In this document: one piece after another, positions 1 through 64,000 of the stretch | How the letters are laid out: every line of letters starts with the position of its first letter | Numbering within the stretch: position 1 is the first letter of the stretch | Assembly: GCF_000759715.1 (NCBI RefSeq) | Contig: NZ_BBLU01000005.1 | Span: forward strand, 124,001-188,000 | DNA from: Demequina mangrovi | Lineage (GTDB): Bacteria; Actinomycetota; Actinomycetes; Actinomycetales; Demequinaceae | Direction: 5' to 3' | Length of the DNA stretch: 64,000 nt | Notes under the pieces: model-generated | Databases searched by the model: none | What the model was told of the DNA's origin: nothing | What the model saw: only the letters and a program-made list of their open reading frames with translations | Translations under genes and position numbers: made by a program

Positions 1-305
1 TCGAGCTCGACGCGTGCCTGGTCGACGGGCTCGACGTCGTCGACGAAGTGCGTGGCGAGCGCGTACGCGTACCGCTCGAGCGAGGCCAGCCCGACCGTCT
101 TGGCGAAGGCGTAGGAGGTCTGCTTCTGCGTGTCGGTCGGCAGCACCGCGCCCTGGTCGCCCGTAAGGTGCGCCTCGTCGAAGCGGCCGCGCAGGCAGCT
201 GGACACGTTGACGTCCCGGATCTCGTGGCGAGGGGTGTCGCGCACGATGCGCACGATGCGGTTCTCCGCCTTGCCGTACTGGTGGTCGCCCAGGATGATG
301 CCCAT
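1..305 (-). CDS. pucL: Uricase (factor-independent urate oxidase), N-terminal part
   Basis: The first 101 residues of a cofactor-free urate oxidase, which converts urate to 5-hydroxyisourate. The protein opens MGIILGDHQYGKAE and contains VLPTDTQKQTSYAFAK near residues 61-76. These are the two family signatures that carry the catalytic Lys (YGK, residue 12) and Thr (TDTQK). The ATG at 305 is preceded by a GAGAGG ribosome site, and the C-terminal two thirds lie beyond the left edge. It heads the purine-degradation island, with allantoinase and xanthine dehydrogenase close by on the same strand. An 18-bp perfect palindrome lies in its upstream region. No substitutions are seen in the visible part. 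Confidence 0.95.
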   Translation of the reverse strand, partial: MGIILGDHQYGKAENRIVRIVRDTPRHEIRDVNVSSCLRGRFDEAHLTGDQGAVLPTDTQKQTSYAFAKTVGLASLERYAYALATHFVDDVEPVDQARVEL

Positions 306-322
306 GGCTGCCTCTCGTTCAG

Positions 323-340
323 GCGTGCACGCGTGCACGC
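323..340. promoter_or_regulatory. 18-bp perfect palindrome upstream of uricase
   Basis: GCGTGCACGCGTGCACGC reads identically on both strands and ends 18 bases upstream of the uricase start codon. It also lies in the gap before the divergent gene at 441. A symmetric site this long in a promoter suggests an operator for a dimeric repressor, but which protein binds it is unknown. Confidence 0.5.
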
Positions 341-440
341 GGTGCGAATGCGCCCACGCTAGCCATCGATGGTTTCGCCGGCGTTTCCGCGCATGACGGG
401 CATATGGCCTGGTGCGGGGTTCCCCGATTACAGTCGCCTC

Positions 441-1484
441 ATGGCGGAGGCCTCGGGGGGTTCTCGACGTGCTGCGGTGCGTCCGTGGTGGCAAACCGCG
501 CTCGTGGGCGTGCTGGCCGCCGTCGGCGTGCTCGCGGTGCTCGTCGTGGCGGTGCCGCTGGGCGCGATCGCCTTCGATCAGCGGTCGAAGGACAACGACG
601 CGGAGTCGGGCGCGCGTGGGTCCGCCGCCGCGGCCTTCGGCGCGGTCACCGCCTGCACCGCGCTCGCCGTGAGCGAGCTGGCCGAGGGCGCGGGAGGGGA
701 CGATGCGGCGGTCGCGGCGCGCGCGTGCGCGGAGGGCGAGTCCGGGAGAGGGACTACGGCCGTGCTCGGCAGCGAGGTCGACGGCGGTGTCGCGCGCCTG
801 ACGATGCGCACCTCGGCGTCGGTCGAGACCGGGGGCGGCACGGACTGGTTCGCGGGCCATGGGAGCGCCGGCGGGTGCTGGCACATGACCCTCGATGTCG
901 CCGCTCGCACGATGACGGACCTGGCGGACGTGCGGTGCTCCGCCCTCGACGACGAGGACGCCGCCGTCGCGCACGAGACGGGCCTCCTGGCGCTCGACGG
1001 CGATGGCTCGCTCGACCCGCTGACGGCCGCACCCGGGGCGCGGGGAGAGCTCACCGCGCTGTACGTCACGACGGGGGACAGGCTCTGGACGGGGGACATC
1101 GTCGCCGAGATCGACGGCCGGCCCGTGGTCGCCTACACGGGCCCCGCGCCCTTCGACGAGCCTGGCGCATGGGACGACGATGCGCGCATCCCGTACTCGT
1201 GGACCGTGACGCACGGGATGCAGAAGATGCTGGGCGAGCTCGGCTACGACACCGGCGGGATCGACGGTGTCTACGGTTCTCTCACGGCGCAGGCGATCCG
1301 CGACTTCAACGCGGACCACGGCATCGCCGGCGACGAGCTCGACGAGTCGCTTCTCGTGTGGGTCGGCGACGTCGACCGCTCTCTCGACCGCGACCGCGAC
1401 GGCACCGTGGTGACCGCGGTGCTCGCGGAGGTGGGGGACCGGGTCTCGGGCGACGCGCTCGTCGCCCTGGGCCGCACCTCCTGA
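441..1484 (+). CDS. Membrane-anchored peptidoglycan-binding-domain protein
   Basis: A 347-residue protein with one N-terminal membrane segment (about residues 18-40) and an extracytoplasmic body. Near residues 225-295 it has the arrangement of actinobacterial efflux-adaptor-like proteins: a GDIVAEIDGRPVVAYTG segment followed by a PG_binding_1-like helix bundle (GMQKMLGELGYDTGGIDGVY). A final lipoyl/HlyD-like piece (VLAEVGDRVSGDALVALG) closes the protein. I chose the ATG at 441 because it places the basic stretch and membrane helix at the N terminus. It lies divergent to uricase and convergent with allantoinase and has no obvious purine role. No ABC or RND partner is adjacent, so the transport link is weak. 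Confidence 0.7.
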   Translation: MAEASGGSRRAAVRPWWQTALVGVLAAVGVLAVLVVAVPLGAIAFDQRSKDNDAESGARGSAAAAFGAVTACTALAVSELAEGAGGDDAAVAARACAEGESGRGTTAVLGSEVDGGVARLTMRTSASVETGGGTDWFAGHGSAGGCWHMTLDVAARTMTDLADVRCSALDDEDAAVAHETGLLALDGDGSLDPLTAAPGARGELTALYVTTGDRLWTGDIVAEIDGRPVVAYTGPAPFDEPGAWDDDARIPYSWTVTHGMQKMLGELGYDTGGIDGVYGSLTAQAIRDFNADHGIAGDELDESLLVWVGDVDRSLDRDRDGTVVTAVLAEVGDRVSGDALVALGRTS

Positions 1485-1494
1485 GGCGGCGGGT

Positions 1495-2811
1495 CTAGGG
1501 CCGCGGGACCATGACCCCCTCGGCGTCCTCGGAGCCGCCGAGCCAGACCCGCCGGACCCGTCCGGCGAGCGCGGCGCCGTCGTACGCGCTCACGGGGTTC
1601 TTGTGGGCGAGCTCCGTCGCATGGACCTCCCACGGCACGTCCGCCGCGAATGCGACGAGGTCCGCGTCGCGTCCCGCCTCGATCGCGCCCTTCCCGCCAA
1701 GCCCCGCCCACGCGGCGGGACGCGTCGACATCCACTGCATGACGTGCGCGAGCGAGTAGCCGCGCAGCCGCGCGCCGGTCCACACCGCCGCGAGCGAGGT
1801 CTGCAGCCCCGCGATGCCGCCCCAGGCGGCGCCGAAGTCGCCGTCGCCGGCGAGCTTGAGGTCCGCGGTCGCGGGCGAGTGGTCCGAGGCGACGAAGTCG
1901 ATCAGCCCCTCGGCGAGCGCCTCCCACAGCCGCTCGCGGTTCTCCTCCGAGCGGATGGGCGGGCAGCACTTGTACTGGGTCGCGCCCTCGGGCACGTGCG
2001 CCGCGTCGAACGTGAGGTAGTGCGGGCAGGTCTCGACGGTGAGCGGCAGCCCCTCGGCCTTCGCGTCGGCGATCATCGGCAGCGCGGCCGCGGCTGACAG
2101 GTGCAGGATGTGCGCCCGCGCCCCGGTCTCGCGCATCGCATGGATGACCGTCGCGATCGCGCTCGTCTCCGCCGCCTGCGGGCGCGTCGCCATGAACGCC
2201 CCGAAGTCGCGGCCCGGCGCGACGTCGTACGCGTCGAGCACCTCGGGGTCCTCGGCGTGCACGATGAGCCGCCCGTCGAAGCCTGCGATCTCCTCCATCG
2301 CCCGCAGCAGCTGGCCGCCGTTGAAGTGACCGAACTCGTCGACGCCGCTCGGCGCGAGGAAGCATTTGAAGCCGAATACGCCCGCGTCCCACAGCTCCCG
2401 CATCGTCCCGAAGTTCTCCGGCACGGCGCCGCCCCAGAACCCGACGTTGACGTGCGTCTTGCCCGCGGCGGCCTCCTGCTTCACGGCGAGGGCGTCGACG
2501 GAGACCGTCGGCGGGATCGAGTTGAGGGGCATGTCGATGAGCGTGGTCACCCCGCCGGCGCGGGCGGCGCGCGTGGCTGAGTCGAAGCCCTCCCACTCGG
2601 TGCGACCCGGCTCGTTGACGTGCACGTGGGTGTCGACCACGCCGGGGAGGAGCACCTCGTCCGGGGCGAGCACGACCTCGGCGATCCCGGGGGCGGGGGA
2701 GTCCACCGGGCCGACGCCCGCGATGCGGCCACCGCTGACGAAGACCGCGGCGGGCACCTCCCCGGTCGGCAGCACGGCGCGCGCGGCGCGGATGACAAGG
2801 TCGTGGCTCAT
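1495..2811 (-). CDS. allB: Allantoinase
   Basis: Hydrolyses allantoin to allantoate; a cyclic amidohydrolase of 438 residues, normal for the family. Visible metal-site elements are DTHVHVNEPGRTEWEGF near residue 57, the carbamylatable Lys in GFKCFLAPSG, IVHAED, ILHLSAA and the C-terminal VASDHSPA. The ATG at 2811 follows a GGAGGGAAGAG ribosome site; an upstream in-frame ATG at 2835 adds a poorly conserved extension. It is divergent from xdhC at 2847 with only 35 bases between starts, so the two probably share a promoter region. It acts in the cytosol downstream of uricase. Confidence 0.95.
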   Translation of the reverse strand: MSHDLVIRAARAVLPTGEVPAAVFVSGGRIAGVGPVDSPAPGIAEVVLAPDEVLLPGVVDTHVHVNEPGRTEWEGFDSATRAARAGGVTTLIDMPLNSIPPTVSVDALAVKQEAAAGKTHVNVGFWGGAVPENFGTMRELWDAGVFGFKCFLAPSGVDEFGHFNGGQLLRAMEEIAGFDGRLIVHAEDPEVLDAYDVAPGRDFGAFMATRPQAAETSAIATVIHAMRETGARAHILHLSAAAALPMIADAKAEGLPLTVETCPHYLTFDAAHVPEGATQYKCCPPIRSEENRERLWEALAEGLIDFVASDHSPATADLKLAGDGDFGAAWGGIAGLQTSLAAVWTGARLRGYSLAHVMQWMSTRPAAWAGLGGKGAIEAGRDADLVAFAADVPWEVHATELAHKNPVSAYDGAALAGRVRRVWLGGSEDAEGVMVPRP

Positions 2812-2846
2812 CTCTTCCCTCCGGGTGGGGTGCAAGACTGTCGGGC

Positions 2847-3758
2847 GTGTTCGAGATCGCGCGCGAGGCGCTGGGGGTGCTCCACGAAGGGGGCGCGCTC
2901 GGCGTCGTCGTGGTGACGGCGGTCCACGGCTCGACGCCCCGCGCGCCGGGCTCCGCGATGGCGGTGACGTCCGACGGCCGCGCGCTCGGCGCGATCTCCG
3001 GCGGCTGCATCGAGTCCGAGGCCTACGAGCTCGCGCTCGCGTGCCTCGGCGCCCCCGAGCCCGTGACCGAGACGCTCGGCGGCGAGGGAGACCTGCTCCG
3101 CCCCGGTCTCGCGTGCGGCGGCGCGGTGGACGTCCTGGCCTTCCGCATCGGGCCCGGCGACCGGGAGCTCATCGCGGCCCTCGAGGCCTCGCTCGCGGAC
3201 GGCGAGGTGACGATGACGCTGCCCGGCGGGCGGCGCATCGTCCGGGAGCGCGCACCGAGGCTCGTCATCGTGGGCGCGGTCGACTTCACCCCGGCCCTCG
3301 CGGCCGCAGGCGACGCCCTGGGCTACCGCGTCGTCGTGGTCGATCCGCGTCCCGTGTTCGCGACCGCCGAGCGCGTCCCCGCGGCGCACGAGGTCCACGT
3401 CGCGTGGCCCGACGCCTTCCTGCGCTCCTTCGAGATCGAGGAGTCGACCGTGATCTGCGTCCTCACCCACGACGACCGCGTCGACGTCCCCGCGCTCGAG
3501 GTCGCGCTCGCGTCGCGGGCTGCCTACGTCGGCGCGATGGGCTCGCGCGTCGCTCACGAGCGTCGGCTCGCCCGCCTGCGTGAGGCCGGCGTGGGGGACG
3601 ATGCGCTGGCACGGCTGCGCTCGCCCATCGGGCTCGATCTGGGCGGGTCCTCGCCCGCGGAGACCGCCGTCGCGATCCTCGCGGAGGTGATCGCGGAGCG
3701 TGCCGGGGGCACGGGTCGGCGGCTGAGCGAGCTGGACGGGCATATTCACCGGACCTGA
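2847..3758 (+). CDS. xdhC: XdhC-family molybdoenzyme maturation protein
   Basis: A 303-residue XdhC/CoxI protein, which in characterised bacteria binds molybdenum cofactor and inserts its sulfurated form into xanthine dehydrogenase. The N-terminal part has [13 protein letters not shown] and ISGGCIESE. The C-terminal Rossmann part has [40 protein letters not shown] and [18 protein letters not shown]. The start is GTG at 2847. Its stop overlaps the convergent xanthine dehydrogenase stop by 13 bp. It is encoded opposite to its probable client but in the same island. Confidence 0.92.
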
Positions 3759-6484
3759 GCGTCCCGGGAGGGCTCGGATCCGCCTCCGGACCGGTACTGA
3801 GCGTCCCGAGCCGGGGTGGTGGAGGTGGCGGGCGTGGCTGACGCGGCGAGGCGCCACACGCGGTCGCGGGTCATCGGCAGCTCCATGGGCCGCACACCGA
3901 TGGCGCGGCGGATCGCGTTCGCCAGCGCGGGCGCGACCGGGTTGTACGGCGACTCCGACATGGACTTCGCGCCGAGCGGGCCCAGCGAGTCGGAGGTCTC
4001 GGCGAAGTACACCTCGGTCTCCGGGACGTCCGAGATCTGCGGGACGCGGTAGACGCGGAAGGCGGGATTCGTCGGCGAGCCCTGATCGCCGATGAGCACC
4101 TCCTCGTACAGCGCGGAGCCGATGCCCTGCGCCACGCCGCCCTCGATCTGGCCGCGGCACTGCGCGGGGTTGAGCACCACGCCGGCGTCCGCGGACTGGA
4201 TCGACTGGAGGATCCGCACCGCGCCGGTCTCGACGTCGACCGCGACGCGGAAGGCCTGCACGTTGAAGGCGAGCGAGCGGACCTTGCCGTCGGTCTCGCC
4301 GTGCGCCGTGAGGCCGCCCTCGGGGATCTCCGTCCCGTCGTCGAGCAGCTCGCGCAGCGCGAGCGCGGCGGCGTGCACCGCCTTGCCCGCCACCGTGATG
4401 CCCGTCGAGCCGAAGGCGCCGGTGTCGTACGTGGTCGCGTCCGTGTCGGAGGTGCGCAGCCGCACGGCGTCGGGAGACAGCCCCAGCGCCGAGGCCGCGA
4501 TCTGCGTGAGGACGGTGTGGGTGCCGTTGCCGAACTCGACCGTGCCGGCCGCGACCAGCGCGCTGCCGTCCGGGAAGGCGGTGACCGAGGCGGTCGCGTG
4601 GTGCCCGCGCGGTGGGATGGTCGCGATCATGCTGAGCGCCATGCCCTCGCCCACGGCCCAGCCGTCGGGCGCCTCGACGCCGTTGCCGCGGCGCAGCGCC
4701 TCCTCCGCCAGGTCGAGGCACTGGTCGAGCCCGTACGAGCCGAAGATGAGGTCGTCCTGATGCCGCCGCTCGGTGACGCCGAGCTTGTCGCCGTCCTTTA
4801 CCGCGTTGATGCGGCGCAGCTCGAAGGGGTCGATGCCCAGCTCGAGCGCGAGATCGTCCAGCGCGGACTCGACCGCGAAGATCACCTGGCCCAGCCCGTA
4901 GCCGCGGAACGCGCCCGAGGGGGTGGTGTGCGTGTAGACCACCTCGGCGTCGAGGCGCTTGGCGGGGGAGCGGTAGGCCTCGAGCGACTCGGCGCAGCCG
5001 TGGAACATCACGCCGATCGCGTGGTTGCCGTACGCGCCCGTGTTGCTCAGCACCTGGATGTCCATCGCGGTGAGCCTCCCGTTCGCGGAGGCGCCGAGCG
5101 TCGCGGTCACGCGGAAGGGGTGCCGGGTCGCGGTGCGCGTGAACTCCTCCTCGCGGGTCATCTCGTACGCGACGGGCCGGCCGGTGCGCAGCACCGCGAG
5201 CCCCACGATGTCCTCCGCGAAGATCTCCTGCTTGCCGCCGAAGCCGCCGCCCACCCGGGCGGTGAAGACGCGCACCGACTCCGGGTCGCGGTCGAGGATC
5301 ACGGCGAGCTCGTCGCGGACCAGGAACGGGACCTGCGAGCTGGTGCGCAGCGTGAGCCGCCCCTCCTCGTCGATCCATCCCAGTGCGCCGTGCGTCTCGA
5401 GCTGCGCGTGGCTCACGCGCGCGTTGGACCAGGTGCCCGTCGCGACGGCAGCGGCGCTCGCGAGCCCCGCGTCGACGTCGCCGTAGCCGCCCTTCCACGA
5501 GGCGATCACGTTGCGCGACGCCTCGGCGACGCCGTCCTCGGGCGTGCGGTCGGGATGGACCAGCGGCGCGCCGGGGGAGCGGGCCTCCTCGGGGTCGAGG
5601 ACCGCCGGCAGCACCTCGTACTCGACCACGATCGCCGCGCAGCCCGCCTCGGCCAGCGCGGGGGTGTCCGCGACGACGGCCGCGACCCGCTGGCCCCGGA
5701 ACCGCAGGACCGAGTCGAGGATCCGGGTGTCGCGGGGGTCGTCCATGCGGTTGTCGTGACGCGCGGTCGAGAAGCGCGTCGCGGGGGCGTCCTCGTGGGT
5801 GAGCACGGCGTGCACGCCGGGGATGGCGAGCGCCGCGGTCGCGTCGATGGAGACGATGCGCGCGTGGGCGTGCGGGCTGCCGAGCACCCTGAGGTGGGTG
5901 AGGCCCGGCACGTCGGTGTCGAACGTGTACGGCTCGCGGCCCTGCACCACGCGGTCCGCCGCGGGGGGCCGCGCGCTCGTGCCCGCCTCCGCCGACGCAT
6001 CGTCCCCGGTGGCGCCGTCCGACGCAGGGCAGCCGAGGCAGCCCCCGCCGCAGCCGCGGACCGCGTGCTCCACCGCCTCGCGGATGGGTCGGTACCCGGT
6101 GCAGCGGCACAGGTTGCCCTTGAGGCGGCGGTCGAGGTCGGGCAGGTCGTCCTCGGTCAGTGTCGACGCGGTGACCGTCATGCCGGGCGTGCAGAAGCCG
6201 CACTGGAACGCGAAGTGGCGGGCGAAGGAGTCCTGCACGGGGTGCGGCTCCTCGCCCGGCGCGAGCCCGCCCGCGGTGGTGACCTCCCGACCCTCGGCCC
6301 GCTGCGCGGGGTAGAGGCACGAGTGCACGGGGCTGCCGTCGACGAGCACCGTGCACGCGCCGCAGTCGCCCGCGTCGCAGCCCTTCTTCACCTCGAAGCG
6401 ACCGTGCTCGCGCAGGTAGGTGCGCAGGCACTGGCCGGGTGCGGGCTCGCCGTGGACCTCGGCGCCGTCGACGTCCATCCTCAT
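3746..6484 (-). CDS. Xanthine dehydrogenase, fused [2Fe-2S] and molybdopterin subunit
   Basis: A 912-residue fusion of the usual small iron-sulfur subunit with the large catalytic subunit. It would oxidise hypoxanthine or xanthine at Mo and pass electrons through two FeS centres to the FAD subunit. The plant-type cluster is [19 protein letters not shown] and the second cluster is [10 protein letters not shown] plus [11 protein letters not shown], all in the first 130 residues. The Mo domain carries [19 protein letters not shown] and GAKSMSESP, whose Glu fits the catalytic base. A linker near residue 145 has an extra cysteine run (CGGGCLGC). The last ~20 residues (RDAQYR...RDAQVR) are encoded by a dispersed repeat. 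Its ATG overlaps the FAD-subunit stop by 4 bp. Confidence 0.9.
3752..3808 (-). repeat. Paired 15-mer repeat, copy A (in xdh 3' end)
   Basis: Two direct 15-mers start exactly 42 bp apart. Read on the minus strand they are CGGGACGCTCAGTAC (3794-3808) and then CGGGACGCTCAGGTC (3752-3766). The spacer is different from those of the other copies. The unit is translated as the C terminus of the xanthine dehydrogenase (RDAQY...RDAQV), and the stop codon comes directly after it. The same structure occurs at 28653-28709 and 33678-33734. Confidence 0.8.
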
Positions 6485-7281
6485 GCGAGCTCCTCTGCCA
6501 CCTCGGCCGCGAGCACGCCCGCGACGTGCCGGCGCCAGTCCTCCGCGCCGAGCGCGTCGGTGTAGAAGCCGTCGGCCGCGCGCGCATCGTCCCGCGCCTC
6601 GGTGGGCGTCGGTGGAGCGTCGTAGCGCAGCACCGTCGGCGTGAGCGTGGCGGCCGTGACGACGATGACGGTGCGCCCGTCCTCGTGGACGCGGCCCGTC
6701 ACCACCGCGCCCGAGCGTCCCAGCTCCGCCAGCGCGACCTTCCGCAGCGCGGTCCGGGCCCGCAGGGCGTCGGCGCCGATGCGCACCTCGCGGACCAGGT
6801 CGCCGTGACCGAGCGTGGTGGTGCCGTTCCCCGTGGGCAGGCTCGCGACGGGGACGATGCGCTCCTCGCCGTCGGCGGTCCAGATCACGGCGGCCGCGTC
6901 GAGGGTGACGCAGGCCGCGAGCATCGCGGCCGCGGCGTACGAGCGGCAGATGTTGCCGACCACCGTCGCCTCGTTCCAGATCTTGAAGCTCGCGAGGAGC
7001 GCGTTCGCGGCCTCGGCGAACAGCGGCTGCGCGGCCCACCCGACGTGGGGCGGCAGCGCGAGCAGGTCGGCGATGGTGCACGTCGCGCCGATGGCGAGTC
7101 CGTCGCGGCTCACCTCGAGCCGCGGCCAGCCCATGCCCTGGAGGTCGACGAGGCCCGTGACGTCGCGGTTGGGCTCCGAGAACAGCCACGTGCCGCCCGC
7201 GAGGAAGCGCTCGCCGGGGGCGAGCGCGAGGTCCGCGCGGGTGGTGGCGCGGCGGTATCCGGTGACCGTCATGAGGTCCAT
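6481..7281 (-). CDS. Xanthine dehydrogenase FAD-binding subunit
   Basis: A 266-residue CO-dehydrogenase-flavoprotein-type subunit that takes electrons from the FeS clusters and passes them to NAD+ or another acceptor. The FAD motifs are FLAGGTWLF near residue 26 (family AGGT) and [10 protein letters not shown] near residue 104 (family TxGGN). The [12 protein letters not shown] region and a short C-terminal domain follow. The ATG at 7281 is preceded by GGGAGG. Its stop overlaps the start of the fused catalytic gene (ATGA), so translation is probably coupled. It is divergent from the ABC importer. Confidence 0.9.
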
Positions 7282-7509
7282 GACGCCTCCCTTCCGAGCC
7301 GACTTCCGGCGAGTCTGCCACGGACGAAAGTCACGGTTGTGTCACGGAACCCTGAATTTACGAGGGCGAAACACAACGACGCATGTTCATGAAATCTACA
7401 TTCCATAACGTCGTCGGCGACGTGCCGGGAGTGTGCCCGGATACCGCGGGAGGCGACCCCACCACCTGTCTTCCCGGTCGATCGTGCGTCGATTCCAAAG
7501 GGAGAACAC
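7282..7509. promoter_or_regulatory. Divergent promoter region, xdh genes / ABC importer
   Basis: A 228-bp gap between oppositely oriented transcription units, with an unusually A+T-rich core at about 7340-7412. It contains the perfect palindrome TTCATGAA (7386-7393) and, 10 bases on, CATTCCATAACG. No clear -35/-10 pair could be fixed for either direction. The symmetric A+T-rich core is the natural place for the cupin regulator encoded at 11110 to act, which is inference. A GGGAG ribosome site precedes the importer ATG at 7510. Confidence 0.5.
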
Positions 7510-8601
7510 ATGCGTTTCATCAGTGGCAAGGCGAGCCGTCGCGCGGCCGTCGCCGGTCTCGCGGGCGTCGCGGCGCTCGCGCTCGCGGCCTGCTCGTCGG
7601 ACTCCGAGCCCGCGGCCTCGGAGTCGGGCAGCTCCGACGACGTGGCCATGGAGGCGCCTGAGTACGGTGACCTCGCGGTCCAGCTGTCGTGGATCAAGAA
7701 CGAGGAGTTCTCGGGAGAGTTCTTCGCGGACACGAACGGCTACTACACCGAGGCGGGCTTCGACGCCGTCACCCTGACCCCCGGCCCGTCGACCGGTGTC
7801 GCGGAGCTCCTCTCGGGCTCGACCGACGTCGCGCTCTCGGACGCGGTCTCGATCGGTTCGGCCGTCGCCGCCGAGGAGGCGCCGCTCAAGATCATCGGCA
7901 CCACCTACCAGAAGAACCCCTTCACGGTCCTCTCGCTGGCCGACGGCGGCAACATCGTCACCGCCGAGGACATGGTCGGCAAGAAGATCGGCGTCCAGGA
8001 CTCCAACACCGCGCTGTTCATGGCGCTGCTCGCGGCGAACGGCCTCACCGAGGACGACCTCGAGATCGTGCCGGTCCAGTACGACCCGGCGCCGCTCACC
8101 AACGGCGAGGTCGACGGCTTCATCGCCTACCTCACCAACGAGTCGATCACGGTCGAGGCCGCCGGCTACGACACCGTGAACCTGCCGTTCGCGGACAACG
8201 GCCTGCCGTTCGTCGCGGAGACCTTCACCGTCACCGACCAGGCGATCGCCGAGGACCGCGAGAAGCTCAAGGCCTTCCTCGTCGCCGAGATCAAGGGCTG
8301 GACCGACGCCGTCAACGACCCGGAGGAGGGCGCCCGCCTCGCGTACGAGGTCTACGGTGCCGACCTCGAGCTCAACCCCGAGAACTCCATCGCCGGCGCG
8401 ATCGCGCAGGCGGAGGACCTCGTGGTCTCGGACGAGACCGCTTCGGCCGGCCTCTTCACCATCTCCGACGCGCTCCAGGCGTCGACCATCGAGTCGCTCG
8501 CCGGTGCCGGCATCGAGCTCGAGCCCGCGGACCTCTTCGACCTCAGCCTCCTGGCCGAGGTCTACGAGGAGCACCCCGAGCTCGTCGCCTACGCAGGTTG
8601 A
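7510..8601 (+). CDS. ABC importer substrate-binding lipoprotein (NMT1/SsuA-like)
   Basis: A 363-residue periplasmic-type binding protein. It begins with a lipoprotein signal whose lipobox is ALAAC (Cys28), followed by a Ser/Glu-rich linker. The fold resembles NMT1/THI5 and taurine/nitrate binding proteins: LQLSWIKNEEF-like opening (VQLSWIKNEEF), GYYTEAGFDAVTL, STDVALSDAVS and GKKIGVQDSNTA. It is the first gene of an importer operon with an ATPase and two permeases. Family members bind thiamine precursors, sulfonates, nitrate or purine-like compounds. The surrounding purine genes make a purine, xanthine or ureide substrate likely, but binding residues cannot be assigned from sequence. Confidence 0.85.
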   Translation: MRFISGKASRRAAVAGLAGVAALALAACSSDSEPAASESGSSDDVAMEAPEYGDLAVQLSWIKNEEFSGEFFADTNGYYTEAGFDAVTLTPGPSTGVAELLSGSTDVALSDAVSIGSAVAAEEAPLKIIGTTYQKNPFTVLSLADGGNIVTAEDMVGKKIGVQDSNTALFMALLAANGLTEDDLEIVPVQYDPAPLTNGEVDGFIAYLTNESITVEAAGYDTVNLPFADNGLPFVAETFTVTDQAIAEDREKLKAFLVAEIKGWTDAVNDPEEGARLAYEVYGADLELNPENSIAGAIAQAEDLVVSDETASAGLFTISDALQASTIESLAGAGIELEPADLFDLSLLAEVYEEHPELVAYAG

Positions 8602-8610
8602 TCTGAACCA

Positions 8611-9435
8611 GTGACCGACGTCACCGAGACCGGTGCCCGGGGCGAGTCCGCCCCGGGCACCGGCCTGCAGATCACGGGCCTCAACAAGGTCTTCACCTCC
8701 GGGAAGAAGACCGTCACCGCGCTCCAGGACGCGAACCTCCACACCGACCGCGGCTCGTTCCTCGCGCTGCTCGGTCCGTCGGGGTGCGGCAAGTCGACCA
8801 TCCTGCGCATCCTCGCGGGTCTCGAGGAGCCGACGAGCGGCAGCACCCGCGTCGACGGCCGGTCCCCGAAGGATCTGCGCGCCTACAACGAGCTGGGCAT
8901 CGCGTTCCAGGACTCCGCGCTGCTGCCGTGGCGCTCGGTGTACGCCAACATCAAGCTTCCCTTCGAGGTCGCCGGCAAGCCCGTCGACGACGACTACATC
9001 GAGGAGCTCATCGAGCTCGTGGGGCTCAAGGGCTTCGAGAAGGCCAAGCCCGCGCAGCTCTCGGGCGGCATGCGCCAGCGCGTGTCGATCGCGCGTGCGC
9101 TGGTGCTCAAGCCCTCGGTGCTGCTGCTCGACGAGCCCTTCGGCGCGCTCGACGACATGACCCGTCAGCGCCTCAACCTCGAGCTCATGCGCATCCTCGC
9201 GGCCAAGCCCGCGACCACGCTGCTGGTGACGCACGGCATCTCCGAGGCGATCTTCCTCGCGGACCAGGTCGCCGTCATGAGCCCGCGCCCCGGACGCGTC
9301 AAGGAGGTCATGCAGATCGACCTCCCGCGTCCCCGTACCCCGGACATCCAGCGCAGCCCGGAGTTCCACGCGTACGTGGACCAGGCCTCGGAGCTGCTGT
9401 TCGGCGCGGGCGGCGCGGCCACCGAGGACCACTGA
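8611..9435 (+). CDS. ABC importer ATP-binding protein (SsuB/TauB class)
   Basis: A 274-residue ATPase that powers the adjacent permeases. It has Walker [11 protein letters not shown]-loop FQDSALLPW, signature [15 protein letters not shown], Walker [12 protein letters not shown] and the switch His in [10 protein letters not shown]. The start is GTG at 8611, 9 bases after the binding-protein stop. Its stop overlaps the ATG of the first permease (TGATG), a sign of coupled translation. The extra N terminus (about 25 residues) is Gly/Ala/Thr-rich and poorly conserved. Confidence 0.92.
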
Positions 9436-10232
9436 TGGGCCGCCGCCTCCCGCCGTGGGCCACGGCCGCCGTGAGCGCGGTCGGCCTCGTCGCCGCGTGG
9501 TGGATCCTGTCCGTCACGGTCTTCGCGAACGTGGGCTCGGGCGACACCAAGGCGATCCCGTCGCCGCCCCAGGTGGTCTCCGAGTACGGCAACGTGGGCT
9601 TCGACTTCTACGTCACGCACTTCTCGGTCACGCTCAACGAGGCCGTCCAGGGCTACCTGTGGGGCAACGGCATCGCGCTGATCCTCGCGGCGCTCGTCAT
9701 GGTGATCCCGCGCCTCGAGGGCGCCGTCACGCAGCTCGCGGTGATCTCGTACTGCGTCCCCATCGTCGCCATCGGCCCGCTGCTGGTGCTGATCTTCGAG
9801 GTGCCGGCCAAGGGTGAGCCCTCCGGCACCGCGATCTTCATCGCGGCGCTCAGCGTGTTCTTCACCACCGTCGTCGGCTCGCTCCTGGGCCTCCACGCGG
9901 CGGACAAGGCGAGCCTCGACGTGGTCTCCGTCTACGGCGGCAACGCGTGGACGCAGCTGCGCAAGGTGCGCGTGGTCGCGGCCCTGCCCGCCGTGCTCAC
10001 GGCGCTGCAGATCGCGGTGCCCGCGGCCTTCCTCGGCGCGGTGCTCGGCGAGTACTTCGGCAAGGTCGAGACGGGCATCGGCCCCGCGATGGTGATCGCA
10101 CAGCAGTCGCTCAACTCGCCCCGCGTGTGGGGCATCGCGCTCGCCTCGGGCGCGGTCGCGCTGGTCCTCTACCTCGCCGTGGGTCTGCTCACGCGCATGT
10201 CCACGCCCTGGGCGAAGGGAGCGGCAGCCTGA
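9435..10232 (+). CDS. ABC importer permease 1
   Basis: A 265-residue inner-membrane permease of the SsuC/TauC type with about six helices. The EAA loop that contacts the ATPase is visible as VVSVYGGNAWTQLRKVRVVAALPAVLTALQ-like sequence around residues 160-185, ending in the family Gly-Leu/Pro-type turn (ALPAVLTAL). It overlaps the ATPase stop and the next permease start. The two permeases differ from each other, so the transporter is probably a heterodimer. Confidence 0.88.
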   Translation: MGRRLPPWATAAVSAVGLVAAWWILSVTVFANVGSGDTKAIPSPPQVVSEYGNVGFDFYVTHFSVTLNEAVQGYLWGNGIALILAALVMVIPRLEGAVTQLAVISYCVPIVAIGPLLVLIFEVPAKGEPSGTAIFIAALSVFFTTVVGSLLGLHAADKASLDVVSVYGGNAWTQLRKVRVVAALPAVLTALQIAVPAAFLGAVLGEYFGKVETGIGPAMVIAQQSLNSPRVWGIALASGAVALVLYLAVGLLTRMSTPWAKGAAA

Positions 10233-11107
10233 TGGCCGTCACGCAGCAGCCTCAGCAGCCCGGGCCTCAGGTCGCGGAGCTCGCCCAGCAGGTCCGTCGC
10301 CAGGCGCGGCGCGCGACCCTGAAGTCCCTGGGCTCGTCCCTGCTGGTCTTCGGGCTCACGCTCGTGAGCGTCGTGGTGATGTGGCAGGTGGTCCTCTGGG
10401 CCTCGGACCTCTCGCCGTACGTCGCGAAGGGGCCCGCCGACGTGTGGAGCTTCCTCTTCGTCGAGGAGGACGCGGCCGAGAACCGTGCCGAGATCGCCAC
10501 CAACCTCGCCGTCACCCTGCGCGACGCGACCATCGGCTTCGTCGCCGGACTGCTGCTCGCGCTCGCGGGCGCGATCGGCTTCCGGCTGTCGCAGGGCTTC
10601 GAGCACGCGGTCATGCCGCTCGCGCTCCTGCTCCGCTCGGTGCCGCTCATCGCGTTCGCGCCGGTGATCATCATGATCTTCGGACGCGAGTTCATGACCG
10701 TCGCGGTCATGGGCGGCATCGTCGTGCTGTTCCCGGCGCTCGTCAACATCGCGTTCGGCCTCAAGCAGGCCTCGACGCAGATGCTCGAGGTGGTCGAGGT
10801 CTACGGCGGCAGCCCGCTCAAGCAGCTCACCACCGTGGCGCTCCCGGCCTCGCTGCCGGCGTTCTTCGCGGCGGTGCGCGTGTCCGTTCCGGGCGCCATC
10901 ACCGGTGCGCTGCTCGCCGAGTGGCTCGCGACCGGCGGCGGCATCGGCGGCGTGATCAACGGCTACGCGACCTCGGCGAAGTTCGACGAGCTGTGGGCGT
11001 CCGTGGTCGTGGTGACGGGCGTCTCGCTGGTGCTCTACAACCTCGTGGCGATCCTCGAGAGCACGGTGCTGGCGCGCATGGGCATGCATCCGGAGAAGCG
11101 GGTCTAG
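10232..11107 (+). CDS. ABC importer permease 2
   Basis: A 291-residue permease related to the preceding one but with a 35-residue Gln-rich cytoplasmic N terminus (QQPQQPGPQVAELAQQV). The EAA-loop core is EVVEVYGGSPLKQLTTVA, followed by LPASLPAFFAAVRVSVPGA. Its ATG overlaps the upstream stop (TGATG). The regulator gene begins 2 bases after its stop, so the five genes from 7510 to 11688 look like one transcription unit. Confidence 0.88.
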   Translation: MAVTQQPQQPGPQVAELAQQVRRQARRATLKSLGSSLLVFGLTLVSVVVMWQVVLWASDLSPYVAKGPADVWSFLFVEEDAAENRAEIATNLAVTLRDATIGFVAGLLLALAGAIGFRLSQGFEHAVMPLALLLRSVPLIAFAPVIIMIFGREFMTVAVMGGIVVLFPALVNIAFGLKQASTQMLEVVEVYGGSPLKQLTTVALPASLPAFFAAVRVSVPGAITGALLAEWLATGGGIGGVINGYATSAKFDELWASVVVVTGVSLVLYNLVAILESTVLARMGMHPEKRV

Positions 11108-11109
11108 GC

Positions 11110-11688
11110 GTGACCGCGGCCGGCGGCGAGCCCGACGAGGCCGCCGCGAGGTTGGGGACGCGCCTGCGCGAGCTGCGGAAGGCGCGGAGGCTCACGCTCG
11201 TCCAGCTGGCGGACGCGACCGGGTTGTCGCATCCGTTCCTCAGCCAGGTCGAGCGTGGCCTCGCCAACCTCTCGCTGCAGTCGCTGCGACGCATCGCGGT
11301 GGCGCTCGAGACCAGCCCGGTCGAGCTGGTCGCTGCGGCCGAGCCGGGGGAGGGCGCGTCGCCGCGTCGCATCGAGGTGGTGCGCGCGGGGTCGCGCCGG
11401 CCCACGCCGGAGGGCTTCGCGCGCGGGGAGGCGGTCTCGCTCGCCCGCGGCGCGCGTCCCTTCACGCCGATCCTGGTCGAGTCGGACGCCGTCGAGCCGG
11501 GAGAGACCTTCGTGCACGCCGAGGACGAGTTCGTGTACGTCGTCGCGGGCTCGCCTCAGGTCGAGGTCGACGGGAAGGTGCACACGCTGCCGGCCGGCGA
11601 CTCCGTCTACTACGCGGGCGGGGTCGCGCACCGGTGGTGGTCCGAGCGGCCGTACCGGCTGCTCGTGGTGAAGCAGCAGGTGCGGTAG
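11110..11688 (+). CDS. HTH-XRE/cupin transcriptional regulator
   Basis: A 192-residue regulator. The N-terminal lambda-repressor-like helix-turn-helix is LGTRLRELRKARRLTLVQLA with TGLSHPFLSQVERGLANLSL. The C-terminal cupin barrel (residues ~110-190) has the pattern HAEDEFVYVVAGSPQVEVDG and LPAGDSVYYAGGVAHRW. The GTG start lies 2 bases after the permease stop, so it is co-transcribed with the importer. Members of this group bind small metabolites in the cupin and usually regulate the adjacent uptake or catabolic genes. Here that would be the importer and possibly the xanthine dehydrogenase genes. Confidence 0.85.
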   Translation: MTAAGGEPDEAAARLGTRLRELRKARRLTLVQLADATGLSHPFLSQVERGLANLSLQSLRRIAVALETSPVELVAAAEPGEGASPRRIEVVRAGSRRPTPEGFARGEAVSLARGARPFTPILVESDAVEPGETFVHAEDEFVYVVAGSPQVEVDGKVHTLPAGDSVYYAGGVAHRWWSERPYRLLVVKQQVR

Positions 11689-11763
11689 CCCGCAGCGCGC
11701 GGGCGTGGCGGCGACGCCGTGTCGGCGGCGTGTCGGCCGGGCACGGACCGATGCATGCACGAC

Positions 11764-11905
11764 TCCTCGCACATTTCACGCACGACGGTTCGGTCCAATC
11801 CGGCGGCCGGAATCCGGCGGGCGGAATCCAGTGTGCGGCGTTCGGCGTTCGGCGTTCGGCTTTCGGCGCACGGCGGTGCTCGTTCGTGCGTGAAATGTGC
11901 GCGGA
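11764..11905. repeat. ~140-bp inverted-end intergenic element, copy 1
   Basis: A 142-bp unit in the 324-bp gap between the convergent regulator and deaminase genes. It is bounded by 22-bp inverted ends (11764-11785 and 11884-11905) that differ at one base; the inner part is CACATTTCACGCACGA on the left. The interior has several GGCGTTC heptamers in tandem (about 11836-11870) and duplicated CGGAATCC segments. A second unit of 140 bp with related ends lies at 44429-44568. There is no open frame in it that I would call a gene. The rest of the gap (11689-11763 and 11906-12012) shows nothing recognisable. Confidence 0.7.
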
Positions 11906-12012
11906 CGGCGACTCGAACCCGTCGGCGCCGCGCACCGCGACGGCTCCTTCCGCCAGCTCCGATGCCGCTCGGTCGTGAGGGCGCGTGCGGGATGTCCCCG
12001 GGTGGCCCGCGG

Positions 12013-13371
12013 TCAACCGCGCAGGAGCGCCGCAGCCTCCGTGACCCGGCCGACGATCGCCCGCTCGTCTCCGCGCGCGAGCCGCCCGTCGACCACCACA
12101 TCGTTCCCCTGCACCAGCATGCGCCGCACCGTCGGCAGCGAGCCGAGGCCCAGCGCGGCCACGGGGTCCGCGATGCCCGCGTGCTCGACCTCTCCGAGCT
12201 CCCACAGCACGATGTCCGCGAGCTTGCCCGGTTCGAGCGAGCCGATCTCCTTCTCCCGCCCGAGCACGCGTGCCCCGCCCATCGTCGCGAGGCGCAGCGC
12301 GTCGCGGACCGGCATCGCCGTCGCACCGTCGCGCAGCCGGGACAGCAGCGAGGCCTGGCGGATCTCCGACCCGAGCCGGCCGTGCTCGTTCGAGGCGGCG
12401 CCGTCGACCCCGAGGCCCACCGGGGCGCCGGCGTCGACCAGCCCGCGCACCGGGGCGATCCCGGCGGCGAGGCGCGCGTTCGAGGACGGGCAGTGGGCCA
12501 CGCCCGTGCCGGTCGCGGCGAAGCGCGCGACGTCCTCGGGCGAGAGGTGGACGCAATGCGCCATCCACACGTCGGAGCCCAGCCAGCCGAGCGACTCGAG
12601 ATAGTCGGTGGGGCTCATCCCGAAGCGCTCGCGGCAGAACGCCTCCTCCTCGACCGTCTCGGCGCCATGGGTGTGGAGCCGCACGTGCAGGTCGCGCGCG
12701 AGGGTCGCGGCCTCTCGCAGCAGGTCGCTCGTGACGGAGAACGGCGAGCACGGAGCGATCGCGACGCGGACCATCGAGTCGAAGGACGCGTCGTGATACC
12801 GGGTGACGGCCTCCGCCGAGGCGCTCAGGGCATCGGCCGTGGTCTCGACCGCGAAGTCCGGCGGGAGGCCGCCGTCGGACTCGCCCAGGTCCATGCTGCC
12901 GCGCGTCGCGTGGAGGCGGAGGCCCAGCTCGGACGCCTCGTGCACGATCGATCCGACGATGTCGCCCGACCCCTGCGGGAAGATGTAGTGGTGGTCGCCG
13001 ACGGTGGTGCAGCCCGAGCGGGCGAGCACCGCCATGGCGCCGGCCGCGGCGGCACCCGCGGTGTCGGCATCGATGCGCGACCACGTCGGGTACAGCGCGA
13101 CCAGCCAGTCGAACAGGATCGAGTCCTGCGCCCAGCCGCGCGTGAGCCACTGGTAGAGGTGGTGGTGCGTGTTGACCAGCCCGGGCGTGACGAGCGCGCC
13201 GCGCGCGTCGATGACGTCGGGGAAGGCGTCGCGCACCTCGGAGGGGGCCGCACCCTCGCCGACGTCGACGATGCGCCCGCCGCGGACCGTGATCCACCCG
13301 CGGGTGAGCTCCGCGCCGGCGGCGTTCATCGTGACGACGTGCCCGCCCTCGATCAGGGTCGGTCCGGCCAT
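12013..13371 (-). CDS. 8-oxoguanine / guanine deaminase-type amidohydrolase
   Basis: A 452-residue ATZ/TRZ-class metal-dependent hydrolase closest in pattern to 8-oxoguanine deaminases. Those enzymes convert 8-oxoguanine to urate, which would feed the uricase in this island. Metal ligands are seen in LVNTHHHLYQ (near residue 70), LHTHGAETVEEE, WMAHCVHLSPED and GVDGAASNEHGRL. The LTRGWAQDSILFDWL segment after HHH is characteristic of the 8-oxoguanine group. Guanine or S-adenosylhomocysteine deaminase activity cannot be excluded. It stands alone on its strand, convergent with the importer operon. Confidence 0.8.
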   Translation of the reverse strand: MAGPTLIEGGHVVTMNAAGAELTRGWITVRGGRIVDVGEGAAPSEVRDAFPDVIDARGALVTPGLVNTHHHLYQWLTRGWAQDSILFDWLVALYPTWSRIDADTAGAAAAGAMAVLARSGCTTVGDHHYIFPQGSGDIVGSIVHEASELGLRLHATRGSMDLGESDGGLPPDFAVETTADALSASAEAVTRYHDASFDSMVRVAIAPCSPFSVTSDLLREAATLARDLHVRLHTHGAETVEEEAFCRERFGMSPTDYLESLGWLGSDVWMAHCVHLSPEDVARFAATGTGVAHCPSSNARLAAGIAPVRGLVDAGAPVGLGVDGAASNEHGRLGSEIRQASLLSRLRDGATAMPVRDALRLATMGGARVLGREKEIGSLEPGKLADIVLWELGEVEHAGIADPVAALGLGSLPTVRRMLVQGNDVVVDGRLARGDERAIVGRVTEAAALLRG

Positions 13372-13410
13372 GTGCCCTCCTCGGGAGACGGGTGCGTCGT
13401 ACCAGGGTAG

Positions 13411-14409
13411 TCAGAGGTTGGTCGCGGAGAAGTGCATCCAGTCGTCGAGCTCGACCCAGTTGCCGCCCCAGCTCCAGCCGATCTTCTCGAAGTCCGAGAC
13501 GGTCCTCTGCTTCGCGTCGATCATGCCGGGCCGGTGCCAGTCGCGGTCGAGGTAGGCGCGCGCGAGCTCCGGGAACACGTAGCCGTCGCGTCGCCAGGGG
13601 TTGTGGAACGGGTTGATGTCGATCGCGAGGCCGCTCGCGTGCTGCGACCAGCGGTCGTAGCCGCCCGTGACGTGGCGGCACTCGAAGCTGATGGTGACGT
13701 TCTGGTCGCCGGTGTGATCCCCGTTGACTTCGTCCCACGTGGTGACGCGCATCTCCTCGATGGGGAAGCGGCGCTCGTACATCTTCTCGAACACGGTGAC
13801 GATCGCCTCGGCGTGCTCGGCGGAGGTGATCATCTCGCCCGTGTGCGGCTCGTCGTCGAAGCCCCAGAACGGCATGACGATGTAGGCGAGGTCCTCGGGC
13901 GGGACCGGGCACTCGTCGCGCCAGCTCGAGCGCGCGAGCACGTCGTCCGGGACCGCGGACACCTCGGCGAACCACGCATCGTCCTCGGGGTCGGGGTAGG
14001 CGCCCGGGCGCGGCTCGAGCTGCCGGTCGCGCAGGGCCGCCGGCGTGCCGCCGGGCTCGCCCAGGCCGTTCTCCTGCTTCTCGAGCACCGTGGCGCCCAG
14101 CCACTCGGGGCGCGCATACGCGTTGACCGTCGCGCTCGGGGAGGGCGAGGCGCTCGGTGCGGCGCTCGCAGTCTCGGTGGGCTCGGGCGACGCCTCGGAC
14201 GATGCGGTGGCGGAGGGCGACGGGCTGGCGGCCGCCGTCGGGCTCTCCACGGCGGAGGTGGGGGAGGCCTCGGCACCCGTGGTGTCGGTCGACGCCGAGC
14301 ACGAGGCGAGCGCTGCGGCGAGGCCGATCGCGGCGAAGGCCGCCGTGGTCGCCGTGGCCGCCGCGGCGCGCACGGCGCCGCGCGACGGACGGGCGTGGCG
14401 CGGGGACAT
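13411..14409 (-). CDS. M15-family D-alanyl-D-alanine carboxypeptidase-like lipoprotein
   Basis: A 332-residue secreted protein. The N terminus is a signal with a LASC lipobox around residue 35, followed by a long Ser/Pro/Thr/Glu spacer (to about residue 95). The C-terminal domain has the peptidase M15 zinc pattern: SFECRHVTGG, SQHASGLAIDINP and the final DDWMHFSATN. That supplies the His, Asp and His ligands expected of VanY/DacC-like enzymes. It probably trims peptidoglycan stem peptides outside the membrane. I used the ATG at 14409 because it places the basic stretch just before the hydrophobic core. Confidence 0.85.
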   Translation of the reverse strand: MSPRHARPSRGAVRAAAATATTAAFAAIGLAAALASCSASTDTTGAEASPTSAVESPTAAASPSPSATASSEASPEPTETASAAPSASPSPSATVNAYARPEWLGATVLEKQENGLGEPGGTPAALRDRQLEPRPGAYPDPEDDAWFAEVSAVPDDVLARSSWRDECPVPPEDLAYIVMPFWGFDDEPHTGEMITSAEHAEAIVTVFEKMYERRFPIEEMRVTTWDEVNGDHTGDQNVTISFECRHVTGGYDRWSQHASGLAIDINPFHNPWRRDGYVFPELARAYLDRDWHRPGMIDAKQRTVSDFEKIGWSWGGNWVELDDWMHFSATNL

Positions 14410-14422
14410 GCGGCAAGGGTAG

Positions 14423-16549
<2,127 letters not shown>

Positions 16550-16643
16550 CCGAACCGGGTTCGTGCTGATCCCGGTCGCGGACCCCTCCCTGCGACGCCC
16601 TGCCGTGGGTAGGCTGGCGGCGAGGGGGAGGGAGGAACACCTC

Positions 16644-16868
16644 ATGAACACCGCGCTCATCATCGGCATCGTCGCCGGGGTGGTGGTGCTCGCCGTCCTC
16701 GTCGCCGTGGTCGCGATCAGCCTGGCGCGCCGCCAGCCGCCCGCGCCGCGCGAGGACCCGGGCCGCGGGCCGACCGGCCAACACCCCGACCCCGTCGAGG
16801 GCACCCCGTCCGACACGTCCACCCCGCACTGGGACCGCCGCATCGACCCGAACGAGGGGCCACAGTGA
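16644..16868 (+). CDS. Small single-span membrane protein
   Basis: A 74-residue protein: MNTALIIGIVAGVVVLAVL and a continuing hydrophobic stretch form one membrane helix (residues 4-28). A Pro/Asp-rich cytoplasmic tail follows. A strong ribosome site (GGGAGGGAGGAAC) precedes the ATG. Its stop overlaps the GTG of the acetyltransferase gene, so the two are translationally coupled. No family recognised. Confidence 0.7.
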   Translation: MNTALIIGIVAGVVVLAVLVAVVAISLARRQPPAPREDPGRGPTGQHPDPVEGTPSDTSTPHWDRRIDPNEGPQ

Positions 16869-17443
16869 GATCTGCCGTCCGCGTCATCAGCCCCGACGAC
16901 AAGTCCCGGCTCCAGGAGATCGGCGAGCTCACCGCGCTCGCCTACCTGGCCGACGGTCTCGTCGACCACGCCCATCCGTACCTGCCGCAGCTGCGCGACG
17001 CCAAAGCGCGCGCCGAGGGCGCCGACCTGCTCGCCATGATGGACGGCGAGAAGGGCGAGGGTGCGATCGTGGGCACCATCACCCTGGTGCCGCCGGGAAG
17101 CCCGTTCATCGAGCTCGCGTCCGACGACGAGTACGAGCTGCGCATGCTCGCGGTCTCGCCGATCGAGCGGGGCCGCGGCATCGGACGCGACCTCACGCGG
17201 GCCGCGATGGAGCGCGCCGTGGCGGCTGGTGCGAGCCGCATCGTCCTGTCGACCATGGACACGATGCACGTCGCGCACCGCCTGTACGAGCGGATGGGCT
17301 TCTCCCGGCGAGCCGAGCTCGACTGGGTGGTCGTCGACAACGCGGACGGCTCGATCACGCGGGTCCCCCTCGAGGGCGGAGAGCCGCCCGAGGGCGCGGT
17401 GCGGCTGCTGGGCTACTCGTGGGAGCCGCCCGCGGCGCCGTGA
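16865..17443 (+). CDS. GNAT-family acetyltransferase
   Basis: A 192-residue acetyl-CoA-dependent N-acetyltransferase. The acetyl-CoA pocket is ELRMLAVSPIERGRGIGRDL (Q/RxxGxG/A) near residues 95-115. The later HRLYERMGFSRRAELDW segment is the typical end of the GNAT fold. The start is GTG overlapping the preceding small-membrane gene by 4 bp. The substrate is unknown; gatCAB follow on the same strand but appear to have their own promoter. Confidence 0.85.
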   Translation: MRSAVRVISPDDKSRLQEIGELTALAYLADGLVDHAHPYLPQLRDAKARAEGADLLAMMDGEKGEGAIVGTITLVPPGSPFIELASDDEYELRMLAVSPIERGRGIGRDLTRAAMERAVAAGASRIVLSTMDTMHVAHRLYERMGFSRRAELDWVVVDNADGSITRVPLEGGEPPEGAVRLLGYSWEPPAAP

Positions 17444-17460
17444 GCGGCCGCATGCGCCAC

Positions 17461-17466
17461 TAGACT
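17461..17466 (+). promoter_or_regulatory. -10 element of gatC, leaderless start
   Basis: TAGACT lies 7 bases upstream of the gatC ATG (17474), so transcription would begin at or next to the start codon. No ribosome site is visible before this ATG. The same TAGACT-N7-start layout is seen before ilvD and the marR-type gene. Confidence 0.5.
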
Positions 17467-17473
17467 CGTCGCC

Positions 17474-17773
17474 ATGTCTTCCCTTGAGCGATCCGATGTG
17501 GCGCGCCTCGCGGCGCTCGCCCGCATCGACATGACCGACGCGGACCTCGACCGCCTCTCGGGCCAGCTCGCCGTGATCGTCGACGCCGTCGCCAAGGTGG
17601 CCGAGGTCGCCGGCGAGGACGTCCCGGCGACGAGCCACCCGATCCCGATGGCCAACATCCACCGCGAGGACGTGGTCCGCCCGTCCCTCGCGCAGGACGA
17701 TGCGCTGGCCGCCGCCCCCGAGGCGGAGGACGGACGCTTCCGCGTGCCGCAGATCCTGGGGGAGGAGGCCTGA
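17474..17773 (+). CDS. gatC: Glutamyl-tRNA(Gln) amidotransferase subunit C
   Basis: The 99-residue GatC subunit, which holds GatA and GatB together in the enzyme that makes Gln-tRNA(Gln), and often Asn-tRNA(Asn), from the mischarged tRNA. It has the family pattern [19 protein letters not shown], a central [15 protein letters not shown] and the C-terminal [10 protein letters not shown]. The last base of its stop is the first base of the gatA start. Confidence 0.96.
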
Positions 17774-19284
17774 TGAACGACTGGACCCGGGCCACCGCCG
17801 CCCAGATGGCCGACGCCCTCGCCGCCGGCGAGGTCACCTCGGTCGAGCTGGTGCAGGCGCACCTCGACCGCATCGCCGCTGTGGACGGACCCGTCCACGC
17901 CTTCCTCCACATCGACGCCGAGGGCGCGCTCGAGACCGCCCGCGCGGTCGACGCGGACCGTGCCGCCGGGGTCGAGCTCCCCCGCCTGGCCGGCGTGCCG
18001 ATCGGCATCAAGGACGTGCTCGTCACCAAGGGCCTGCCCACCACGGCCGGCTCGAGGATCCTCGAGGGCTGGATCCCGCCCTACGACGCGACGGTGACGC
18101 GCCGCGTCCGCGAGGCGCGCATGCCCATCCTGGGCAAGACCAACATGGACGAGTTCGCGATGGGCTCCTCGACGGAGCACTCGGGCTACGGTCCGACCCG
18201 CAACCCGTGGGACCTCGACCGCATCCCCGGCGGCTCGGGCGGCGGCTCGGCCGCGGCGCTCGCGGCCTTCGAGGCGCCCCTCACCATCGGCTCCGACACG
18301 GGCGGCTCGATCCGCCAGCCCGCGTCGGTCACCGCGACGGTCGGCGTGAAGCCCACCTACGGCGGCGTGAGCCGCTTCGGCGCGATCGCGCTCGCCTCCT
18401 CGCTGGACCAGCTGGGGCCCTGCGGCCGCACGGTGCTCGACACCGCGCTGCTGCACGAGGTCATGGGCGGCCACGACGAGATGGACGCGACGTCGCTCGA
18501 CGAGCCGGTCCCCGCCGTGGTCGACGCGGCGCTCGAGGGCGCACGTCAGGATCTGACGGGCGTCAAGATCGGCGTGGTCCGCGAGCTGAGCGGTGCCGAC
18601 GGCGGCTACCAGGCCGGCGTGACCCAGCGCTTCGAGGAGTCGCTGTCGCGGCTGCGCGAGATGGGCGCCGCGATCGTCGAGGTCTCGTGCCCGTCCTTCG
18701 AGTACGCGCTCGCCGCGTACTACGTGATCCTCCCGTCGGAGGCCTCGTCCAACCTCGCGAAGTTCGACTCGGTGCGCTTCGGCAAGCGCGTCGAGAAGTC
18801 GACGATCGAGAAGACGATGCTCGCGACCCGCGCCGAGGGCTTCGGCGACGAGGTCAAGCGCCGCATCATCCTCGGCACCTACGCGCTGTCGGCGGGCTAC
18901 TACGACGCCTACTACGGCTCGGCTCAGAAGGTCCGCACGCTGGTGCAGCGCGACTTCGACGCGGCCTTCGCGCAGTGCGACGTGCTGGTGTCGCCCACGA
19001 CGCCGACCACGCCGTTCAAGATCGGCGAGCGCATCGACGACCCGCTGGCGATGTACCTCAACGACATCGCGACCATCCCCGCGAACCTCGCGGGCATCCC
19101 CGGCATGTCGCTGCCCTCGGGCGTCGCGCCCGAGGACGGCCTGCCGGTCGGCTTCCAGATCCTGGCGCCGGCCCACGAGGACGCCCGTCTGTACCGCATC
19201 GGTGCCGCCCTCGAGGCGTCGCTGACCGCCGAGTGGGGCGGCCCGCTGTCCGCGCAGGCCCCGGAGCTGGAGGTGGCCGAGTGA
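17773..19284 (+). CDS. gatA: Glutamyl-tRNA(Gln) amidotransferase subunit A
   Basis: A 503-residue amidase that releases ammonia from glutamine for transamidation. The Ser-cisSer-Lys triad is visible: Lys in [14 protein letters not shown] (near residue 78), and the Ser residues in [17 protein letters not shown] and [12 protein letters not shown]. Length and motifs are normal. Its start overlaps gatC by one base and its end overlaps gatB (GTGA), as expected for an equimolar complex. Confidence 0.97.
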
Positions 19285-20798
19285 CCACGATGACGTACGA
19301 GCAGGCGATGGAGGAGTTCGACCCGGTCTTCGGCATCGAGGTCCACGTCGAGCTCAACACGAAGACCAAGATGTTCTGCGGCTGCGCCAACGAGTTCGGC
19401 GCCGAGCCCAACACCCAGGTCTGCCCGGTCTGCCTCGGTCTCCCGGGCGCGATGCCGGTGACCAACGAGAAGGCCGTCGAGTCGGCGATCCGCCTCGGGC
19501 TCGCCCTCGGCTGCTCGATCCGCGAGTCCTCGCGCTTCGCCCGGAAGAACTACTTCTACCCGGACCTCGCGAAGGACTACCAGATCTCGCAGTACGACGA
19601 GCCGACCTGCTACGAGGGCTCCCTCGACGTGGTCCTCGATGACGGCACCGTGGTCGAGATCGGCATCGAGCGCGCGCACATGGAGGAGGACGCCGGCAAG
19701 AACACCCACGTGGGTGGCTCGGGCGGCATCCAGGGCGCCGACTACTCGCTGGTCGACTACAACCGCGGCGGCGTGCCGCTGGTCGAGATCGTCACCAAGC
19801 CGATCACGGGCATGGGCGACCGCACCGCCGAGGTGGCGCGCGCCTACGTCGCGACCATCCGCGACATCGTGCGGGCGCTCGGCATCTCGGACGGCCGCAT
19901 GGAGCAGGGCTCGGTGCGCGCCGACGTCAACCTCTCGCTGCGCCCCAAGGCCGTGGCGGGGGAGTCGCAGGACGACGTCCCGTTCGGCAAGCGCTCCGAG
20001 ACCAAGAACGTGAACTCGCTGCGCGCGATCGAGCGTGCGGTGCACTTCGAGGCCGCGCGTCAGGCGACGCTGCTGCTCGGCGGCCAGCCCGTGGTGCAGG
20101 AGACCCGCCACTGGCACGAGGACACCTCCTCGACCACGCCTGGCCGCTCCAAGGAGGAGGCGGAGGACTACCGCTACTTCCCGGAGCCGGACCTGCTGCC
20201 GGTGCAGCCGTCGCGCGAGTGGGTCGAGGAGCTCCGGAGCACCATCCCCGAGCACCCCGCCAAGATGCGTGCGCGCCTGCGCGAGGAGTGGGGCTTCAGC
20301 GACCTCGAGATGCGCGACGTGGTCGCGGCCGATGCGCTGGTGCTCATCGCTGCCACCGTGCAGACGGGCACGTCCGCGCAGGCCGCGCGCAAGTGGTGGA
20401 TGGGCGAGCTGTCCCGTGTCGCGAACGACCGCGAGGTCGCGCTCACCAGCCTGCCCGTGACCCCCGACCAGATCGCGGAGCTCCAGGGGCTGATCGACGA
20501 GGGCAAGATCAACGACAAGCTCGCGCGCCAGGCGCTCGAGGGCGTCCTCGCGGGTGAGGGCTCGCCGACCGAGGTGGTCGCGTCCCGCGGCCTCGAGGTC
20601 GTCTCCGATGACTCGGCGCTCGAGAAGGCCGTCGACGAGGCGCTGGCGGCCCAGCCCGACGTGCTCGCGAAGATCCAGGACGGCAAGGTCCAGGCAGCGG
20701 GTGCGATCGTCGGCGCCGTGATGAAGGCGACGCGCGGCCAGGCCGATGCGGGCCGCGTGCGGGAGATCATCCTGCAGCGCGCCGGCGTCGAGGGCTGA
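19281..20798 (+). CDS. gatB: Asp/Glu-tRNA amidotransferase subunit B
   Basis: A 505-residue GatB, which binds the misacylated tRNA, phosphorylates its acyl group with ATP and transfers ammonia to it. Visible motifs are [50 protein letters not shown] and the C-terminal YqeY-like tail. I used GTG at 19281, which overlaps the gatA stop; an ATG four codons in (19290) is also possible. It ends the gatCAB operon. Confidence 0.97.
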
Positions 20799-20824
20799 CG
20801 CCACCGGTCGAGAGGACCCGAGCC

Positions 20825-21484
20825 ATGCTCAGCGAGACCCCCGTTCGCCGCGTCGCGAGCGGGGGTCTCGCGCTTCCCGGCCCCGCCTGCGCGCTGACCT
20901 TCGACGACGGCCCCAACGGCCTCGACACGATCCGTCTGCTCGACTTCCTCAAGGCGCGGGGGATCCGGGCGGTGTTCGCGGTCATCGGCGCGGAGATCCA
21001 GCGTCCCGCAGGCACCACGGCCGATGGTTCCCCCATCCCCTCGGGGGCGGAGGTGCTGCAGCGCATCGTCGCGGACGGTCACGTCCTGTGCAACCACTCG
21101 ACGTCCTTCGAGGACATGGGCTCCTGGCACGCGCTCGACGTCCGGGACGACATGTTGAAGAACCTCGCGATCATCGAGGAGGCGGTCGGGGACGAGGTGC
21201 CGGTGCCGTACTGGCGCGCCCCCAACGGTTCGTGGGGTCAGACGGCCCCGGTCGCGGTCCGGCTGGGGATGCAGCCGCTCGACGTGGCGAACGTCATCGA
21301 GGACTGGGTGGACCAGGATCCGGCGGTCCTCGCCTCGCGTCTCCGGCTTGCGATGACCCCCGGGGAGCTGGTGCTCCTCCACGACGGCGGCGGCAACCGC
21401 TCCGGCACCGTCGACGCGGTCATCGAGGTCGTCACGGAGCGCCTCGCCGAGGGCTGGAGCTTCGTCCTCCCCGAGATGCCCTGA
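20825..21484 (+). CDS. Polysaccharide deacetylase-like (CE4) protein
   Basis: A 219-residue NodB-fold protein. Motif 1 is LTFDDGPNGLDT with the catalytic Asp pair, motif 3 is YWRAPNGSWG and motif 5 is LVLLHDGGGNRSGT. Motif 2 normally reads HSxxH and supplies two zinc ligands, but here it is NHSTSF, so the second His is replaced by Phe. The enzyme may use a different third ligand or have reduced activity. No signal peptide is present, which is unusual for a wall-acting deacetylase. It lies 26 bases after gatB. Confidence 0.8.
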   Translation: MLSETPVRRVASGGLALPGPACALTFDDGPNGLDTIRLLDFLKARGIRAVFAVIGAEIQRPAGTTADGSPIPSGAEVLQRIVADGHVLCNHSTSFEDMGSWHALDVRDDMLKNLAIIEEAVGDEVPVPYWRAPNGSWGQTAPVAVRLGMQPLDVANVIEDWVDQDPAVLASRLRLAMTPGELVLLHDGGGNRSGTVDAVIEVVTERLAEGWSFVLPEMP

Positions 21485-21572
21485 CCCCCATACCGTCGCG
21501 CTTGCTCACCTCCAAGCGTCCCTCGCCTTCACCGACGCGCGCTTCGCCGTGCCGGGGCCGCCAGGTCCGGTG

Positions 21573-23060
21573 TCAGGAGGCGTCGGGTGGTGGTGCTGGT
21601 TCGGCGTCGGGGTCGTGGCGAGCTGCGAGTCCGTGGGGTGCGTGGAAGCGGCGTCGGCCTCCAGGGCGGGGCCGTCGCGCGGGGTCCACGCTGGTGGGCG
21701 GGATGAAGTCGATGGTGGTGGCGGTGGCGTGGATGTCCCAGCCTTGGGTGTGGACCGTGGTGTGGCAGTGGCCGCACAGGAGCACGCCGTTGGCGAGGTC
21801 GGTGAGGCCGTGGTCGCGTCCCCACCAGCGGATGTGGTGGGCGTCGGTCCAGGCCTGGGGTGCGCCGCAGAAGGCGCAGCCGCCGTCGCGTTCGCCCAGG
21901 GCCAGGCGCTGCGACCTTGTGAAGAGGCGTCGGCGCCGTCCGAGGTCGAGCAGCTCGCCTCGGGAGCCGAGGACGGCGGGGATGAGGTGCGCGTCGGCGG
22001 CCATCCGGCGCACGGTGGCCACGTCGACCGGTGTGGAGGTGCCGTCGACCTCGCCCAGCCCGAGCCCTTCGTGGAGGTCCTTCTCGGCTACGCGTACGAC
22101 GACGGTCACGGTCGACAGGGGCAGGTCCGTGGCAGCGCAGCCCAAACCGTGACGGGATAGCCCGGCGAGCGCGTCGGCGCGCATCTGGTCGGTGGAGCGC
22201 GTGTCTTCGCCGACGGCGTCCTTGGAGCGGCGCATCGCGTCGCCGACGAGAGCGTCCAGGGCCGCGCGCACGGGTGCGGCGGTCTCGGGGTCGAGACGGC
22301 CGTTCAGGACGATCATCCCGTCGCGGTCCTCGTGCATGCGTACCCACCGGCCGGCCCGCATCCGCGCCAGGCTCTTCTCGTGTGCGTGGATGTCGAGGGC
22401 GGCGCGGGTGCGGCGCACCACGGCCGCGAACCGTGTCGCCGACATCCCCCGCGCCCGCGCCACCAGCTCCCGTTCGGCACGCGTCAGCCGGTCCGGTTCC
22501 ACGCGCTCTTCGAGGGCGTCGAGCATGTCGATGATCTGGGTGGCGCAGTCCACCGAGATCTCGAGGCGATCCAACGCGGCCGCGACATGAGGGTGACGCG
22601 GCGCCGGAACAGGCACGGGCACGGCAGTCCCGGCCGCATCGGCCGCACCATCCTCGCTCGCACCGGCTCCGCTCGCGGCCGGTGCAGGCTCGACCCCCTC
22701 GAGCGCCCGACCGGCATCGAGGAGGCGTTGAGCCTCGGCGCGGGTGCCGCCCGTGGTCGACGCCACCAGGTCCGCGGCACCGCGATGCCCGTGCCGGCGT
22801 GCCAGCCCGCCACCGGGGGTCTCGTCCGACAGGCGCTGCGCCTCCCGGCTCAGCCGCGCCAGCACCATGTCGACCTCCCGGGCCAGCAGCGCCACCGCCT
22901 CGAGCTGTCCGAGAACCTCCCGACCCGGCGACCCGCCCTCGGCCGTCAGCGCCCGCATCGTCCCCACCGACTCCCGCGCCGCCGCGCACGCCCGCGCGAA
23001 CCCGCCGACAGCGGTCTCACCCCCGCCAGGCTCGGCATCAAGAAGGCTCGGAACGTCCAT
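21573..23060 (-). CDS. DUF222 / HNH endonuclease domain protein
   Basis: A 495-residue member of the '13E12 repeat' family that is abundant in actinobacterial genomes. The N-terminal DUF222 helical region runs from about residue 30 to 330. The C-terminal HNH module is CAFCGAPQAWTDAHHIRWW with LCGHCHTTVHTQGW, giving the zinc Cys pairs and the His-Asn-His type nuclease site. The function is unknown; such genes occur in many copies and behave like mobile or selfish genes in some lineages. There are no flanking repeats or target duplication here. Confidence 0.88.
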   Translation of the reverse strand: MDVPSLLDAEPGGGETAVGGFARACAAARESVGTMRALTAEGGSPGREVLGQLEAVALLAREVDMVLARLSREAQRLSDETPGGGLARRHGHRGAADLVASTTGGTRAEAQRLLDAGRALEGVEPAPAASGAGASEDGAADAAGTAVPVPVPAPRHPHVAAALDRLEISVDCATQIIDMLDALEERVEPDRLTRAERELVARARGMSATRFAAVVRRTRAALDIHAHEKSLARMRAGRWVRMHEDRDGMIVLNGRLDPETAAPVRAALDALVGDAMRRSKDAVGEDTRSTDQMRADALAGLSRHGLGCAATDLPLSTVTVVVRVAEKDLHEGLGLGEVDGTSTPVDVATVRRMAADAHLIPAVLGSRGELLDLGRRRRLFTRSQRLALGERDGGCAFCGAPQAWTDAHHIRWWGRDHGLTDLANGVLLCGHCHTTVHTQGWDIHATATTIDFIPPTSVDPARRPRPGGRRRFHAPHGLAARHDPDAEPAPPPDAS

Positions 23061-23145
23061 AGCCCCTAGTCAAACAGCAGGGTCTGACAATCAGGACAAG
23101 ACGGACGCGCCCTGTGGAGGGGCGGTGTGCTGGTTCAGACGCCTC

Positions 23146-23466
23146 TCAGCCGAGCAGGCCGACCCCCGCCGCCGCGATCCACATGAGCGCGACCGCGAAC
23201 CCGAAGGCAGCGACGGTCGGGGCCCCGTAGCCGAGCCACAGAGCGCCCACCGCGGCGCGACGGTTCCGCGCGCTCCCGGCGCGGAACCGCCCGAGGCTCA
23301 CGTGGCCGAGCACGATCGCGAAGGGGAACAGCAGCATCGTCCCCGCGGCGAGCGCGAGGCGTCCGATCCAGTCGTCGCGGCGCCGCGGGTGCGCGCCCAG
23401 ATACGGGAGGTAGCCGTGCGGCAGCTCGGGATGCCCCACGAAGCCGAGCTCGTCCTTGTAGGTCAT
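23146..23466 (-). CDS. Two-helix membrane protein (DUF4190-like), paralog 1
   Basis: A 106-residue protein that opens with YKDELGFVGHPELPHGYLPY, then has two membrane segments (about residues 38-60 and 80-103) joined by a basic loop (FRAGSARNRRAAVG). It is a clear paralog of the gene at 34878-35198, which shares VGHPELPHGYxPYLG and LGHxSL. The function is unknown; the fold resembles small DUF4190 two-helix proteins. It is not obviously coupled to either neighbour. Confidence 0.75.
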   Translation of the reverse strand: MTYKDELGFVGHPELPHGYLPYLGAHPRRRDDWIGRLALAAGTMLLFPFAIVLGHVSLGRFRAGSARNRRAAVGALWLGYGAPTVAAFGFAVALMWIAAAGVGLLG

Positions 23467-23579
23467 CGCAGCCTCCCCAGGTGCGTCCCACGGGGCGCCC
23501 TCACGCCCGTCCTCGCAGGCTATCGCCGCGGGGCCGGTCGGGGAAGAGCGAACGATGCAGGGAGGACCGGAGCCGCAGG

Positions 23580-24926
23580 TCAGCCCTGGGCGCCGAGCTT
23601 CTCCAGCAGCAGCGCCTGCGCGACCACCATCCGCTCGATCTCCGCCGGGTCGACGCTCTCGTCGGACGCGTGGATGCGCGACAGCTCCATGTCCTCGGGC
23701 CCCCACAGCACGAACTCGGCCGTCGGGCAGGCCTCGTGCAGCGTCTGGAGCAGCGGGATCGAGCCGCCCGAGCCGACCTCGCTCACCTCCATCCCGAAGG
23801 CCTCCGCCATGGCCTCGCGCGCCGCCGACACCGCCGCGCCGCCGCCGGGCACCAGGAACGCGGGCGCCGCCTTCACGCGCTCGACCGCGACCTGCGCGCC
23901 CCACGGCGCGTGCGTCTCGAGGTGCGCGACAAGCGCGTCGAGCTCCGCCTCCGGGTCCGTACCGGGCACGATGCGCATCGAGATCTTCGCGCTCGCCGCC
24001 GGGTGGATGACGTTCGAGGAGTCCGCGATCGAGGTGATGTCGACGCCGATCGCGTTGATCGACGGCTTCGCCCACAGCCGGTCGGAGATGGTCCCGGTGC
24101 CCACGAGCGAGACGCCGGGCAGCAGCGGGCAGCCCTCGAGGAAGCTCTCCTCGCTCTGCACCGCGCCCGCCCACGAGCCGCCGGTGACGCCGGCGACGGC
24201 CACGTCGCCCGCATCGTCCACGAGCGAGGTGAGCAGGCGCGCGAGCGCCATCATCGCGTCCGGGGCGGCGCCGCCGAAGACGCCCGAGTGCAGCGGGTGG
24301 TCGAGCGTGCGGACGGTGACCTTGCAGGAGACGTCGCCGCGCAGCGCGGTGGTGAGGACGGGCTCGCCGGCGACCAGGTTGCCCATGTCGCACACGACGA
24401 AGAGGTCGCACTGGAACAGGTCGGGGTGCGCCTCGACGAACTCCTCGAGGTTGCTCTCGGTCTCCTCCATGCCCTCGAGGATGATCCGGAGGGTGCACGG
24501 CGGCTCGCCTCCGAAGGCGCGCAGCGTGCCCAGGTGGGTCGCGATGCCGCTCTTGTCATCGGCGGCGCCGCGGCCGTAGATGCGCCCGTCGTCCTTGCGG
24601 GTCGGGGTGAACGGCTCGGAGGTCCACCCCTGCGACATCGCGGCCGGCTGGACGTCGTAGTGCGCGTAGAGCACGACCGTCGGCGAGCCCGCAGGGCCGG
24701 GGATCTCGCCGTAGATGGGCGGGTAGCCCCACGGCACGTCCATGAGGCGCGCGTCGGCGAAGCCGGCCTCGCGCACCAGCTCGAGCGTCCGCGACGCCAT
24801 CGCGTTCACCGGCTCCTCGGGGTAGCCCGGGAACGCCACGGACGGGATCGAGATGAGCTCCTCGAGATCTGCGATGACTCCGGGCATGAGGTCGCGAACC
24901 TTCGCGGCCATGGACGATGCGGGCAT
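23580..24926 (-). CDS. M20-family dipeptidase
   Basis: A 448-residue zinc metallopeptidase of the M20/M28 fold. The site residues are in VLYAHYDVQPAAM (His, Asp), YGRGAADDKSG (bridging Asp) and LEGMEETESNLEEF (Glu base and ligand). The dimerisation domain lies in the middle and VLWGPEDMELSRIHASDES near the end supplies the last His. It is probably a cytosolic dipeptidase, since no signal is seen. It lies 29 bases downstream of the DcuA/B-like carrier and is probably in the same operon. Confidence 0.88.
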   Translation of the reverse strand: MPASSMAAKVRDLMPGVIADLEELISIPSVAFPGYPEEPVNAMASRTLELVREAGFADARLMDVPWGYPPIYGEIPGPAGSPTVVLYAHYDVQPAAMSQGWTSEPFTPTRKDDGRIYGRGAADDKSGIATHLGTLRAFGGEPPCTLRIILEGMEETESNLEEFVEAHPDLFQCDLFVVCDMGNLVAGEPVLTTALRGDVSCKVTVRTLDHPLHSGVFGGAAPDAMMALARLLTSLVDDAGDVAVAGVTGGSWAGAVQSEESFLEGCPLLPGVSLVGTGTISDRLWAKPSINAIGVDITSIADSSNVIHPAASAKISMRIVPGTDPEAELDALVAHLETHAPWGAQVAVERVKAAPAFLVPGGGAAVSAAREAMAEAFGMEVSEVGSGGSIPLLQTLHEACPTAEFVLWGPEDMELSRIHASDESVDPAEIERMVVAQALLLEKLGAQG

Positions 24927-24955
24927 GGGTGAACGCCTTTCCGTGCGGATGCGGG

Positions 24956-26302
24956 TCAGAAGAATGCGCCGATGAGCGCGCCGACCCCGACTGTAGTGAC
25001 CGAGAGGATGAGCATCGGCACGAAGAAGCTGTGATCGAGCAGCTTGGTGCCCAGCTTGGTCGACCCGGTCTCATCGAAGTTGGCGGCCGCGATCTGCGGA
25101 CCGTTGGCGGGGAGGGTGTAGACGCCGCCGAGGCCGCCTGCCCACATGCCCGCCACCGAGCCGACGGGCAGCCCGGCCGCGAGTCCGATGGGGACGATGG
25201 TGTTGGTCGCGGTCGACTGGCTGGTCGTCATCGCCGCGACGAGGAACACCGCGAGCGCGAAGATGAAGCGGAAGTCGGTGACCCAGGAGCCGACCGTCGA
25301 CACGATGTACTCCTCGTGGGCGGCGATGAAGGTCGCCGTCAGCCACGCGATCCCGAACAGAGCGATCGCGGCCACCATGCCCGCCTTGAACACGGACTGG
25401 TCGGGCACGGAGCCGACCTTGGGACACCCCACGAAGATGATGATCGCGCTGACGACGAGCATCACGAGGATGATCGTCACGCCCATGTCGACGCGCACGG
25501 TCTCGCCGTCGACGGTGTACGACGGACGCAGCCCCTCGAAGATCCCGAACGCCACGATCGCGAACACCCCGAGCAGGAACGCGATGGCGGCGTTGCGGCC
25601 CCGCGCGGTGAAGGTGAGGTGGGCGGTCGAGCTGCCGCCCCCGCCGTCCCTCAGCGCGGCGACGGCGCCGGCGGCGATGCGCTCCTGGATCTCCGGGTCA
25701 TCGTCCATGTCCCTCCACATGCGGTTGACCACGAGCGACGTCACCACGATGCCGATGACGCACGCGGGGAAGGTGATCGCGAGGATCTGCGCGAGGCCGA
25801 GGTTGTACGGCGCGACGTCGGTGAAGGTCAGCATCGCGGCCATCGCCGCGGACACGGGCGACGCGGCGAGCGCGATGCCGGACTGCACCACGGTCACGGT
25901 GAGGGGTCGCGCGGGCCGGATGCCGTTCTTCACCGAGAGGTCGTAGACCACGGGCAGCAGCGGGAACACGATGTTGCCCGTGCCCGCCCCCGCGCAGAAC
26001 AGGAACGCGGTGAGCGGCGCGATCACGGTGATCTGCTTGGGGCGTTTCTCGATCACGCGTGCCGCCATCGCGACCATCCAGTCGATGCCTCCTGCGGCCT
26101 GCATGAGCGCGGCGGCCGTGACCACGCCGAGGATGATGCCGATGGCGGTGATGGGCGCCCCGCCGGGAGCCTCCCCGAAGAGGAAGACGAGCACGAACGT
26201 GCCCACGCCGCCCCAGACGCCGACGCCGATGCCGCCGGCGCGCGTGCCGAGCACGATCGAGCCGAGCACCACGATCGCCTCGAGCACGAAGCTGATGGTC
26301 AT
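24956..26302 (-). CDS. DcuA/DcuB-type C4-dicarboxylate carrier
   Basis: A 448-residue polytopic protein with roughly 10-12 membrane helices. Family-like segments are GTRAGGIGVGVWGGVG near the start, ALMQAAGGIDWMVAMAARVI, the AGAGTGNIVFPLLPVV substrate loop, QSGIALAASPVSAAMAAM and the late AAMTTSQSTATNTIVP. Characterised members exchange fumarate, malate, aspartate or succinate. Pairing with an M20 dipeptidase suggests amino-acid or dicarboxylate nutrition, which is inference. A hydrophilic loop of about 45 residues (DMDDDPEIQERIAAGA onward) is longer than in enteric Dcu proteins. Confidence 0.8.
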   Translation of the reverse strand: MTISFVLEAIVVLGSIVLGTRAGGIGVGVWGGVGTFVLVFLFGEAPGGAPITAIGIILGVVTAAALMQAAGGIDWMVAMAARVIEKRPKQITVIAPLTAFLFCAGAGTGNIVFPLLPVVYDLSVKNGIRPARPLTVTVVQSGIALAASPVSAAMAAMLTFTDVAPYNLGLAQILAITFPACVIGIVVTSLVVNRMWRDMDDDPEIQERIAAGAVAALRDGGGGSSTAHLTFTARGRNAAIAFLLGVFAIVAFGIFEGLRPSYTVDGETVRVDMGVTIILVMLVVSAIIIFVGCPKVGSVPDQSVFKAGMVAAIALFGIAWLTATFIAAHEEYIVSTVGSWVTDFRFIFALAVFLVAAMTTSQSTATNTIVPIGLAAGLPVGSVAGMWAGGLGGVYTLPANGPQIAAANFDETGSTKLGTKLLDHSFFVPMLILSVTTVGVGALIGAFF

Positions 26303-26429
26303 GTCCGCCCCTCCGGGGCCGGTGGAGGCCCTGAATACGGACATTACGCGCGCGCTCCGACAGGCGCCCGTCGAGGGACGATGCCGTGGTCGGGGCGGGG
26401 CTGTCCGACCGTGCTCGTAGGGTGTCGTC

Positions 26430-27218
26430 ATGTTCGTGACGGAACGCGGTGAGGGTCGGCCCGTGGTGATGCTCCACGGATTCGGCGTCGACCACAGGAT
26501 CGTGCTGCCTCTCGATGATGCGCTGTCCGGTCGCGGATGGAGGCGCCTCTACGTCGACCTGCCGTGGGCGCCGGGCTGGACCGGGCCGCAGACCGGCGGA
26601 GCGCAGAGCATCGCCGAGGCGCTGGTCGAGGGGATCGCCGACCGGCTCGGCGACGAACCCTTCGCGGTGCTCGGCAACTCGTTCGGGGCGCAGCTCGCGC
26701 GGTACATCGCGCACGTGAGCGAGCCCCGGGCCCTGGGGCTCGCGACGCTCGTCGGCGTGTTCGAGCCTCGTCACGAGTCGCGACGTCTCCCGACACCGCG
26801 ACCGCTCATGAGGGACGATGCGCTCGTCGAGCGTGCCGGCGCGGCGGGGGAGGCCTTCCGCGAGATCGCGGTGATCGAGACACCGGAGACCCTCGCCGCG
26901 CAGCTGCGCTGGGTGGAGCCGGGGCTGAGGGACGCCGATCAGGCGGTGATGGACGCGGTCGCCGCCGACTACGCGCTGGACGCCGAGCCCGAGGACGCGC
27001 GTCCGGCGCCGTTCACGCGGCCGTCGGTGCACGTGTTCGGCCGGCAGGACCATGTCACGGGTTACGAGGATGGCTGGGCGCGCCGCGATCACTATCCGCG
27101 CGGCACGTTCGCGGTGCTGGACGCGGCGGGCCATCACGCGCACCTCGAACGACCGACGCTTGTCGCCGCGCTGCTCCAGGACTGGCTCGACCGGATGGAC
27201 GCCGATCAGCCGAGATAA
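26430..27218 (+). CDS. Alpha/beta hydrolase
   Basis: A 262-residue serine hydrolase with the oxyanion segment [12 protein letters not shown], the nucleophile elbow [12 protein letters not shown] (Ser near residue 92) and a terminal His in [12 protein letters not shown]. The acid is probably Asp in GRQDHVTGY. The substrate is unknown. Its stop overlaps the convergent xylB stop by 13 bp. Confidence 0.82.
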
Positions 27219-28633
27219 GCGGCTGCCGCCTCGCGGTGCTGCGCCATGATCGCGGGCCTGGTGTCCTGCGGGGGTGCCGCGACGACCGCGAGCGGCCAGT
27301 CGGGGCGCTCGCCCGTGAGCGCCCAGGCCGCCTGCACGGCGGCGCCGGCGGCGACGTACTCGCCGGGCTCGGGCACCTCGACGGGCACGTCGAAGACCTG
27401 GGCCGCGATCGCCTGCACGGCCGGGTTCTGCGCCGAGCCGCCCACGAGCAGCGCGCGCCTGGCGGTCACGCCCGCGGCCAGGATGGCCTCCATACCCACG
27501 GACTGCGCGGCGAGCATGCCCTCGATCGCGGCGCGGGCCATGTTCTCGCGCGTCGTGTTGGCCAGCGTCATCCCGGACAGCGACGCGGTGGCATCCGGCA
27601 GGTTCGGGGTGCGCTCGCCCTCGAAGTACGGCACGAGCGTGAGGCCGCTCGCGCCAGGCTCGGCGTCCATGGCGAGCGTGCCGAGCTCGTCGTAGCCGAC
27701 CCCCAGCACCCGCGCGAACGCGTCGAGCACGCGCGACGCGTTGAGGGTGCACACGAGCGGCAGGTGCTCGCCCGAGGCGGACGCGAAGCCCGCGACCGTC
27801 CCGCTGGCATCGCTGAAGCCCTGCTCGGTCACGGCGAACACCGTTCCGGAGGTGCCGAGCGAGACGATCACGTCGCCCACCGCGGCGCCGAGCCCGAGAC
27901 CCGCCGCGGCGTTGTCGCCCGCGCCGGGGCCCACGAGGCAGCCGGCGTGACCGGCGATCTCCTCGAGCACGGTTCCTGCGCTCTCGCCCGGGCCGAGCAC
28001 GCGCGGCACCGTCGCATCGTGCCCGAGCGCCGCGGCGAGGAGCTCGCGGTCGTACTCGCCGGTGGCCGCGCTCCAGTAGCCGGTGCCCGAGGCGTCGGAG
28101 CGGTCCGTGGTGAGCGCGTCCAGGTCCGGACCGAGCGGGGCTGTAGCCGCGGGGCCGTAGCCCCGCAGGCGCCACGTCAGCCAGTCGTGGGGGAGGGCGA
28201 CGGCGGCGACGCACGCGGCGTTCTCCGGCTCGGCGTCGCGCAGCCAGCGCAGCTTGGTCGACGTGAACGATGCGACGGGCACCAGGCCCGTGCGCTCGGC
28301 CAGCGCGGAGGCGCCGAACTCCGCCACCAGGTCGGCGGCGGCCCCGGCCGAGCGGGTGTCGTTCCACAGGAGCGCGTCGCGGATGACCTCGCCGTCGGCG
28401 GAGAGCGCGACCATGCCGTGCTGCTGGCCGCCCACGGAGATCGCGGCCACGTCGGCGAGGCCGCCGGCCTCCGCGAGGGCCGCGAGCAGCGCGTCCCACC
28501 AGTACGCGGGATCCACCGAGGTGCCGTCGGGGTGCGAGGCGCGCCCGATGCGCACCACCGCGCCCGTCTCGAGGTCGCGGACGACGACCTTGCAGGACTG
28601 GGTCGAGGAGTCGACTCCGGCGACGAGGGTCAT
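27206..28633 (-). CDS. xylB: Xylulokinase
   Basis: A FGGY-family sugar kinase of 475 residues that phosphorylates D-xylulose with ATP to xylulose 5-phosphate. Visible are the N-terminal phosphate loop [11 protein letters not shown], the substrate motif [31 protein letters not shown] and the C-terminal FGGY-like [21 protein letters not shown] chose the ATG at 28633, with GGAG 6 bases upstream, over the ATG at 28645. It lies downstream of xylA, separated by a hairpin and a dispersed repeat. Confidence 0.94.
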
Positions 28634-28652
28634 CTGGTGCTCCATTCGAGAT

Positions 28653-28709
28653 CGGGACGCTCAGCACCGGTGCCACGCGCCTTCGGGCGGCGATCGGGAC
28701 GCTCAGTAC
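28653..28709 (+). repeat. Paired 15-mer repeat, copy B (xylA-xylB gap)
   Basis: Direct 15-mers CGGGACGCTCAGCAC (28653-28667) and CGGGACGCTCAGTAC (28695-28709), starting exactly 42 bp apart. They lie in the 145-bp gap between xylA and xylB, upstream of the xylB start. This is the only non-coding copy of the three. Confidence 0.8.
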
Positions 28710-28727
28710 TGCCGAGGGGAGGGGCGC

Positions 28728-28759
28728 CCCGCCCGCTCCAAGGAGGGAGAGCGGACGGG
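28728..28759 (-). terminator. Hairpin between xylA and xylB
   Basis: An 11-bp stem with one mismatch (CCCGCCCGCTC / GAGCGGACGGG) and a 10-base loop, 20 bases after the xylA stop. There is no U-run. It could stop part of the transcription, or protect the xylA message so that xylB is expressed less. Confidence 0.5.
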
Positions 28760-28778
28760 ACGCCAGGGAGGGGGAGGG

Positions 28779-29969
28779 TCAGCGGGCGCCCATGAGGTGC
28801 TCGACGGCGAGCTGCTGGAGACGGACGTAGCCGAACCCCTTGCCGTCGAAGTACGCGTCCGGGTCGAAGTCCTCGAAGGCGGAGGTGTCCGCGAGGAGGT
28901 CGGCGGTGGACTCGCCCTCGGCCAGCGTGGTCTGCGCGAGCTCGCCCTGACGGGTGGCGGCGATCGCCTCCTGGACCTCGGGGTCGGCGCGGAACGCGGC
29001 CGCGCGCTCCTTGAGCATGAGGTACATCCGCATGTTCGCCTTGGCGGACTCCCACACGCCGTCGAAGTCCTCGGTGCGCGAGGGCTTGTAGTCGAAGTGG
29101 CGCGGGCCCGTGTACGCGGGCGAGCCGTTCGGGCCGCCGTTCTCGAGCAGGTCGACCAGCGAGAACGCGTTGATGAGGTCGCCGTGGCCGAACACGAGGT
29201 CCTGGTCGTACTTGATGCCGCGCTGGCCGTTGAGGTCGATGTGGAACAGCTTGCCGTGGTCGAGCGCCTGCGCGATGCCCGCGGTGAAGTTGAGGCCCGC
29301 CATCTGCTCGTGGCCCACCTCGGGGTTGAGGCCCACCAGCTCGGGGTGGTCGAGCGTGTTGATGAAGGCCATGGCGTGGCCGACGGTCGGCAGCAGGATG
29401 TCGCCGCGGGGCTCGTTCGGCTTGGGCTCGATCGCGAACTTGAGGTCGTAGCCCTTCTCGAGCACGTAGTCGCCGAAGATGTTGGCCGCCTCGCGGTAGC
29501 GCTCGAGCGCGACGCGGACGTCCTTCGAGAAATCGTACTCGGCGCCCTCGCGGCCGCCCCACATGACGAACGTCTTCGCGCCCAGCTCGGCGGCGAGGTC
29601 GATGTTGCGGAGGATCTTGCGGATGGTGAAGCGACGTACGTCGCGCGCGTTCGACGTGACGCCGCCGTCCTTGAAGACGGGGTGCGAGAACGTGTTCGTG
29701 GTGATCATGGGGATCGTCATCCCCGTCTCCTCGCACGCCTTCTTCAATGCGTCGATCGCGGCCCGGCGGTCCGCGTCCGAGGACCCGAAGGGGAAGAGGT
29801 CGTCGTCGTGGAAGGTCATGCCGTAGGCGCCCAGCGCGGCGAGCTTGTGGATCGCCGCGACGGGGTCAAGCGGCCCGCGGGTCGCGGTGCCGAACGGGTC
29901 GGCCGCCGGCCAGCCGATGGTCCAGAGGCCGAACGTGAAGTGATCGGCGGGGGTGGGGGTGAGCGACAT
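28779..29969 (-). CDS. xylA: Xylose isomerase
   Basis: A 396-residue TIM-barrel isomerase converting D-xylose to D-xylulose with two divalent metals. Length matches the short (group I) actinobacterial form. Active-site parts are [16 protein letters not shown] (His and Asp, near residue 54), the metal-binding [14 protein letters not shown] near residue 180, [12 protein letters not shown] and [12 protein letters not shown]. It is the first gene of the xyl unit and divergent from a ROK repressor, with an operator-like dyad between. No xylose transporter gene is adjacent. Confidence 0.96.
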
Positions 29970-29999
29970 CGTGGCTCTCCTTCGTCGTTGAGGGATAAA

Positions 30000-30018
30000 A
30001 TGTTCCGGGAGAGAACAT
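30000..30018. promoter_or_regulatory. Putative XylR/ROK operator
   Basis: ATGTTC-N7-GAACAT forms a perfect 6+6 dyad 31 bases upstream of the xylA start, in the A+T-rich part of the xylA/ROK gap. The adjacent TTTATC-like sequence could be the xylA -10 region, so binding would block RNA polymerase. It is the only good dyad in the gap. Confidence 0.6.
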
Positions 30019-30153
30019 ATACCCGCGAGGGGGTCAGGTCAAAACCCGCCGCGCCGCGCCGACCGTCCCGAGGCCCAGCGACGGGGTTCCGGCGCCCCGC
30101 GATGTGTCGAGAGCCTCGCGGGCGGGCATACTGACGGGCACGAAGGAGGATCG

Positions 30154-31323
30154 ATGCCAGAGGACACGGTGCACGCGGACACCCCGGCGGAGGCGCGCAT
30201 CGCCGCCGCGCGCGGCAGCCGCAACGACCACACGCGTCGGCGCAACCTCTCGTCGCTCCTCACTGCGGTCCACTACGGCGGCCCGCTCACGCGCGCGCAG
30301 CTCACGCGGGACACGGGCCTCAACCGCTCGACCATCGGCGGCCTGGTCGCCGAGCTCTCCGAGCTCGGTCTTGTGGTCGAGGACGCCGCTGCGGAGACGG
30401 GGACGGTCGGCCGCCCCAGCCACATCGTGCGGCCCCGCCGCGACGTCGTCGCGCTGGCCCTCCACGCGGACGTCGACGCCCTCGAGCTCGGCGCCGTCGG
30501 GATCGACGGCGCGGTGCTCGCACGCCGCCGGGCCAACCTCGACGCGCCGCCCACGCCGGACGATGCGGCGGCCTTCTCCTGGGAGGCCGCCCGCGAGGTC
30601 GCGGCGGAGCTGGGCGGCGTCCGCGCGGCCGGCATCGGCGCCGCGGTGCCCGGGCTGGTCGGCATCGACGGCGCGACCGTCGTCGACGCGCCGCACCTCG
30701 GCTGGCGCGATGTCGCGCTGGGGGAGCGGCTGCGCGGTGCGCTCGGCATCCCGGTGGTCGTGGGCAACGACGCGAACATGGGTCTGCGGGCCGAGTGGAG
30801 CTTCGGGGCCGCGAAGGGCGTCGACACGGTCGTCTACCTCAACGGTTCCGCGTCCGGCATCGGCGGGGCGGCCTTGGTCGGCGGACGGATGCTGCGCGGC
30901 GGGCGCGGCTACGGAGGCGAGTTCGGCCACATGATGATCCGGTCGGACGGCGACCGCTGCTCGTGCGGCCGCCGCGGCTGCCTCGAGACCGAGGTCAACG
31001 CGGCGCTGCTCGACGAGGCCGCGCACGACGCCGCCGCGCTCGACCGCTTCGCCGAGGTCCTCGCCGCCGCGATCGCGAACCTCGAATGCGCCTTCGACCC
31101 CGACGCGGTCCTGCTCGCCGGCTACCTGGGCGCGCTCTTCGACGTCCGGCGCGAGCTGGTGACCGATCAGGTCCGTGCGATGGCCTTCCGGCCGGACGCC
31201 GAGGACGTGGTCATCGCCCGCGCCGCCCTCGGCGGCAACCGGCTCCTCATCGGAGCCGCGGAACGGGCCTTCGCCCCGCTCCTGCGCGATCCCGCGGGCA
31301 CGGCGCTGGCCGCGCTCGCGTGA
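30154..31323 (+). CDS. ROK-family transcriptional repressor (XylR-like)
   Basis: A 389-residue regulator. The N-terminal winged HTH is RRNLSSLLTAVHYGGPLTRA with TRDTGLNRSTIGGLVAEL. The sugar-kinase-like part has GIGAAVPGLVGIDG, VVVGNDANMGLRAEW and the zinc motif CSCGRRGCLETE. It is divergent from xylA with a strong AAGGAGGA ribosome site. XylR proteins of this type release DNA on xylose binding, so control of xylAB is the natural reading. Confidence 0.9.
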   Translation: MPEDTVHADTPAEARIAAARGSRNDHTRRRNLSSLLTAVHYGGPLTRAQLTRDTGLNRSTIGGLVAELSELGLVVEDAAAETGTVGRPSHIVRPRRDVVALALHADVDALELGAVGIDGAVLARRRANLDAPPTPDDAAAFSWEAAREVAAELGGVRAAGIGAAVPGLVGIDGATVVDAPHLGWRDVALGERLRGALGIPVVVGNDANMGLRAEWSFGAAKGVDTVVYLNGSASGIGGAALVGGRMLRGGRGYGGEFGHMMIRSDGDRCSCGRRGCLETEVNAALLDEAAHDAAALDRFAEVLAAAIANLECAFDPDAVLLAGYLGALFDVRRELVTDQVRAMAFRPDAEDVVIARAALGGNRLLIGAAERAFAPLLRDPAGTALAALA

Positions 31324-31348
31324 CGGTCCTGCCTGGCACACTGGCCGC

Positions 31349-32299
31349 ATGATCACCGTCGCCGTGCCCTCGCAGGAAGTCGCCGATGCGCTGGGGGACC
31401 CCGGGCCGGACGCACGGGTGATCGTGTGGAACCCCGCGGAAGGCGACGCCCCCGAGGCCGAGCGCGACCGGATCGCGCTCGTGTGCATGCCGCACTGGAC
31501 CGCAGGACGCCGGGTCTACGGGCGGCTCGCGGCATGCCCGGAGCTCAAGGTCATCCAGATCGCGTCGGCGGGCTACGAGCACGTCGCGGCGCTGGTCCCG
31601 CCCGGCGTCGCGCTCGCGAACGCGCGCGGGGTCCACGACACCCGCGTCGCCGAGATGACCCTCCTGCTCGCGCTCGCGTCCCAGCGGCACCTCCCGCAGT
31701 TCCTCGACGCGCAGCGGCGGGGCGTGTGGGAGCCCGATCAGGACACTCCGTCGCTGGCCGATGCGCGGGCCCTGATCGTCGGCTACGGCAGCATCGGCGA
31801 GGCGATCGCGGTGCGTCTGAGCGCGAGCGAGGTCCACGTCGAGGGCGTCGCCCGCACCGCCCGTACGGCGCCAGACGGGACCGAGGTGCACGCGATCGAG
31901 GACATCCGCGGCATCCTGCCGCGCTTCGACATCGTCATCGTGGTGACACCGCACACCGAGGAGACCGACCGGCTGGTCGACGCGGGCTTCCTCGCCGCGA
32001 TGAAGGACGATGCGCTGCTCATCAACGTGGGCCGCGGCAAGGTGGTCGACACCGATGCCCTGCTCGCGGAGCTCGAGTCGGGGCGCCTGCGCGCCGCGCT
32101 CGACGTCACCGATCCCGAGCCGCTGCCCGACGGCCACCCGCTCTTCGCAGCGCCCGGGTGCATCGTGGTGCCGCACATCGCCGGCACGGAGCGGCTCACC
32201 AACCGCCGCTACACGGACCTCGTGCGCCGTCAGATCCAGGCGCTCGCGCAGGGGGAGCAGGCGGTCAACCAGGTGCTGATTGGCGCCTTCCCCGCGTAG
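31349..32299 (+). CDS. D-isomer-specific 2-hydroxyacid dehydrogenase
   Basis: A 316-residue NAD(P)-dependent oxidoreductase of the D-2-hydroxyacid dehydrogenase superfamily. The dinucleotide site is LIVGYGSIGEAIAV. The catalytic Arg is in LLINVGRGKVVDTDAL, the Glu in DVTDPEPLPDGHPLF and the His in VVPHIAGTER. Substrates in the family include glyoxylate, hydroxypyruvate and phosphoglycerate; none can be chosen here. It follows the ROK gene after 25 bases and may share its transcript. Confidence 0.88.
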   Translation: MITVAVPSQEVADALGDPGPDARVIVWNPAEGDAPEAERDRIALVCMPHWTAGRRVYGRLAACPELKVIQIASAGYEHVAALVPPGVALANARGVHDTRVAEMTLLLALASQRHLPQFLDAQRRGVWEPDQDTPSLADARALIVGYGSIGEAIAVRLSASEVHVEGVARTARTAPDGTEVHAIEDIRGILPRFDIVIVVTPHTEETDRLVDAGFLAAMKDDALLINVGRGKVVDTDALLAELESGRLRAALDVTDPEPLPDGHPLFAAPGCIVVPHIAGTERLTNRRYTDLVRRQIQALAQGEQAVNQVLIGAFPA

Positions 32300-32342
32300 C
32301 CCCACCTCCGCGGGGAAGGCACCGCCCCTCAGCCGTGGCTCT

Positions 32343-32361
32343 CGCGCGGTGCAACCGCGCG
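32343..32361 (+). terminator. Hairpin after the 2-hydroxyacid dehydrogenase
   Basis: An 8-bp perfect stem CGCGCGGT / ACCGCGCG with a 3-base loop, 44 bases after the gene. No U-run follows at once. It also lies downstream of the convergent DUF1801 gene. Confidence 0.45.
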
Positions 32362-32440
32362 GCGCCTCCCCTCGACAGGCTAGGCCGCAGGTGCGCGACC
32401 CGCAGGGGTCGTGACCGTTTCGTGACCTTTCTCCGCTCTG

Positions 32441-32800
32441 CTACGCCTCGTCGCGCATCGCGATCCAGGCCGCGACGATCGCCTCGAGCTCGGTCCGGCG
32501 CTCGTCGGCCTCCGCGACCGAGGCGAACGTCATGGTGCGACCCTCCTTCCCCTCGCCGAGGAGGTGGGGGTGGTCGCCCGGGATGAGCGCGCCCTGGTGG
32601 AACATGAGCGTCGCGTGCTGCTTCGAGCGGGGGAAGAAGCTCGCGAGGTTGCCCCGGTAGGTGAAGGTGGGCGCCTGCCACTTCACGCATTCCTCGAGGC
32701 GAGGGTCCGCGGCGAGCAGGATCTCCCGCACGTGCGCGACCACGTCCTTCATCGGGTTGTCGTACGCCGCCATCCAGGCGTCGACGTCGTTGTCGGCCAT
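32441..32800 (-). CDS. DUF1801-family protein
   Basis: A 119-residue protein with the YdhG/DUF1801 pattern: DPRLEECVKWQAPTFTYRGN, then LASFFPRSKQHATLMFHQGA. The family is small and cytosolic, and its function is not established. It lies 20 bases downstream of the ogt/ada-alkA pair on the same strand and may be their last operon member. Confidence 0.82.
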   Translation of the reverse strand: MADNDVDAWMAAYDNPMKDVVAHVREILLAADPRLEECVKWQAPTFTYRGNLASFFPRSKQHATLMFHQGALIPGDHPHLLGEGKEGRTMTFASVAEADERRTELEAIVAAWIAMRDEA

Positions 32801-32820
32801 GCTCCGAGGCTAGACCCGCC

Positions 32821-33303
32821 TCATGCGCCGCGCTCGTGCGCGAGCAGCCATCGCTTCCGGTCCACGCCGCCCGCGTACCCGGTGAGCGAGCCGTCCGCGC
32901 CGATCACCCGGTGGCACGGCACGGCGATGGTGAGCGGGTTGCGCCCGATGGCCCCGGCGACCGCGCGCGTCGCGCTCGGCCGGCCCAGCGCCTGCGCGAT
33001 CTGCGCGTACGTGCGCGTCTCGCCCGCGGGGATCGCGCGCAGCGACTGCCACACGTCGCGCTGGAACGGCGTCCCCGGCGCGACGTCGTCGACGGGGACG
33101 TCGGCGGCCTCGCCCGAGAAGTACGCCTCGAAGGCTGCGGCGGCCTTCTCGAGCACGGCATGCGAGTCCGGCGCCGCGACAGCGTCGAGCTCCGGGCGGC
33201 GCCGATGGTCGGCGAAGTAGGCGCCGAGCAGCGATTCCTCGTCCGCGACGAGGGTGAGCGGGCCCAGCGGGGTGGGGATGTCGCGGCGGGCGAGCGGGGT
33301 CAT
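32821..33303 (-). CDS. ogt: Methylated-DNA--[protein]-cysteine S-methyltransferase
   Basis: A 160-residue suicide repair protein that removes O6-alkyl groups from guanine. The acceptor Cys is in AVPCHRVIGADGSLTGYAGG, and the recognition helix is in TYAQIAQALGRPSATRAVAGA. The N-terminal ribonuclease-like domain is short, as in Ogt. Its ATG overlaps the stop of the Ada-AlkA gene (ATGA), so the two direct-repair functions are co-translated. Confidence 0.93.
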   Translation of the reverse strand: MTPLARRDIPTPLGPLTLVADEESLLGAYFADHRRRPELDAVAAPDSHAVLEKAAAAFEAYFSGEAADVPVDDVAPGTPFQRDVWQSLRAIPAGETRTYAQIAQALGRPSATRAVAGAIGRNPLTIAVPCHRVIGADGSLTGYAGGVDRKRWLLAHERGA

Positions 33304-34775
33304 GAGCGTCCTTCCGAGACGGCGGTCCAGAGGTGAAGAGCGGCGTAGGCGCGCCAGGGGCGCCAGGCCTCGGCGGCCCGCTCGAGCGCGGGGCCGTCGA
33401 GCCCGGTCGCCTTGCGGAGCACCAGGTCCCCGTTGGGGAACGCGTCGGGGTCGCCGAGCGCGCGCAGCGCGACGTACTCGGCCGTCCAGGGGCCGATGCC
33501 GGGGATCGCGAGCAGCGCGCGGCGCGCCCCGGCGCGGTCCGCGCCCGGTCCGAGGTCGAGGTCGCCGTCGAGCATCGCGCGTGCAGCGCCGGAGACGGCA
33601 CGCCACCGGGCCCGCGGCATGAGCCCCATGCCGGGGTCGACGTCCGCCAGCGCCTCCGGCGCCGGGAACACCCGGGTCGGGACGCTCAGTACTGCTGGCT
33701 CGCGCTCCGGCGCCCCTCCCGGGACGCTGAGGTCCGCTCCGAAGGTCGCCACCAGCGTCCCCAGCGTGCTCCGGGCCCCTGCGACGCTCACCTGCTGGCC
33801 GACGATCGCGCGCACCACCATCTCGAACGGCTCGACCGCGCCCGGCACCCGCAGTCCTGGCGCGGCGGCCACGTGGGCGTGCAGCAGGGGATCGGCGGAC
33901 AGCGCCTCGTCGATCGCGACCGGATCGGCGTCGAGATCCAGCAGTCGTCGGCAGCGGGCGACGGCGGCGCTGAGGTCGCGCACGTCCTCGAGCTCGAGCT
34001 CCGCCTCGACGTGCCCCTCGCGCGACGAGACGAGGACCCGCGCGCCGCCGTGCGGGAGGCGCATCGTCCTCGCGTACGCCTCGCCGTCCCAGGTCTCCAT
34101 GCCGGTCACGGCCCGCGCTCCCAGCCAGGCGAGCACGCGCGGGATGTCCGCCGGGGCACGATGGCGCAGCCGCAGCCGGACCCGCGTCCAGCCCTCGGCG
34201 GCGCCCTCCGAAGCCGCGCGAGAGCGCCCCCGCACCTCGCTCGGCGTGAGCGCCCACCCCGCGCGCGCGGCGTCGTTGAACTGGCGCACGGACCCGAAGC
34301 CCGCCGCGAATGCGACGTCGGCGACGGGCAGTGCGGTGGTCTCGAGGAGCGTGCGCGCGTGATGGAGACGATGCGCGATGGCGAGCGCCTGCGGCCCGGC
34401 GCCGAGCTCGTCGGTGAGGACGCGCGTCACGTGCCGCTCGGTGTACCCGAGCCGGTGCGCGAGGCCCGCGACGCCCTCGCGCTCGACCACGCCGTCGTCG
34501 ATGAGCCGCATCGCGCGGCTCGCGACATCCTCGCCCACGCGCCACCGCGGCGAGCCGGGGGAGTCGTCGGGGAAGCATCGTCGGCACGAGCGGAAGCCTG
34601 CGCGCTGCGCCGCGGCCGCGCTCGGGTAGAAGTCGACGTTGGCGCGCGCCGGCGTGCGCGCCGGGCACGACGGGCGGCAGTAGATCCCAGTGGTCCGGAC
34701 GGCGGTGACGAACTGCCCGTCGTACCGCGCGTCCTTGCCTCGGATCACCGCGTAGCGCGTCTCGTCGTCCCACAT
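33300..34775 (-). CDS. Ada N-domain / AraC / AlkA fusion DNA glycosylase
   Basis: A 491-residue alkylation-repair protein. Residues 1-75 form the Ada-type zinc domain with Cys33, Cys37, Cys64 and Cys67 (GIYCRPSCPAR ... CRRC), which accepts methyl groups from phosphotriesters. An AraC-type HTH follows (GLAHRLGYTERHVTRVLTDE). The C-terminal AlkA part has HhH IPGIGPWTAEYVALRALG and the catalytic Asp in FPNGDLVLRKA. Near residues 350-370 a repeat adds LSVPGGAPEREPAVLSVP in frame. I took ATG 34775, which starts the conserved domain; ATG 34820 adds 15 nonconserved residues. Confidence 0.9.
   Translation of the reverse strand: MWDDETRYAVIRGKDARYDGQFVTAVRTTGIYCRPSCPARTPARANVDFYPSAAAAQRAGFRSCRRCFPDDSPGSPRWRVGEDVASRAMRLIDDGVVEREGVAGLAHRLGYTERHVTRVLTDELGAGPQALAIAHRLHHARTLLETTALPVADVAFAAGFGSVRQFNDAARAGWALTPSEVRGRSRAASEGAAEGWTRVRLRLRHRAPADIPRVLAWLGARAVTGMETWDGEAYARTMRLPHGGARVLVSSREGHVEAELELEDVRDLSAAVARCRRLLDLDADPVAIDEALSADPLLHAHVAAAPGLRVPGAVEPFEMVVRAIVGQQVSVAGARSTLGTLVATFGADLSVPGGAPEREPAVLSVPTRVFPAPEALADVDPGMGLMPRARWRAVSGAARAMLDGDLDLGPGADRAGARRALLAIPGIGPWTAEYVALRALGDPDAFPNGDLVLRKATGLDGPALERAAEAWRPWRAYAALHLWTAVSEGRS
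33678..33734 (+). repeat. Paired 15-mer repeat, copy C (inside ada-alkA)
   Basis: Direct 15-mers CGGGACGCTCAGTAC (33678-33692) and CGGGACGCTGAGGTC (33720-33734), starting exactly 42 bp apart, antisense to the glycosylase gene. The unit stays in frame and encodes DLSVPG...VLSVPT. Copies A and C also share CCTCCC directly before the second 15-mer. Confidence 0.8.
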
Positions 34776-34877
34776 GCTCCCGAGTGTGACGCATCGCGGA
34801 CCTGCCGCGCTCGCGGTCATCGGACATGGCCGTAGGCCCTGCGCGGACCGCCCCTCGGCAGCGGTCCGCGCGTCGCG

Positions 34878-35198
34878 TCAGGCGGCGCCGCGGGTCATGG
34901 CGGCGTGTGCGGCGACGGCGAGGTAGGCGATCTGGACGGCGGCCGCGACCCCGTATCCGATCACGAGGCCCGCCTTGGCGCGACGCTCGGCGCCGGACTC
35001 GCCGTTGCGGACCGCGCGCAGGCTGAGGTGGCCCAGCGTGATCGCGACCGGGAACAGGAGCACCACGCCGGCGGCGACGGAGGCGGTCGCGAGCCAGTCC
35101 TTGCGCTGGTCGGGTCGGCGGCCCAGGTACGGGTAGTACCCGTGCGGGAGCTCGGGGTGGCCGACGTATCCCAGGTACTCGGTGTCTGCGGGCGGCAT
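34878..35198 (-). CDS. Two-helix membrane protein (DUF4190-like), paralog 2
   Basis: A 106-residue protein with EYLGYVGHPELPHGYYPYLG at the N terminus. Two membrane segments (about 40-62 and 82-104) flank a basic, Glu-containing loop (NGESGAERRAKAG). It matches the gene at 23146-23466 in length and layout and at the GHPELPHGY motif. The role is unknown. It is preceded by a GGGGAACGCC ribosome region. Confidence 0.75.
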   Translation of the reverse strand: MPPADTEYLGYVGHPELPHGYYPYLGRRPDQRKDWLATASVAAGVVLLFPVAITLGHLSLRAVRNGESGAERRAKAGLVIGYGVAAAVQIAYLAVAAHAAMTRGAA

Positions 35199-35384
35199 GG
35201 CGTTCCCCTTCCCCGGTGGGAGGAGGGCGCCCGGCGTCGAGGGCGTTCGGCGGGGCCGTGCGCCCGGTGCGGGGCGCCCTCTCTGGCGTGCCTCACGGTA
35301 CGGCGCCGATGTGTCGCCGCGGTGTCGACAGGGAAATAACTGTGTTACGCCGCGCGGTGCCGTATGGCGGGACGATGCATGGGC

Positions 35385-36710
35385 TCAGCCGCCCGCGCCG
35401 GCCCGCGCGCGCTTGTGGTCGGCGAGGGCCGCGGCGCGCTCGGCGGCGTGGTCGACCATCGGCGCCGGGTAGGCGGGGGTGTCGACCTCTGCGACCCAGC
35501 GTTCGATGTAGCGGCGCTCCGGGTCGTAGCGGCTCGCCTGGGCCGCCGGGTTGAAGATCCGGAAGAACGGGGCGGCGTCCCGCCCGGTGCCCGCGACCCA
35601 CTGCCAGTTGAGCTGGTTCTGCGCGTGGTCGTAGTCGAGGAGCGCTCGGCGGAAGTGGTCGGCGCCGCGCTGCCACGGCAGATGCAGGTCCTTGACCAGG
35701 AAGCTCGCGACCACCATGCGGACGCGGTTGTGCATCGTGCCCGTCGCGGCCAGCTCGCGCATGCCGGCGTCGACCAGGGGGAAGCCGGTCCTGCCGTCGC
35801 GCCACGCCATGAACGCCTGGTCCGCGTCGCGGCCGGTCGTCCACGAGTCGTCGGGCAGCACGGTGGTGAGCGACTCGCGCTGCGCTCGCGGGTGGCGGAA
35901 CAGCACGTCCGCATGGAAGTCGCGCCAGGCGAGCTCGGCCTCGAGCTTGCGAGGTCCCTCGCCGGGCATCGCGGCGGTCGCGGCGAGGACGGTCCGGGGG
36001 TGGATCTGGCCGTAGGCGAGCGGCACCGAGAGGTGCGAGGTCGAGTCGAGGTCGGGGCGGTCGCGCTCCTCCGCATAGCGGGCCAGGGGCCCGTCGACAT
36101 AGCCCTCCCAAGCCTCCCGCACGCGCTCCTCGCGGAACTCGTGGCGGGCCGTGAGGGGGTCCTCGGCGTCCGCGTGGGCGGCGCGCTCGTCCAGGTCGAC
36201 GTCGGACTCGACCGGCACGAACGCCTCCGGGTCCGCGTGCGCGGCGGGGGAGGGCCACCCGTGCTCGCGCCACGCGTGCGAGAAGGGCGTGAAGACCCGG
36301 TACTCGCTGCCGTCGCTCTTGCGCACGCGCCCCGGAGCGACGGCGTACGGCGTGCCGACCAGGCGCAGCTCGCGGCCGTCCGCCGCGAGCGCGGAGGCCA
36401 CCGCGTCCTGCGCGCCGATGCCGGCCGGCGACCCCTCGCGTGCGGCGACGACCACCCGCGCATCGTGCTCCCGTGCGATCGCGAGGACCGCATCGGCCGC
36501 CTCGCCGCGACGGACGCCGAGGGCTCCGCCGATGTCCTCCTTCAGGCTCCACAGCACGCGCGCGAGGTGCGCGCGTCGACGGCCCGACCACAGGTGAACG
36601 CCGCGGTTCCAGACGAAGACGGCGGCGGCAGGTCCGTCCTCCTGCGCCGCGAGCAGCGCGGGGTTGTCCGCGAGGCGCGCATCGCGCCGCACCCACCACA
36701 CCGTCGTCAT
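35385..36710 (-). CDS. phr: Deoxyribodipyrimidine photolyase
   Basis: A 441-residue class I cyclobutane-pyrimidine-dimer photolyase, which uses FADH- and an antenna pigment to split UV dimers in light. Visible motifs are VWWVRRDARLADNPAL at the N terminus and TGFPLVDAGMRELAATG. The FAD-site blocks HNRVRMVVASFLVKDLHLPW and DYDHAQNQLNWQWVAGTG are near-canonical, and FRIFNPAAQASRYDPE follows. It continues the DNA-repair run that starts at ogt. Confidence 0.94.
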   Translation of the reverse strand: MTTVWWVRRDARLADNPALLAAQEDGPAAAVFVWNRGVHLWSGRRRAHLARVLWSLKEDIGGALGVRRGEAADAVLAIAREHDARVVVAAREGSPAGIGAQDAVASALAADGRELRLVGTPYAVAPGRVRKSDGSEYRVFTPFSHAWREHGWPSPAAHADPEAFVPVESDVDLDERAAHADAEDPLTARHEFREERVREAWEGYVDGPLARYAEERDRPDLDSTSHLSVPLAYGQIHPRTVLAATAAMPGEGPRKLEAELAWRDFHADVLFRHPRAQRESLTTVLPDDSWTTGRDADQAFMAWRDGRTGFPLVDAGMRELAATGTMHNRVRMVVASFLVKDLHLPWQRGADHFRRALLDYDHAQNQLNWQWVAGTGRDAAPFFRIFNPAAQASRYDPERRYIERWVAEVDTPAYPAPMVDHAAERAAALADHKRARAGAGG

Positions 36711-36782
36711 CGGACCCAGCCTGTCAGCGTCATGCCACTCCCAACGCGGCGAGAGTGTCGCGGGATTCCGGCGGGCGGCCGC

Positions 36783-37100
36783 TCAACCGTCGGAGGCGGG
36801 CGTGACGAGCGCGGCGGCGCCGTCGCGGACGACGATGCGGTCGGGCGGGCAGACGGGCCCCACGACGCTGAGGTTCGTGCCGTCGGCGAGCGTGATCGTC
36901 ACGTCCCCCTCCGTGCACCCGTGGTCGAGGTAGATCACCCCGCCGTAGGGCTCGACCATGTCGACGATGCCGTCGACGTTCACCTCGATGCCCGCGTCGG
37001 TCTCGTTCATGATCTCGAGTCCGCCCGCGTCGGTGCAGCCGGCGAGAGCGACGGCGGCGAAGGTCGTGGCGACGATGCTCGCTTTGCGATGACGGGACAT
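36783..37100 (-). CDS. Small predicted lipoprotein
   Basis: A 105-residue protein. MSRHRKASIVATTFAAVALA precedes a lipobox Cys (AGC, residue 22). The mature part (LEIMNETDAGIEVNVDGIVD and VICLDHG-like YLDHGCTEGDVTITLADG) looks like a small beta domain with two Cys that could pair. No family recognised. Confidence 0.65.
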   Translation of the reverse strand: MSRHRKASIVATTFAAVALAGCTDAGGLEIMNETDAGIEVNVDGIVDMVEPYGGVIYLDHGCTEGDVTITLADGTNLSVVGPVCPPDRIVVRDGAAALVTPASDG

Positions 37101-37220
37101 CCCTGCTCCCTCCGCGCCGGCGGAAGCCACGCGGCGCTGCGAGCATCGTGCCTCGAAAGGCGGTCGACCGGACGGTGCGACGCGCCCGGGACTGCGGACG
37201 AGCAAGGGTGCAGCCGACGT

Positions 37221-37265
37221 GGCGAAGGCCCCCGCCCGCCGTGACGCCGGACGGGGGCCTTCGCC
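37221..37265 (-). terminator. Terminator hairpin after flavin-reductase tail 1
   Basis: A 14-bp perfect stem (GGCGAAGGCCCCCG and its complement) with a GC-rich inner arm, 14 bases beyond the stop of the tail fragment at 37280. The stem shares its GGCCCC core and inner GTCCGGC with the hairpins at 38037 and 39996. Confidence 0.75.
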
Positions 37266-37279
37266 TTGGAGGGCGGGTG

Positions 37280-37424
37280 CTAAGCGACGGCGACCGGCGC
37301 GTGCTTCTCGACGTGCGCGATCGCGGCCGCGAGGAAGCCCTCGAGCACGGGGCGCGCCGAGTCGAGCACCTCGCCGTCCGCGGAGAACACCGCGGTGTGC
37401 TGGAGGAAGACCTCGGGCTGGCCA
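37280..37424 (-). pseudogene. Orphan C-terminal tail of an NADPH-dependent FMN reductase (tail 1)
   Basis: It encodes GQPEVFLQHTAVFSADGEVL onward to AIAHVEKHAPVAVA and a stop. This is the last ~47 residues of the flavin reductase family, matching the intact gene at 40046-40600. No N-terminal reductase domain, start codon or ribosome site precedes it. The matching ends abruptly at GQPEV, as in tail 2. The DNA is nearly identical to tail 2 and less like the intact gene, so the source was another family member. The rest of the 37101-37526 gap holds the two hairpins and a weaker inverted repeat (GCGCAGAT/ATCTGCGC, 37441-37473). Confidence 0.75.
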
Positions 37425-37480
37425 AGGGCGTGCGCCGCGTGCGCAGATGAAGTCCTCGTCGGAGAATCTGCGCAGGCGCG

Positions 37481-37515
37481 ACGAAGGCGGGGACCGGAGG
37501 GATCCCCGCCTTCGT
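37481..37515 (-). terminator. Terminator of the AhpD-like gene
   Basis: A 13-bp perfect stem ACGAAGGCGGGGA / TCCCCGCCTTCGT with a 9-base loop, 11 bases after the stop at 37527. Confidence 0.75.
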
Positions 37516-37526
37516 GAATGTGGTGC

Positions 37527-37871
37527 TTAGGCCGGAACGCCGGCGAAGGCCTCGACGGCCTTGCGCGCCTCGTTGCCGTAGACGGCCGAGGGGCCGCCGC
37601 CCATGAGGATCGCGACGCCGATGGTCTCGTAGACCTGCTCGGGGGTCGCGCCCGAGGCGAGGGCGTCCTTGACGTGGCAGGTGATGCAGCCGCCGCAGCG
37701 CACCGAGATCGCGATCGCGAGCGCCAGGAGCTCCTTGGTCGACTTCGGCAGCGCACCGTCGGCGAGGGCCGCGTGGTGGAGCGAGAAGAAGCTCTTGATG
37801 GTGCCGGGGATGTGCTCGCCGAGCGCGCCGATGCCGCACATCACGTCGTCGTAGTGCTCCTGGTGGTTCAT
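37527..37871 (-). CDS. Carboxymuconolactone decarboxylase / AhpD-like protein
   Basis: A 114-residue helical protein of the CMD/AhpD superfamily. The redox-active CxxC and nearby His are in AISVRCGGCITCHVKDAL (near residue 55), and GATPEQVYETIGVAILMGGG is typical of the fold. Members with CxxC reduce peroxides or partner peroxiredoxins; decarboxylases lack the Cys pair. Its neighbours are flavin reductases, consistent with a redox or detoxification role. The ATG at 37871 follows a GAAAGGAC ribosome site. Confidence 0.88.
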   Translation of the reverse strand: MNHQEHYDDVMCGIGALGEHIPGTIKSFFSLHHAALADGALPKSTKELLALAIAISVRCGGCITCHVKDALASGATPEQVYETIGVAILMGGGPSAVYGNEARKAVEAFAGVPA

Positions 37872-38036
37872 CGTGGACCCGTCCTTTCGGGGTATGGGAT
37901 CCGGCTTCGTCGCCGGTGCTTGGGTACCTGTCCACGGTAAGCAACAGATGTCAAGCAGTCTCGGGACCATCGTCCCCGCGGCAAGCGCGCTGCGGCGCGA
38001 GGCGAAGCGATGCGATCGTCGGCGCGAGCAGTGCAA

Positions 38037-38066
38037 GGCCCCGTCCGGCGATAGCCGGACGGGGCC
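38037..38066 (-). terminator. Terminator hairpin after flavin-reductase tail 2
   Basis: A 13-bp perfect stem GGCCCCGTCCGGC / GCCGGACGGGGCC with a GATA loop, 19 bases beyond the stop of the tail fragment at 38086. Confidence 0.75.
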
Positions 38067-38085
38067 CACGGCCTGAATGCAGGAA

Positions 38086-38230
38086 CTACGCGACGGCGAT
38101 CGGCGCGTGCTTCTGGACGTGCGCGATCGCGGCCGCGAGGAAGCCCTCGAGCACCGGGCGGGCGGAGTCGAGGACCTCGCCGTCCGCGGAGAACACCGCG
38201 GTGTGCTGGAGGAAGACCTCGGGCTGGCCG
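38086..38230 (-). pseudogene. Orphan C-terminal tail of an NADPH-dependent FMN reductase (tail 2)
   Basis: It encodes GQPEVFLQHTAVFSADGEVL to AIAHVQKHAPIAVA and a stop, almost the same as tail 1. It begins just after the quinone reductase stop (38256) in a different frame. Ribosomes finishing that gene would not read it. No start or ribosome site is seen. Like tail 1 it ends with its own GGCCCCG-type terminator, so the duplicated unit is the gene end plus its terminator. Confidence 0.75.
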
Positions 38231-38255
38231 GGCCGACCCGCGTTCGGCGAGCCGT

Positions 38256-38873
38256 TCACGCTCGCGCGAAGCGCGCCTCGATTCCTGCGAGCGAGGCCCG
38301 GCGCTGCTCGAGGGTGCGCCCTGCCGGGTCGGACTCGTTGATCCACGTGAGGTTCTTCACGCCCATCTTCCGGAACGTCCCGCGGAACATCATCTTCGTG
38401 AGCGGGCTGCCGAAGACGGTGCGGTAGATCCACTGGGGCGTGCTCATCACGGTGAGCGCGGTGACGCCCTGGAGGCGGTCGAGGTGGTTGACGAAGGGGC
38501 GGCCCTTCTTGGGCTCGGAGTAGACGATGCCCTTGGTCAGGACGCGGTCGAGGAAGCCCTTGGTGAGGGCGGGCATGGACTCCCACCAGATGGGGAACGC
38601 GAAGACGAGACGGTCGGCGGCGAAGACGCGCCGCTGGTAGTCGGCGACCTGGGGGTCGACGACCTTCTTGGTGCGCCACGCGGCGAGGTCGTCGGCGCTC
38701 ATGACGGGGTTGAAGCCGTCGGCGTGCAGGTCGATGAGGTCGATGTGGTGGCCTGCGCGCTCCAGGCCGCGCTCGGCGGCGGCGGTCATGGCCGCGGTGA
38801 AGCTGCGCTGGTGGGGCACGTTCTCGGATGCGGTGCGGGTGTACGGGTGGTCGAAGACGATCAGGGTGTTCAT
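38256..38873 (-). CDS. NAD(P)H dehydrogenase (quinone), flavodoxin fold
   Basis: A 205-residue member of the NQO/MdaB/YwrO group, which reduces quinones or similar acceptors by two electrons using FMN or FAD. Visible are TLIVFDHPYTRTASENVPHQ, HIDLIDLHADGFNPVMS, the LVFAFPIWWESMPALTKGFLD hinge and TALTVMSTPQWIYR. It is divergent from the marR-type gene, with two operator-like dyads between, so it is the probable target of that repressor. Confidence 0.88.
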   Translation of the reverse strand: MNTLIVFDHPYTRTASENVPHQRSFTAAMTAAAERGLERAGHHIDLIDLHADGFNPVMSADDLAAWRTKKVVDPQVADYQRRVFAADRLVFAFPIWWESMPALTKGFLDRVLTKGIVYSEPKKGRPFVNHLDRLQGVTALTVMSTPQWIYRTVFGSPLTKMMFRGTFRKMGVKNLTWINESDPAGRTLEQRRASLAGIEARFARA

Positions 38874-38891
38874 GGTGCACTCCTTGCAACA

Positions 38892-38950
38892 GTTTGATAC
38901 TCAACCATCCCATGAAGAGCGTTGAGCGTCAAACGGTTGAGCGCTAGACT
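38892..38950. promoter_or_regulatory. MarR operators and promoter of the divergent pair
   Basis: Two dyads of the form TTGA-N3-TCAA occur at 38894-38904 and 38922-38932. In opposite orientations they share GTTTGAYRCTCAAC, and their centres are 28 bp apart. A promoter for the marR gene fits exactly: -35 TTGAGC (38922-38927), 17-bp spacer, -10 TAGACT (38945-38950), with the GTG start 7 bases later. The second dyad covers this -35 and the first lies just upstream of the quinone reductase start. Confidence 0.7.
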
Positions 38951-38957
38951 TTCCGAC

Positions 38958-39404
38958 GTGACGAGCGAGACGACCCCTGCCGAGCAACTGTGGTTCGCCA
39001 TGCGCAAGGCGGCCACGATGATGGAGCGCCACGCCGATGCCGTGGTCGCGCGCGCGACCGGCGTCTCGTTGGGTCAATACATGGTCTTGAGCGTCGTTCA
39101 CGCGCGGACCGGTCCTGTGACCCAGCAGGCCATCGCTGATCGCCTGGGGCTGACGAAGGGCACCGTGAGCAGGCTCCTTGACGGCGCGCGCAGGGCGGGG
39201 CATGCGGAGACCGCGCCGTCGGAGACCTCGCGTCGAGAGCGGGTGGTGACGCTCACGCCCGCGGGGCGGGCGGTGGTCGACGCCGCGGACGTGGCGATGC
39301 TCGGGTCGGAGATGGCGACGTTCGCGATGCGCGAGCCCGCCCTGGCGGCGACGATGGTGGAGGGCCTCCACGCCCTCATTGCCAGCCTGGAGGAGGCGGA
39401 TTGA
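38958..39404 (+). CDS. MarR-family transcriptional regulator
   Basis: A 148-residue winged-helix repressor. The recognition region is VTQQAIADRLGLTKGTVSRL, followed by the wing (ETSRRERVVTLTPAGRAVV). The GTG start is predicted to lie at or next to the transcription start, so the message is leaderless. Dyads in its promoter suggest it represses itself and the divergent quinone reductase, probably until a phenolic or electrophilic ligand binds. Confidence 0.88.
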   Translation: MTSETTPAEQLWFAMRKAATMMERHADAVVARATGVSLGQYMVLSVVHARTGPVTQQAIADRLGLTKGTVSRLLDGARRAGHAETAPSETSRRERVVTLTPAGRAVVDAADVAMLGSEMATFAMREPALAATMVEGLHALIASLEEAD

Positions 39405-39450
39405 CCAACGATGCCGTGATGCTCGGCGCGGTCGTCTCCGCGGTCGGCCC

Positions 39451-39978
39451 ATGAAGCGGCGCAACGGGCGACGCGGGCGGTTCGTCGGCCGCGCGTCGGG
39501 CGAGGAGCGGGCGGAGTCCCTCGCGGAGGCCATCTACGTCGCGTTCACGCTGGTGGCGGTGATGATCGCGACCGCATCCCACGGCGGCGAGGAGACAGCT
39601 CGGCTTGCAGGGACGTTGGCCGTCACCGCGGTGGCACTCGCGGCGACCATGATGCTCGCGCATGCGATCTCGCACCTGGTGATCCACGAGCGCGGGCTCG
39701 AGCGCGGCGAGCTCCGGCATGCGGTCCGTGCCGCCCTCATGCCGCTCGCGGTCGCCGTCGTCCCGGTCGTGGTGCTCGCAGGCGGAGCCGCCGGTTGGCT
39801 CTCCGAGCAGATGGCGACGTCGGTGGCGCTCGTCGCCGTCGCGGTGGGGCTGGCCGTGGTGGTGTGGCTCGCCGCGCGTGGCGTCGGCGCGACGTGGGCG
39901 CGGCGCGTCGTCCTCCTCGGCACCTTCGCGGTGCTCGCCGCGGCGGTCGTGGCGCTCCAGATGCTCGCGCACGCCTGA
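39451..39978 (+). CDS. Polytopic membrane protein of unknown function
   Basis: A 175-residue protein with a very basic N terminus (MKRRNGRRGRFVGRASG) and about four membrane helices (near 32-50, 58-78, 95-120 and 125-170, the last probably two). A conserved-looking HAISHLVIHERGLERGELRH loop lies between helices 2 and 3. It starts 46 bases after marR on the same strand. No family recognised. Confidence 0.65.
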   Translation: MKRRNGRRGRFVGRASGEERAESLAEAIYVAFTLVAVMIATASHGGEETARLAGTLAVTAVALAATMMLAHAISHLVIHERGLERGELRHAVRAALMPLAVAVVPVVVLAGGAAGWLSEQMATSVALVAVAVGLAVVVWLAARGVGATWARRVVLLGTFAVLAAAVVALQMLAHA

Positions 39979-39995
39979 GCGCCCGGACGTGAGAG

Positions 39996-40026
39996 GGCCC
40001 CGCCCGGCGCGACGCCGGACGGGGCC
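39996..40026 (-). terminator. Terminator of the intact FMN reductase
   Basis: A 14-bp stem with one mismatch (GGCCCCGCCCGGCG / CGCCGGACGGGGCC), 19 bases beyond the reductase stop at 40046. It also lies after the plus-strand membrane gene and can serve both. Confidence 0.7.
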
Positions 40027-40045
40027 TTCGGGTCTGCGCGAGTGC

Positions 40046-40600
40046 TTACGCGACAGCGACCGGCGCGTGCTTCTCGACGTGCGCGATCGCGGCCGCGAGG
40101 AAGGTCTCCAGCACGGGACGCGCGGTCTCGAGCAGCGAGCCGTCCGCAGCGAAGACGTTTGAGTGTGTCAAGAAGACCTCGGGCTGACCGAGCGTCGGCG
40201 CGTTGAAGTGGCCGAGGATCGCGCGCAGGTGCTGCTGCGCCGCCGCGGTGCCGATCGCGCCGACCGAGGAGCCGGCGATCGCGACGGGCTTGCCGTTGAA
40301 CGAGTTGGTGCCCCACGGGCGCGCGGCCCAGTCGAGCGCGTTCTTGAGCACGCCCGGCAGCGAGCGGCTGTACTCGGGGGTGAGGATGATGACGCCGTCG
40401 ACGCCCTCGATCGCGGCCTTCCACTCGCGCGCCGCGACCGGGTAGTCCGCGTCGTGGTCGGGCGTGTAGAGGGTCAGCGCGGAGAAGTCGAGCTCGACGA
40501 GCTCGATGCCCTCGGGTGCGAGCGTCTCGAGCGCGCGTCCGAGCTGGCGGTTGATGGACGTGCTCGAGAGCGAGCCGACGATGTAGCCGATGCGGGTCAT
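40046..40600 (-). CDS. NADPH-dependent FMN reductase
   Basis: A 184-residue flavodoxin-fold reductase, complete. The FMN phosphate loop is GSLSSTSINRQLGRAL and the flavin-contact motif is LTPEYSRSLPGVLKNALDW. The family substrate is FMN, quinones, azo dyes or chromate. Its last 47 residues (LGQPEVFLTH to APVAVA) are the segment repeated as orphan tails at 37280 and 38086. I chose the ATG at 40600, preceded by GGAGACACC. Confidence 0.9.
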   Translation of the reverse strand: MTRIGYIVGSLSSTSINRQLGRALETLAPEGIELVELDFSALTLYTPDHDADYPVAAREWKAAIEGVDGVIILTPEYSRSLPGVLKNALDWAARPWGTNSFNGKPVAIAGSSVGAIGTAAAQQHLRAILGHFNAPTLGQPEVFLTHSNVFAADGSLLETARPVLETFLAAAIAHVEKHAPVAVA

Positions 40601-40761
40601 GGTGTCTCCTGGAAGAGGGTGCGGATGGAGGCTCCGACAACGGCGTCGGATGGTCACCGCAACGACGGTGACGTATCAACTATTCCAGAAGATGACGCAT
40701 CAACAAACCGGGATGGACGATGCCTGGTAGACCAGGCGGGACGCGTGCGAAGCGGTACCGC

Positions 40762-41505
40762 TCAGGCGGGTGCGCCCGTCGTCGTGTCCATGCTGATGGT
40801 GCCGAGGACGGGGTCCGCGGTGATCGCGAGCGGGTCGGGGGTCGACGCCGTGTCAGAGAAGGCGGGGATCCCGTCGGCGGGGCTCCGCGGGGCCGGAGTG
40901 CGCGCCGCGCGCACCGCGCGGATCGGGTCCGTCGGCACGGACGGGAGCGACCCCGGGCCGCCCACGCGGACCACATGCGCGACGTATCCCGCCGCGGCGC
41001 TGAGCAGCTCATGGGCCTGCGAGTCGAGCTCCGCGCTGTGGCAGTGCCCGTGCGCGCTGAAGTCGCTCGCCTGCGCGGTCAGCGTGCGCTCGGGCTGGCG
41101 CATCACCAGCGCGCCTGCGTCGCTCAGGACGCTGCGCAGGTTGACGAGCGCCATGAAGCTGCCCTGACGGGGTGCCGCGGCGCCGGCGATCACGACGGGC
41201 TTGTCCACGAGCGAACTGCGTGCGGCGACCGCCCAGTCGAGCGCGTGCTTGAGGGTGCCGGGGATCGCGCGCTCGTGGGTCGGCGTGATGATCAGCAGCC
41301 CGTCGACCTCCTCGAGCCGTCGCTTCCACTCGAGCGCGGCGGTCGGCACCGGCGCGTCCGTGTACGGGCCGTGGAGAGGGAGGTCGGTCGGCGTGAGCTC
41401 GACGAGCCTGGTTCCCGACGGGGCGGCCGCATGCAGCAGCGACGACAGCAGGCGCGTGGTGCGCGCCTGGGGCAGGTTGCCCATCAGAAGTCCGATGACC
41501 GGCAT
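40762..41505 (-). CDS. NADPH-dependent FMN reductase-like protein with long C-terminal tail
   Basis: A 247-residue flavodoxin-fold protein. MPVIGLLMGNLPQARTTRLL and IITPTHERAIPGTLKHALDW place it in the FMN reductase family. The tail beyond residue ~185 is Pro/Thr/Asp-rich and probably disordered (from AARTPAPRSPADG). The Glu-Tyr normally seen in TPEYN is His-Glu here, so flavin contacts may differ. A reductase role is likely, substrate unknown. Confidence 0.8.
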   Translation of the reverse strand: MPVIGLLMGNLPQARTTRLLSSLLHAAAPSGTRLVELTPTDLPLHGPYTDAPVPTAALEWKRRLEEVDGLLIITPTHERAIPGTLKHALDWAVAARSSLVDKPVVIAGAAAPRQGSFMALVNLRSVLSDAGALVMRQPERTLTAQASDFSAHGHCHSAELDSQAHELLSAAAGYVAHVVRVGGPGSLPSVPTDPIRAVRAARTPAPRSPADGIPAFSDTASTPDPLAITADPVLGTISMDTTTGAPA

Positions 41506-41604
41506 GGGGAGGGTCCTTCCTCAGGTGCTCGCGCCATCGTCGTATGGCGGCCGCCGACGAGGCGGTCGGCGGTGCAACGCCCCAGGTGGGGCGCCGCATT
41601 CCCG

Positions 41605-42354
41605 TCAGCCCTCGAGACCCTCGGCGTAGACGGCGATCGCGTCCCGCAGCAGCTCGGCCGTGCCGTCGCCGAACTTCTCGTAGGTCGCCCGGAAGCGCGG
41701 GTCGTCCGCGTACATGCGCCCGAGGCCGACGTAGGCGTCGCGGTCGGGCGTCCAGAAGAGCGAGACCCAGGCGTGGTGGCGTGCGACGAGCGCCTGCACC
41801 TCGGCGTCGCCTGCGTCGACGTCGGCGGCCGCAAGCCGCGCGATCCCCGCGGCGATCTCGCCGTGCTCCGCGAGGTGCGCGCGCTGGCCGTCCTGCCCGA
41901 GCGTGGCCCACGCGGCGTTCGAGCCCTCCACCGCGTCGTCCCCCCAGCGCTCGCGGGCCTCGGGCTCGTAGCGCTCGTGATCGAAGCCCTCGAACATGTC
42001 GTCGGCGGTCATGGGCAGTCCCTTCTCGAGGCGGATGATGGTGCGCTCGACGGTCTCCGCGAGCGCGTCGAAGCGGTCGCGCCGTGCGAGCAGCGCGGAG
42101 TGGTGGTCGCGCATGAGCGCGGCGGTGAGCGCGGGATCGTCCGTGTCGACGATGCTCGCGACGGTGTCGAGCGGGACCTCGAGCTCGCGGAGCACCAGGA
42201 TGTGCTGGAGGCGGACCAGCTCGGCCTCGCCGTAGCGCCGACGGCCGTCGTGGCCGGTCGCCGCGGGCGCGAGCAGCCCGATCGCGTCGTAGTGACGCAG
42301 CGTGCGGCTCGTCACGCCGGTGATCCGGGCGACGGCGGAGATGTCGAGGTCCAT
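41605..42354 (-). CDS. MerR-family regulator with TipAS drug-sensing domain
   Basis: A 249-residue TipAL-like activator. The N-terminal MerR DNA-binding part is ISAVARITGVTSRTLRHYDA and GRRRYGEAELVRLQHILVLR. A coiled coil follows. The C-terminal TipAS module (from about residue 115) has WAELGQDG-like WATLGQDGQRAHLAEHG, HHAWVSLFWTPDRDAYVGLG and FGDGTAELLRDAI. TipAS domains capture cyclic thiopeptides and other drugs. An operator-like dyad lies 17 bases upstream of its ATG, so it probably regulates itself. Confidence 0.9.
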   Translation of the reverse strand: MDLDISAVARITGVTSRTLRHYDAIGLLAPAATGHDGRRRYGEAELVRLQHILVLRELEVPLDTVASIVDTDDPALTAALMRDHHSALLARRDRFDALAETVERTIIRLEKGLPMTADDMFEGFDHERYEPEARERWGDDAVEGSNAAWATLGQDGQRAHLAEHGEIAAGIARLAAADVDAGDAEVQALVARHHAWVSLFWTPDRDAYVGLGRMYADDPRFRATYEKFGDGTAELLRDAIAVYAEGLEG

Positions 42355-42370
42355 GTCGACCACGGTAGGA

Positions 42371-42387
42371 GTTGACGTCGCGTCAAC
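42371..42387. promoter_or_regulatory. Putative MerR/TipA operator
   Basis: GTTGACGTCGCGTCAAC, a 7+7 dyad with a 3-base centre, lies directly upstream of the MerR gene, with a further GTCAA copy just beyond. The right arm also reads TTGACG on the minus strand and could be the -35. MerR-type activators bind such dyads between -35 and -10. Confidence 0.55.
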
Positions 42388-42498
42388 GTCAAGCGGGGCC
42401 CGGACGCGCGGTCGGACGTGCGACCGGACATGCGGCAGGCCGGGCATGCGGAAGGCCGGACCGGGCAGCGCCCGATCCGGCCTCCTGTGCGCGGCGCG

Positions 42499-44214
42499 TC
42501 AGCGGCGACGCTTGCCCTTCTTGCCCTGCTTCGACGCCTTGTCCTTGAGCGTCTCGACCGAGAACAGCGTCGTGGTGCCCGAGACCTCGTTGCCGACCGC
42601 GAGCATCGCCTCCGTGGTGGGGGAGTCCTTCGCGGCGATGAACGCGAGGCCCTCGGGGCCCAGGTCGCCCGCCTCGGGGGACTCGGGGTCCGCCTCGAAG
42701 TCGCGGTTGTTGACGTAGGTGACGAACTCCGGCGAGACCGGCGAGGTGATGTCGTAGACCATCACGCCGCCCACGCGCTCGAGCCCGACGAAGGCGTAGG
42801 TCCGGCCGCGCAGCTCGCCCACGGTGACGCCCTCGGGCTCGGGGCCCTTGGCGTCGGAGCGGCTGTCGAACTCGGTCTCGTCGTTCGTCGAGTTGAAGTA
42901 GTCGGGCAGCGCCTCCGCGGTGAGCTGCTCGAAGTCGTCGCCCGAGTCGAACACCAGGTCGCCGTCGGTGGTCCAGATCGAGAACGACCGGCCGCCGAAG
43001 GCGTAGAGCTCGTCGTAGCACCCGAGCTCCTCGCTGTAGCCCGAGGCGGTGGTGACGTCGAGCCGGCCGAGCACCTCGCGTTCGAGCTGCTCGTCGGTGA
43101 GAAGGCCGTCGCACAGCAGGCCGTCCTCGGCGAGGTCCTCGATGCGGGTCGACTCCTCGTACTCGTCCGTGCCCTCGTTCCAGTCGTCGCGCGCGTCGCC
43201 CTCGTTCGCGGTCACCAGATAGGTGATGCCGCGCGAGGTGTATGACGCGATCGAGTCGGGCATGTAGAAGCTCCGGAGCGGCACGGTCTGGATGGCGATC
43301 GCATCGTCCTTGTCCGACGGGTCGATGCCGTTGCCCTCGATCGAGAGGTCCTTGGTGCCCATCGACCACAGGTCGGCGACGGTCGCGGAGCGCAGGTCGA
43401 CCACCGCGATCGCGTTCGCCTCCTGGAGCGTGACGTACGCCGTGCGGGACCTCGCGTCGACCGCCACATACTCCGGCTCGAGGTTGCGCGACACGGGGTA
43501 CGCCTCGCCGTCGTCGGCCGTGGGGCCGAACACGCGGACGCCCTCGGGGAGCGCGTCGCCCTCGTAGGCGTGGAAGTCGGCGGTGCGGACGGCCGACTGG
43601 GCCGGGGGCGCGACCTTCCTCGGGAGGGAGACGATGCTCACGGTGCCCTCGGGGTCGATCTCGTACGTCTCGTTCGGCTCGCCCTCGTTCGCCGAGACGG
43701 CCATGCGGCCGTCGGGGGTCACGGTCACCATGTCCGGCTGCGCTCCCACCTGCACCGCGCCGAGCGCCTCGCCGTCGAGGTCGAAGAACGCGAGCCAGCC
43801 CGGGTCCGTCTTGGTCGCGGCCTCGACGGCGACGACCACGAGGCCGTCGTCGCGCACGGCGACGGAGTTGGCCTCGGAGCCGTCCGGGATCGAGGTCCCG
43901 GAGGCATCGACGATGCCGGCCACCTCGAGCGTGCCGAGCAGCGTCGGCGCGGTGGGGTCGGAGGCGTCGAGCACGTTCACCGCGCCCGCGTTGGCGTCGA
44001 CGCTGTAGAGCTGCGCGCTCTTCGCGTGGAAGGCCACGATCTCCGCGGCGGACTCGTCGAACACGCCCGTCTCGTACGTGCCGAGCGGCGTGAGGGCGAG
44101 CGAGGCGCCGTCCGCCGAGAGGGCGATCGGGTCGTCGACGATGGCGGCGCCGGCGGGCGCGGCGGCCGCGACGGCGAGGGTGGCGGCCGCGCAGGCGGCA
44201 AGGAACGGCTTCAT
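42499..44214 (-). CDS. Secreted choice-of-anchor-I / propeller-like protein
   Basis: A 571-residue exported protein with a signal peptide ending near APAGAA (residue ~24). It matches the bacterial 'choice-of-anchor I' family, related to the beta-propeller part of long alkaline phosphatases. Visible blocks are GSEANSVAVRDDGLVVVAVE, NEGEPNETYEIDPEG, NLEPEYVAVDARSRTAYVTL, YLVTANEGDARDDW and KGPEPEGVTVGELRGRTYAF. The C terminus ends in a basic tail (KQGKKGKRRR) rather than a sortase or membrane anchor. The role is unknown, probably extracellular; it has no enzymatic partner nearby. Confidence 0.8.
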   Translation of the reverse strand: MKPFLAACAAATLAVAAAAPAGAAIVDDPIALSADGASLALTPLGTYETGVFDESAAEIVAFHAKSAQLYSVDANAGAVNVLDASDPTAPTLLGTLEVAGIVDASGTSIPDGSEANSVAVRDDGLVVVAVEAATKTDPGWLAFFDLDGEALGAVQVGAQPDMVTVTPDGRMAVSANEGEPNETYEIDPEGTVSIVSLPRKVAPPAQSAVRTADFHAYEGDALPEGVRVFGPTADDGEAYPVSRNLEPEYVAVDARSRTAYVTLQEANAIAVVDLRSATVADLWSMGTKDLSIEGNGIDPSDKDDAIAIQTVPLRSFYMPDSIASYTSRGITYLVTANEGDARDDWNEGTDEYEESTRIEDLAEDGLLCDGLLTDEQLEREVLGRLDVTTASGYSEELGCYDELYAFGGRSFSIWTTDGDLVFDSGDDFEQLTAEALPDYFNSTNDETEFDSRSDAKGPEPEGVTVGELRGRTYAFVGLERVGGVMVYDITSPVSPEFVTYVNNRDFEADPESPEAGDLGPEGLAFIAAKDSPTTEAMLAVGNEVSGTTTLFSVETLKDKASKQGKKGKRRR

Positions 44215-44374
44215 CGGGTCCTCCGGGTCGGTCTGCGGCCTCCGGGAGCGCATCGTCCCTGCCAGAACGGGCGCGGGGCCGTCCTCAACGTATCGACGCG
44301 AAGGTGACGAACAGGACATCGCGCGGTGAATCCTCGGTGAACGTTGGCGGCGGTCGCGATCCGGCCCTCCGCGG

Positions 44375-44396
44375 TCCTCGCACCTTTCACGCACAA
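44375..44396. repeat. Solitary end of the ~140-bp inverted-end element
   Basis: A 22-bp sequence (core CGCACCTTTCACGCAC) almost identical to the left end of the element at 44429. It lies 54 bp upstream of it in the same orientation, with no matching right end of its own. It may be a remnant of an earlier copy. Confidence 0.6.
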
Positions 44397-44428
44397 GCAA
44401 CCGAAGCGCGGTGGGGCAAGGGTCGCGG

Positions 44429-44568
44429 TCCTCGCACCTTTCATGCGCGAGCGTCGCGCTCGCACGGCCTGACGATCCCAAACCGCCGCACCGCCGCGCC
44501 GCCGCCCGTCCGCCGCCGCCCGTCGCCGCCGCCCGTCCGCCGCCCTTCGTGCATGAAATGCGCGAGGA
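44429..44568. repeat. ~140-bp inverted-end intergenic element, copy 2
   Basis: A 140-bp unit with 22-bp inverted ends (44429-44450 and 44547-44568) that match each other at 19 positions and match copy 1 at 11764. The interior is unrelated in sequence to copy 1 but is also repetitive (tandem CCGCCGCCCGT-like units, about 44480-44545). It lies in the 467-bp gap between the propeller gene and ilvD. The remainder of the gap (44215-44374) shows no recognisable site. Confidence 0.7.
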
Positions 44569-44668
44569 CCTCGCATAGAACCCCTTGACCCCGCGCTGCG
44601 CGCCCCGGCGGCCCGGCCGCGCATCGTCCGTGTCCACGATGCGGGCGCCGCGTCCCACGCGAGCGCCC

Positions 44669-44674
44669 TAGACT
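44669..44674 (+). promoter_or_regulatory. -10 element of ilvD, leaderless start
   Basis: TAGACT lies 7 bases before the ilvD ATG (44682). There is no ribosome site between, so a leaderless message is likely. No good -35 is seen. Confidence 0.5.
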
Positions 44675-44681
44675 CGCGCGT

Positions 44682-46379
44682 ATGACGCAGACTCCCGACA
44701 TCAAGCCCCGCTCGCGCCAGGTCACCGATGGCCTGGAGGCGACCGCGTCGCGCGGCATGCTCCGCGCGGTCGGTCTCGGCGACGACGACTTCGCGAAGCC
44801 GCAGATCGGCATCGCCTCCTCGTGGAACGAGATCACGCCCTGCAACCTCTCGCTGCAGCGCCTCGCCGCCTCCTCGAAGAACGGCGTCCACGCCGGCGGC
44901 GGCTACCCGCTCGAGTTCGGCACCATCTCCGTCTCCGACGGCATCTCGATGGGCCACGAGGGCATGCACTTCTCGCTCGTCTCGCGCGACCTCATCGCCG
45001 ACTCGGTCGAGACCGTGATGATGGCCGAGCGCCTCGACGGCAGCGTCCTGCTCGCGGGCTGCGACAAGTCGCTGCCCGGCATGCTCATGGCCGCGGCGCG
45101 CCTCGACCTCGCGAGCGTCTTCCTCTACGCCGGCTCGATCATGCCCGGCCACGTCAAGCTCTCGGACGGCACCGAGAAGGACGTCACCATCATCGACGCC
45201 TTCGAGGCCGTGGGCGCCTGCGCCGCCGGTCTCATGTCCGAGGAGGACCGTCTCGCGATCGAGAAGGCGATCTGCCCGGGTGAGGGCGCGTGCGGCGGCA
45301 TGTACACGGCCAACACGATGGCGTCCGTGGGCGAGGCGCTCGGCATGTCGATCCCCGGCTCCGCCGCCCCGCCGAGCGCCGACCGCCGCCGCGACTACTA
45401 CGCGCACAAGTCCGGCGAGGCCGTGGTCAACATGCTGCGCCTGGGCATCACCGCCCGGGACATCATGACCAAGGAGGCGTTCGAGAACGCCATCGCCGTG
45501 GTGATGGCCTTCGGCGGCTCGACCAACGCCGTCCTCCACCTGCTCGCGATCGCGAACGAGGCCGAGGTGGACCTCACGCTCGACGACTTCGCGCGCGTCG
45601 CAGCCAAGGTTCCGCACCTGGGTGATCTCAAGCCGTTCGGCCAGTTCGTCATGAACGACGTCGACCGCGTGGGCGGCGTCCCTGCCGTCATGAAGACGCT
45701 GCTCGACGCGGGCCTCATGCACGGCGACGTCATGACCGTCACGGGCAAGACCCTCGCCGAGAACATGGACGAGCTCAAGCCCGCCGCGATCGACGGCCGC
45801 GTGGTCCGCGCGCTCAACAACCCGATTCACAAGTCCGGCGGCATCACCATCCTCAAGGGCTCGCTCGCCCCTGAGGGCGCGGTGGTGAAGTCGGCGGGCT
45901 TCGACGACGACGTCTTCGAGGCCACCGCCCGCGTCTTCGACCGCGAGCGTGCCGCGCTCGACGCGCTTGAGGCGGGCGAGATCCAGAAGGGCGACTGCGT
46001 CGTCATTCGCTACGAGGGCCCCAAGGGCGGCCCCGGCATGCGCGAGATGCTCGCCATCACCGCCGCCATCAAGGGCGCGGGCCTGGGCAAGGACGTGCTG
46101 CTCGTCACGGACGGCCGCTTCTCCGGCGGCACCACCGGCCTGTGCGTCGGCCACATCGCGCCGGAGGCCGTCGACGGCGGCCCGATCGCGTTCGTGCGCG
46201 ACGGCGACAGGATCACGCTCGATGTCGCCAACGGCACCCTCGAGGTGCTCGTGTCCGACGAGGAGATGGAGGCCCGCAAGGAGGGCTGGGAGCCCATCCC
46301 CGCGCGCTTTACCAAGGGCGTCCTCGGCAAGTACCAGAAGCTCGTGGGCTCGGCCTCGAAGGGCGCCGTCCTCAGCTGA
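44682..46379 (+). CDS. ilvD: Dihydroxy-acid dehydratase
   Basis: A 565-residue FeS enzyme that dehydrates 2,3-dihydroxy-isovalerate and -methylvalerate in valine, leucine and isoleucine synthesis. Cluster Cys residues are in [13 protein letters not shown] and [33 protein letters not shown] and [14 protein letters not shown] are also present. Length is normal. It stands apart from ilvBNC, which lie 2 kb downstream beyond the convergent DUF5692/TetR pair, and it ends in a strong bidirectional terminator. Confidence 0.96.
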
Positions 46380-46398
46380 GCCGCGTCGCACCATGACG

Positions 46399-46440
46399 GA
46401 GGCCCCGCATCGTCCCTCGGAAGGGACGATGCGGGGCCTC
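46399..46440. terminator. Bidirectional terminator built from two GGACGATGCG copies
   Basis: A 19-bp perfect stem (46399-46417 with 46422-46440) and a CGGA loop, between the convergent ilvD and DUF5692 genes. Each arm contains the 10-mer GGACGATGCG in opposite orientation. This is how DNA-uptake sequences are often placed in Neisseria and Haemophilus. Confidence 0.8.
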
Positions 46441-46463
46441 CGCGCGTTCCGATCCTGCGGCGA

Positions 46464-47450
46464 TCAGGCGGTGACCGTGGCGCGCTCGCGCTCGACGGCC
46501 GCGGCCGCGAGCTGCGCGTCGGACGCACCGGGGATGGTCTCGACCACGCGGCGGTAGGCCGCGGTGTCGTCGTAGATCTCGACCTTGAGGGGGTTCTTGC
46601 GGCCGGTGACCATCTTGCGGATCTGGAGGACGGCGAGCGCGACATTGGCCGCGAGCGCGATCGCGGACACGGTGAAGAGCGCCGCCGGGTCGTGCGAGGA
46701 GTCGACCGCGAAGGACGAGTCGGAGACGAAGGCCGGCACGGCCATCGTCCACATCATCCAGAACGCGAGCGTGTGCGCCCGGTGCTGGAGCCATGCGCCC
46801 TTGCGCAGGAAGAACGCGGGGATGGTGCAGGAGATGAGCAGCGCGGCGCCCGCGTAGAACGAGTGGTCGCCGACGCAGTTGTAGACGTAGGCGAAGTTCC
46901 ACAGGTCGTACGCGATGATCCAGGGCCAGATCATGTCGGGGAAGATCATGTCCTTGGTCTTGTCGCGGGAGATGTAGATGCCCATCCAGCCCGTGATCGC
47001 GAGCAGGTTGATGAGGCCCGCGACGCCGTTCATCCAGTTCCAGGACCCGGACAGCATGTACACGCCGTCGACCATGCCGTCGGCGCCCATCGCGCCCACC
47101 TCGAAGTCGCGGAGGCAGGCCTCGAAGATGTTGAGCGCGAGGATCGCGGCGGGGAACATGAGCGCCCAGCGGTTCTTCTGCAACCGCGGGATGTAGCGGA
47201 TCGCGAGGAAGCCGAGGCATCCGGCGAGCGCGGAGTAGACCTTCACCCAGTGGAACCAGGTGCCGGTCGACGAGTCCTCGCCCGCGGTGTGCGGCCACAC
47301 GAAGATCGTCAGCACCACGGGCACGGCGATGAAGAAGAACATGCCGGCCCAGGGCCCTCGTCGTGACAGCTCGTTGAGCCCGATCAGGGCTCCGAGGACC
47401 ACGAACCACATGACCCCTTGGGCCAGCGTGATCGATTCGAACAGGAACAT
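46464..47450 (-). CDS. DUF5692-family membrane protein
   Basis: A 328-residue polytopic protein with about eight or nine membrane helices. Characteristic segments are MFLFESITLAQGVMWFVVLG, NELSRRGPWAGMFFF, WMNGVAGLINLLAITGWMGI and DLWNFAYVYNCVGDHSFYAG. The family is uncharacterised. It starts one base after the TetR gene stop, so the two form an operon and the TetR protein probably controls it. TetR-linked membrane proteins are often exporters, but nothing in this sequence shows transport. Confidence 0.85.
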   Translation of the reverse strand: MFLFESITLAQGVMWFVVLGALIGLNELSRRGPWAGMFFFIAVPVVLTIFVWPHTAGEDSSTGTWFHWVKVYSALAGCLGFLAIRYIPRLQKNRWALMFPAAILALNIFEACLRDFEVGAMGADGMVDGVYMLSGSWNWMNGVAGLINLLAITGWMGIYISRDKTKDMIFPDMIWPWIIAYDLWNFAYVYNCVGDHSFYAGAALLISCTIPAFFLRKGAWLQHRAHTLAFWMMWTMAVPAFVSDSSFAVDSSHDPAALFTVSAIALAANVALAVLQIRKMVTGRKNPLKVEIYDDTAAYRRVVETIPGASDAQLAAAAVERERATVTA

Positions 47451-47451
47451 C

Positions 47452-48096
47452 TCACTCTCCTTCGAGCGGTTGGTCCCGGTCGGGGCCCCGGGAGGGGGGA
47501 GAAGCCAGACGGAGCGTCTGGCGGACCAGATCGGCGAGCACGTCGTCGCCGATGTCGGGGGTGGTGCGCATCACGCCGACGATGCCGTGGAGGAGCATCG
47601 CGAACGTGGCGCGCACGTGGTGGATCTCGATGGTGTGCCGCGCCGCGTACGCGGGGATGGTGGTCGCCTCGAGGACGTCCAGCAGCGCGTCCACCGACTG
47701 GTCGAGGTAGCGGACGTAGAGCCCTGCGTCGTCGAACCGGGGCAGAGGCCTCGCGGTGTGCGCCTCGCCGTCGATGCGATGGGGGAGGTTGCGCCGGAAC
47801 AGGTCGACGTAGGTCCGCACGGCGCCGTCGATGTCGCCGGGGGTGCGTGCGGCGTCCCATGAGCGGAGCTCGTCGGCGAAGTCGGCAACGCATGCGTCGA
47901 GCACCTGCGTCACCAGCTGATCCATCGACCCGGCGTAGTGGTAGACGAGGCCACGCGTCACCCCGACCTCGTCGGCGATGTGCTGGAAGGTCGTGCCGCG
48001 GACCCCCTGGCGCGAGAACATCAGGCGCGCGGCGGCGACGATCTCGTCGTGGCGCTCGTCGGGAGCCTTGACGATGCGGGAGCGGCGCTGGTCCAT
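47452..48096 (-). CDS. TetR-family transcriptional regulator
   Basis: A 214-residue repressor. The HTH is FSRQGVRGTTFQHIADEVGV plus TRGLVYHYAGSMDQLV (residues ~25-65), and the rest is the ligand-binding helical domain. A 17-bp perfect dyad lies upstream of its start. It is the first gene of an operon with the DUF5692 gene, so self-repression with that gene is likely. Confidence 0.9.
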   Translation of the reverse strand: MDQRRSRIVKAPDERHDEIVAAARLMFSRQGVRGTTFQHIADEVGVTRGLVYHYAGSMDQLVTQVLDACVADFADELRSWDAARTPGDIDGAVRTYVDLFRRNLPHRIDGEAHTARPLPRFDDAGLYVRYLDQSVDALLDVLEATTIPAYAARHTIEIHHVRATFAMLLHGIVGVMRTTPDIGDDVLADLVRQTLRLASPPSRGPDRDQPLEGE

Positions 48097-48114
48097 GCCG
48101 TGACCGTAGCGCTC

Positions 48115-48131
48115 ATTGACAGAGTGTCAAT
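48115..48131. promoter_or_regulatory. Putative TetR operator
   Basis: ATTGACAGAGTGTCAAT is a perfect 7+7 dyad with a 3-base centre, 19 bases upstream of the TetR ATG. On the minus strand it contains a perfect -35 (TTGACA), so binding would block transcription. The following stretch 48132-48260 shows nothing recognisable. Confidence 0.65.
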
Positions 48132-48260
48132 AGGTACCGACGTCCCTGGTGCAAGGATGGATGGCGAGAGCTTCCCAGAAGGGGCGAATGCCGCGCCGCT
48201 CGTGGCTCCGTCTCATAATTCAAGATGGTGAACCACGATGTGAGATTCATGTCACATATG

Positions 48261-48290
48261 GCGACACCCGCCCGGACCCGGGCGTAGAGT
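48261..48290 (+). promoter_or_regulatory. Promoter of the ilvB leader
   Basis: -35 GCGACA (48261-48266), 18-bp spacer, -10 TAGAGT (48285-48290). Transcription would start about 7 bases on, at the ATG of the leader peptide (48298), giving a leaderless message. Confidence 0.55.
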
Positions 48291-48297
48291 CGCTGAC

Positions 48298-48348
48298 ATG
48301 CAGACGATCCTTGTACGAGTTACCAGGCGCGCGGACCGCGACCGGTAG
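48298..48348 (+). CDS. ilvB leader peptide (attenuation)
   Basis: A 16-codon open frame, MQTILVRVTRRADRDR, ending in TAG. It has consecutive Ile, Leu and Val codons and a second Val, written as ATC CTT GTA CGA GTT. CTT, GTA and GTT are rare codons in this genome, as expected of a regulatory peptide tuned to starvation for branched-chain aminoacyl-tRNA. It lies 106 bases before ilvB and overlaps the left arm of a hairpin. No ribosome site is needed because the promoter places the transcript start at the ATG. Confidence 0.75.
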   Translation: MQTILVRVTRRADRDR

Positions 48349-48400
48349 CCCCGAACTCGTCCGCGCGCTGACCCCGATGCCACCCGGCTGAGGGGTCTTT
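48328..48400 (+). promoter_or_regulatory. Attenuator region upstream of ilvB
   Basis: A 9-bp perfect pairing CGCGCGGAC (48328-48336) with GTCCGCGCG (48359-48367) overlaps the end of the leader peptide. It is followed by a terminator-like stem GACCCC (48370-48375) / GGGGTC (48392-48397) with TTT directly after. A ribosome stalled at the Ile-Leu-Val codons would change which pairings form. The exact alternative structures cannot be decided by eye. Confidence 0.6.
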
Positions 48401-48453
48401 CCATGCGAGGCGGACGCAGGGACCGCCTCCACCTCGATCGACCAGGAGAGAAG

Positions 48454-51925
<3,472 letters not shown>

Positions 51926-51945
51926 TCCCGCTCACCGGAACGACG

Positions 51946-51979
51946 CGAAGGGGAGGTCCCGCACGGGGCCTCCCCTTCG
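51946..51979. terminator. Bidirectional terminator, ilvC / BTAD regulator
   Basis: An 11-bp perfect stem CGAAGGGGAGG / CCTCCCCTTCG with a 12-base loop, 20 bases after ilvC and 7 bases beyond the convergent regulator stop at 51987. Confidence 0.75.
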
Positions 51980-51986
51980 TCGTGCC

Positions 51987-54900
51987 TCAGGACGATGCGT
52001 CGTACGGCTCGTCGCCGAAGCCGCACGTCGATCGCCACTCACCGAGCGGGGCGAGGTAGGCGGCCCACTCGTCCGCGGTGAGGTCACGGCCCGCGGCGGC
52101 ACACGCCGCGTCGCGCAAGGCGTCGGGATCGAGCGTCCAGATGCCGATGCCTTCCGACTCGTCCACCGCGACCTCGAGGCCGTCCTGGCGGAGCCACGCG
52201 GGCCAGGCGAGCGGCGCGTGCGAGGGGAACGGTCCTGCGATGCGCCGACCGGTGGCGGAGTCGTAGAGCATGCTGCGCTGGCCGAGGTCCGCGGTGAGGA
52301 ACACGTCGCCGTCGACGGAGAACTGGAAGCGGCCGATCTCCGCGCGCGAGCCCTCCGTGGACGCGAGGAGGTTGAGCTCGAGGTCGTAGCGGCCGATCAG
52401 CGACCCGATCTGCGCGACGACGAGGCCGTCGTCGTTGACCGCGGCCTTCTCGAGGCCGTCCACGAAGGGGGAGAGGGGCGCGCCCGTCTGCAGGTCGAAG
52501 ACCTGCGCGCCCAGGCCTCCGCCGGCGAGGTGGGAGGACACGACCACGTACCGGTCGTCGGGCGAGGTGACGATGTGCGCCGCGACGCCCTCGACGTCGA
52601 TCGTCGGGCCATCCGGCTCGCCGCTGGCGAGGTCGAAGGGCCACACCGTCCCGTCGGGGTCCGCCGCGAGCTGGCGGTCGCCGGCGTCGCTTCGGAAGTG
52701 GTGGTCGACCTCGGCGCCGATCGGGTAGGTGAGGGTCCGGCGCTGCTCGCTGAGGTCGTACCGGCCGATGTCGTCGGTGGACGGGAAGTACGCGACCACG
52801 GTGTCCTCGGACGCCCAGCTGAGGCCGTCCGCCTCGCCTGTGACGATGGTCTCGGCGGTGTCCTCCGGGATGCTCCACACCCCGTACGTGCAGGGCTCAT
52901 CCTCGCCGTGCATCTCGCAGAGGAGCAGCGCGAGCCCGTCGTCACGGTAGCCGTCCCCGACGATGTAGCCGGGTCCTGCGATCACACGGTGGATCGGACC
53001 CTTCGCGTCGAGCGCCCACCGCGTGAGGACCGGCGAACGCCAGCTGAAGGCGAGAAGCTCGGTAGAGGAGGCCACGAGCGTGCCGGCGGACCCGTGCTGC
53101 ACGTCGAACGCGCGCCCGGTGGGCCCGCCGCGGTCGAGCGTGCGCTCCTGGACCTCGCCGAACGCGCCGCCGCAGTAGAAGTTCTCCGCGGCGACGGGCA
53201 CCACCATCGTCATGCAGGCGTACATCTGCGGGTCCGGCAACGTCACCATCCATGCCGGTTCTCCGGTCGCGAGGTCGGTGAGCGCGACGTGGTTCGGGCC
53301 CGAGGTGAGCGCACGCCCATCCGCCGTGACCGCGATCCCGAGCCCGGTCGCGCTCGTCTCGACCGCCCACGACTGCAGCACCTCTCCGCTCGTCGGATCG
53401 ACCACGCTCACCGATCCCTCGGATCCGATCACGAAGGCGCCATCCGGCTCTGCGGCCACCGTGATCCTGTTGGGGGTGGGTGTGGTCACCCGTACCGAGG
53501 TGACCACACCGAGCGAGCGCGCGTCGCGGAGGTCGACGCTTGCGCGACTGTGGTCGACGGTCGCGACCACGGCGCCGGAGGCGTCGATGGCGACCTGGAG
53601 CGGGCTGTCCGAGACATCGGGGACCGTCGCAGGCTCGGAGGCCAGCACCGTGCCTCGGACGAGGTCGTACGACGTGATCCTCCCGCACGCCGCGCCGGTG
53701 TCGCAGCCGCTCGCCTGAGCGAGCACGACCGCGACCGACCCGTCGGGAGCGACCGCGACCGCACGGTCCCCTCGCGTGAGCCGCGCGTCCGCGATCCGCG
53801 TCCGTGCCTCGAGGGTGCTCGGGTCGTGGACCTCGAGGCCCGCCTGCGTGGCGACGATGATGTCGCCGGCGGCGTCGGACGCACCGGCGATCCCGGTTGC
53901 GCCGTCGGTGACGACGGACTGTACGAGGTCGGGGTGGGCGGCCGCGACGTCGAACAGCGCCGCCCGCGCGCGGGGGTCGTCAGGCCAGCGCTGCGCCAGC
54001 TCGGCGGCGATGAGTGCGGCAGCCTCGCGCGAGCTGTCGGCGAGCGTCGCGACGTCGTCCGCGAGGGTCTGCACCAGCGCATCGTCCGCCTGGCGTGAGG
54101 CGCTCCGGTGCGATGCGACCGCCATGCCGCCGAGCACGAGGGCGGCGAGCGCCGCGCCCGCGCCGACGGCGCCGAGGAATCTTGCGCGGCGGCGGGTGCG
54201 GTGGTCGCGCGCGTCGGACTCGGCAAGGGCGGCCGCCTCCTGGTCGTGTCGCTCCGCGGATGCCGCGAGGAAGTCCTGCTCGACCTCCGCGAGCGCATCC
54301 GCCGAGTCGTCCTGCCATGCGAGCGCCGCCGTCAGTCGCGAGCCGCGGTAGAGGTCGTCCGCGTGTCTTCCGCTCGCGTCCCACGCACGCGCGCTGGCGG
54401 CGAGATGCGCGACGAGCAGGTGAGTGTCGACGTCGTCGTCCAGCCACGCCGCGAGTCGGGGCCACTCGCGGGTGAGGGACTCGTGCGCGACGAGGAAGTC
54501 GTCCGCGCGCGCGACCAGCAGACGAGCGGCGACGAGCCGCGCCACGGCCTCCGTACGCGCAGGCACGGCATCGACCGCGGCGGCATCCGCGGCGTGAAGC
54601 GTGACGGCCCCGGTGGAGTCGACGGTCACGAGGCGACGCATCACCGCGTGGCACTCGTCGCGCTGCTCCGCCGTCAGGTTGCCGAACACCCTCTCCGCGG
54701 AGCGTGCGACCGCGCCCGCGAGCCCGCCGGTCGCCTCGTAGGCCTCGATGGTCAGGGTGGTGCCGTCGCGGCGCTCCCACGTGGCGGCGAGCGCGTGCGA
54801 GAGGAGCGGCAGCGCCGACTCCACACGTGAGGCGTCGTGGAGCACCACGTCCACGAGCCCGTGCTCGACCGTGAGGCCGCTGTGCACCGCGGGGCGTTCG

Positions 54901-56150
54901 ACGACGTCGCGGATCGCCGCCGCCGTCGGCGGAGCCACCAGGTGGATTCCCGCGGTGACGAGCGCGCCGATGGCCGGCTGGGCGGCGCACGCGTCGAGAT
55001 GCCGCGACTGCACCGCGATGCACACGAGCCTGCCTTCCTCGTGCGCCGACGCGAGCGCGGAGCACAACGCGCCCGCGCGGTCCGCGTCGGTCAGGGCTGC
55101 GCCGAGGTCGTCGACGATGATCGGCGCTCCGGCGGCAGCAGCCACGACGTCGACCACGCCGGCGGTCGCATCGAGCAGCACGGGCTCGGGGCCGCGGCGG
55201 CGCAGCGCCGGCACCAGGCCGGCGCGCAGGATCGACGACTTCCCGATGCCCGACGGCCCTGTCACCGTGACGAAGCCGGTGCGCTCGAGCGTGTCGAGGA
55301 CGGCGCGCACGTCGTCGTCGCGACCGAAGAAGAGCTCGGCGTCCTCGGGCTGGTACTCGGCGAGTCCCTTGTACGGGCAGTCGGGGCTCGGCGGCCGCGC
55401 CGCCGGCGCCGCGAGAAGCGACTCGTCGTGTCGCAGGATCGCCTGCTCGAGCGCGACGAGCGATGCGCCCGGATCTATGCCGAGCTCGTCCACCAGCCTC
55501 CGCTGGGCCCGGCGCACCGTGGCGAGCGCATCGGCCTGGCGCTCGCATCTGTACTGCGCGAGCGCGAGAGCGTGCCACCGTCGCTCGCGATACGGCTCGG
55601 CCGCGCACAGGCCGGAGGCGTGCTCCGCGACCGCACGGTGATCCCCGGCGGCGAGCCTCGCCTCGAGCAGATCATCCTCTGCTGCCGCGCGCAGCTCGCT
55701 GAGCCGGTCGGCCTCGTCGTGCGCCGGGGGCCACTCCTCGAGATCGGCGTAGGGTCGTCCCTCCCAGAGGGCGAGCGCCCGCTCGAGCACGGTCGCCGCG
55801 CGCGGATGCTCACGGGCTGCGCTGAGCTCTCTCGCACGCGAGATGGCCTCCTCGAACTCGTCGACGTCGACCTCGAGCGGTCCGCCGGCGCCCCGGGGGA
55901 GGATGCGGTATCCGCCGGCGACGGTCACGATCGCCGCCGCGCCGTACGCCTTGCGGAGCCGTCCGATCGAGGCCTGCAGCTGCTTGGCCCAGGTCGCCGG
56001 CGGATCCTCCCCCCACACCGCCTCGGCGAGCGCGGCGGAGCTCGCGTCCGCCGGTCGGCTCACCAGGAGCGCCTCGAGCACAGCGCGCTCCCGTGGGCTG
56101 ACTCTCGGCTCGTCCGAGACGCCCCTCCCCCCGAGGACCGCGACCCTCAC
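51987..56150 (-). CDS. BTAD - STAND NTPase - WD40 regulator (AfsR/SARP-like)
   Basis: A 1,387-residue multidomain protein. An OmpR-like winged helix (residues ~1-95, PPATWAKQLQASIGRLRKAYG) is followed by a bacterial transcriptional activation domain (~95-240). Next comes an nSTAND-type NTPase (PYKGLAEYQPEDAELFFGRD, P-loop GPSGIGKSS near 300). One membrane helix lies near 655-680, and a C-terminal repeat region to the end looks like a WD40/propeller. This implies a membrane-spanning sensor with DNA-binding and NTPase parts inside. I favour the GTG at 56150, where family members begin; ATGs at 56216 and 56237 lack ribosome sites. The target is unknown; the divergent exported-protein gene is a candidate. 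Confidence 0.85.
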   Translation of the reverse strand: MRVAVLGGRGVSDEPRVSPRERAVLEALLVSRPADASSAALAEAVWGEDPPATWAKQLQASIGRLRKAYGAAAIVTVAGGYRILPRGAGGPLEVDVDEFEEAISRARELSAAREHPRAATVLERALALWEGRPYADLEEWPPAHDEADRLSELRAAAEDDLLEARLAAGDHRAVAEHASGLCAAEPYRERRWHALALAQYRCERQADALATVRRAQRRLVDELGIDPGASLVALEQAILRHDESLLAAPAARPPSPDCPYKGLAEYQPEDAELFFGRDDDVRAVLDTLERTGFVTVTGPSGIGKSSILRAGLVPALRRRGPEPVLLDATAGVVDVVAAAAGAPIIVDDLGAALTDADRAGALCSALASAHEEGRLVCIAVQSRHLDACAAQPAIGALVTAGIHLVAPPTAAAIRDVVERPAVHSGLTVEHGLVDVVLHDASRVESALPLLSHALAATWERRDGTTLTIEAYEATGGLAGAVARSAERVFGNLTAEQRDECHAVMRRLVTVDSTGAVTLHAADAAAVDAVPARTEAVARLVAARLLVARADDFLVAHESLTREWPRLAAWLDDDVDTHLLVAHLAASARAWDASGRHADDLYRGSRLTAALAWQDDSADALAEVEQDFLAASAERHDQEAAALAESDARDHRTRRRARFLGAVGAGAALAALVLGGMAVASHRSASRQADDALVQTLADDVATLADSSREAAALIAAELAQRWPDDPRARAALFDVAAAHPDLVQSVVTDGATGIAGASDAAGDIIVATQAGLEVHDPSTLEARTRIADARLTRGDRAVAVAPDGSVAVVLAQASGCDTGAACGRITSYDLVRGTVLASEPATVPDVSDSPLQVAIDASGAVVATVDHSRASVDLRDARSLGVVTSVRVTTPTPNRITVAAEPDGAFVIGSEGSVSVVDPTSGEVLQSWAVETSATGLGIAVTADGRALTSGPNHVALTDLATGEPAWMVTLPDPQMYACMTMVVPVAAENFYCGGAFGEVQERTLDRGGPTGRAFDVQHGSAGTLVASSTELLAFSWRSPVLTRWALDAKGPIHRVIAGPGYIVGDGYRDDGLALLLCEMHGEDEPCTYGVWSIPEDTAETIVTGEADGLSWASEDTVVAYFPSTDDIGRYDLSEQRRTLTYPIGAEVDHHFRSDAGDRQLAADPDGTVWPFDLASGEPDGPTIDVEGVAAHIVTSPDDRYVVVSSHLAGGGLGAQVFDLQTGAPLSPFVDGLEKAAVNDDGLVVAQIGSLIGRYDLELNLLASTEGSRAEIGRFQFSVDGDVFLTADLGQRSMLYDSATGRRIAGPFPSHAPLAWPAWLRQDGLEVAVDESEGIGIWTLDPDALRDAACAAAGRDLTADEWAAYLAPLGEWRSTCGFGDEPYDASS

Positions 56151-56290
56151 GTCTCGAGTCTCGGCGGGAGCAGGACCCGGGTCAAGGACCAGCGCGCGAG
56201 CGGATACCGGACGCATACCGCGCCACGCGCTCTGCATACCGAGGCCATACGCGCCTCGCGTCGACTGAGGGCGACCAGAAGGAGGTCATC

Positions 56291-57079
56291 ATGATCACCA
56301 CCACCACATGGATCGCCGCTGGCGGGACCGCGGCCGCGCTGGTCGCGGGTGCCGCCTTGGTGTCGCAGGTGAGCGCGGACGCCCGCGCGCCGGGAGCCGC
56401 TGTCTGCGAGCCCGCGGCCGTCTGCGTCCCTCACGCGGTCGGTTCGGACGGGTACTCCGTGCTGGTGCCGCCGGACGACTCCGGCTCACCGATCGCCGGA
56501 TACCGACCGCTCGACGTCGCTTACCCGCCGCTCGACGTCGCGTACGAGCTGCCCGAAGGCTGGTCCGCGACGAGGCTCCCTGAGGGCGACCTCGTCCTCC
56601 GCCTGCCCGACTGGGTGGTGCCGGGGGCGGTGGCGGTGCCGTCCGTCGAGGTCTTCGCGAACCCGCTGACCCCCCGCTCGCCGTGCGGCGACACCGCGGC
56701 TCCCAAGGTCGGCAGCGACCTCGAGGCGATCCACCATGCGCTCGCCACGCGATCCGCGCTCGATGTCGCGGTTGACGAACCCGCCGAGGTCGGCGGGCTG
56801 CCCGGATATCGGATGGACCTTGCGCTCGCGCCGGACTGGGAGCTCACCTGCCCCGGAGCGGTCGGGGAGCCGGCAGCCGCCTACCTCATCGACGACCACG
56901 GCACCCACCTGCACCGGACCATCACGGCGACGTCGCCCGTGCGCCTGTACCTGCTCGACGGGCCGGATGGCGTGATCGCCGTCGAGGCGGCCGTCCCCGT
57001 TGAGCGGGTCGGCTACGACTGGTACGTCACCTTCGTCGACAGCGCGATCGAGGGGCTCGACTTCGTCGGTGAAGGGTGA
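56291..57079 (+). CDS. Exported protein of unknown function
   Basis: A 262-residue protein whose N terminus ([20 protein letters not shown]) is a signal or single anchor. The mature part has several Cys and an imperfect tandem [14 protein letters not shown] produced by a short DNA duplication near 56508-56548. It is divergent from the BTAD regulator and preceded by GAAGGAGGTCATC. No family recognised. Confidence 0.65.
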
Positions 57080-57096
57080 TCGAGCACCCCTCCGCA

Positions 57097-57111
57097 TCTC
57101 GCTATGCGAGA
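57097..57111 (+). terminator. Short hairpin between the exported protein and leuB
   Basis: TCTCGC TAT GCGAGA forms a perfect 6-bp stem, 17 bases after the stop, with weaker outer pairing. It is followed by a separate dyad, TGTCC-N9-GGACA (57115-57133), and a TAGGAT hexamer (about 57140) that could be part of the leuB promoter. Confidence 0.4.
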
Positions 57112-57207
57112 CGCTGTCCCCAACATGTGGACACTTCCCCTAGGATGAGCGTGAAGCCGTCGCCCCCCGATCGCGCGGCGCGACATCATTCGACCGAGGG
57201 AGCCTCG

Positions 57208-58266
57208 ATGACCACGTACCGCCTCGCAGTAGTCGCCGGCGACGGCATCGGCCCGGAGGTCGTGGCGGAGGGGCTCAAGTGCCTCGCCGCCGCGACCGAG
57301 GGCACCGACATCACGTTCGAGACCACCGAGTTCGACCTCGGCGCGAAGCGCTGGCACGCGACGGGGGAGACCCTCACCGACGCGGACCTCGAGGCGATCA
57401 AGGGCCACGACGTCATCCTCCTGGGCGCGATCGGCGACCCGACCGTGCCGTCGGGCGTGCTCGAGCGCGGCCTGCTGCTCAAGCTCCGCTTCGAGCTCGA
57501 CCAGTACGTCAACCTGCGCCCCAGCCGCCTGTACCCGGGCGAGGTCTCGCCGCTGAGCGAGCCTGGCGACATCGACTTCGTGGTGGTCCGCGAGGGCACC
57601 GAGGGTCCGTACGTGGGCAACGGCGGCGCGCTGCGCGTCGACACGCCCCACGAGATCGCGACCGAGGTCTCCGTCAACACCCGTCACGGCGTCGAGCGCG
57701 TGGTCCGCTACGCGTTCTCGGTCGCGACCGGGCGCGAGCGGAAGCACGTCACCCTGGTGCACAAGCACAACGTGCTCGTCCACGCGGGTCACCTGTGGCG
57801 CCGCACGGTCGAGGCCGTCGCGCCGGAGTTCCCGGACGTCACGTGGGACTACCTGCACGTCGACGCGGCGACCATCAAGCTGGTCACGGCGCCCGCATCG
57901 TTCGACGTCATCGTCACCGACAACCTCTTCGGCGACATCCTCACGGACGAGGCCGCGGCGATCTCCGGCGGCATCGGTCTCGCGGCCTCCGGCAACGTCA
58001 ACCCCGACAAGACTGGGCCGTCGATGTTCGAGCCGGTCCACGGTTCGGCGCCCGACATCGCCGGCGAGGGCATCGCGGATCCGTCCGCGACCGTCCTGTC
58101 CGTCGGCATGATGCTCGACTTCCTGGGCCACAAGGAGCTGGCGCAGAAGGTCGAGGACGCGGTCGCGGCCGATGCCGCGGCCAAGGTCGCCGGCGGCGCC
58201 GAGGGCAACGGCCCCCGGTCCACCTCGCAGGTCGGCGACGCGATCGCCGCCCGCATCCGCGGCTAG
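57208..58266 (+). CDS. leuB: 3-isopropylmalate dehydrogenase
   Basis: A 352-residue NAD+-dependent beta-decarboxylating dehydrogenase of leucine synthesis. Visible are [74 protein letters not shown] and [20 protein letters not shown]. The ATG at 57208 fits the family N terminus. ilvE follows after a 117-bp gap with a long inverted repeat. Confidence 0.95.
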
Positions 58267-58280
58267 CCCGCATCCGTGCG

Positions 58281-58336
58281 CTGGCAGTCGGTGAGTGCGG
58301 AGTCTGACCCAGATTCCGGCACCTACCGACTGCCAG
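58281..58336 (+). terminator. Long-loop inverted repeat between leuB and ilvE
   Basis: A 12-bp perfect inverted repeat CTGGCAGTCGGT / ACCGACTGCCAG with a 32-base loop, 15 bases after leuB and 46 bases before ilvE. It may end the leuB message or act as a control site for ilvE; no U-run follows. Confidence 0.5.
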
Positions 58337-58382
58337 GGCGCACTACTCTCTTATCCACTCAGCATCACAGGAAGGCTTCGAC

Positions 58383-59492
58383 GTGACCGACACCGCTGCA
58401 TCGTCCACCGCGGAGGCCTTCCGGGTCGTCCGCAACCCGAACCCGGCCACCGACGCCGAGCGCGCCGAGCGCCTCAAGGACCTGGCCTTCGGCCTCCAGT
58501 TCACGGACCACATGGCCCACATGACCTGGACCGCCGACGAGGGCTGGGCCGACCGTCGCGTCGAGCCCTACGGTCCGCTGCAGATGGACCCCGCCGCCTC
58601 CGTGCTTCACTACGCGCAGGAGATCTTCGAGGGGCTCAAGGCGTACCGCTGGGCCGACGGCTCGGTGCACCTCTTCCGTCCTGTCGCGAACGCCGAGCGT
58701 CTCAACCGCTCCGCGTGGCGCATGGCGCTCCCGGAGCTCCCGGTCGAGGACTTCATGGAGTCGATCCACGCGCTCGTCGAGATCGACCAGGCGTGGGTCC
58801 CCGACGCTCCGGAGACCTCGCTCTACCTTCGCCCGTTCCTCATCGGCACGGACGTCTTCCTGGGGCTTCGCGCGCCGAAGCGCGTCGACTACCTGCTCAT
58901 CGCCTCGCCCTCGGGGCCGTACTTCAAGGGCGGCGTCAAGCCCGTGAGCATCTGGGTCGAGCGCGACTACCACCGCGCCGGCCCGGGCGGCACCGGCGCC
59001 GCGAAGTGCGGCGGCAACTACGCGGCCTCGCTGCGCCCGCAGATGGCGGCCATCGAGCGCGGCTTCGACCAGGTCCTCTACCTCGACGCGGCCACCGGCT
59101 CGGTGCTCGAGGAGCTGGGCGGCATGAACGTCTTCGCGGTCCACAAGGACGGCACCGTGCTCACCCCGATCCTCAACGGCAACATCCTCGAGGGCGTGAC
59201 GCGCTCGTCGATCATCCAGCTGGTCGAGGACGAGGACCTCAAGGTGGTCGAGCGCGACATCACCCTCACCGAGCTCCGCCAGGGCATCGAGGACGGCGAC
59301 ATCGTCGAGGTCTTCGCGTGCGGCACGGCGGCGATCGTGACCCCCGTGGGCCGCATGGCCTCGGAGGACTTCGACGTCACCGTGGGCGACGGCGAGCCCG
59401 GCCCGGTCACCCTCAAGGTCCGCCAGCGCCTCACGGACATCCAGTACGGCCGCGCCGAGGACACCTACGGCTGGATGACGCAGGTCATCTGA
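58383..59492 (+). CDS. ilvE: Branched-chain-amino-acid aminotransferase
   Basis: A 369-residue fold-type IV PLP enzyme that makes leucine, isoleucine and valine from their keto acids. The PLP Lys is in GGTGAAKCGGNYAASL. DHMAHMTWTADEGW, LHYAQEIFEGLKAYRW, YLRPFLIGTDVFLGL and VFACGTAAIVTPVG are typical of the class. The start is GTG at 58383 after an AGGAAGG ribosome site. Confidence 0.95.
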   Translation: MTDTAASSTAEAFRVVRNPNPATDAERAERLKDLAFGLQFTDHMAHMTWTADEGWADRRVEPYGPLQMDPAASVLHYAQEIFEGLKAYRWADGSVHLFRPVANAERLNRSAWRMALPELPVEDFMESIHALVEIDQAWVPDAPETSLYLRPFLIGTDVFLGLRAPKRVDYLLIASPSGPYFKGGVKPVSIWVERDYHRAGPGGTGAAKCGGNYAASLRPQMAAIERGFDQVLYLDAATGSVLEELGGMNVFAVHKDGTVLTPILNGNILEGVTRSSIIQLVEDEDLKVVERDITLTELRQGIEDGDIVEVFACGTAAIVTPVGRMASEDFDVTVGDGEPGPVTLKVRQRLTDIQYGRAEDTYGWMTQVI

Positions 59493-59597
59493 CGCGGACG
59501 ATGCGCCGCGCGGCTTTCGTGCGCGTTCCTTGACCCCGGTCGATCCGGCGTGCCTACTGTGAAGGCGCGCTGAGGCCGAATCCGGGGGGACGAGACC

Positions 59598-60554
59598 ATG
59601 CGGGGCTCGGGCTGGCGCGTGCGCGCGTGCGTGGTGATCGGGGCAGGTCTGGCGGCGCTGGGCGCGTGCAGCCCGGCCGTGACGTCGGAGCAGGAGTCGG
59701 CGTCGGAGTCACCCCCCGTCGCGGCGTCCTCAGCCGAGCCCGCGGTCGCGGTCGCGCCGTCGGAGACACCCACGCCGGACACGCCTGTCGTCGGCGGTCT
59801 CGAGGCGATCACGGAGTACGTCTCGGACGCCGACTGGTCGTTCGCCAACGCAGGCTGGTTCGCACCGATCCCGATCGAGATCCGCGACGGACGCGCCGAG
59901 CCCGATGTCGAGACCGTCTACTACCTCGACGAGGGGGTGGAGGTCGACATGGACGGCGACGGGCTGCTCGACGCGGTGATCCCCATCGTCGAGGAGCGCG
60001 CCTTCACCATGCAGACCCTCTGGTACGTGTGGTTGGCGCGTGAAGGGCCCGACGGCGAGACGGTCGCCGAGCAGGTGATCTACCCGGTCGCCAAGGACGT
60101 CCACTGCGGCGACCGGGTCAACTCGGTGACGGCGCTCGACGGCGCGATCCGTGTGGACGAGGTGCTCTGGGTGACGTCGGACGTCGACCTGTCCTGCGCG
60201 GACTACGGCACCGGTCTGCTGGTGAAGGACGTGGCGCTGCGGGAGATCGAGGGCGAGCTGTACCCGATCCAGATCGCGCCCGTCGTCGCCTGGGGCGGGG
60301 TCTGCCCTCAGACCCGGGTCGAGGGCTACTACCAGGGCGTCGGCATCGTCGGCATCGAGGTCCGTGCTGCGCCGCCGGCGTCGGCGCCCCTCGCGGTCGA
60401 GCCCGAGCAGAGGTTCTGGATGGGTGCGCCGGAGTATGCGGAGCTCATCGACGACGGGCTCGCGGCGATGTACGTCCCGTTCGTCACTGAGATGCCCCGA
60501 GAACCCGGTGGCGTCGAGCACTGCGGCTTCCAGAACTCCTTGATCGCTGGTTGA
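59598..60554 (+). CDS. Lipoprotein of unknown function, paralog 1
   Basis: A 318-residue lipoprotein. The lipobox is LGAC (Cys near residue 24), followed by a Ser/Pro/Glu linker to about residue 65. The body has TLWYVWLAREG, DVHCGDRVNSV and PVVAWGGVCPQ, and four scattered Cys that could pair. It is a paralog of the gene at 61162, sharing YVWL, CGDRV.SV and AWGGVCP, with the PEBP gene between them. The function is unknown. Confidence 0.75.
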   Translation: MRGSGWRVRACVVIGAGLAALGACSPAVTSEQESASESPPVAASSAEPAVAVAPSETPTPDTPVVGGLEAITEYVSDADWSFANAGWFAPIPIEIRDGRAEPDVETVYYLDEGVEVDMDGDGLLDAVIPIVEERAFTMQTLWYVWLAREGPDGETVAEQVIYPVAKDVHCGDRVNSVTALDGAIRVDEVLWVTSDVDLSCADYGTGLLVKDVALREIEGELYPIQIAPVVAWGGVCPQTRVEGYYQGVGIVGIEVRAAPPASAPLAVEPEQRFWMGAPEYAELIDDGLAAMYVPFVTEMPREPGGVEHCGFQNSLIAG

Positions 60555-60637
60555 CCGCTGACGGGCGTCGCAGCCCTGTGGCACCGCCGCGCGTGCTCGC
60601 GCATGATGGACACGGACCGGAACGGAAGGAGCCTCTC

Positions 60638-61081
60638 GTGGCCGTGAAGGATCTCGCACTCGCCAGCCCCGACATCGCCTGGGGCGAGCGCATCGATGAC
60701 AAGTTCGCCGGTCAGCACGGCGCCGACACCCCGCGCATGGTGGTCGCCGGCATCCCCGAGGGCACGGTCGAGCTCGCGCTCGTGTGCCACGACCCCGACG
60801 CCCCGATGGCGCACGGCTTCACGCACTGGACGCTCTACGGGCTGCCCGCGGTCGAGGGCGAGATCGACGTCGACGCCGGCAGGCCCGGCCCCCACGACGA
60901 CGGCGGCATCGGCTACGTGGGCCCGTTCCCGCCCTTCGGCCACGGCGACCACCGCTACTACTTCTGGGTCTACGCGCTCGCGCGCCCGGTCATCGGCGAG
61001 CCCTCGCGCGACGCGTTCCTGCACGCGTACGACGACGCGGTGATCGAGCAGGCGAGGCTGGTCGCGACCTATTCCCGGTAG
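60638..61081 (+). CDS. YbhB/YbcL-family PEBP protein
   Basis: A 147-residue phosphatidylethanolamine-binding-like protein (Raf-kinase-inhibitor fold). The ligand pocket motifs are VCHDPDAPMAHGFTHW and GPFPPFGHGDHRYYFWVYAL. The start is GTG at 60638 after GGAAGGAG. Bacterial members are cytosolic or periplasmic with no settled role; there is no signal here. Confidence 0.9.
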   Translation: MAVKDLALASPDIAWGERIDDKFAGQHGADTPRMVVAGIPEGTVELALVCHDPDAPMAHGFTHWTLYGLPAVEGEIDVDAGRPGPHDDGGIGYVGPFPPFGHGDHRYYFWVYALARPVIGEPSRDAFLHAYDDAVIEQARLVATYSR

Positions 61082-61161
61082 CGCCGCAGAAACGGACCTT
61101 GACCTGTCCGTGTTCGCCCTGGTTAGGGTGGAACCCGTCGACCAGACGGGGGGATGGGACG

Positions 61162-62103
61162 ATGCGACGCTCTGCCGTGCGTGCAGGTGTGATGGTGCTG
61201 GTGGTGAGCGCGGCTACGGGGTGCGCGGGAGCCGAGGGGGACAGCGGTGAACCGACGCCTTCGGCGTCGTCGATCGCGGTCCCGGAGGGACCGACGCCCG
61301 AGGCCGACGCGCCGAGCGCGGAGACGACGCCGACCCCTGAACCGAGCCCCTCCACCCGCGAAGGCATCGCGGCGATCATGGACTGGGCGGCCGACGCCGA
61401 ATGGTCCTACGCACCCGGAGGCACGGGCATGCCGATGACGGTGCAGCTTGCCGAGGGTGCGGCGAGCGACGCGCCGGGCGGTGGTGACTTCGAGCTCGGA
61501 TGGGGCGTCGAGGCGGACGCGGATGCGGACGGCGTCCTCGATGCGGCGCTGCCCATCACGAGGGTGCTCGGCGACACCACGGAGGTGCTCTGGTACGTGT
61601 GGCTCGGAGTCGAGCACGCGGCGGAGGGCGAACCGACCGCGATCCAGGTGCCGTACCCGATCGCGCGCGACGTCGCGTGCGGCGACCGTGTGCGCTCGGT
61701 CGAGGCGACAGGTACGGGATTCCGCATCGACGAGGCGCTCCGCATGCCCTGGACCGACGCGCAGCTCGCATGCGAGGACGAGGGGTCGGGAGTTCAGCTC
61801 CGCGAGGTGGAGATCGTCGAGGTCGAGGGCGCGCGGTACCCGGTGCAGACCTCGCCGGTCGCGGCGTGGGGAGGCGTGTGCCCGCGTGCCCCCGAGCTGG
61901 ACGGATTCGAGGAGACGGGCTTCGAGCTGCGCGTCGGGCCGCCGCAGACGGCCGCGCTCGCGGTCGACCCCGCGCGGACGTTCTGGGTGTTCGCACTGGA
62001 CCCCGTGCCGCTCCTCGCCGATGGCGACCTCGCATTCCTGGGCTTCAACCAGGACATCGCGGGTGATGCTGCCGTCAAGCAGCACTGCGCGTTCTACGAC
62101 TGA
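61162..62103 (+). CDS. Lipoprotein of unknown function, paralog 2
   Basis: A 313-residue lipoprotein with lipobox TGC (Cys near residue 21) and a Pro/Thr/Glu linker to about residue 65. The body shares EVLWYVWLGVE, DVACGDRVRSVE and PVAAWGGVCP with the protein encoded at 59598. The pair probably arose by duplication around the PEBP gene. The ATG at 61162 is followed at once by a basic signal (MRRSAVRAGVM). The function is unknown. Confidence 0.75.
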   Translation: MRRSAVRAGVMVLVVSAATGCAGAEGDSGEPTPSASSIAVPEGPTPEADAPSAETTPTPEPSPSTREGIAAIMDWAADAEWSYAPGGTGMPMTVQLAEGAASDAPGGGDFELGWGVEADADADGVLDAALPITRVLGDTTEVLWYVWLGVEHAAEGEPTAIQVPYPIARDVACGDRVRSVEATGTGFRIDEALRMPWTDAQLACEDEGSGVQLREVEIVEVEGARYPVQTSPVAAWGGVCPRAPELDGFEETGFELRVGPPQTAALAVDPARTFWVFALDPVPLLADGDLAFLGFNQDIAGDAAVKQHCAFYD

Positions 62104-62113
62104 CAAGGCGGCG

Positions 62114-63148
62114 TCACACGAAGCCCGCGAAGTGCGAGGCGTCGACCCCTGACGCGATCCGGCGGCCCCAGGCGCGCAGCTCTGGGACCGCGCCGACCGC
62201 GTCGATGGTGGAGAGCGGGGTCGGCGCTTCGGCGTCGTAGCGCGTGTAGGTGAAGAGCGGCGCGGCATGGACGGGCAACCCCTCGACGGCGCCCACCTCC
62301 TCGTCGAGATCCAGGCCGTGGCGCACGGTGCTCAACGACCGGCACGCGAGGTCCTGCTGCACCGCGATCGAATGCATCAGCGACAACGGGACCTCGTTCG
62401 CGTGGTCCCAGAGCATCCGCTCCGGTGTCCCTGGCGCCACCGTCACCGGGGAGGACCCGGTGCCGACGCTCACCAGCAGCAGACGGTCGGGCCCCGTCGC
62501 CCAGCCGAGGCGGTACTCCGGCATCGTCGCCATGAGGAAGAGCTGGAACGCGGGGTTGTTGAGCGGCGTCGTGCCGCCGTCGGTGAACTCGAACGAGACG
62601 CCGTCGAGCGTGATGCGCTCCGCCGGGAAGTAGGTCGGCGCGGCGGTGCTGGCGCGGACCAGCTGCCACAGAGGTATGCGCAGGTTCGAGCTCGCGAGCG
62701 CGGGGTCGTTGAAGGCGGCTCGAGGATTGCTGCTCACCGGCCAGGGCGAGTCCGTGGTCGCGTTCCGGACGCCCACCATGAGCAGGCACCGCAGGCGCGG
62801 CGAACCCAGCAAGGTGTCGGTGCCGAGCTCCCGTTGGAGCAACGCGGTCAGGCCCCGATGGTCGTAGCGATGCCTCAGCCGGGCGAGCCCGTTCGCGCGG
62901 TGGAAGATGCGCCGAGCCTGCGATTGGTAGAGGTCCAGCACCTCATGAGCGGATCTCCCCAGCGCGAGCGCTGCCGCGATGATGGCGCCCGTGCTGGTGC
63001 CGGCGATGTAGTCGAACCAGTCGCCCAGCCTCAGGTCAGGGTCGCCCGTCTCGCGACGCAGGACCGCCTCGATCTCGACGATGGTCTCGAGCGCGACAAC
63101 CCCACGGATCCCGCCGCCGTCGATCGCGAGCAGCCTGCGACGCTCCAC
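62114..63148 (-). CDS. Patatin-like phospholipase
   Basis: A 344-residue patatin-fold hydrolase. The oxyanion loop is AIDGGGIRG (residues 8-16), the nucleophile is Ser52 in AGTSTGAII and the catalytic Asp is D190 in FTDGGTTPLNN. The layout (short N terminus, DGGGIRG, GTSTG, DGG) is that of the cytosolic patatins used as effectors in several bacterial defence systems. Housekeeping lipid turnover is also possible. It lies 6 bases downstream of the RyR-domain gene, so the two form an operon. Confidence 0.88.
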   Translation of the reverse strand: MERRRLLAIDGGGIRGVVALETIVEIEAVLRRETGDPDLRLGDWFDYIAGTSTGAIIAAALALGRSAHEVLDLYQSQARRIFHRANGLARLRHRYDHRGLTALLQRELGTDTLLGSPRLRCLLMVGVRNATTDSPWPVSSNPRAAFNDPALASSNLRIPLWQLVRASTAAPTYFPAERITLDGVSFEFTDGGTTPLNNPAFQLFLMATMPEYRLGWATGPDRLLLVSVGTGSSPVTVAPGTPERMLWDHANEVPLSLMHSIAVQQDLACRSLSTVRHGLDLDEEVGAVEGLPVHAAPLFTYTRYDAEAPTPLSTIDAVGAVPELRAWGRRIASGVDASHFAGFV

Positions 63149-63154
63149 CGGTCG

Positions 63155-63574
63155 TCAGCCGTCCGCGTCGCCGACCGCGAGGCCCACCGCAGCGAGCAGC
63201 TCCGGCAGGTCGCGCACGCGCATGAGGTCAAGCTCGCGCGTCGCATCGTCGAGCTCCCCCCACTCCACGAGGTCGGGATGTGTGCCGCGGCCCGATGCGC
63301 GCGTGAAGCGCGCCCACCGCAGGTGCTCGATCCGTCCTCCTGCCTCGACCTCCTCTGGGGTGAGCCTCGAGCGGGCACCCGGCGCCTCTCGTGGGACGAT
63401 GCGGAGGCCGAGCGCCGCGGCCAGCGTGGGCTGGAAGCGCGCCCAGGCGCGATTCGCGTCCCGCGTGTGCTCATCGAGCGCGCGCCACTCGACTGCAGCC
63501 GGAGATGCAGGTGCGGCATCGGCGAAGCGGGCGTGCGCGAGCTCCGCCAGCCGTTCCATCTGAGCCTCGTTCAC
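63155..63574 (-). CDS. Tandem RyR-domain protein
   Basis: A 139-residue protein with two copies of a RyR-like module. The first (residues ~6-58) reads LAELAHARF, VEWRALDEHTRDANRAWARF and LAAALGL. The second (residues ~85-135) has IEHLRWARF, THPDLVEWGELDDATRELDL and VRDLPELLAAVGL. The second matches the bacterial RyR repeat (H..W, HP.LV.W..L, LP.LL...G) well. Bacterial RyR domains are suspected nucleotide-ligand sensors in conflict systems. I used GTG 63574, behind GAGGGG; ATG 63559 is the alternative. Confidence 0.7.
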   Translation of the reverse strand: MNEAQMERLAELAHARFADAAPASPAAVEWRALDEHTRDANRAWARFQPTLAAALGLRIVPREAPGARSRLTPEEVEAGGRIEHLRWARFTRASGRGTHPDLVEWGELDDATRELDLMRVRDLPELLAAVGLAVGDADG

Positions 63575-63598
63575 ACCCTTCACCCCTCGTATCCGATA

Positions 63599-63614
63599 TG
63601 TGAAGATACTCACA
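63599..63614. promoter_or_regulatory. CRP/GlxR-type site in the RyR / TrkA-N promoter
   Basis: TGTGAAGATACTCACA is an exact TGTGA-N6-TCACA dyad, the consensus for CRP-family (GlxR in actinobacteria) regulators. It is centred in the 66-bp gap between the divergent RyR and membrane genes, so one bound dimer could influence both. Confidence 0.6.
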
Positions 63615-63640
63615 GCATCACGCGTAGGGGGGAAGTCGCG

Positions 63641-64000
63641 ATGCGACATCGGTTGTGGGCGCACTGGGACAGGTCCGGCTGGATCGTCATGCTGCTCGCG
63701 GTCGCCGCGGTCTACCTTCTGGGGCTCATCGGGCTCACTCGGTACGCGGATCTCGTCGGCGAGGACTGGTCGCTCGGCACCCGGCTCTATCTCGCGCTCA
63801 CGCTCTTCTTCCTCGAGAACGGAGACGCCGAAGGGGCCGTGCCCTGGGCGCTCGAAGTCGCGCGTTGGCTCGCGCCGCTGGTGCTCGCGACGGCGGCGGT
63901 CGGCACCGCGCTGACGCTCGCGAGGCGCCGTGCGGGGGAGTGGTGGTCGCGGTGGTATCGCGGTCACGTGGTGGTGGTCGGCCTGGGCGAGCGCGGGTGG
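63641..64000 (+). CDS. Membrane protein with TrkA-N-like domain, N-terminal part
   Basis: The first 120 residues of a gene cut by the right edge. Two membrane segments (about 15-36 and 74-95) flank an extracytoplasmic loop without a K+ selectivity filter (no TxGYG). A basic loop (ARRRAGEWWSRWYRGH) leads into VVVVGLGERGW, the start of a Rossmann TrkA-N/RCK-type domain. The ATG at 63641 follows AGGGGGGAAG. It is divergent from the RyR and patatin genes. Proteins with this opening sometimes end in RyR domains, which would link it to its neighbour; that part is outside the window. Confidence 0.65.
   Translation, partial: MRHRLWAHWDRSGWIVMLLAVAAVYLLGLIGLTRYADLVGEDWSLGTRLYLALTLFFLENGDAEGAVPWALEVARWLAPLVLATAAVGTALTLARRRAGEWWSRWYRGHVVVVGLGERGW

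What the first reader, a model, noticed from the sequence alone, without database searches (positions are those of the whole stretch)
62114..64000. Patatin + tandem RyR protein + membrane/TrkA-N protein around a CRP-type site
A two-gene operon (tandem RyR-domain protein, then a patatin with intact Ser52/Asp190) is divergent from a membrane protein that enters a TrkA-N-like Rossmann domain. Between them is an exact TGTGA-N6-TCACA dyad. Seen: the motifs, the 6-bp gene spacing and the site. Known: patatins act as membrane-degrading effectors in CBASS and other defence systems, and RyR domains have been proposed as nucleotide-ligand sensors in conflict systems. Inference: a sensor/effector unit that detects a nucleotide-type signal and attacks the cell's own membrane, or a stress system under CRP-family control. 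No cyclase gene is visible in the window.
Basis: partly seen in the sequence, partly recalled or inferred. Interest (0 to 1): 0.75.

Follow-up and report, generated by a model that had tools for sequence, protein, structure and literature searches.

The report
Mobile TIR cassette with RyR sensors
A bacterium carries a compact acquired gene cassette in which a predicted NAD-cutting alarm enzyme (TIR) sits beside proteins with the nucleotide-binding domain of animal calcium-release channels and beside a membrane-cutting enzyme, so it looks like an uncharacterised self-sacrifice antiviral system.

The parts
62114..63148 (-). Patatin-like phospholipase, 344 aa, Ser52/Asp190
   Evidence: Pfam 80.9 bits; catalytic residues; 61% relative in L099
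63155..63574 (-). Tandem RyR-domain protein, 139 aa (GTG start; ATG at 63559 possible); H84, W87, H99, D116 at the RyDEP ligand-contact places
   Evidence: Pfam RyR 23.8 bits; fold; residues
63641..64000 (+). Start of the 553-aa membrane/TrkA-N protein with C-terminal RyR-type repeats; it ends at equivalent window position 65302. Coupled behind it, outside the window: TIR1 (equivalent 65299-67212) and TIR2 (67209-69152 from the ATGA start)
   Evidence: L001 position + 59999 = window position
63599..63614 (.). TGTGA-N6-TCACA dyad between the divergent genes; not conserved in the relative
61162..62103 (+). Lipoprotein, 313 aa, possible travelling companion of the cassette
   Evidence: absent in 9 of 9 sister loci; 45.6% relative near the patatin of L099; lipobox-like signal
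59598..60554 (+). Related lipoprotein, 318 aa (37% identical to the previous one), before the YbhB-type gene

Best explanation
A horizontally acquired, Thoeris-like signalling cassette. Shown: gene content and order, ATGA coupling of the TrkA-RyR, TIR1 and TIR2 genes, the TIR motif Glu kept in TIR1 and lost in TIR2, an intact patatin dyad, RyR fold and ligand-place residues in the small protein, sporadic distribution, sister loci without the cassette. Inferred: TIR1 and TIR2 pair at the membrane (TIR inside, one TM segment, C-terminal part outside by the positive-inside rule). On infection or envelope disturbance TIR1 turns NAD+ into an ADP-ribose-type signal such as 2' or 3'cADPR. RyR domains bind it. 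The TrkA-N/RyR membrane protein then permeabilises the membrane like an RCK-gated channel, and/or the RyR-patatin pair starts lipid hydrolysis, ending in abortive infection. The small RyR protein keeps both residues of the RyDEP catalytic dyad, so it may instead erase the signal as an off-switch.
Confidence: 0.6

Rival explanations
1. Signal brake: the RyR-patatin gene pair is not a receptor-effector pair; the small RyR protein hydrolyses the TIR signal (glycosidase like RyDEP) to stop accidental self-killing, while the patatin senses the signal itself or another cue and TrkA-RyR is the receptor.
For: The small RyR keeps both residues matching the RyDEP dyad H75/D117 (H84/D116); TrkA-RyR has lost the Asp in repeat 2, which fits binding without cleavage; most tested phage RyDEP homologues bind without cutting, so function varies within the fold (PMC13232231).
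Against: Co-transcription with the patatin 6 bp apart is more typical of partners (inference); in patatin relatives the adjacent gene is often LSDAT, a presumed sensor.
Confidence: 0.25
2. NAD or ion homeostasis unit: TrkA-N and RyR domains respond to NAD, ATP or ADP-ribose in ordinary stress, and TIR and patatin remodel the membrane; no role against phages.
For: TrkA-N domains bind NAD-type ligands (general knowledge); RyR3 repeat12 structures hold ATP, ADP or AMP-PCP; distant TrkA-RyR relatives occur without a detected TIR.
Against: Rare and sporadic: own genome only of 396 in the order, 1 of 366 in g29; absent from nine sister loci; TIR with intact motif Glu beside a patatin is a conflict-type combination.
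Confidence: 0.12
3. CRP-controlled stress operon as in the second half of the first reader's inference.
For: Exact dyad at 63599-63614, and 8 exact sites in the genome against 0 for the reversed control.
Against: No such dyad in the corresponding intergene of L099; sporadic presence. Local control in this one strain is not excluded.
Confidence: 0.05
4. Chance neighbours: two unrelated islands, a patatin-RyR pair and a TrkA-TIR operon, that happen to abut.
For: Divergent orientation, no shared operon; distant relatives of each half occur apart.
Against: Same five genes, order and orientation in another family; 8 of 10 contig-length pairs; both halves carry RyR repeats.
Confidence: 0.04

Closest known systems
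Thoeris (ThsB TIR + ThsA effector)
   Same: TIR signal maker next to a putative nucleotide-sensing effector; TIR1 is just over the ThsB_TIR cut-off
   Different: no SIR2, SLOG or macro domain found in the five cassette proteins; sensors are RyR domains, candidate effectors a patatin and a TrkA-N membrane protein; TIRs are TM-anchored and paired intact/degenerate
RyDEP, phage RyR-domain defence evasion protein (PMC13232231, 2026 preprint; abstract and parts 1-2 of 6 read)
   Same: same fold family and, by spacing, the same ligand-contact residues; RyDEP acts on 2'/3'cADPR
   Different: RyDEP is a viral countermeasure; here the RyR genes lie in a host cassette beside the TIR
CBASS with patatin effector (CapV type, name recalled)
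   Same: patatin matches PADLOC phospholipase effectors (135.8 bits)
   Different: under the NCBIfam CBASS_lipase cut-off (105.5 against 200); no SMODS match in the genome
Nucleotide-centric conflict networks with SLOG/LSDAT, SLATT, TIR, RyR (Burroughs et al. 2015, recalled; not held)
   Same: patatin relatives have one or more TIR, LSDAT/SLOG, SLATT, NDT-TPR or RyR genes within 7 kb in 65 of 80 loci
   Different: here RyR stands where LSDAT stands in several relatives, and a TrkA-RyR membrane protein is added; how much of this that paper predicted I could not check
Swarozyc / DUF4062 TIR-like NADases (PMC13174449; abstract, outline and passages seen)
   Same: a DUF4062-NACHT-WD40 protein adjoins a RyR gene in L122
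   Different: not part of the window's cassette; the paper's main text has no hit for RyR, ryanodine, patatin or TrkA

Membership tests
RyR domain (PF02026), small protein | profile score over the curated cut-off | tested here: inconclusive
   23.8 bits, E 5.3e-5, cut-off 27.4
RyR domain (PF02026), small protein | RyR repeat fold | tested here: met
RyR domain (PF02026), small protein | ligand-contact residues H-x2-W, H, D as reported for RyDEP | tested here: met
   H84, W87, H99, D116 by sequence spacing; also in L099 and P0138; L018 has 3 of the 4
Thoeris | TIR protein with the catalytic Glu | tested here: met
   TIR_2 41.0 bits, ThsB_TIR 21.7 bits; SDWVGKE. Against: NCBIfam ThcB4 26.4 bits, cut-off 220
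Thoeris | adjacent ThsA-type effector (SIR2-SLOG or macro) | tested here: not met
   no such Pfam domain in the five cassette proteins
Thoeris | TIR-made ADP-ribose signal activates the effector | not testable with these tools
   needs biochemistry
CBASS | CD-NTase (SMODS) gene | tested here: not met
   PF18144: 0 matches in the own genome; control rings in 3 of 14, 2 over cut-off; other CD-NTase families not tested
CBASS | patatin over the NCBIfam CBASS_lipase cut-off | tested here: not met
   105.5 against 200 bits
TrkA-N/RCK protein | TrkA_N domain | tested here: met
   47.3 bits, cut-off 23.8
Potassium channel | GYG-type selectivity filter between the TM segments | tested here: not met
   hydrophobic segments 15-33 and 76-94; no GYG between them in the sequence, by eye
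Patatin | GXSXG Ser and DGG/DGA Asp | tested here: met
   Ser52, Asp190, 80.9 bits

The most novel reading that the evidence does not exclude
A bacterial TIR-to-RyR immune axis: transmembrane TIR receptors (one active, one pseudo-enzyme) make a cyclic ADP-ribose that is read by RyR domains on an RCK-type membrane protein and beside a patatin. This would be the prokaryotic counterpart of the proposed cADPR-ryanodine-receptor signalling of animals, would give host RyR domains a native role, and would explain why phages carry RyR proteins that bind or cut the signal.
Probability: 0.3. Interest if true: 0.9.

Novelty: new variant of a known kind. Interest (0 to 1): 0.72.

Why it matters
A 2026 preprint shows that phage RyR proteins bind or cut TIR-made cADPR signals and suggests studying whether animal RyR repeat12 domains meet such signals (PMC13232231). 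A compact host cassette that pairs a TIR with RyR domains makes that question directly testable in bacteria, would add a TIR pathway with lipase and channel-like outputs, and places two sensor modules known from animal calcium channels (LSDAT of TRPM, RyR of ryanodine receptors) beside the same kinds of patatin and TIR genes.

Tried and rejected
CRP regulation as a defining feature: rejected. CBASS membership: rejected. Housekeeping or stress locus: rejected on distribution and sister loci. Plasmid or viral carriage: none found (tblastn of P0121 in plasmids; alignment scan of viral contigs: 46 pattern stretches, none confirmed); phages and E. coli collections were not searched with the TrkA-RyR protein. 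Weak small-RyR matches to toxin chains (E 0.09-0.13; NCBIfam 11.7 bits against 736) were judged chance and not followed. A sixth gene after TIR2: the 66-aa reading frame has no convincing match in L099 (best E 0.62) nor in plasmids. In one search my query for the second lipoprotein was out of frame; it was redone, whose result is used. Literature: eight answered searches listed no host RyR-TIR-patatin system; PMC8195603, PMC7159879 and PMC9503650 were only searched for terms. Burroughs et al. 2015 is not held, so earlier prediction of parts of this theme cannot be excluded. RyDEP itself is not among the fold rows shown (library to April 2026), which shows nothing either way. A fold of the TrkA-RyR protein could not be made, and only one of three fold-search libraries answered.

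Counting rules: the 80 patatin loci are the best 80 of 115 confirmed, 39-51% identical in the best segment. Neighbour families were found by homology to hand-picked seeds within 7 kb in stop-to-stop reading frames, so misses are likely (the TIR-STAND gene of L018 was one), and one gene can ring for both TIR seeds. The earlier clustering gave other counts because it included antisense frames; it is not used. In the 15 RyR loci, L120, L121 and L126 lie on contigs of 3.5, 6.0 and 9.5 kb; L120, L121, L123, L126, L127 and L129 gave no TIR by seeds and most of their neighbours were not Pfam-scanned; L124 and L125 were called DUF4062 by likeness to L122, which was scanned. Four of the 15 come from one genus (g190) and three from one family (f28). 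My RyR profile was built with the window's own proteins among others, so its hits on them are circular and are not used as evidence.

Full report
What is there. The window is G000:C29:124001-188000 of a 2.97 Mb assembly. The right-hand continuation was fetched as L001 (window position = L001 position + 59999). On the minus strand lie a 139-aa RyR protein (63574-63155) and, 6 bp further, a 344-aa patatin (63148-62114) with Ser52 and Asp190. Divergent from them starts a 553-aa membrane protein at 63641. It has hydrophobic segments at 15-33 and 76-94, a TrkA_N domain (47.3 bits), and two C-terminal RyR-type repeats. Pfam does not score these repeats in it or in its close homologues, but does in distant homologues P0132-P0135 and L061, and the small RyR protein hits the C-terminus of the L099 homologue at E 3e-5. 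Its stop overlaps by ATGA the start of TIR1 (637 aa; TIR_2 41.0 bits, ThsB_TIR 21.7 bits), whose stop overlaps by ATGA a start of TIR2. TIR1 keeps the Glu of the S-x-W-V-x-x-E motif; TIR2 has lost it, in this species and in the relative. That this Glu is catalytic is general knowledge of TIR NADases. Both TIR proteins have one strong hydrophobic segment after the TIR domain with 4 or 5 basic residues in the 12 before it, so by the positive-inside rule the TIR is cytoplasmic and the C-terminal half outside (inference).

Conservation. Among the 10 close TrkA-RyR homologues P0122-P0131, 8 sit on contigs whose length equals that of a contig holding one of the best patatin homologues, five of these contigs being 4.6 to 12.5 kb long; the two misses are on contigs of 3.1 and 2.1 kb. 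Contig-length equality is indirect evidence, but the lengths are distinctive. The cassette is rare: only the own genome among 396 of the order, 0 of 150 in the family of G102, 1 of 366 in g29. Among 59 relatives, 20 including the own genome had some match, but only the own one is full length; the others cover TrkA-N only, at 35 bits or less.

Acquisition. In nine loci of sister genomes (L134-L142) the five genes are absent by tblastn at E 1e-8. The flanking genes (called YbhB-type and alpha/beta hydrolase from recalled likeness) lie 108 and 100 bp apart in the two nearest genomes (aminotransferase 96% and 95% identical), within 0.31 kb in 8 of 9 (in L139 only part of the hydrolase aligns), and 1.35 kb apart in L142, against 8.3 kb in the window's genome. 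Two lipoprotein genes at 59598-60554 and 61162-62103 (37% identical to each other) are also missing from all nine, and a 45.6% relative of the second lies about 1.2 kb beyond the patatin in L099, in another orientation, so a lipoprotein may travel with the cassette. G+C of the cassette (0.715-0.735) equals the window's 0.722.

Wider context. Around 80 patatin relatives (39-51% identity, best 80 of 115) seeds found a TIR gene within 7 kb in 34, an NDT-like/TPR gene in 42, LSDAT in 13, SLATT in 7, another SLOG-like family in 7 and RyR in 2; 15 had none of these (own locus left out). L061 pairs a patatin with a divergent TrkA-RyR gene and LSDAT; L018 has a RyR protein (62.6 bits), a TM-Rossmann protein with a sub-threshold RyR match, patatin, LSDAT and a TIR protein. 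In cyanobacterial loci L005, L007, L015 and L025 the patatin has LSDAT upstream and TIR downstream: LSDAT there takes a place like that of RyR here. Starting from RyR instead, 14 of 296 genomes of the phylum have PF02026, at 15 loci. A TIR_2 protein over the cut-off lies within about 3 kb in six (L119, L128, L130-L133), and a DUF4062 protein adjoins three related ones; six loci showed none. For scale, 37 of 119 order genomes have any TIR_2 match at all.

Against this stands the class-wide search with the TrkA-RyR profile: 15 of 394 genomes, the own one and 14 distant relatives. Of these 14 only L158 showed a TIR by my seeds, L166 has a neighbour that reads like a TIR-STAND protein but was not scanned, and 11, all in one family, showed none. 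So the TrkA-RyR architecture also exists outside TIR neighbourhoods.

How it most likely works. TIR1, with TIR2 as a non-catalytic partner, senses infection or envelope damage and makes an ADP-ribose-type signal; RyR domains read it; the patatin and the TrkA-RyR protein act on the membrane. The order of events, the signal and the trigger are inference. The weakest points are the channel role (no selectivity-filter motif) and whether the small RyR activates the patatin or destroys the signal.

Comparison and novelty. It works like Thoeris but no ThsA-type domain was found in its five proteins, and it is not CBASS by the two features tested. Eight answered searches of the held library listed no host RyR-TIR-patatin system. 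Burroughs et al. 2015, which I recall as having predicted related nucleotide-centric networks, could not be read. I therefore file it as a new variant of a known kind.

Noticed in passing
window 51987-56237 (-): 1416-aa protein with BTAD regulator domain and nSTAND1 NTPase, about 6 kb from the cassette; possibly another conflict-type or regulatory STAND protein.
   Followed up: partly
window 59598-60554 and 61162-62103: Two related lipoproteins with acidic D-x-D-G-type loops (by eye) flank a YbhB-type gene; absent in nine sister loci, one relative near the L099 cassette. Possible extracytoplasmic partner of the TIR proteins.
   Followed up: partly
L001:9156-9356 (right of the window): 66-aa reading frame after TIR2 that looks like the start of a longer gene cut at the insertion edge; no match found.
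   Followed up: partly
L099:3538-3614: tRNA-Pro (ggg) about 2 kb beyond TIR2 in the M. soli-type genome, with an integrase-like reading frame by eye, as if the cassette sits in an island there.
   Followed up: partly
L119 (G1093): RyR gene beside a TIR protein (57.2 bits) and a NUDIX gene (63.6 bits): a second, different ADP-ribose-flavoured RyR neighbourhood.
   Followed up: no
L122, L124, L125: A 581-aa RyR protein beside a 1400-aa protein with DUF4062, NACHT-like and WD40 domains (only L122 scanned); DUF4062 was reported in 2026 as a TIR-like NADase (PMC13174449, abstract).
   Followed up: partly
G000, eight places: Exact TGTGA-N6-TCACA sites: 8 in the genome against 0 for the reversed control.
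   Followed up: no
L001:17242-17802: Reading frame without Pfam match, absent from the nine sister loci, next to a gene that six of the nine keep; perhaps a second small insertion.
   Followed up: no
L157-L170 (class-wide TrkA-RyR relatives): One large-genome family (f101) carries TrkA-RyR genes in 11 of the 14 relatives found, without a detected TIR: a possible different role for the same architecture.
   Followed up: partly
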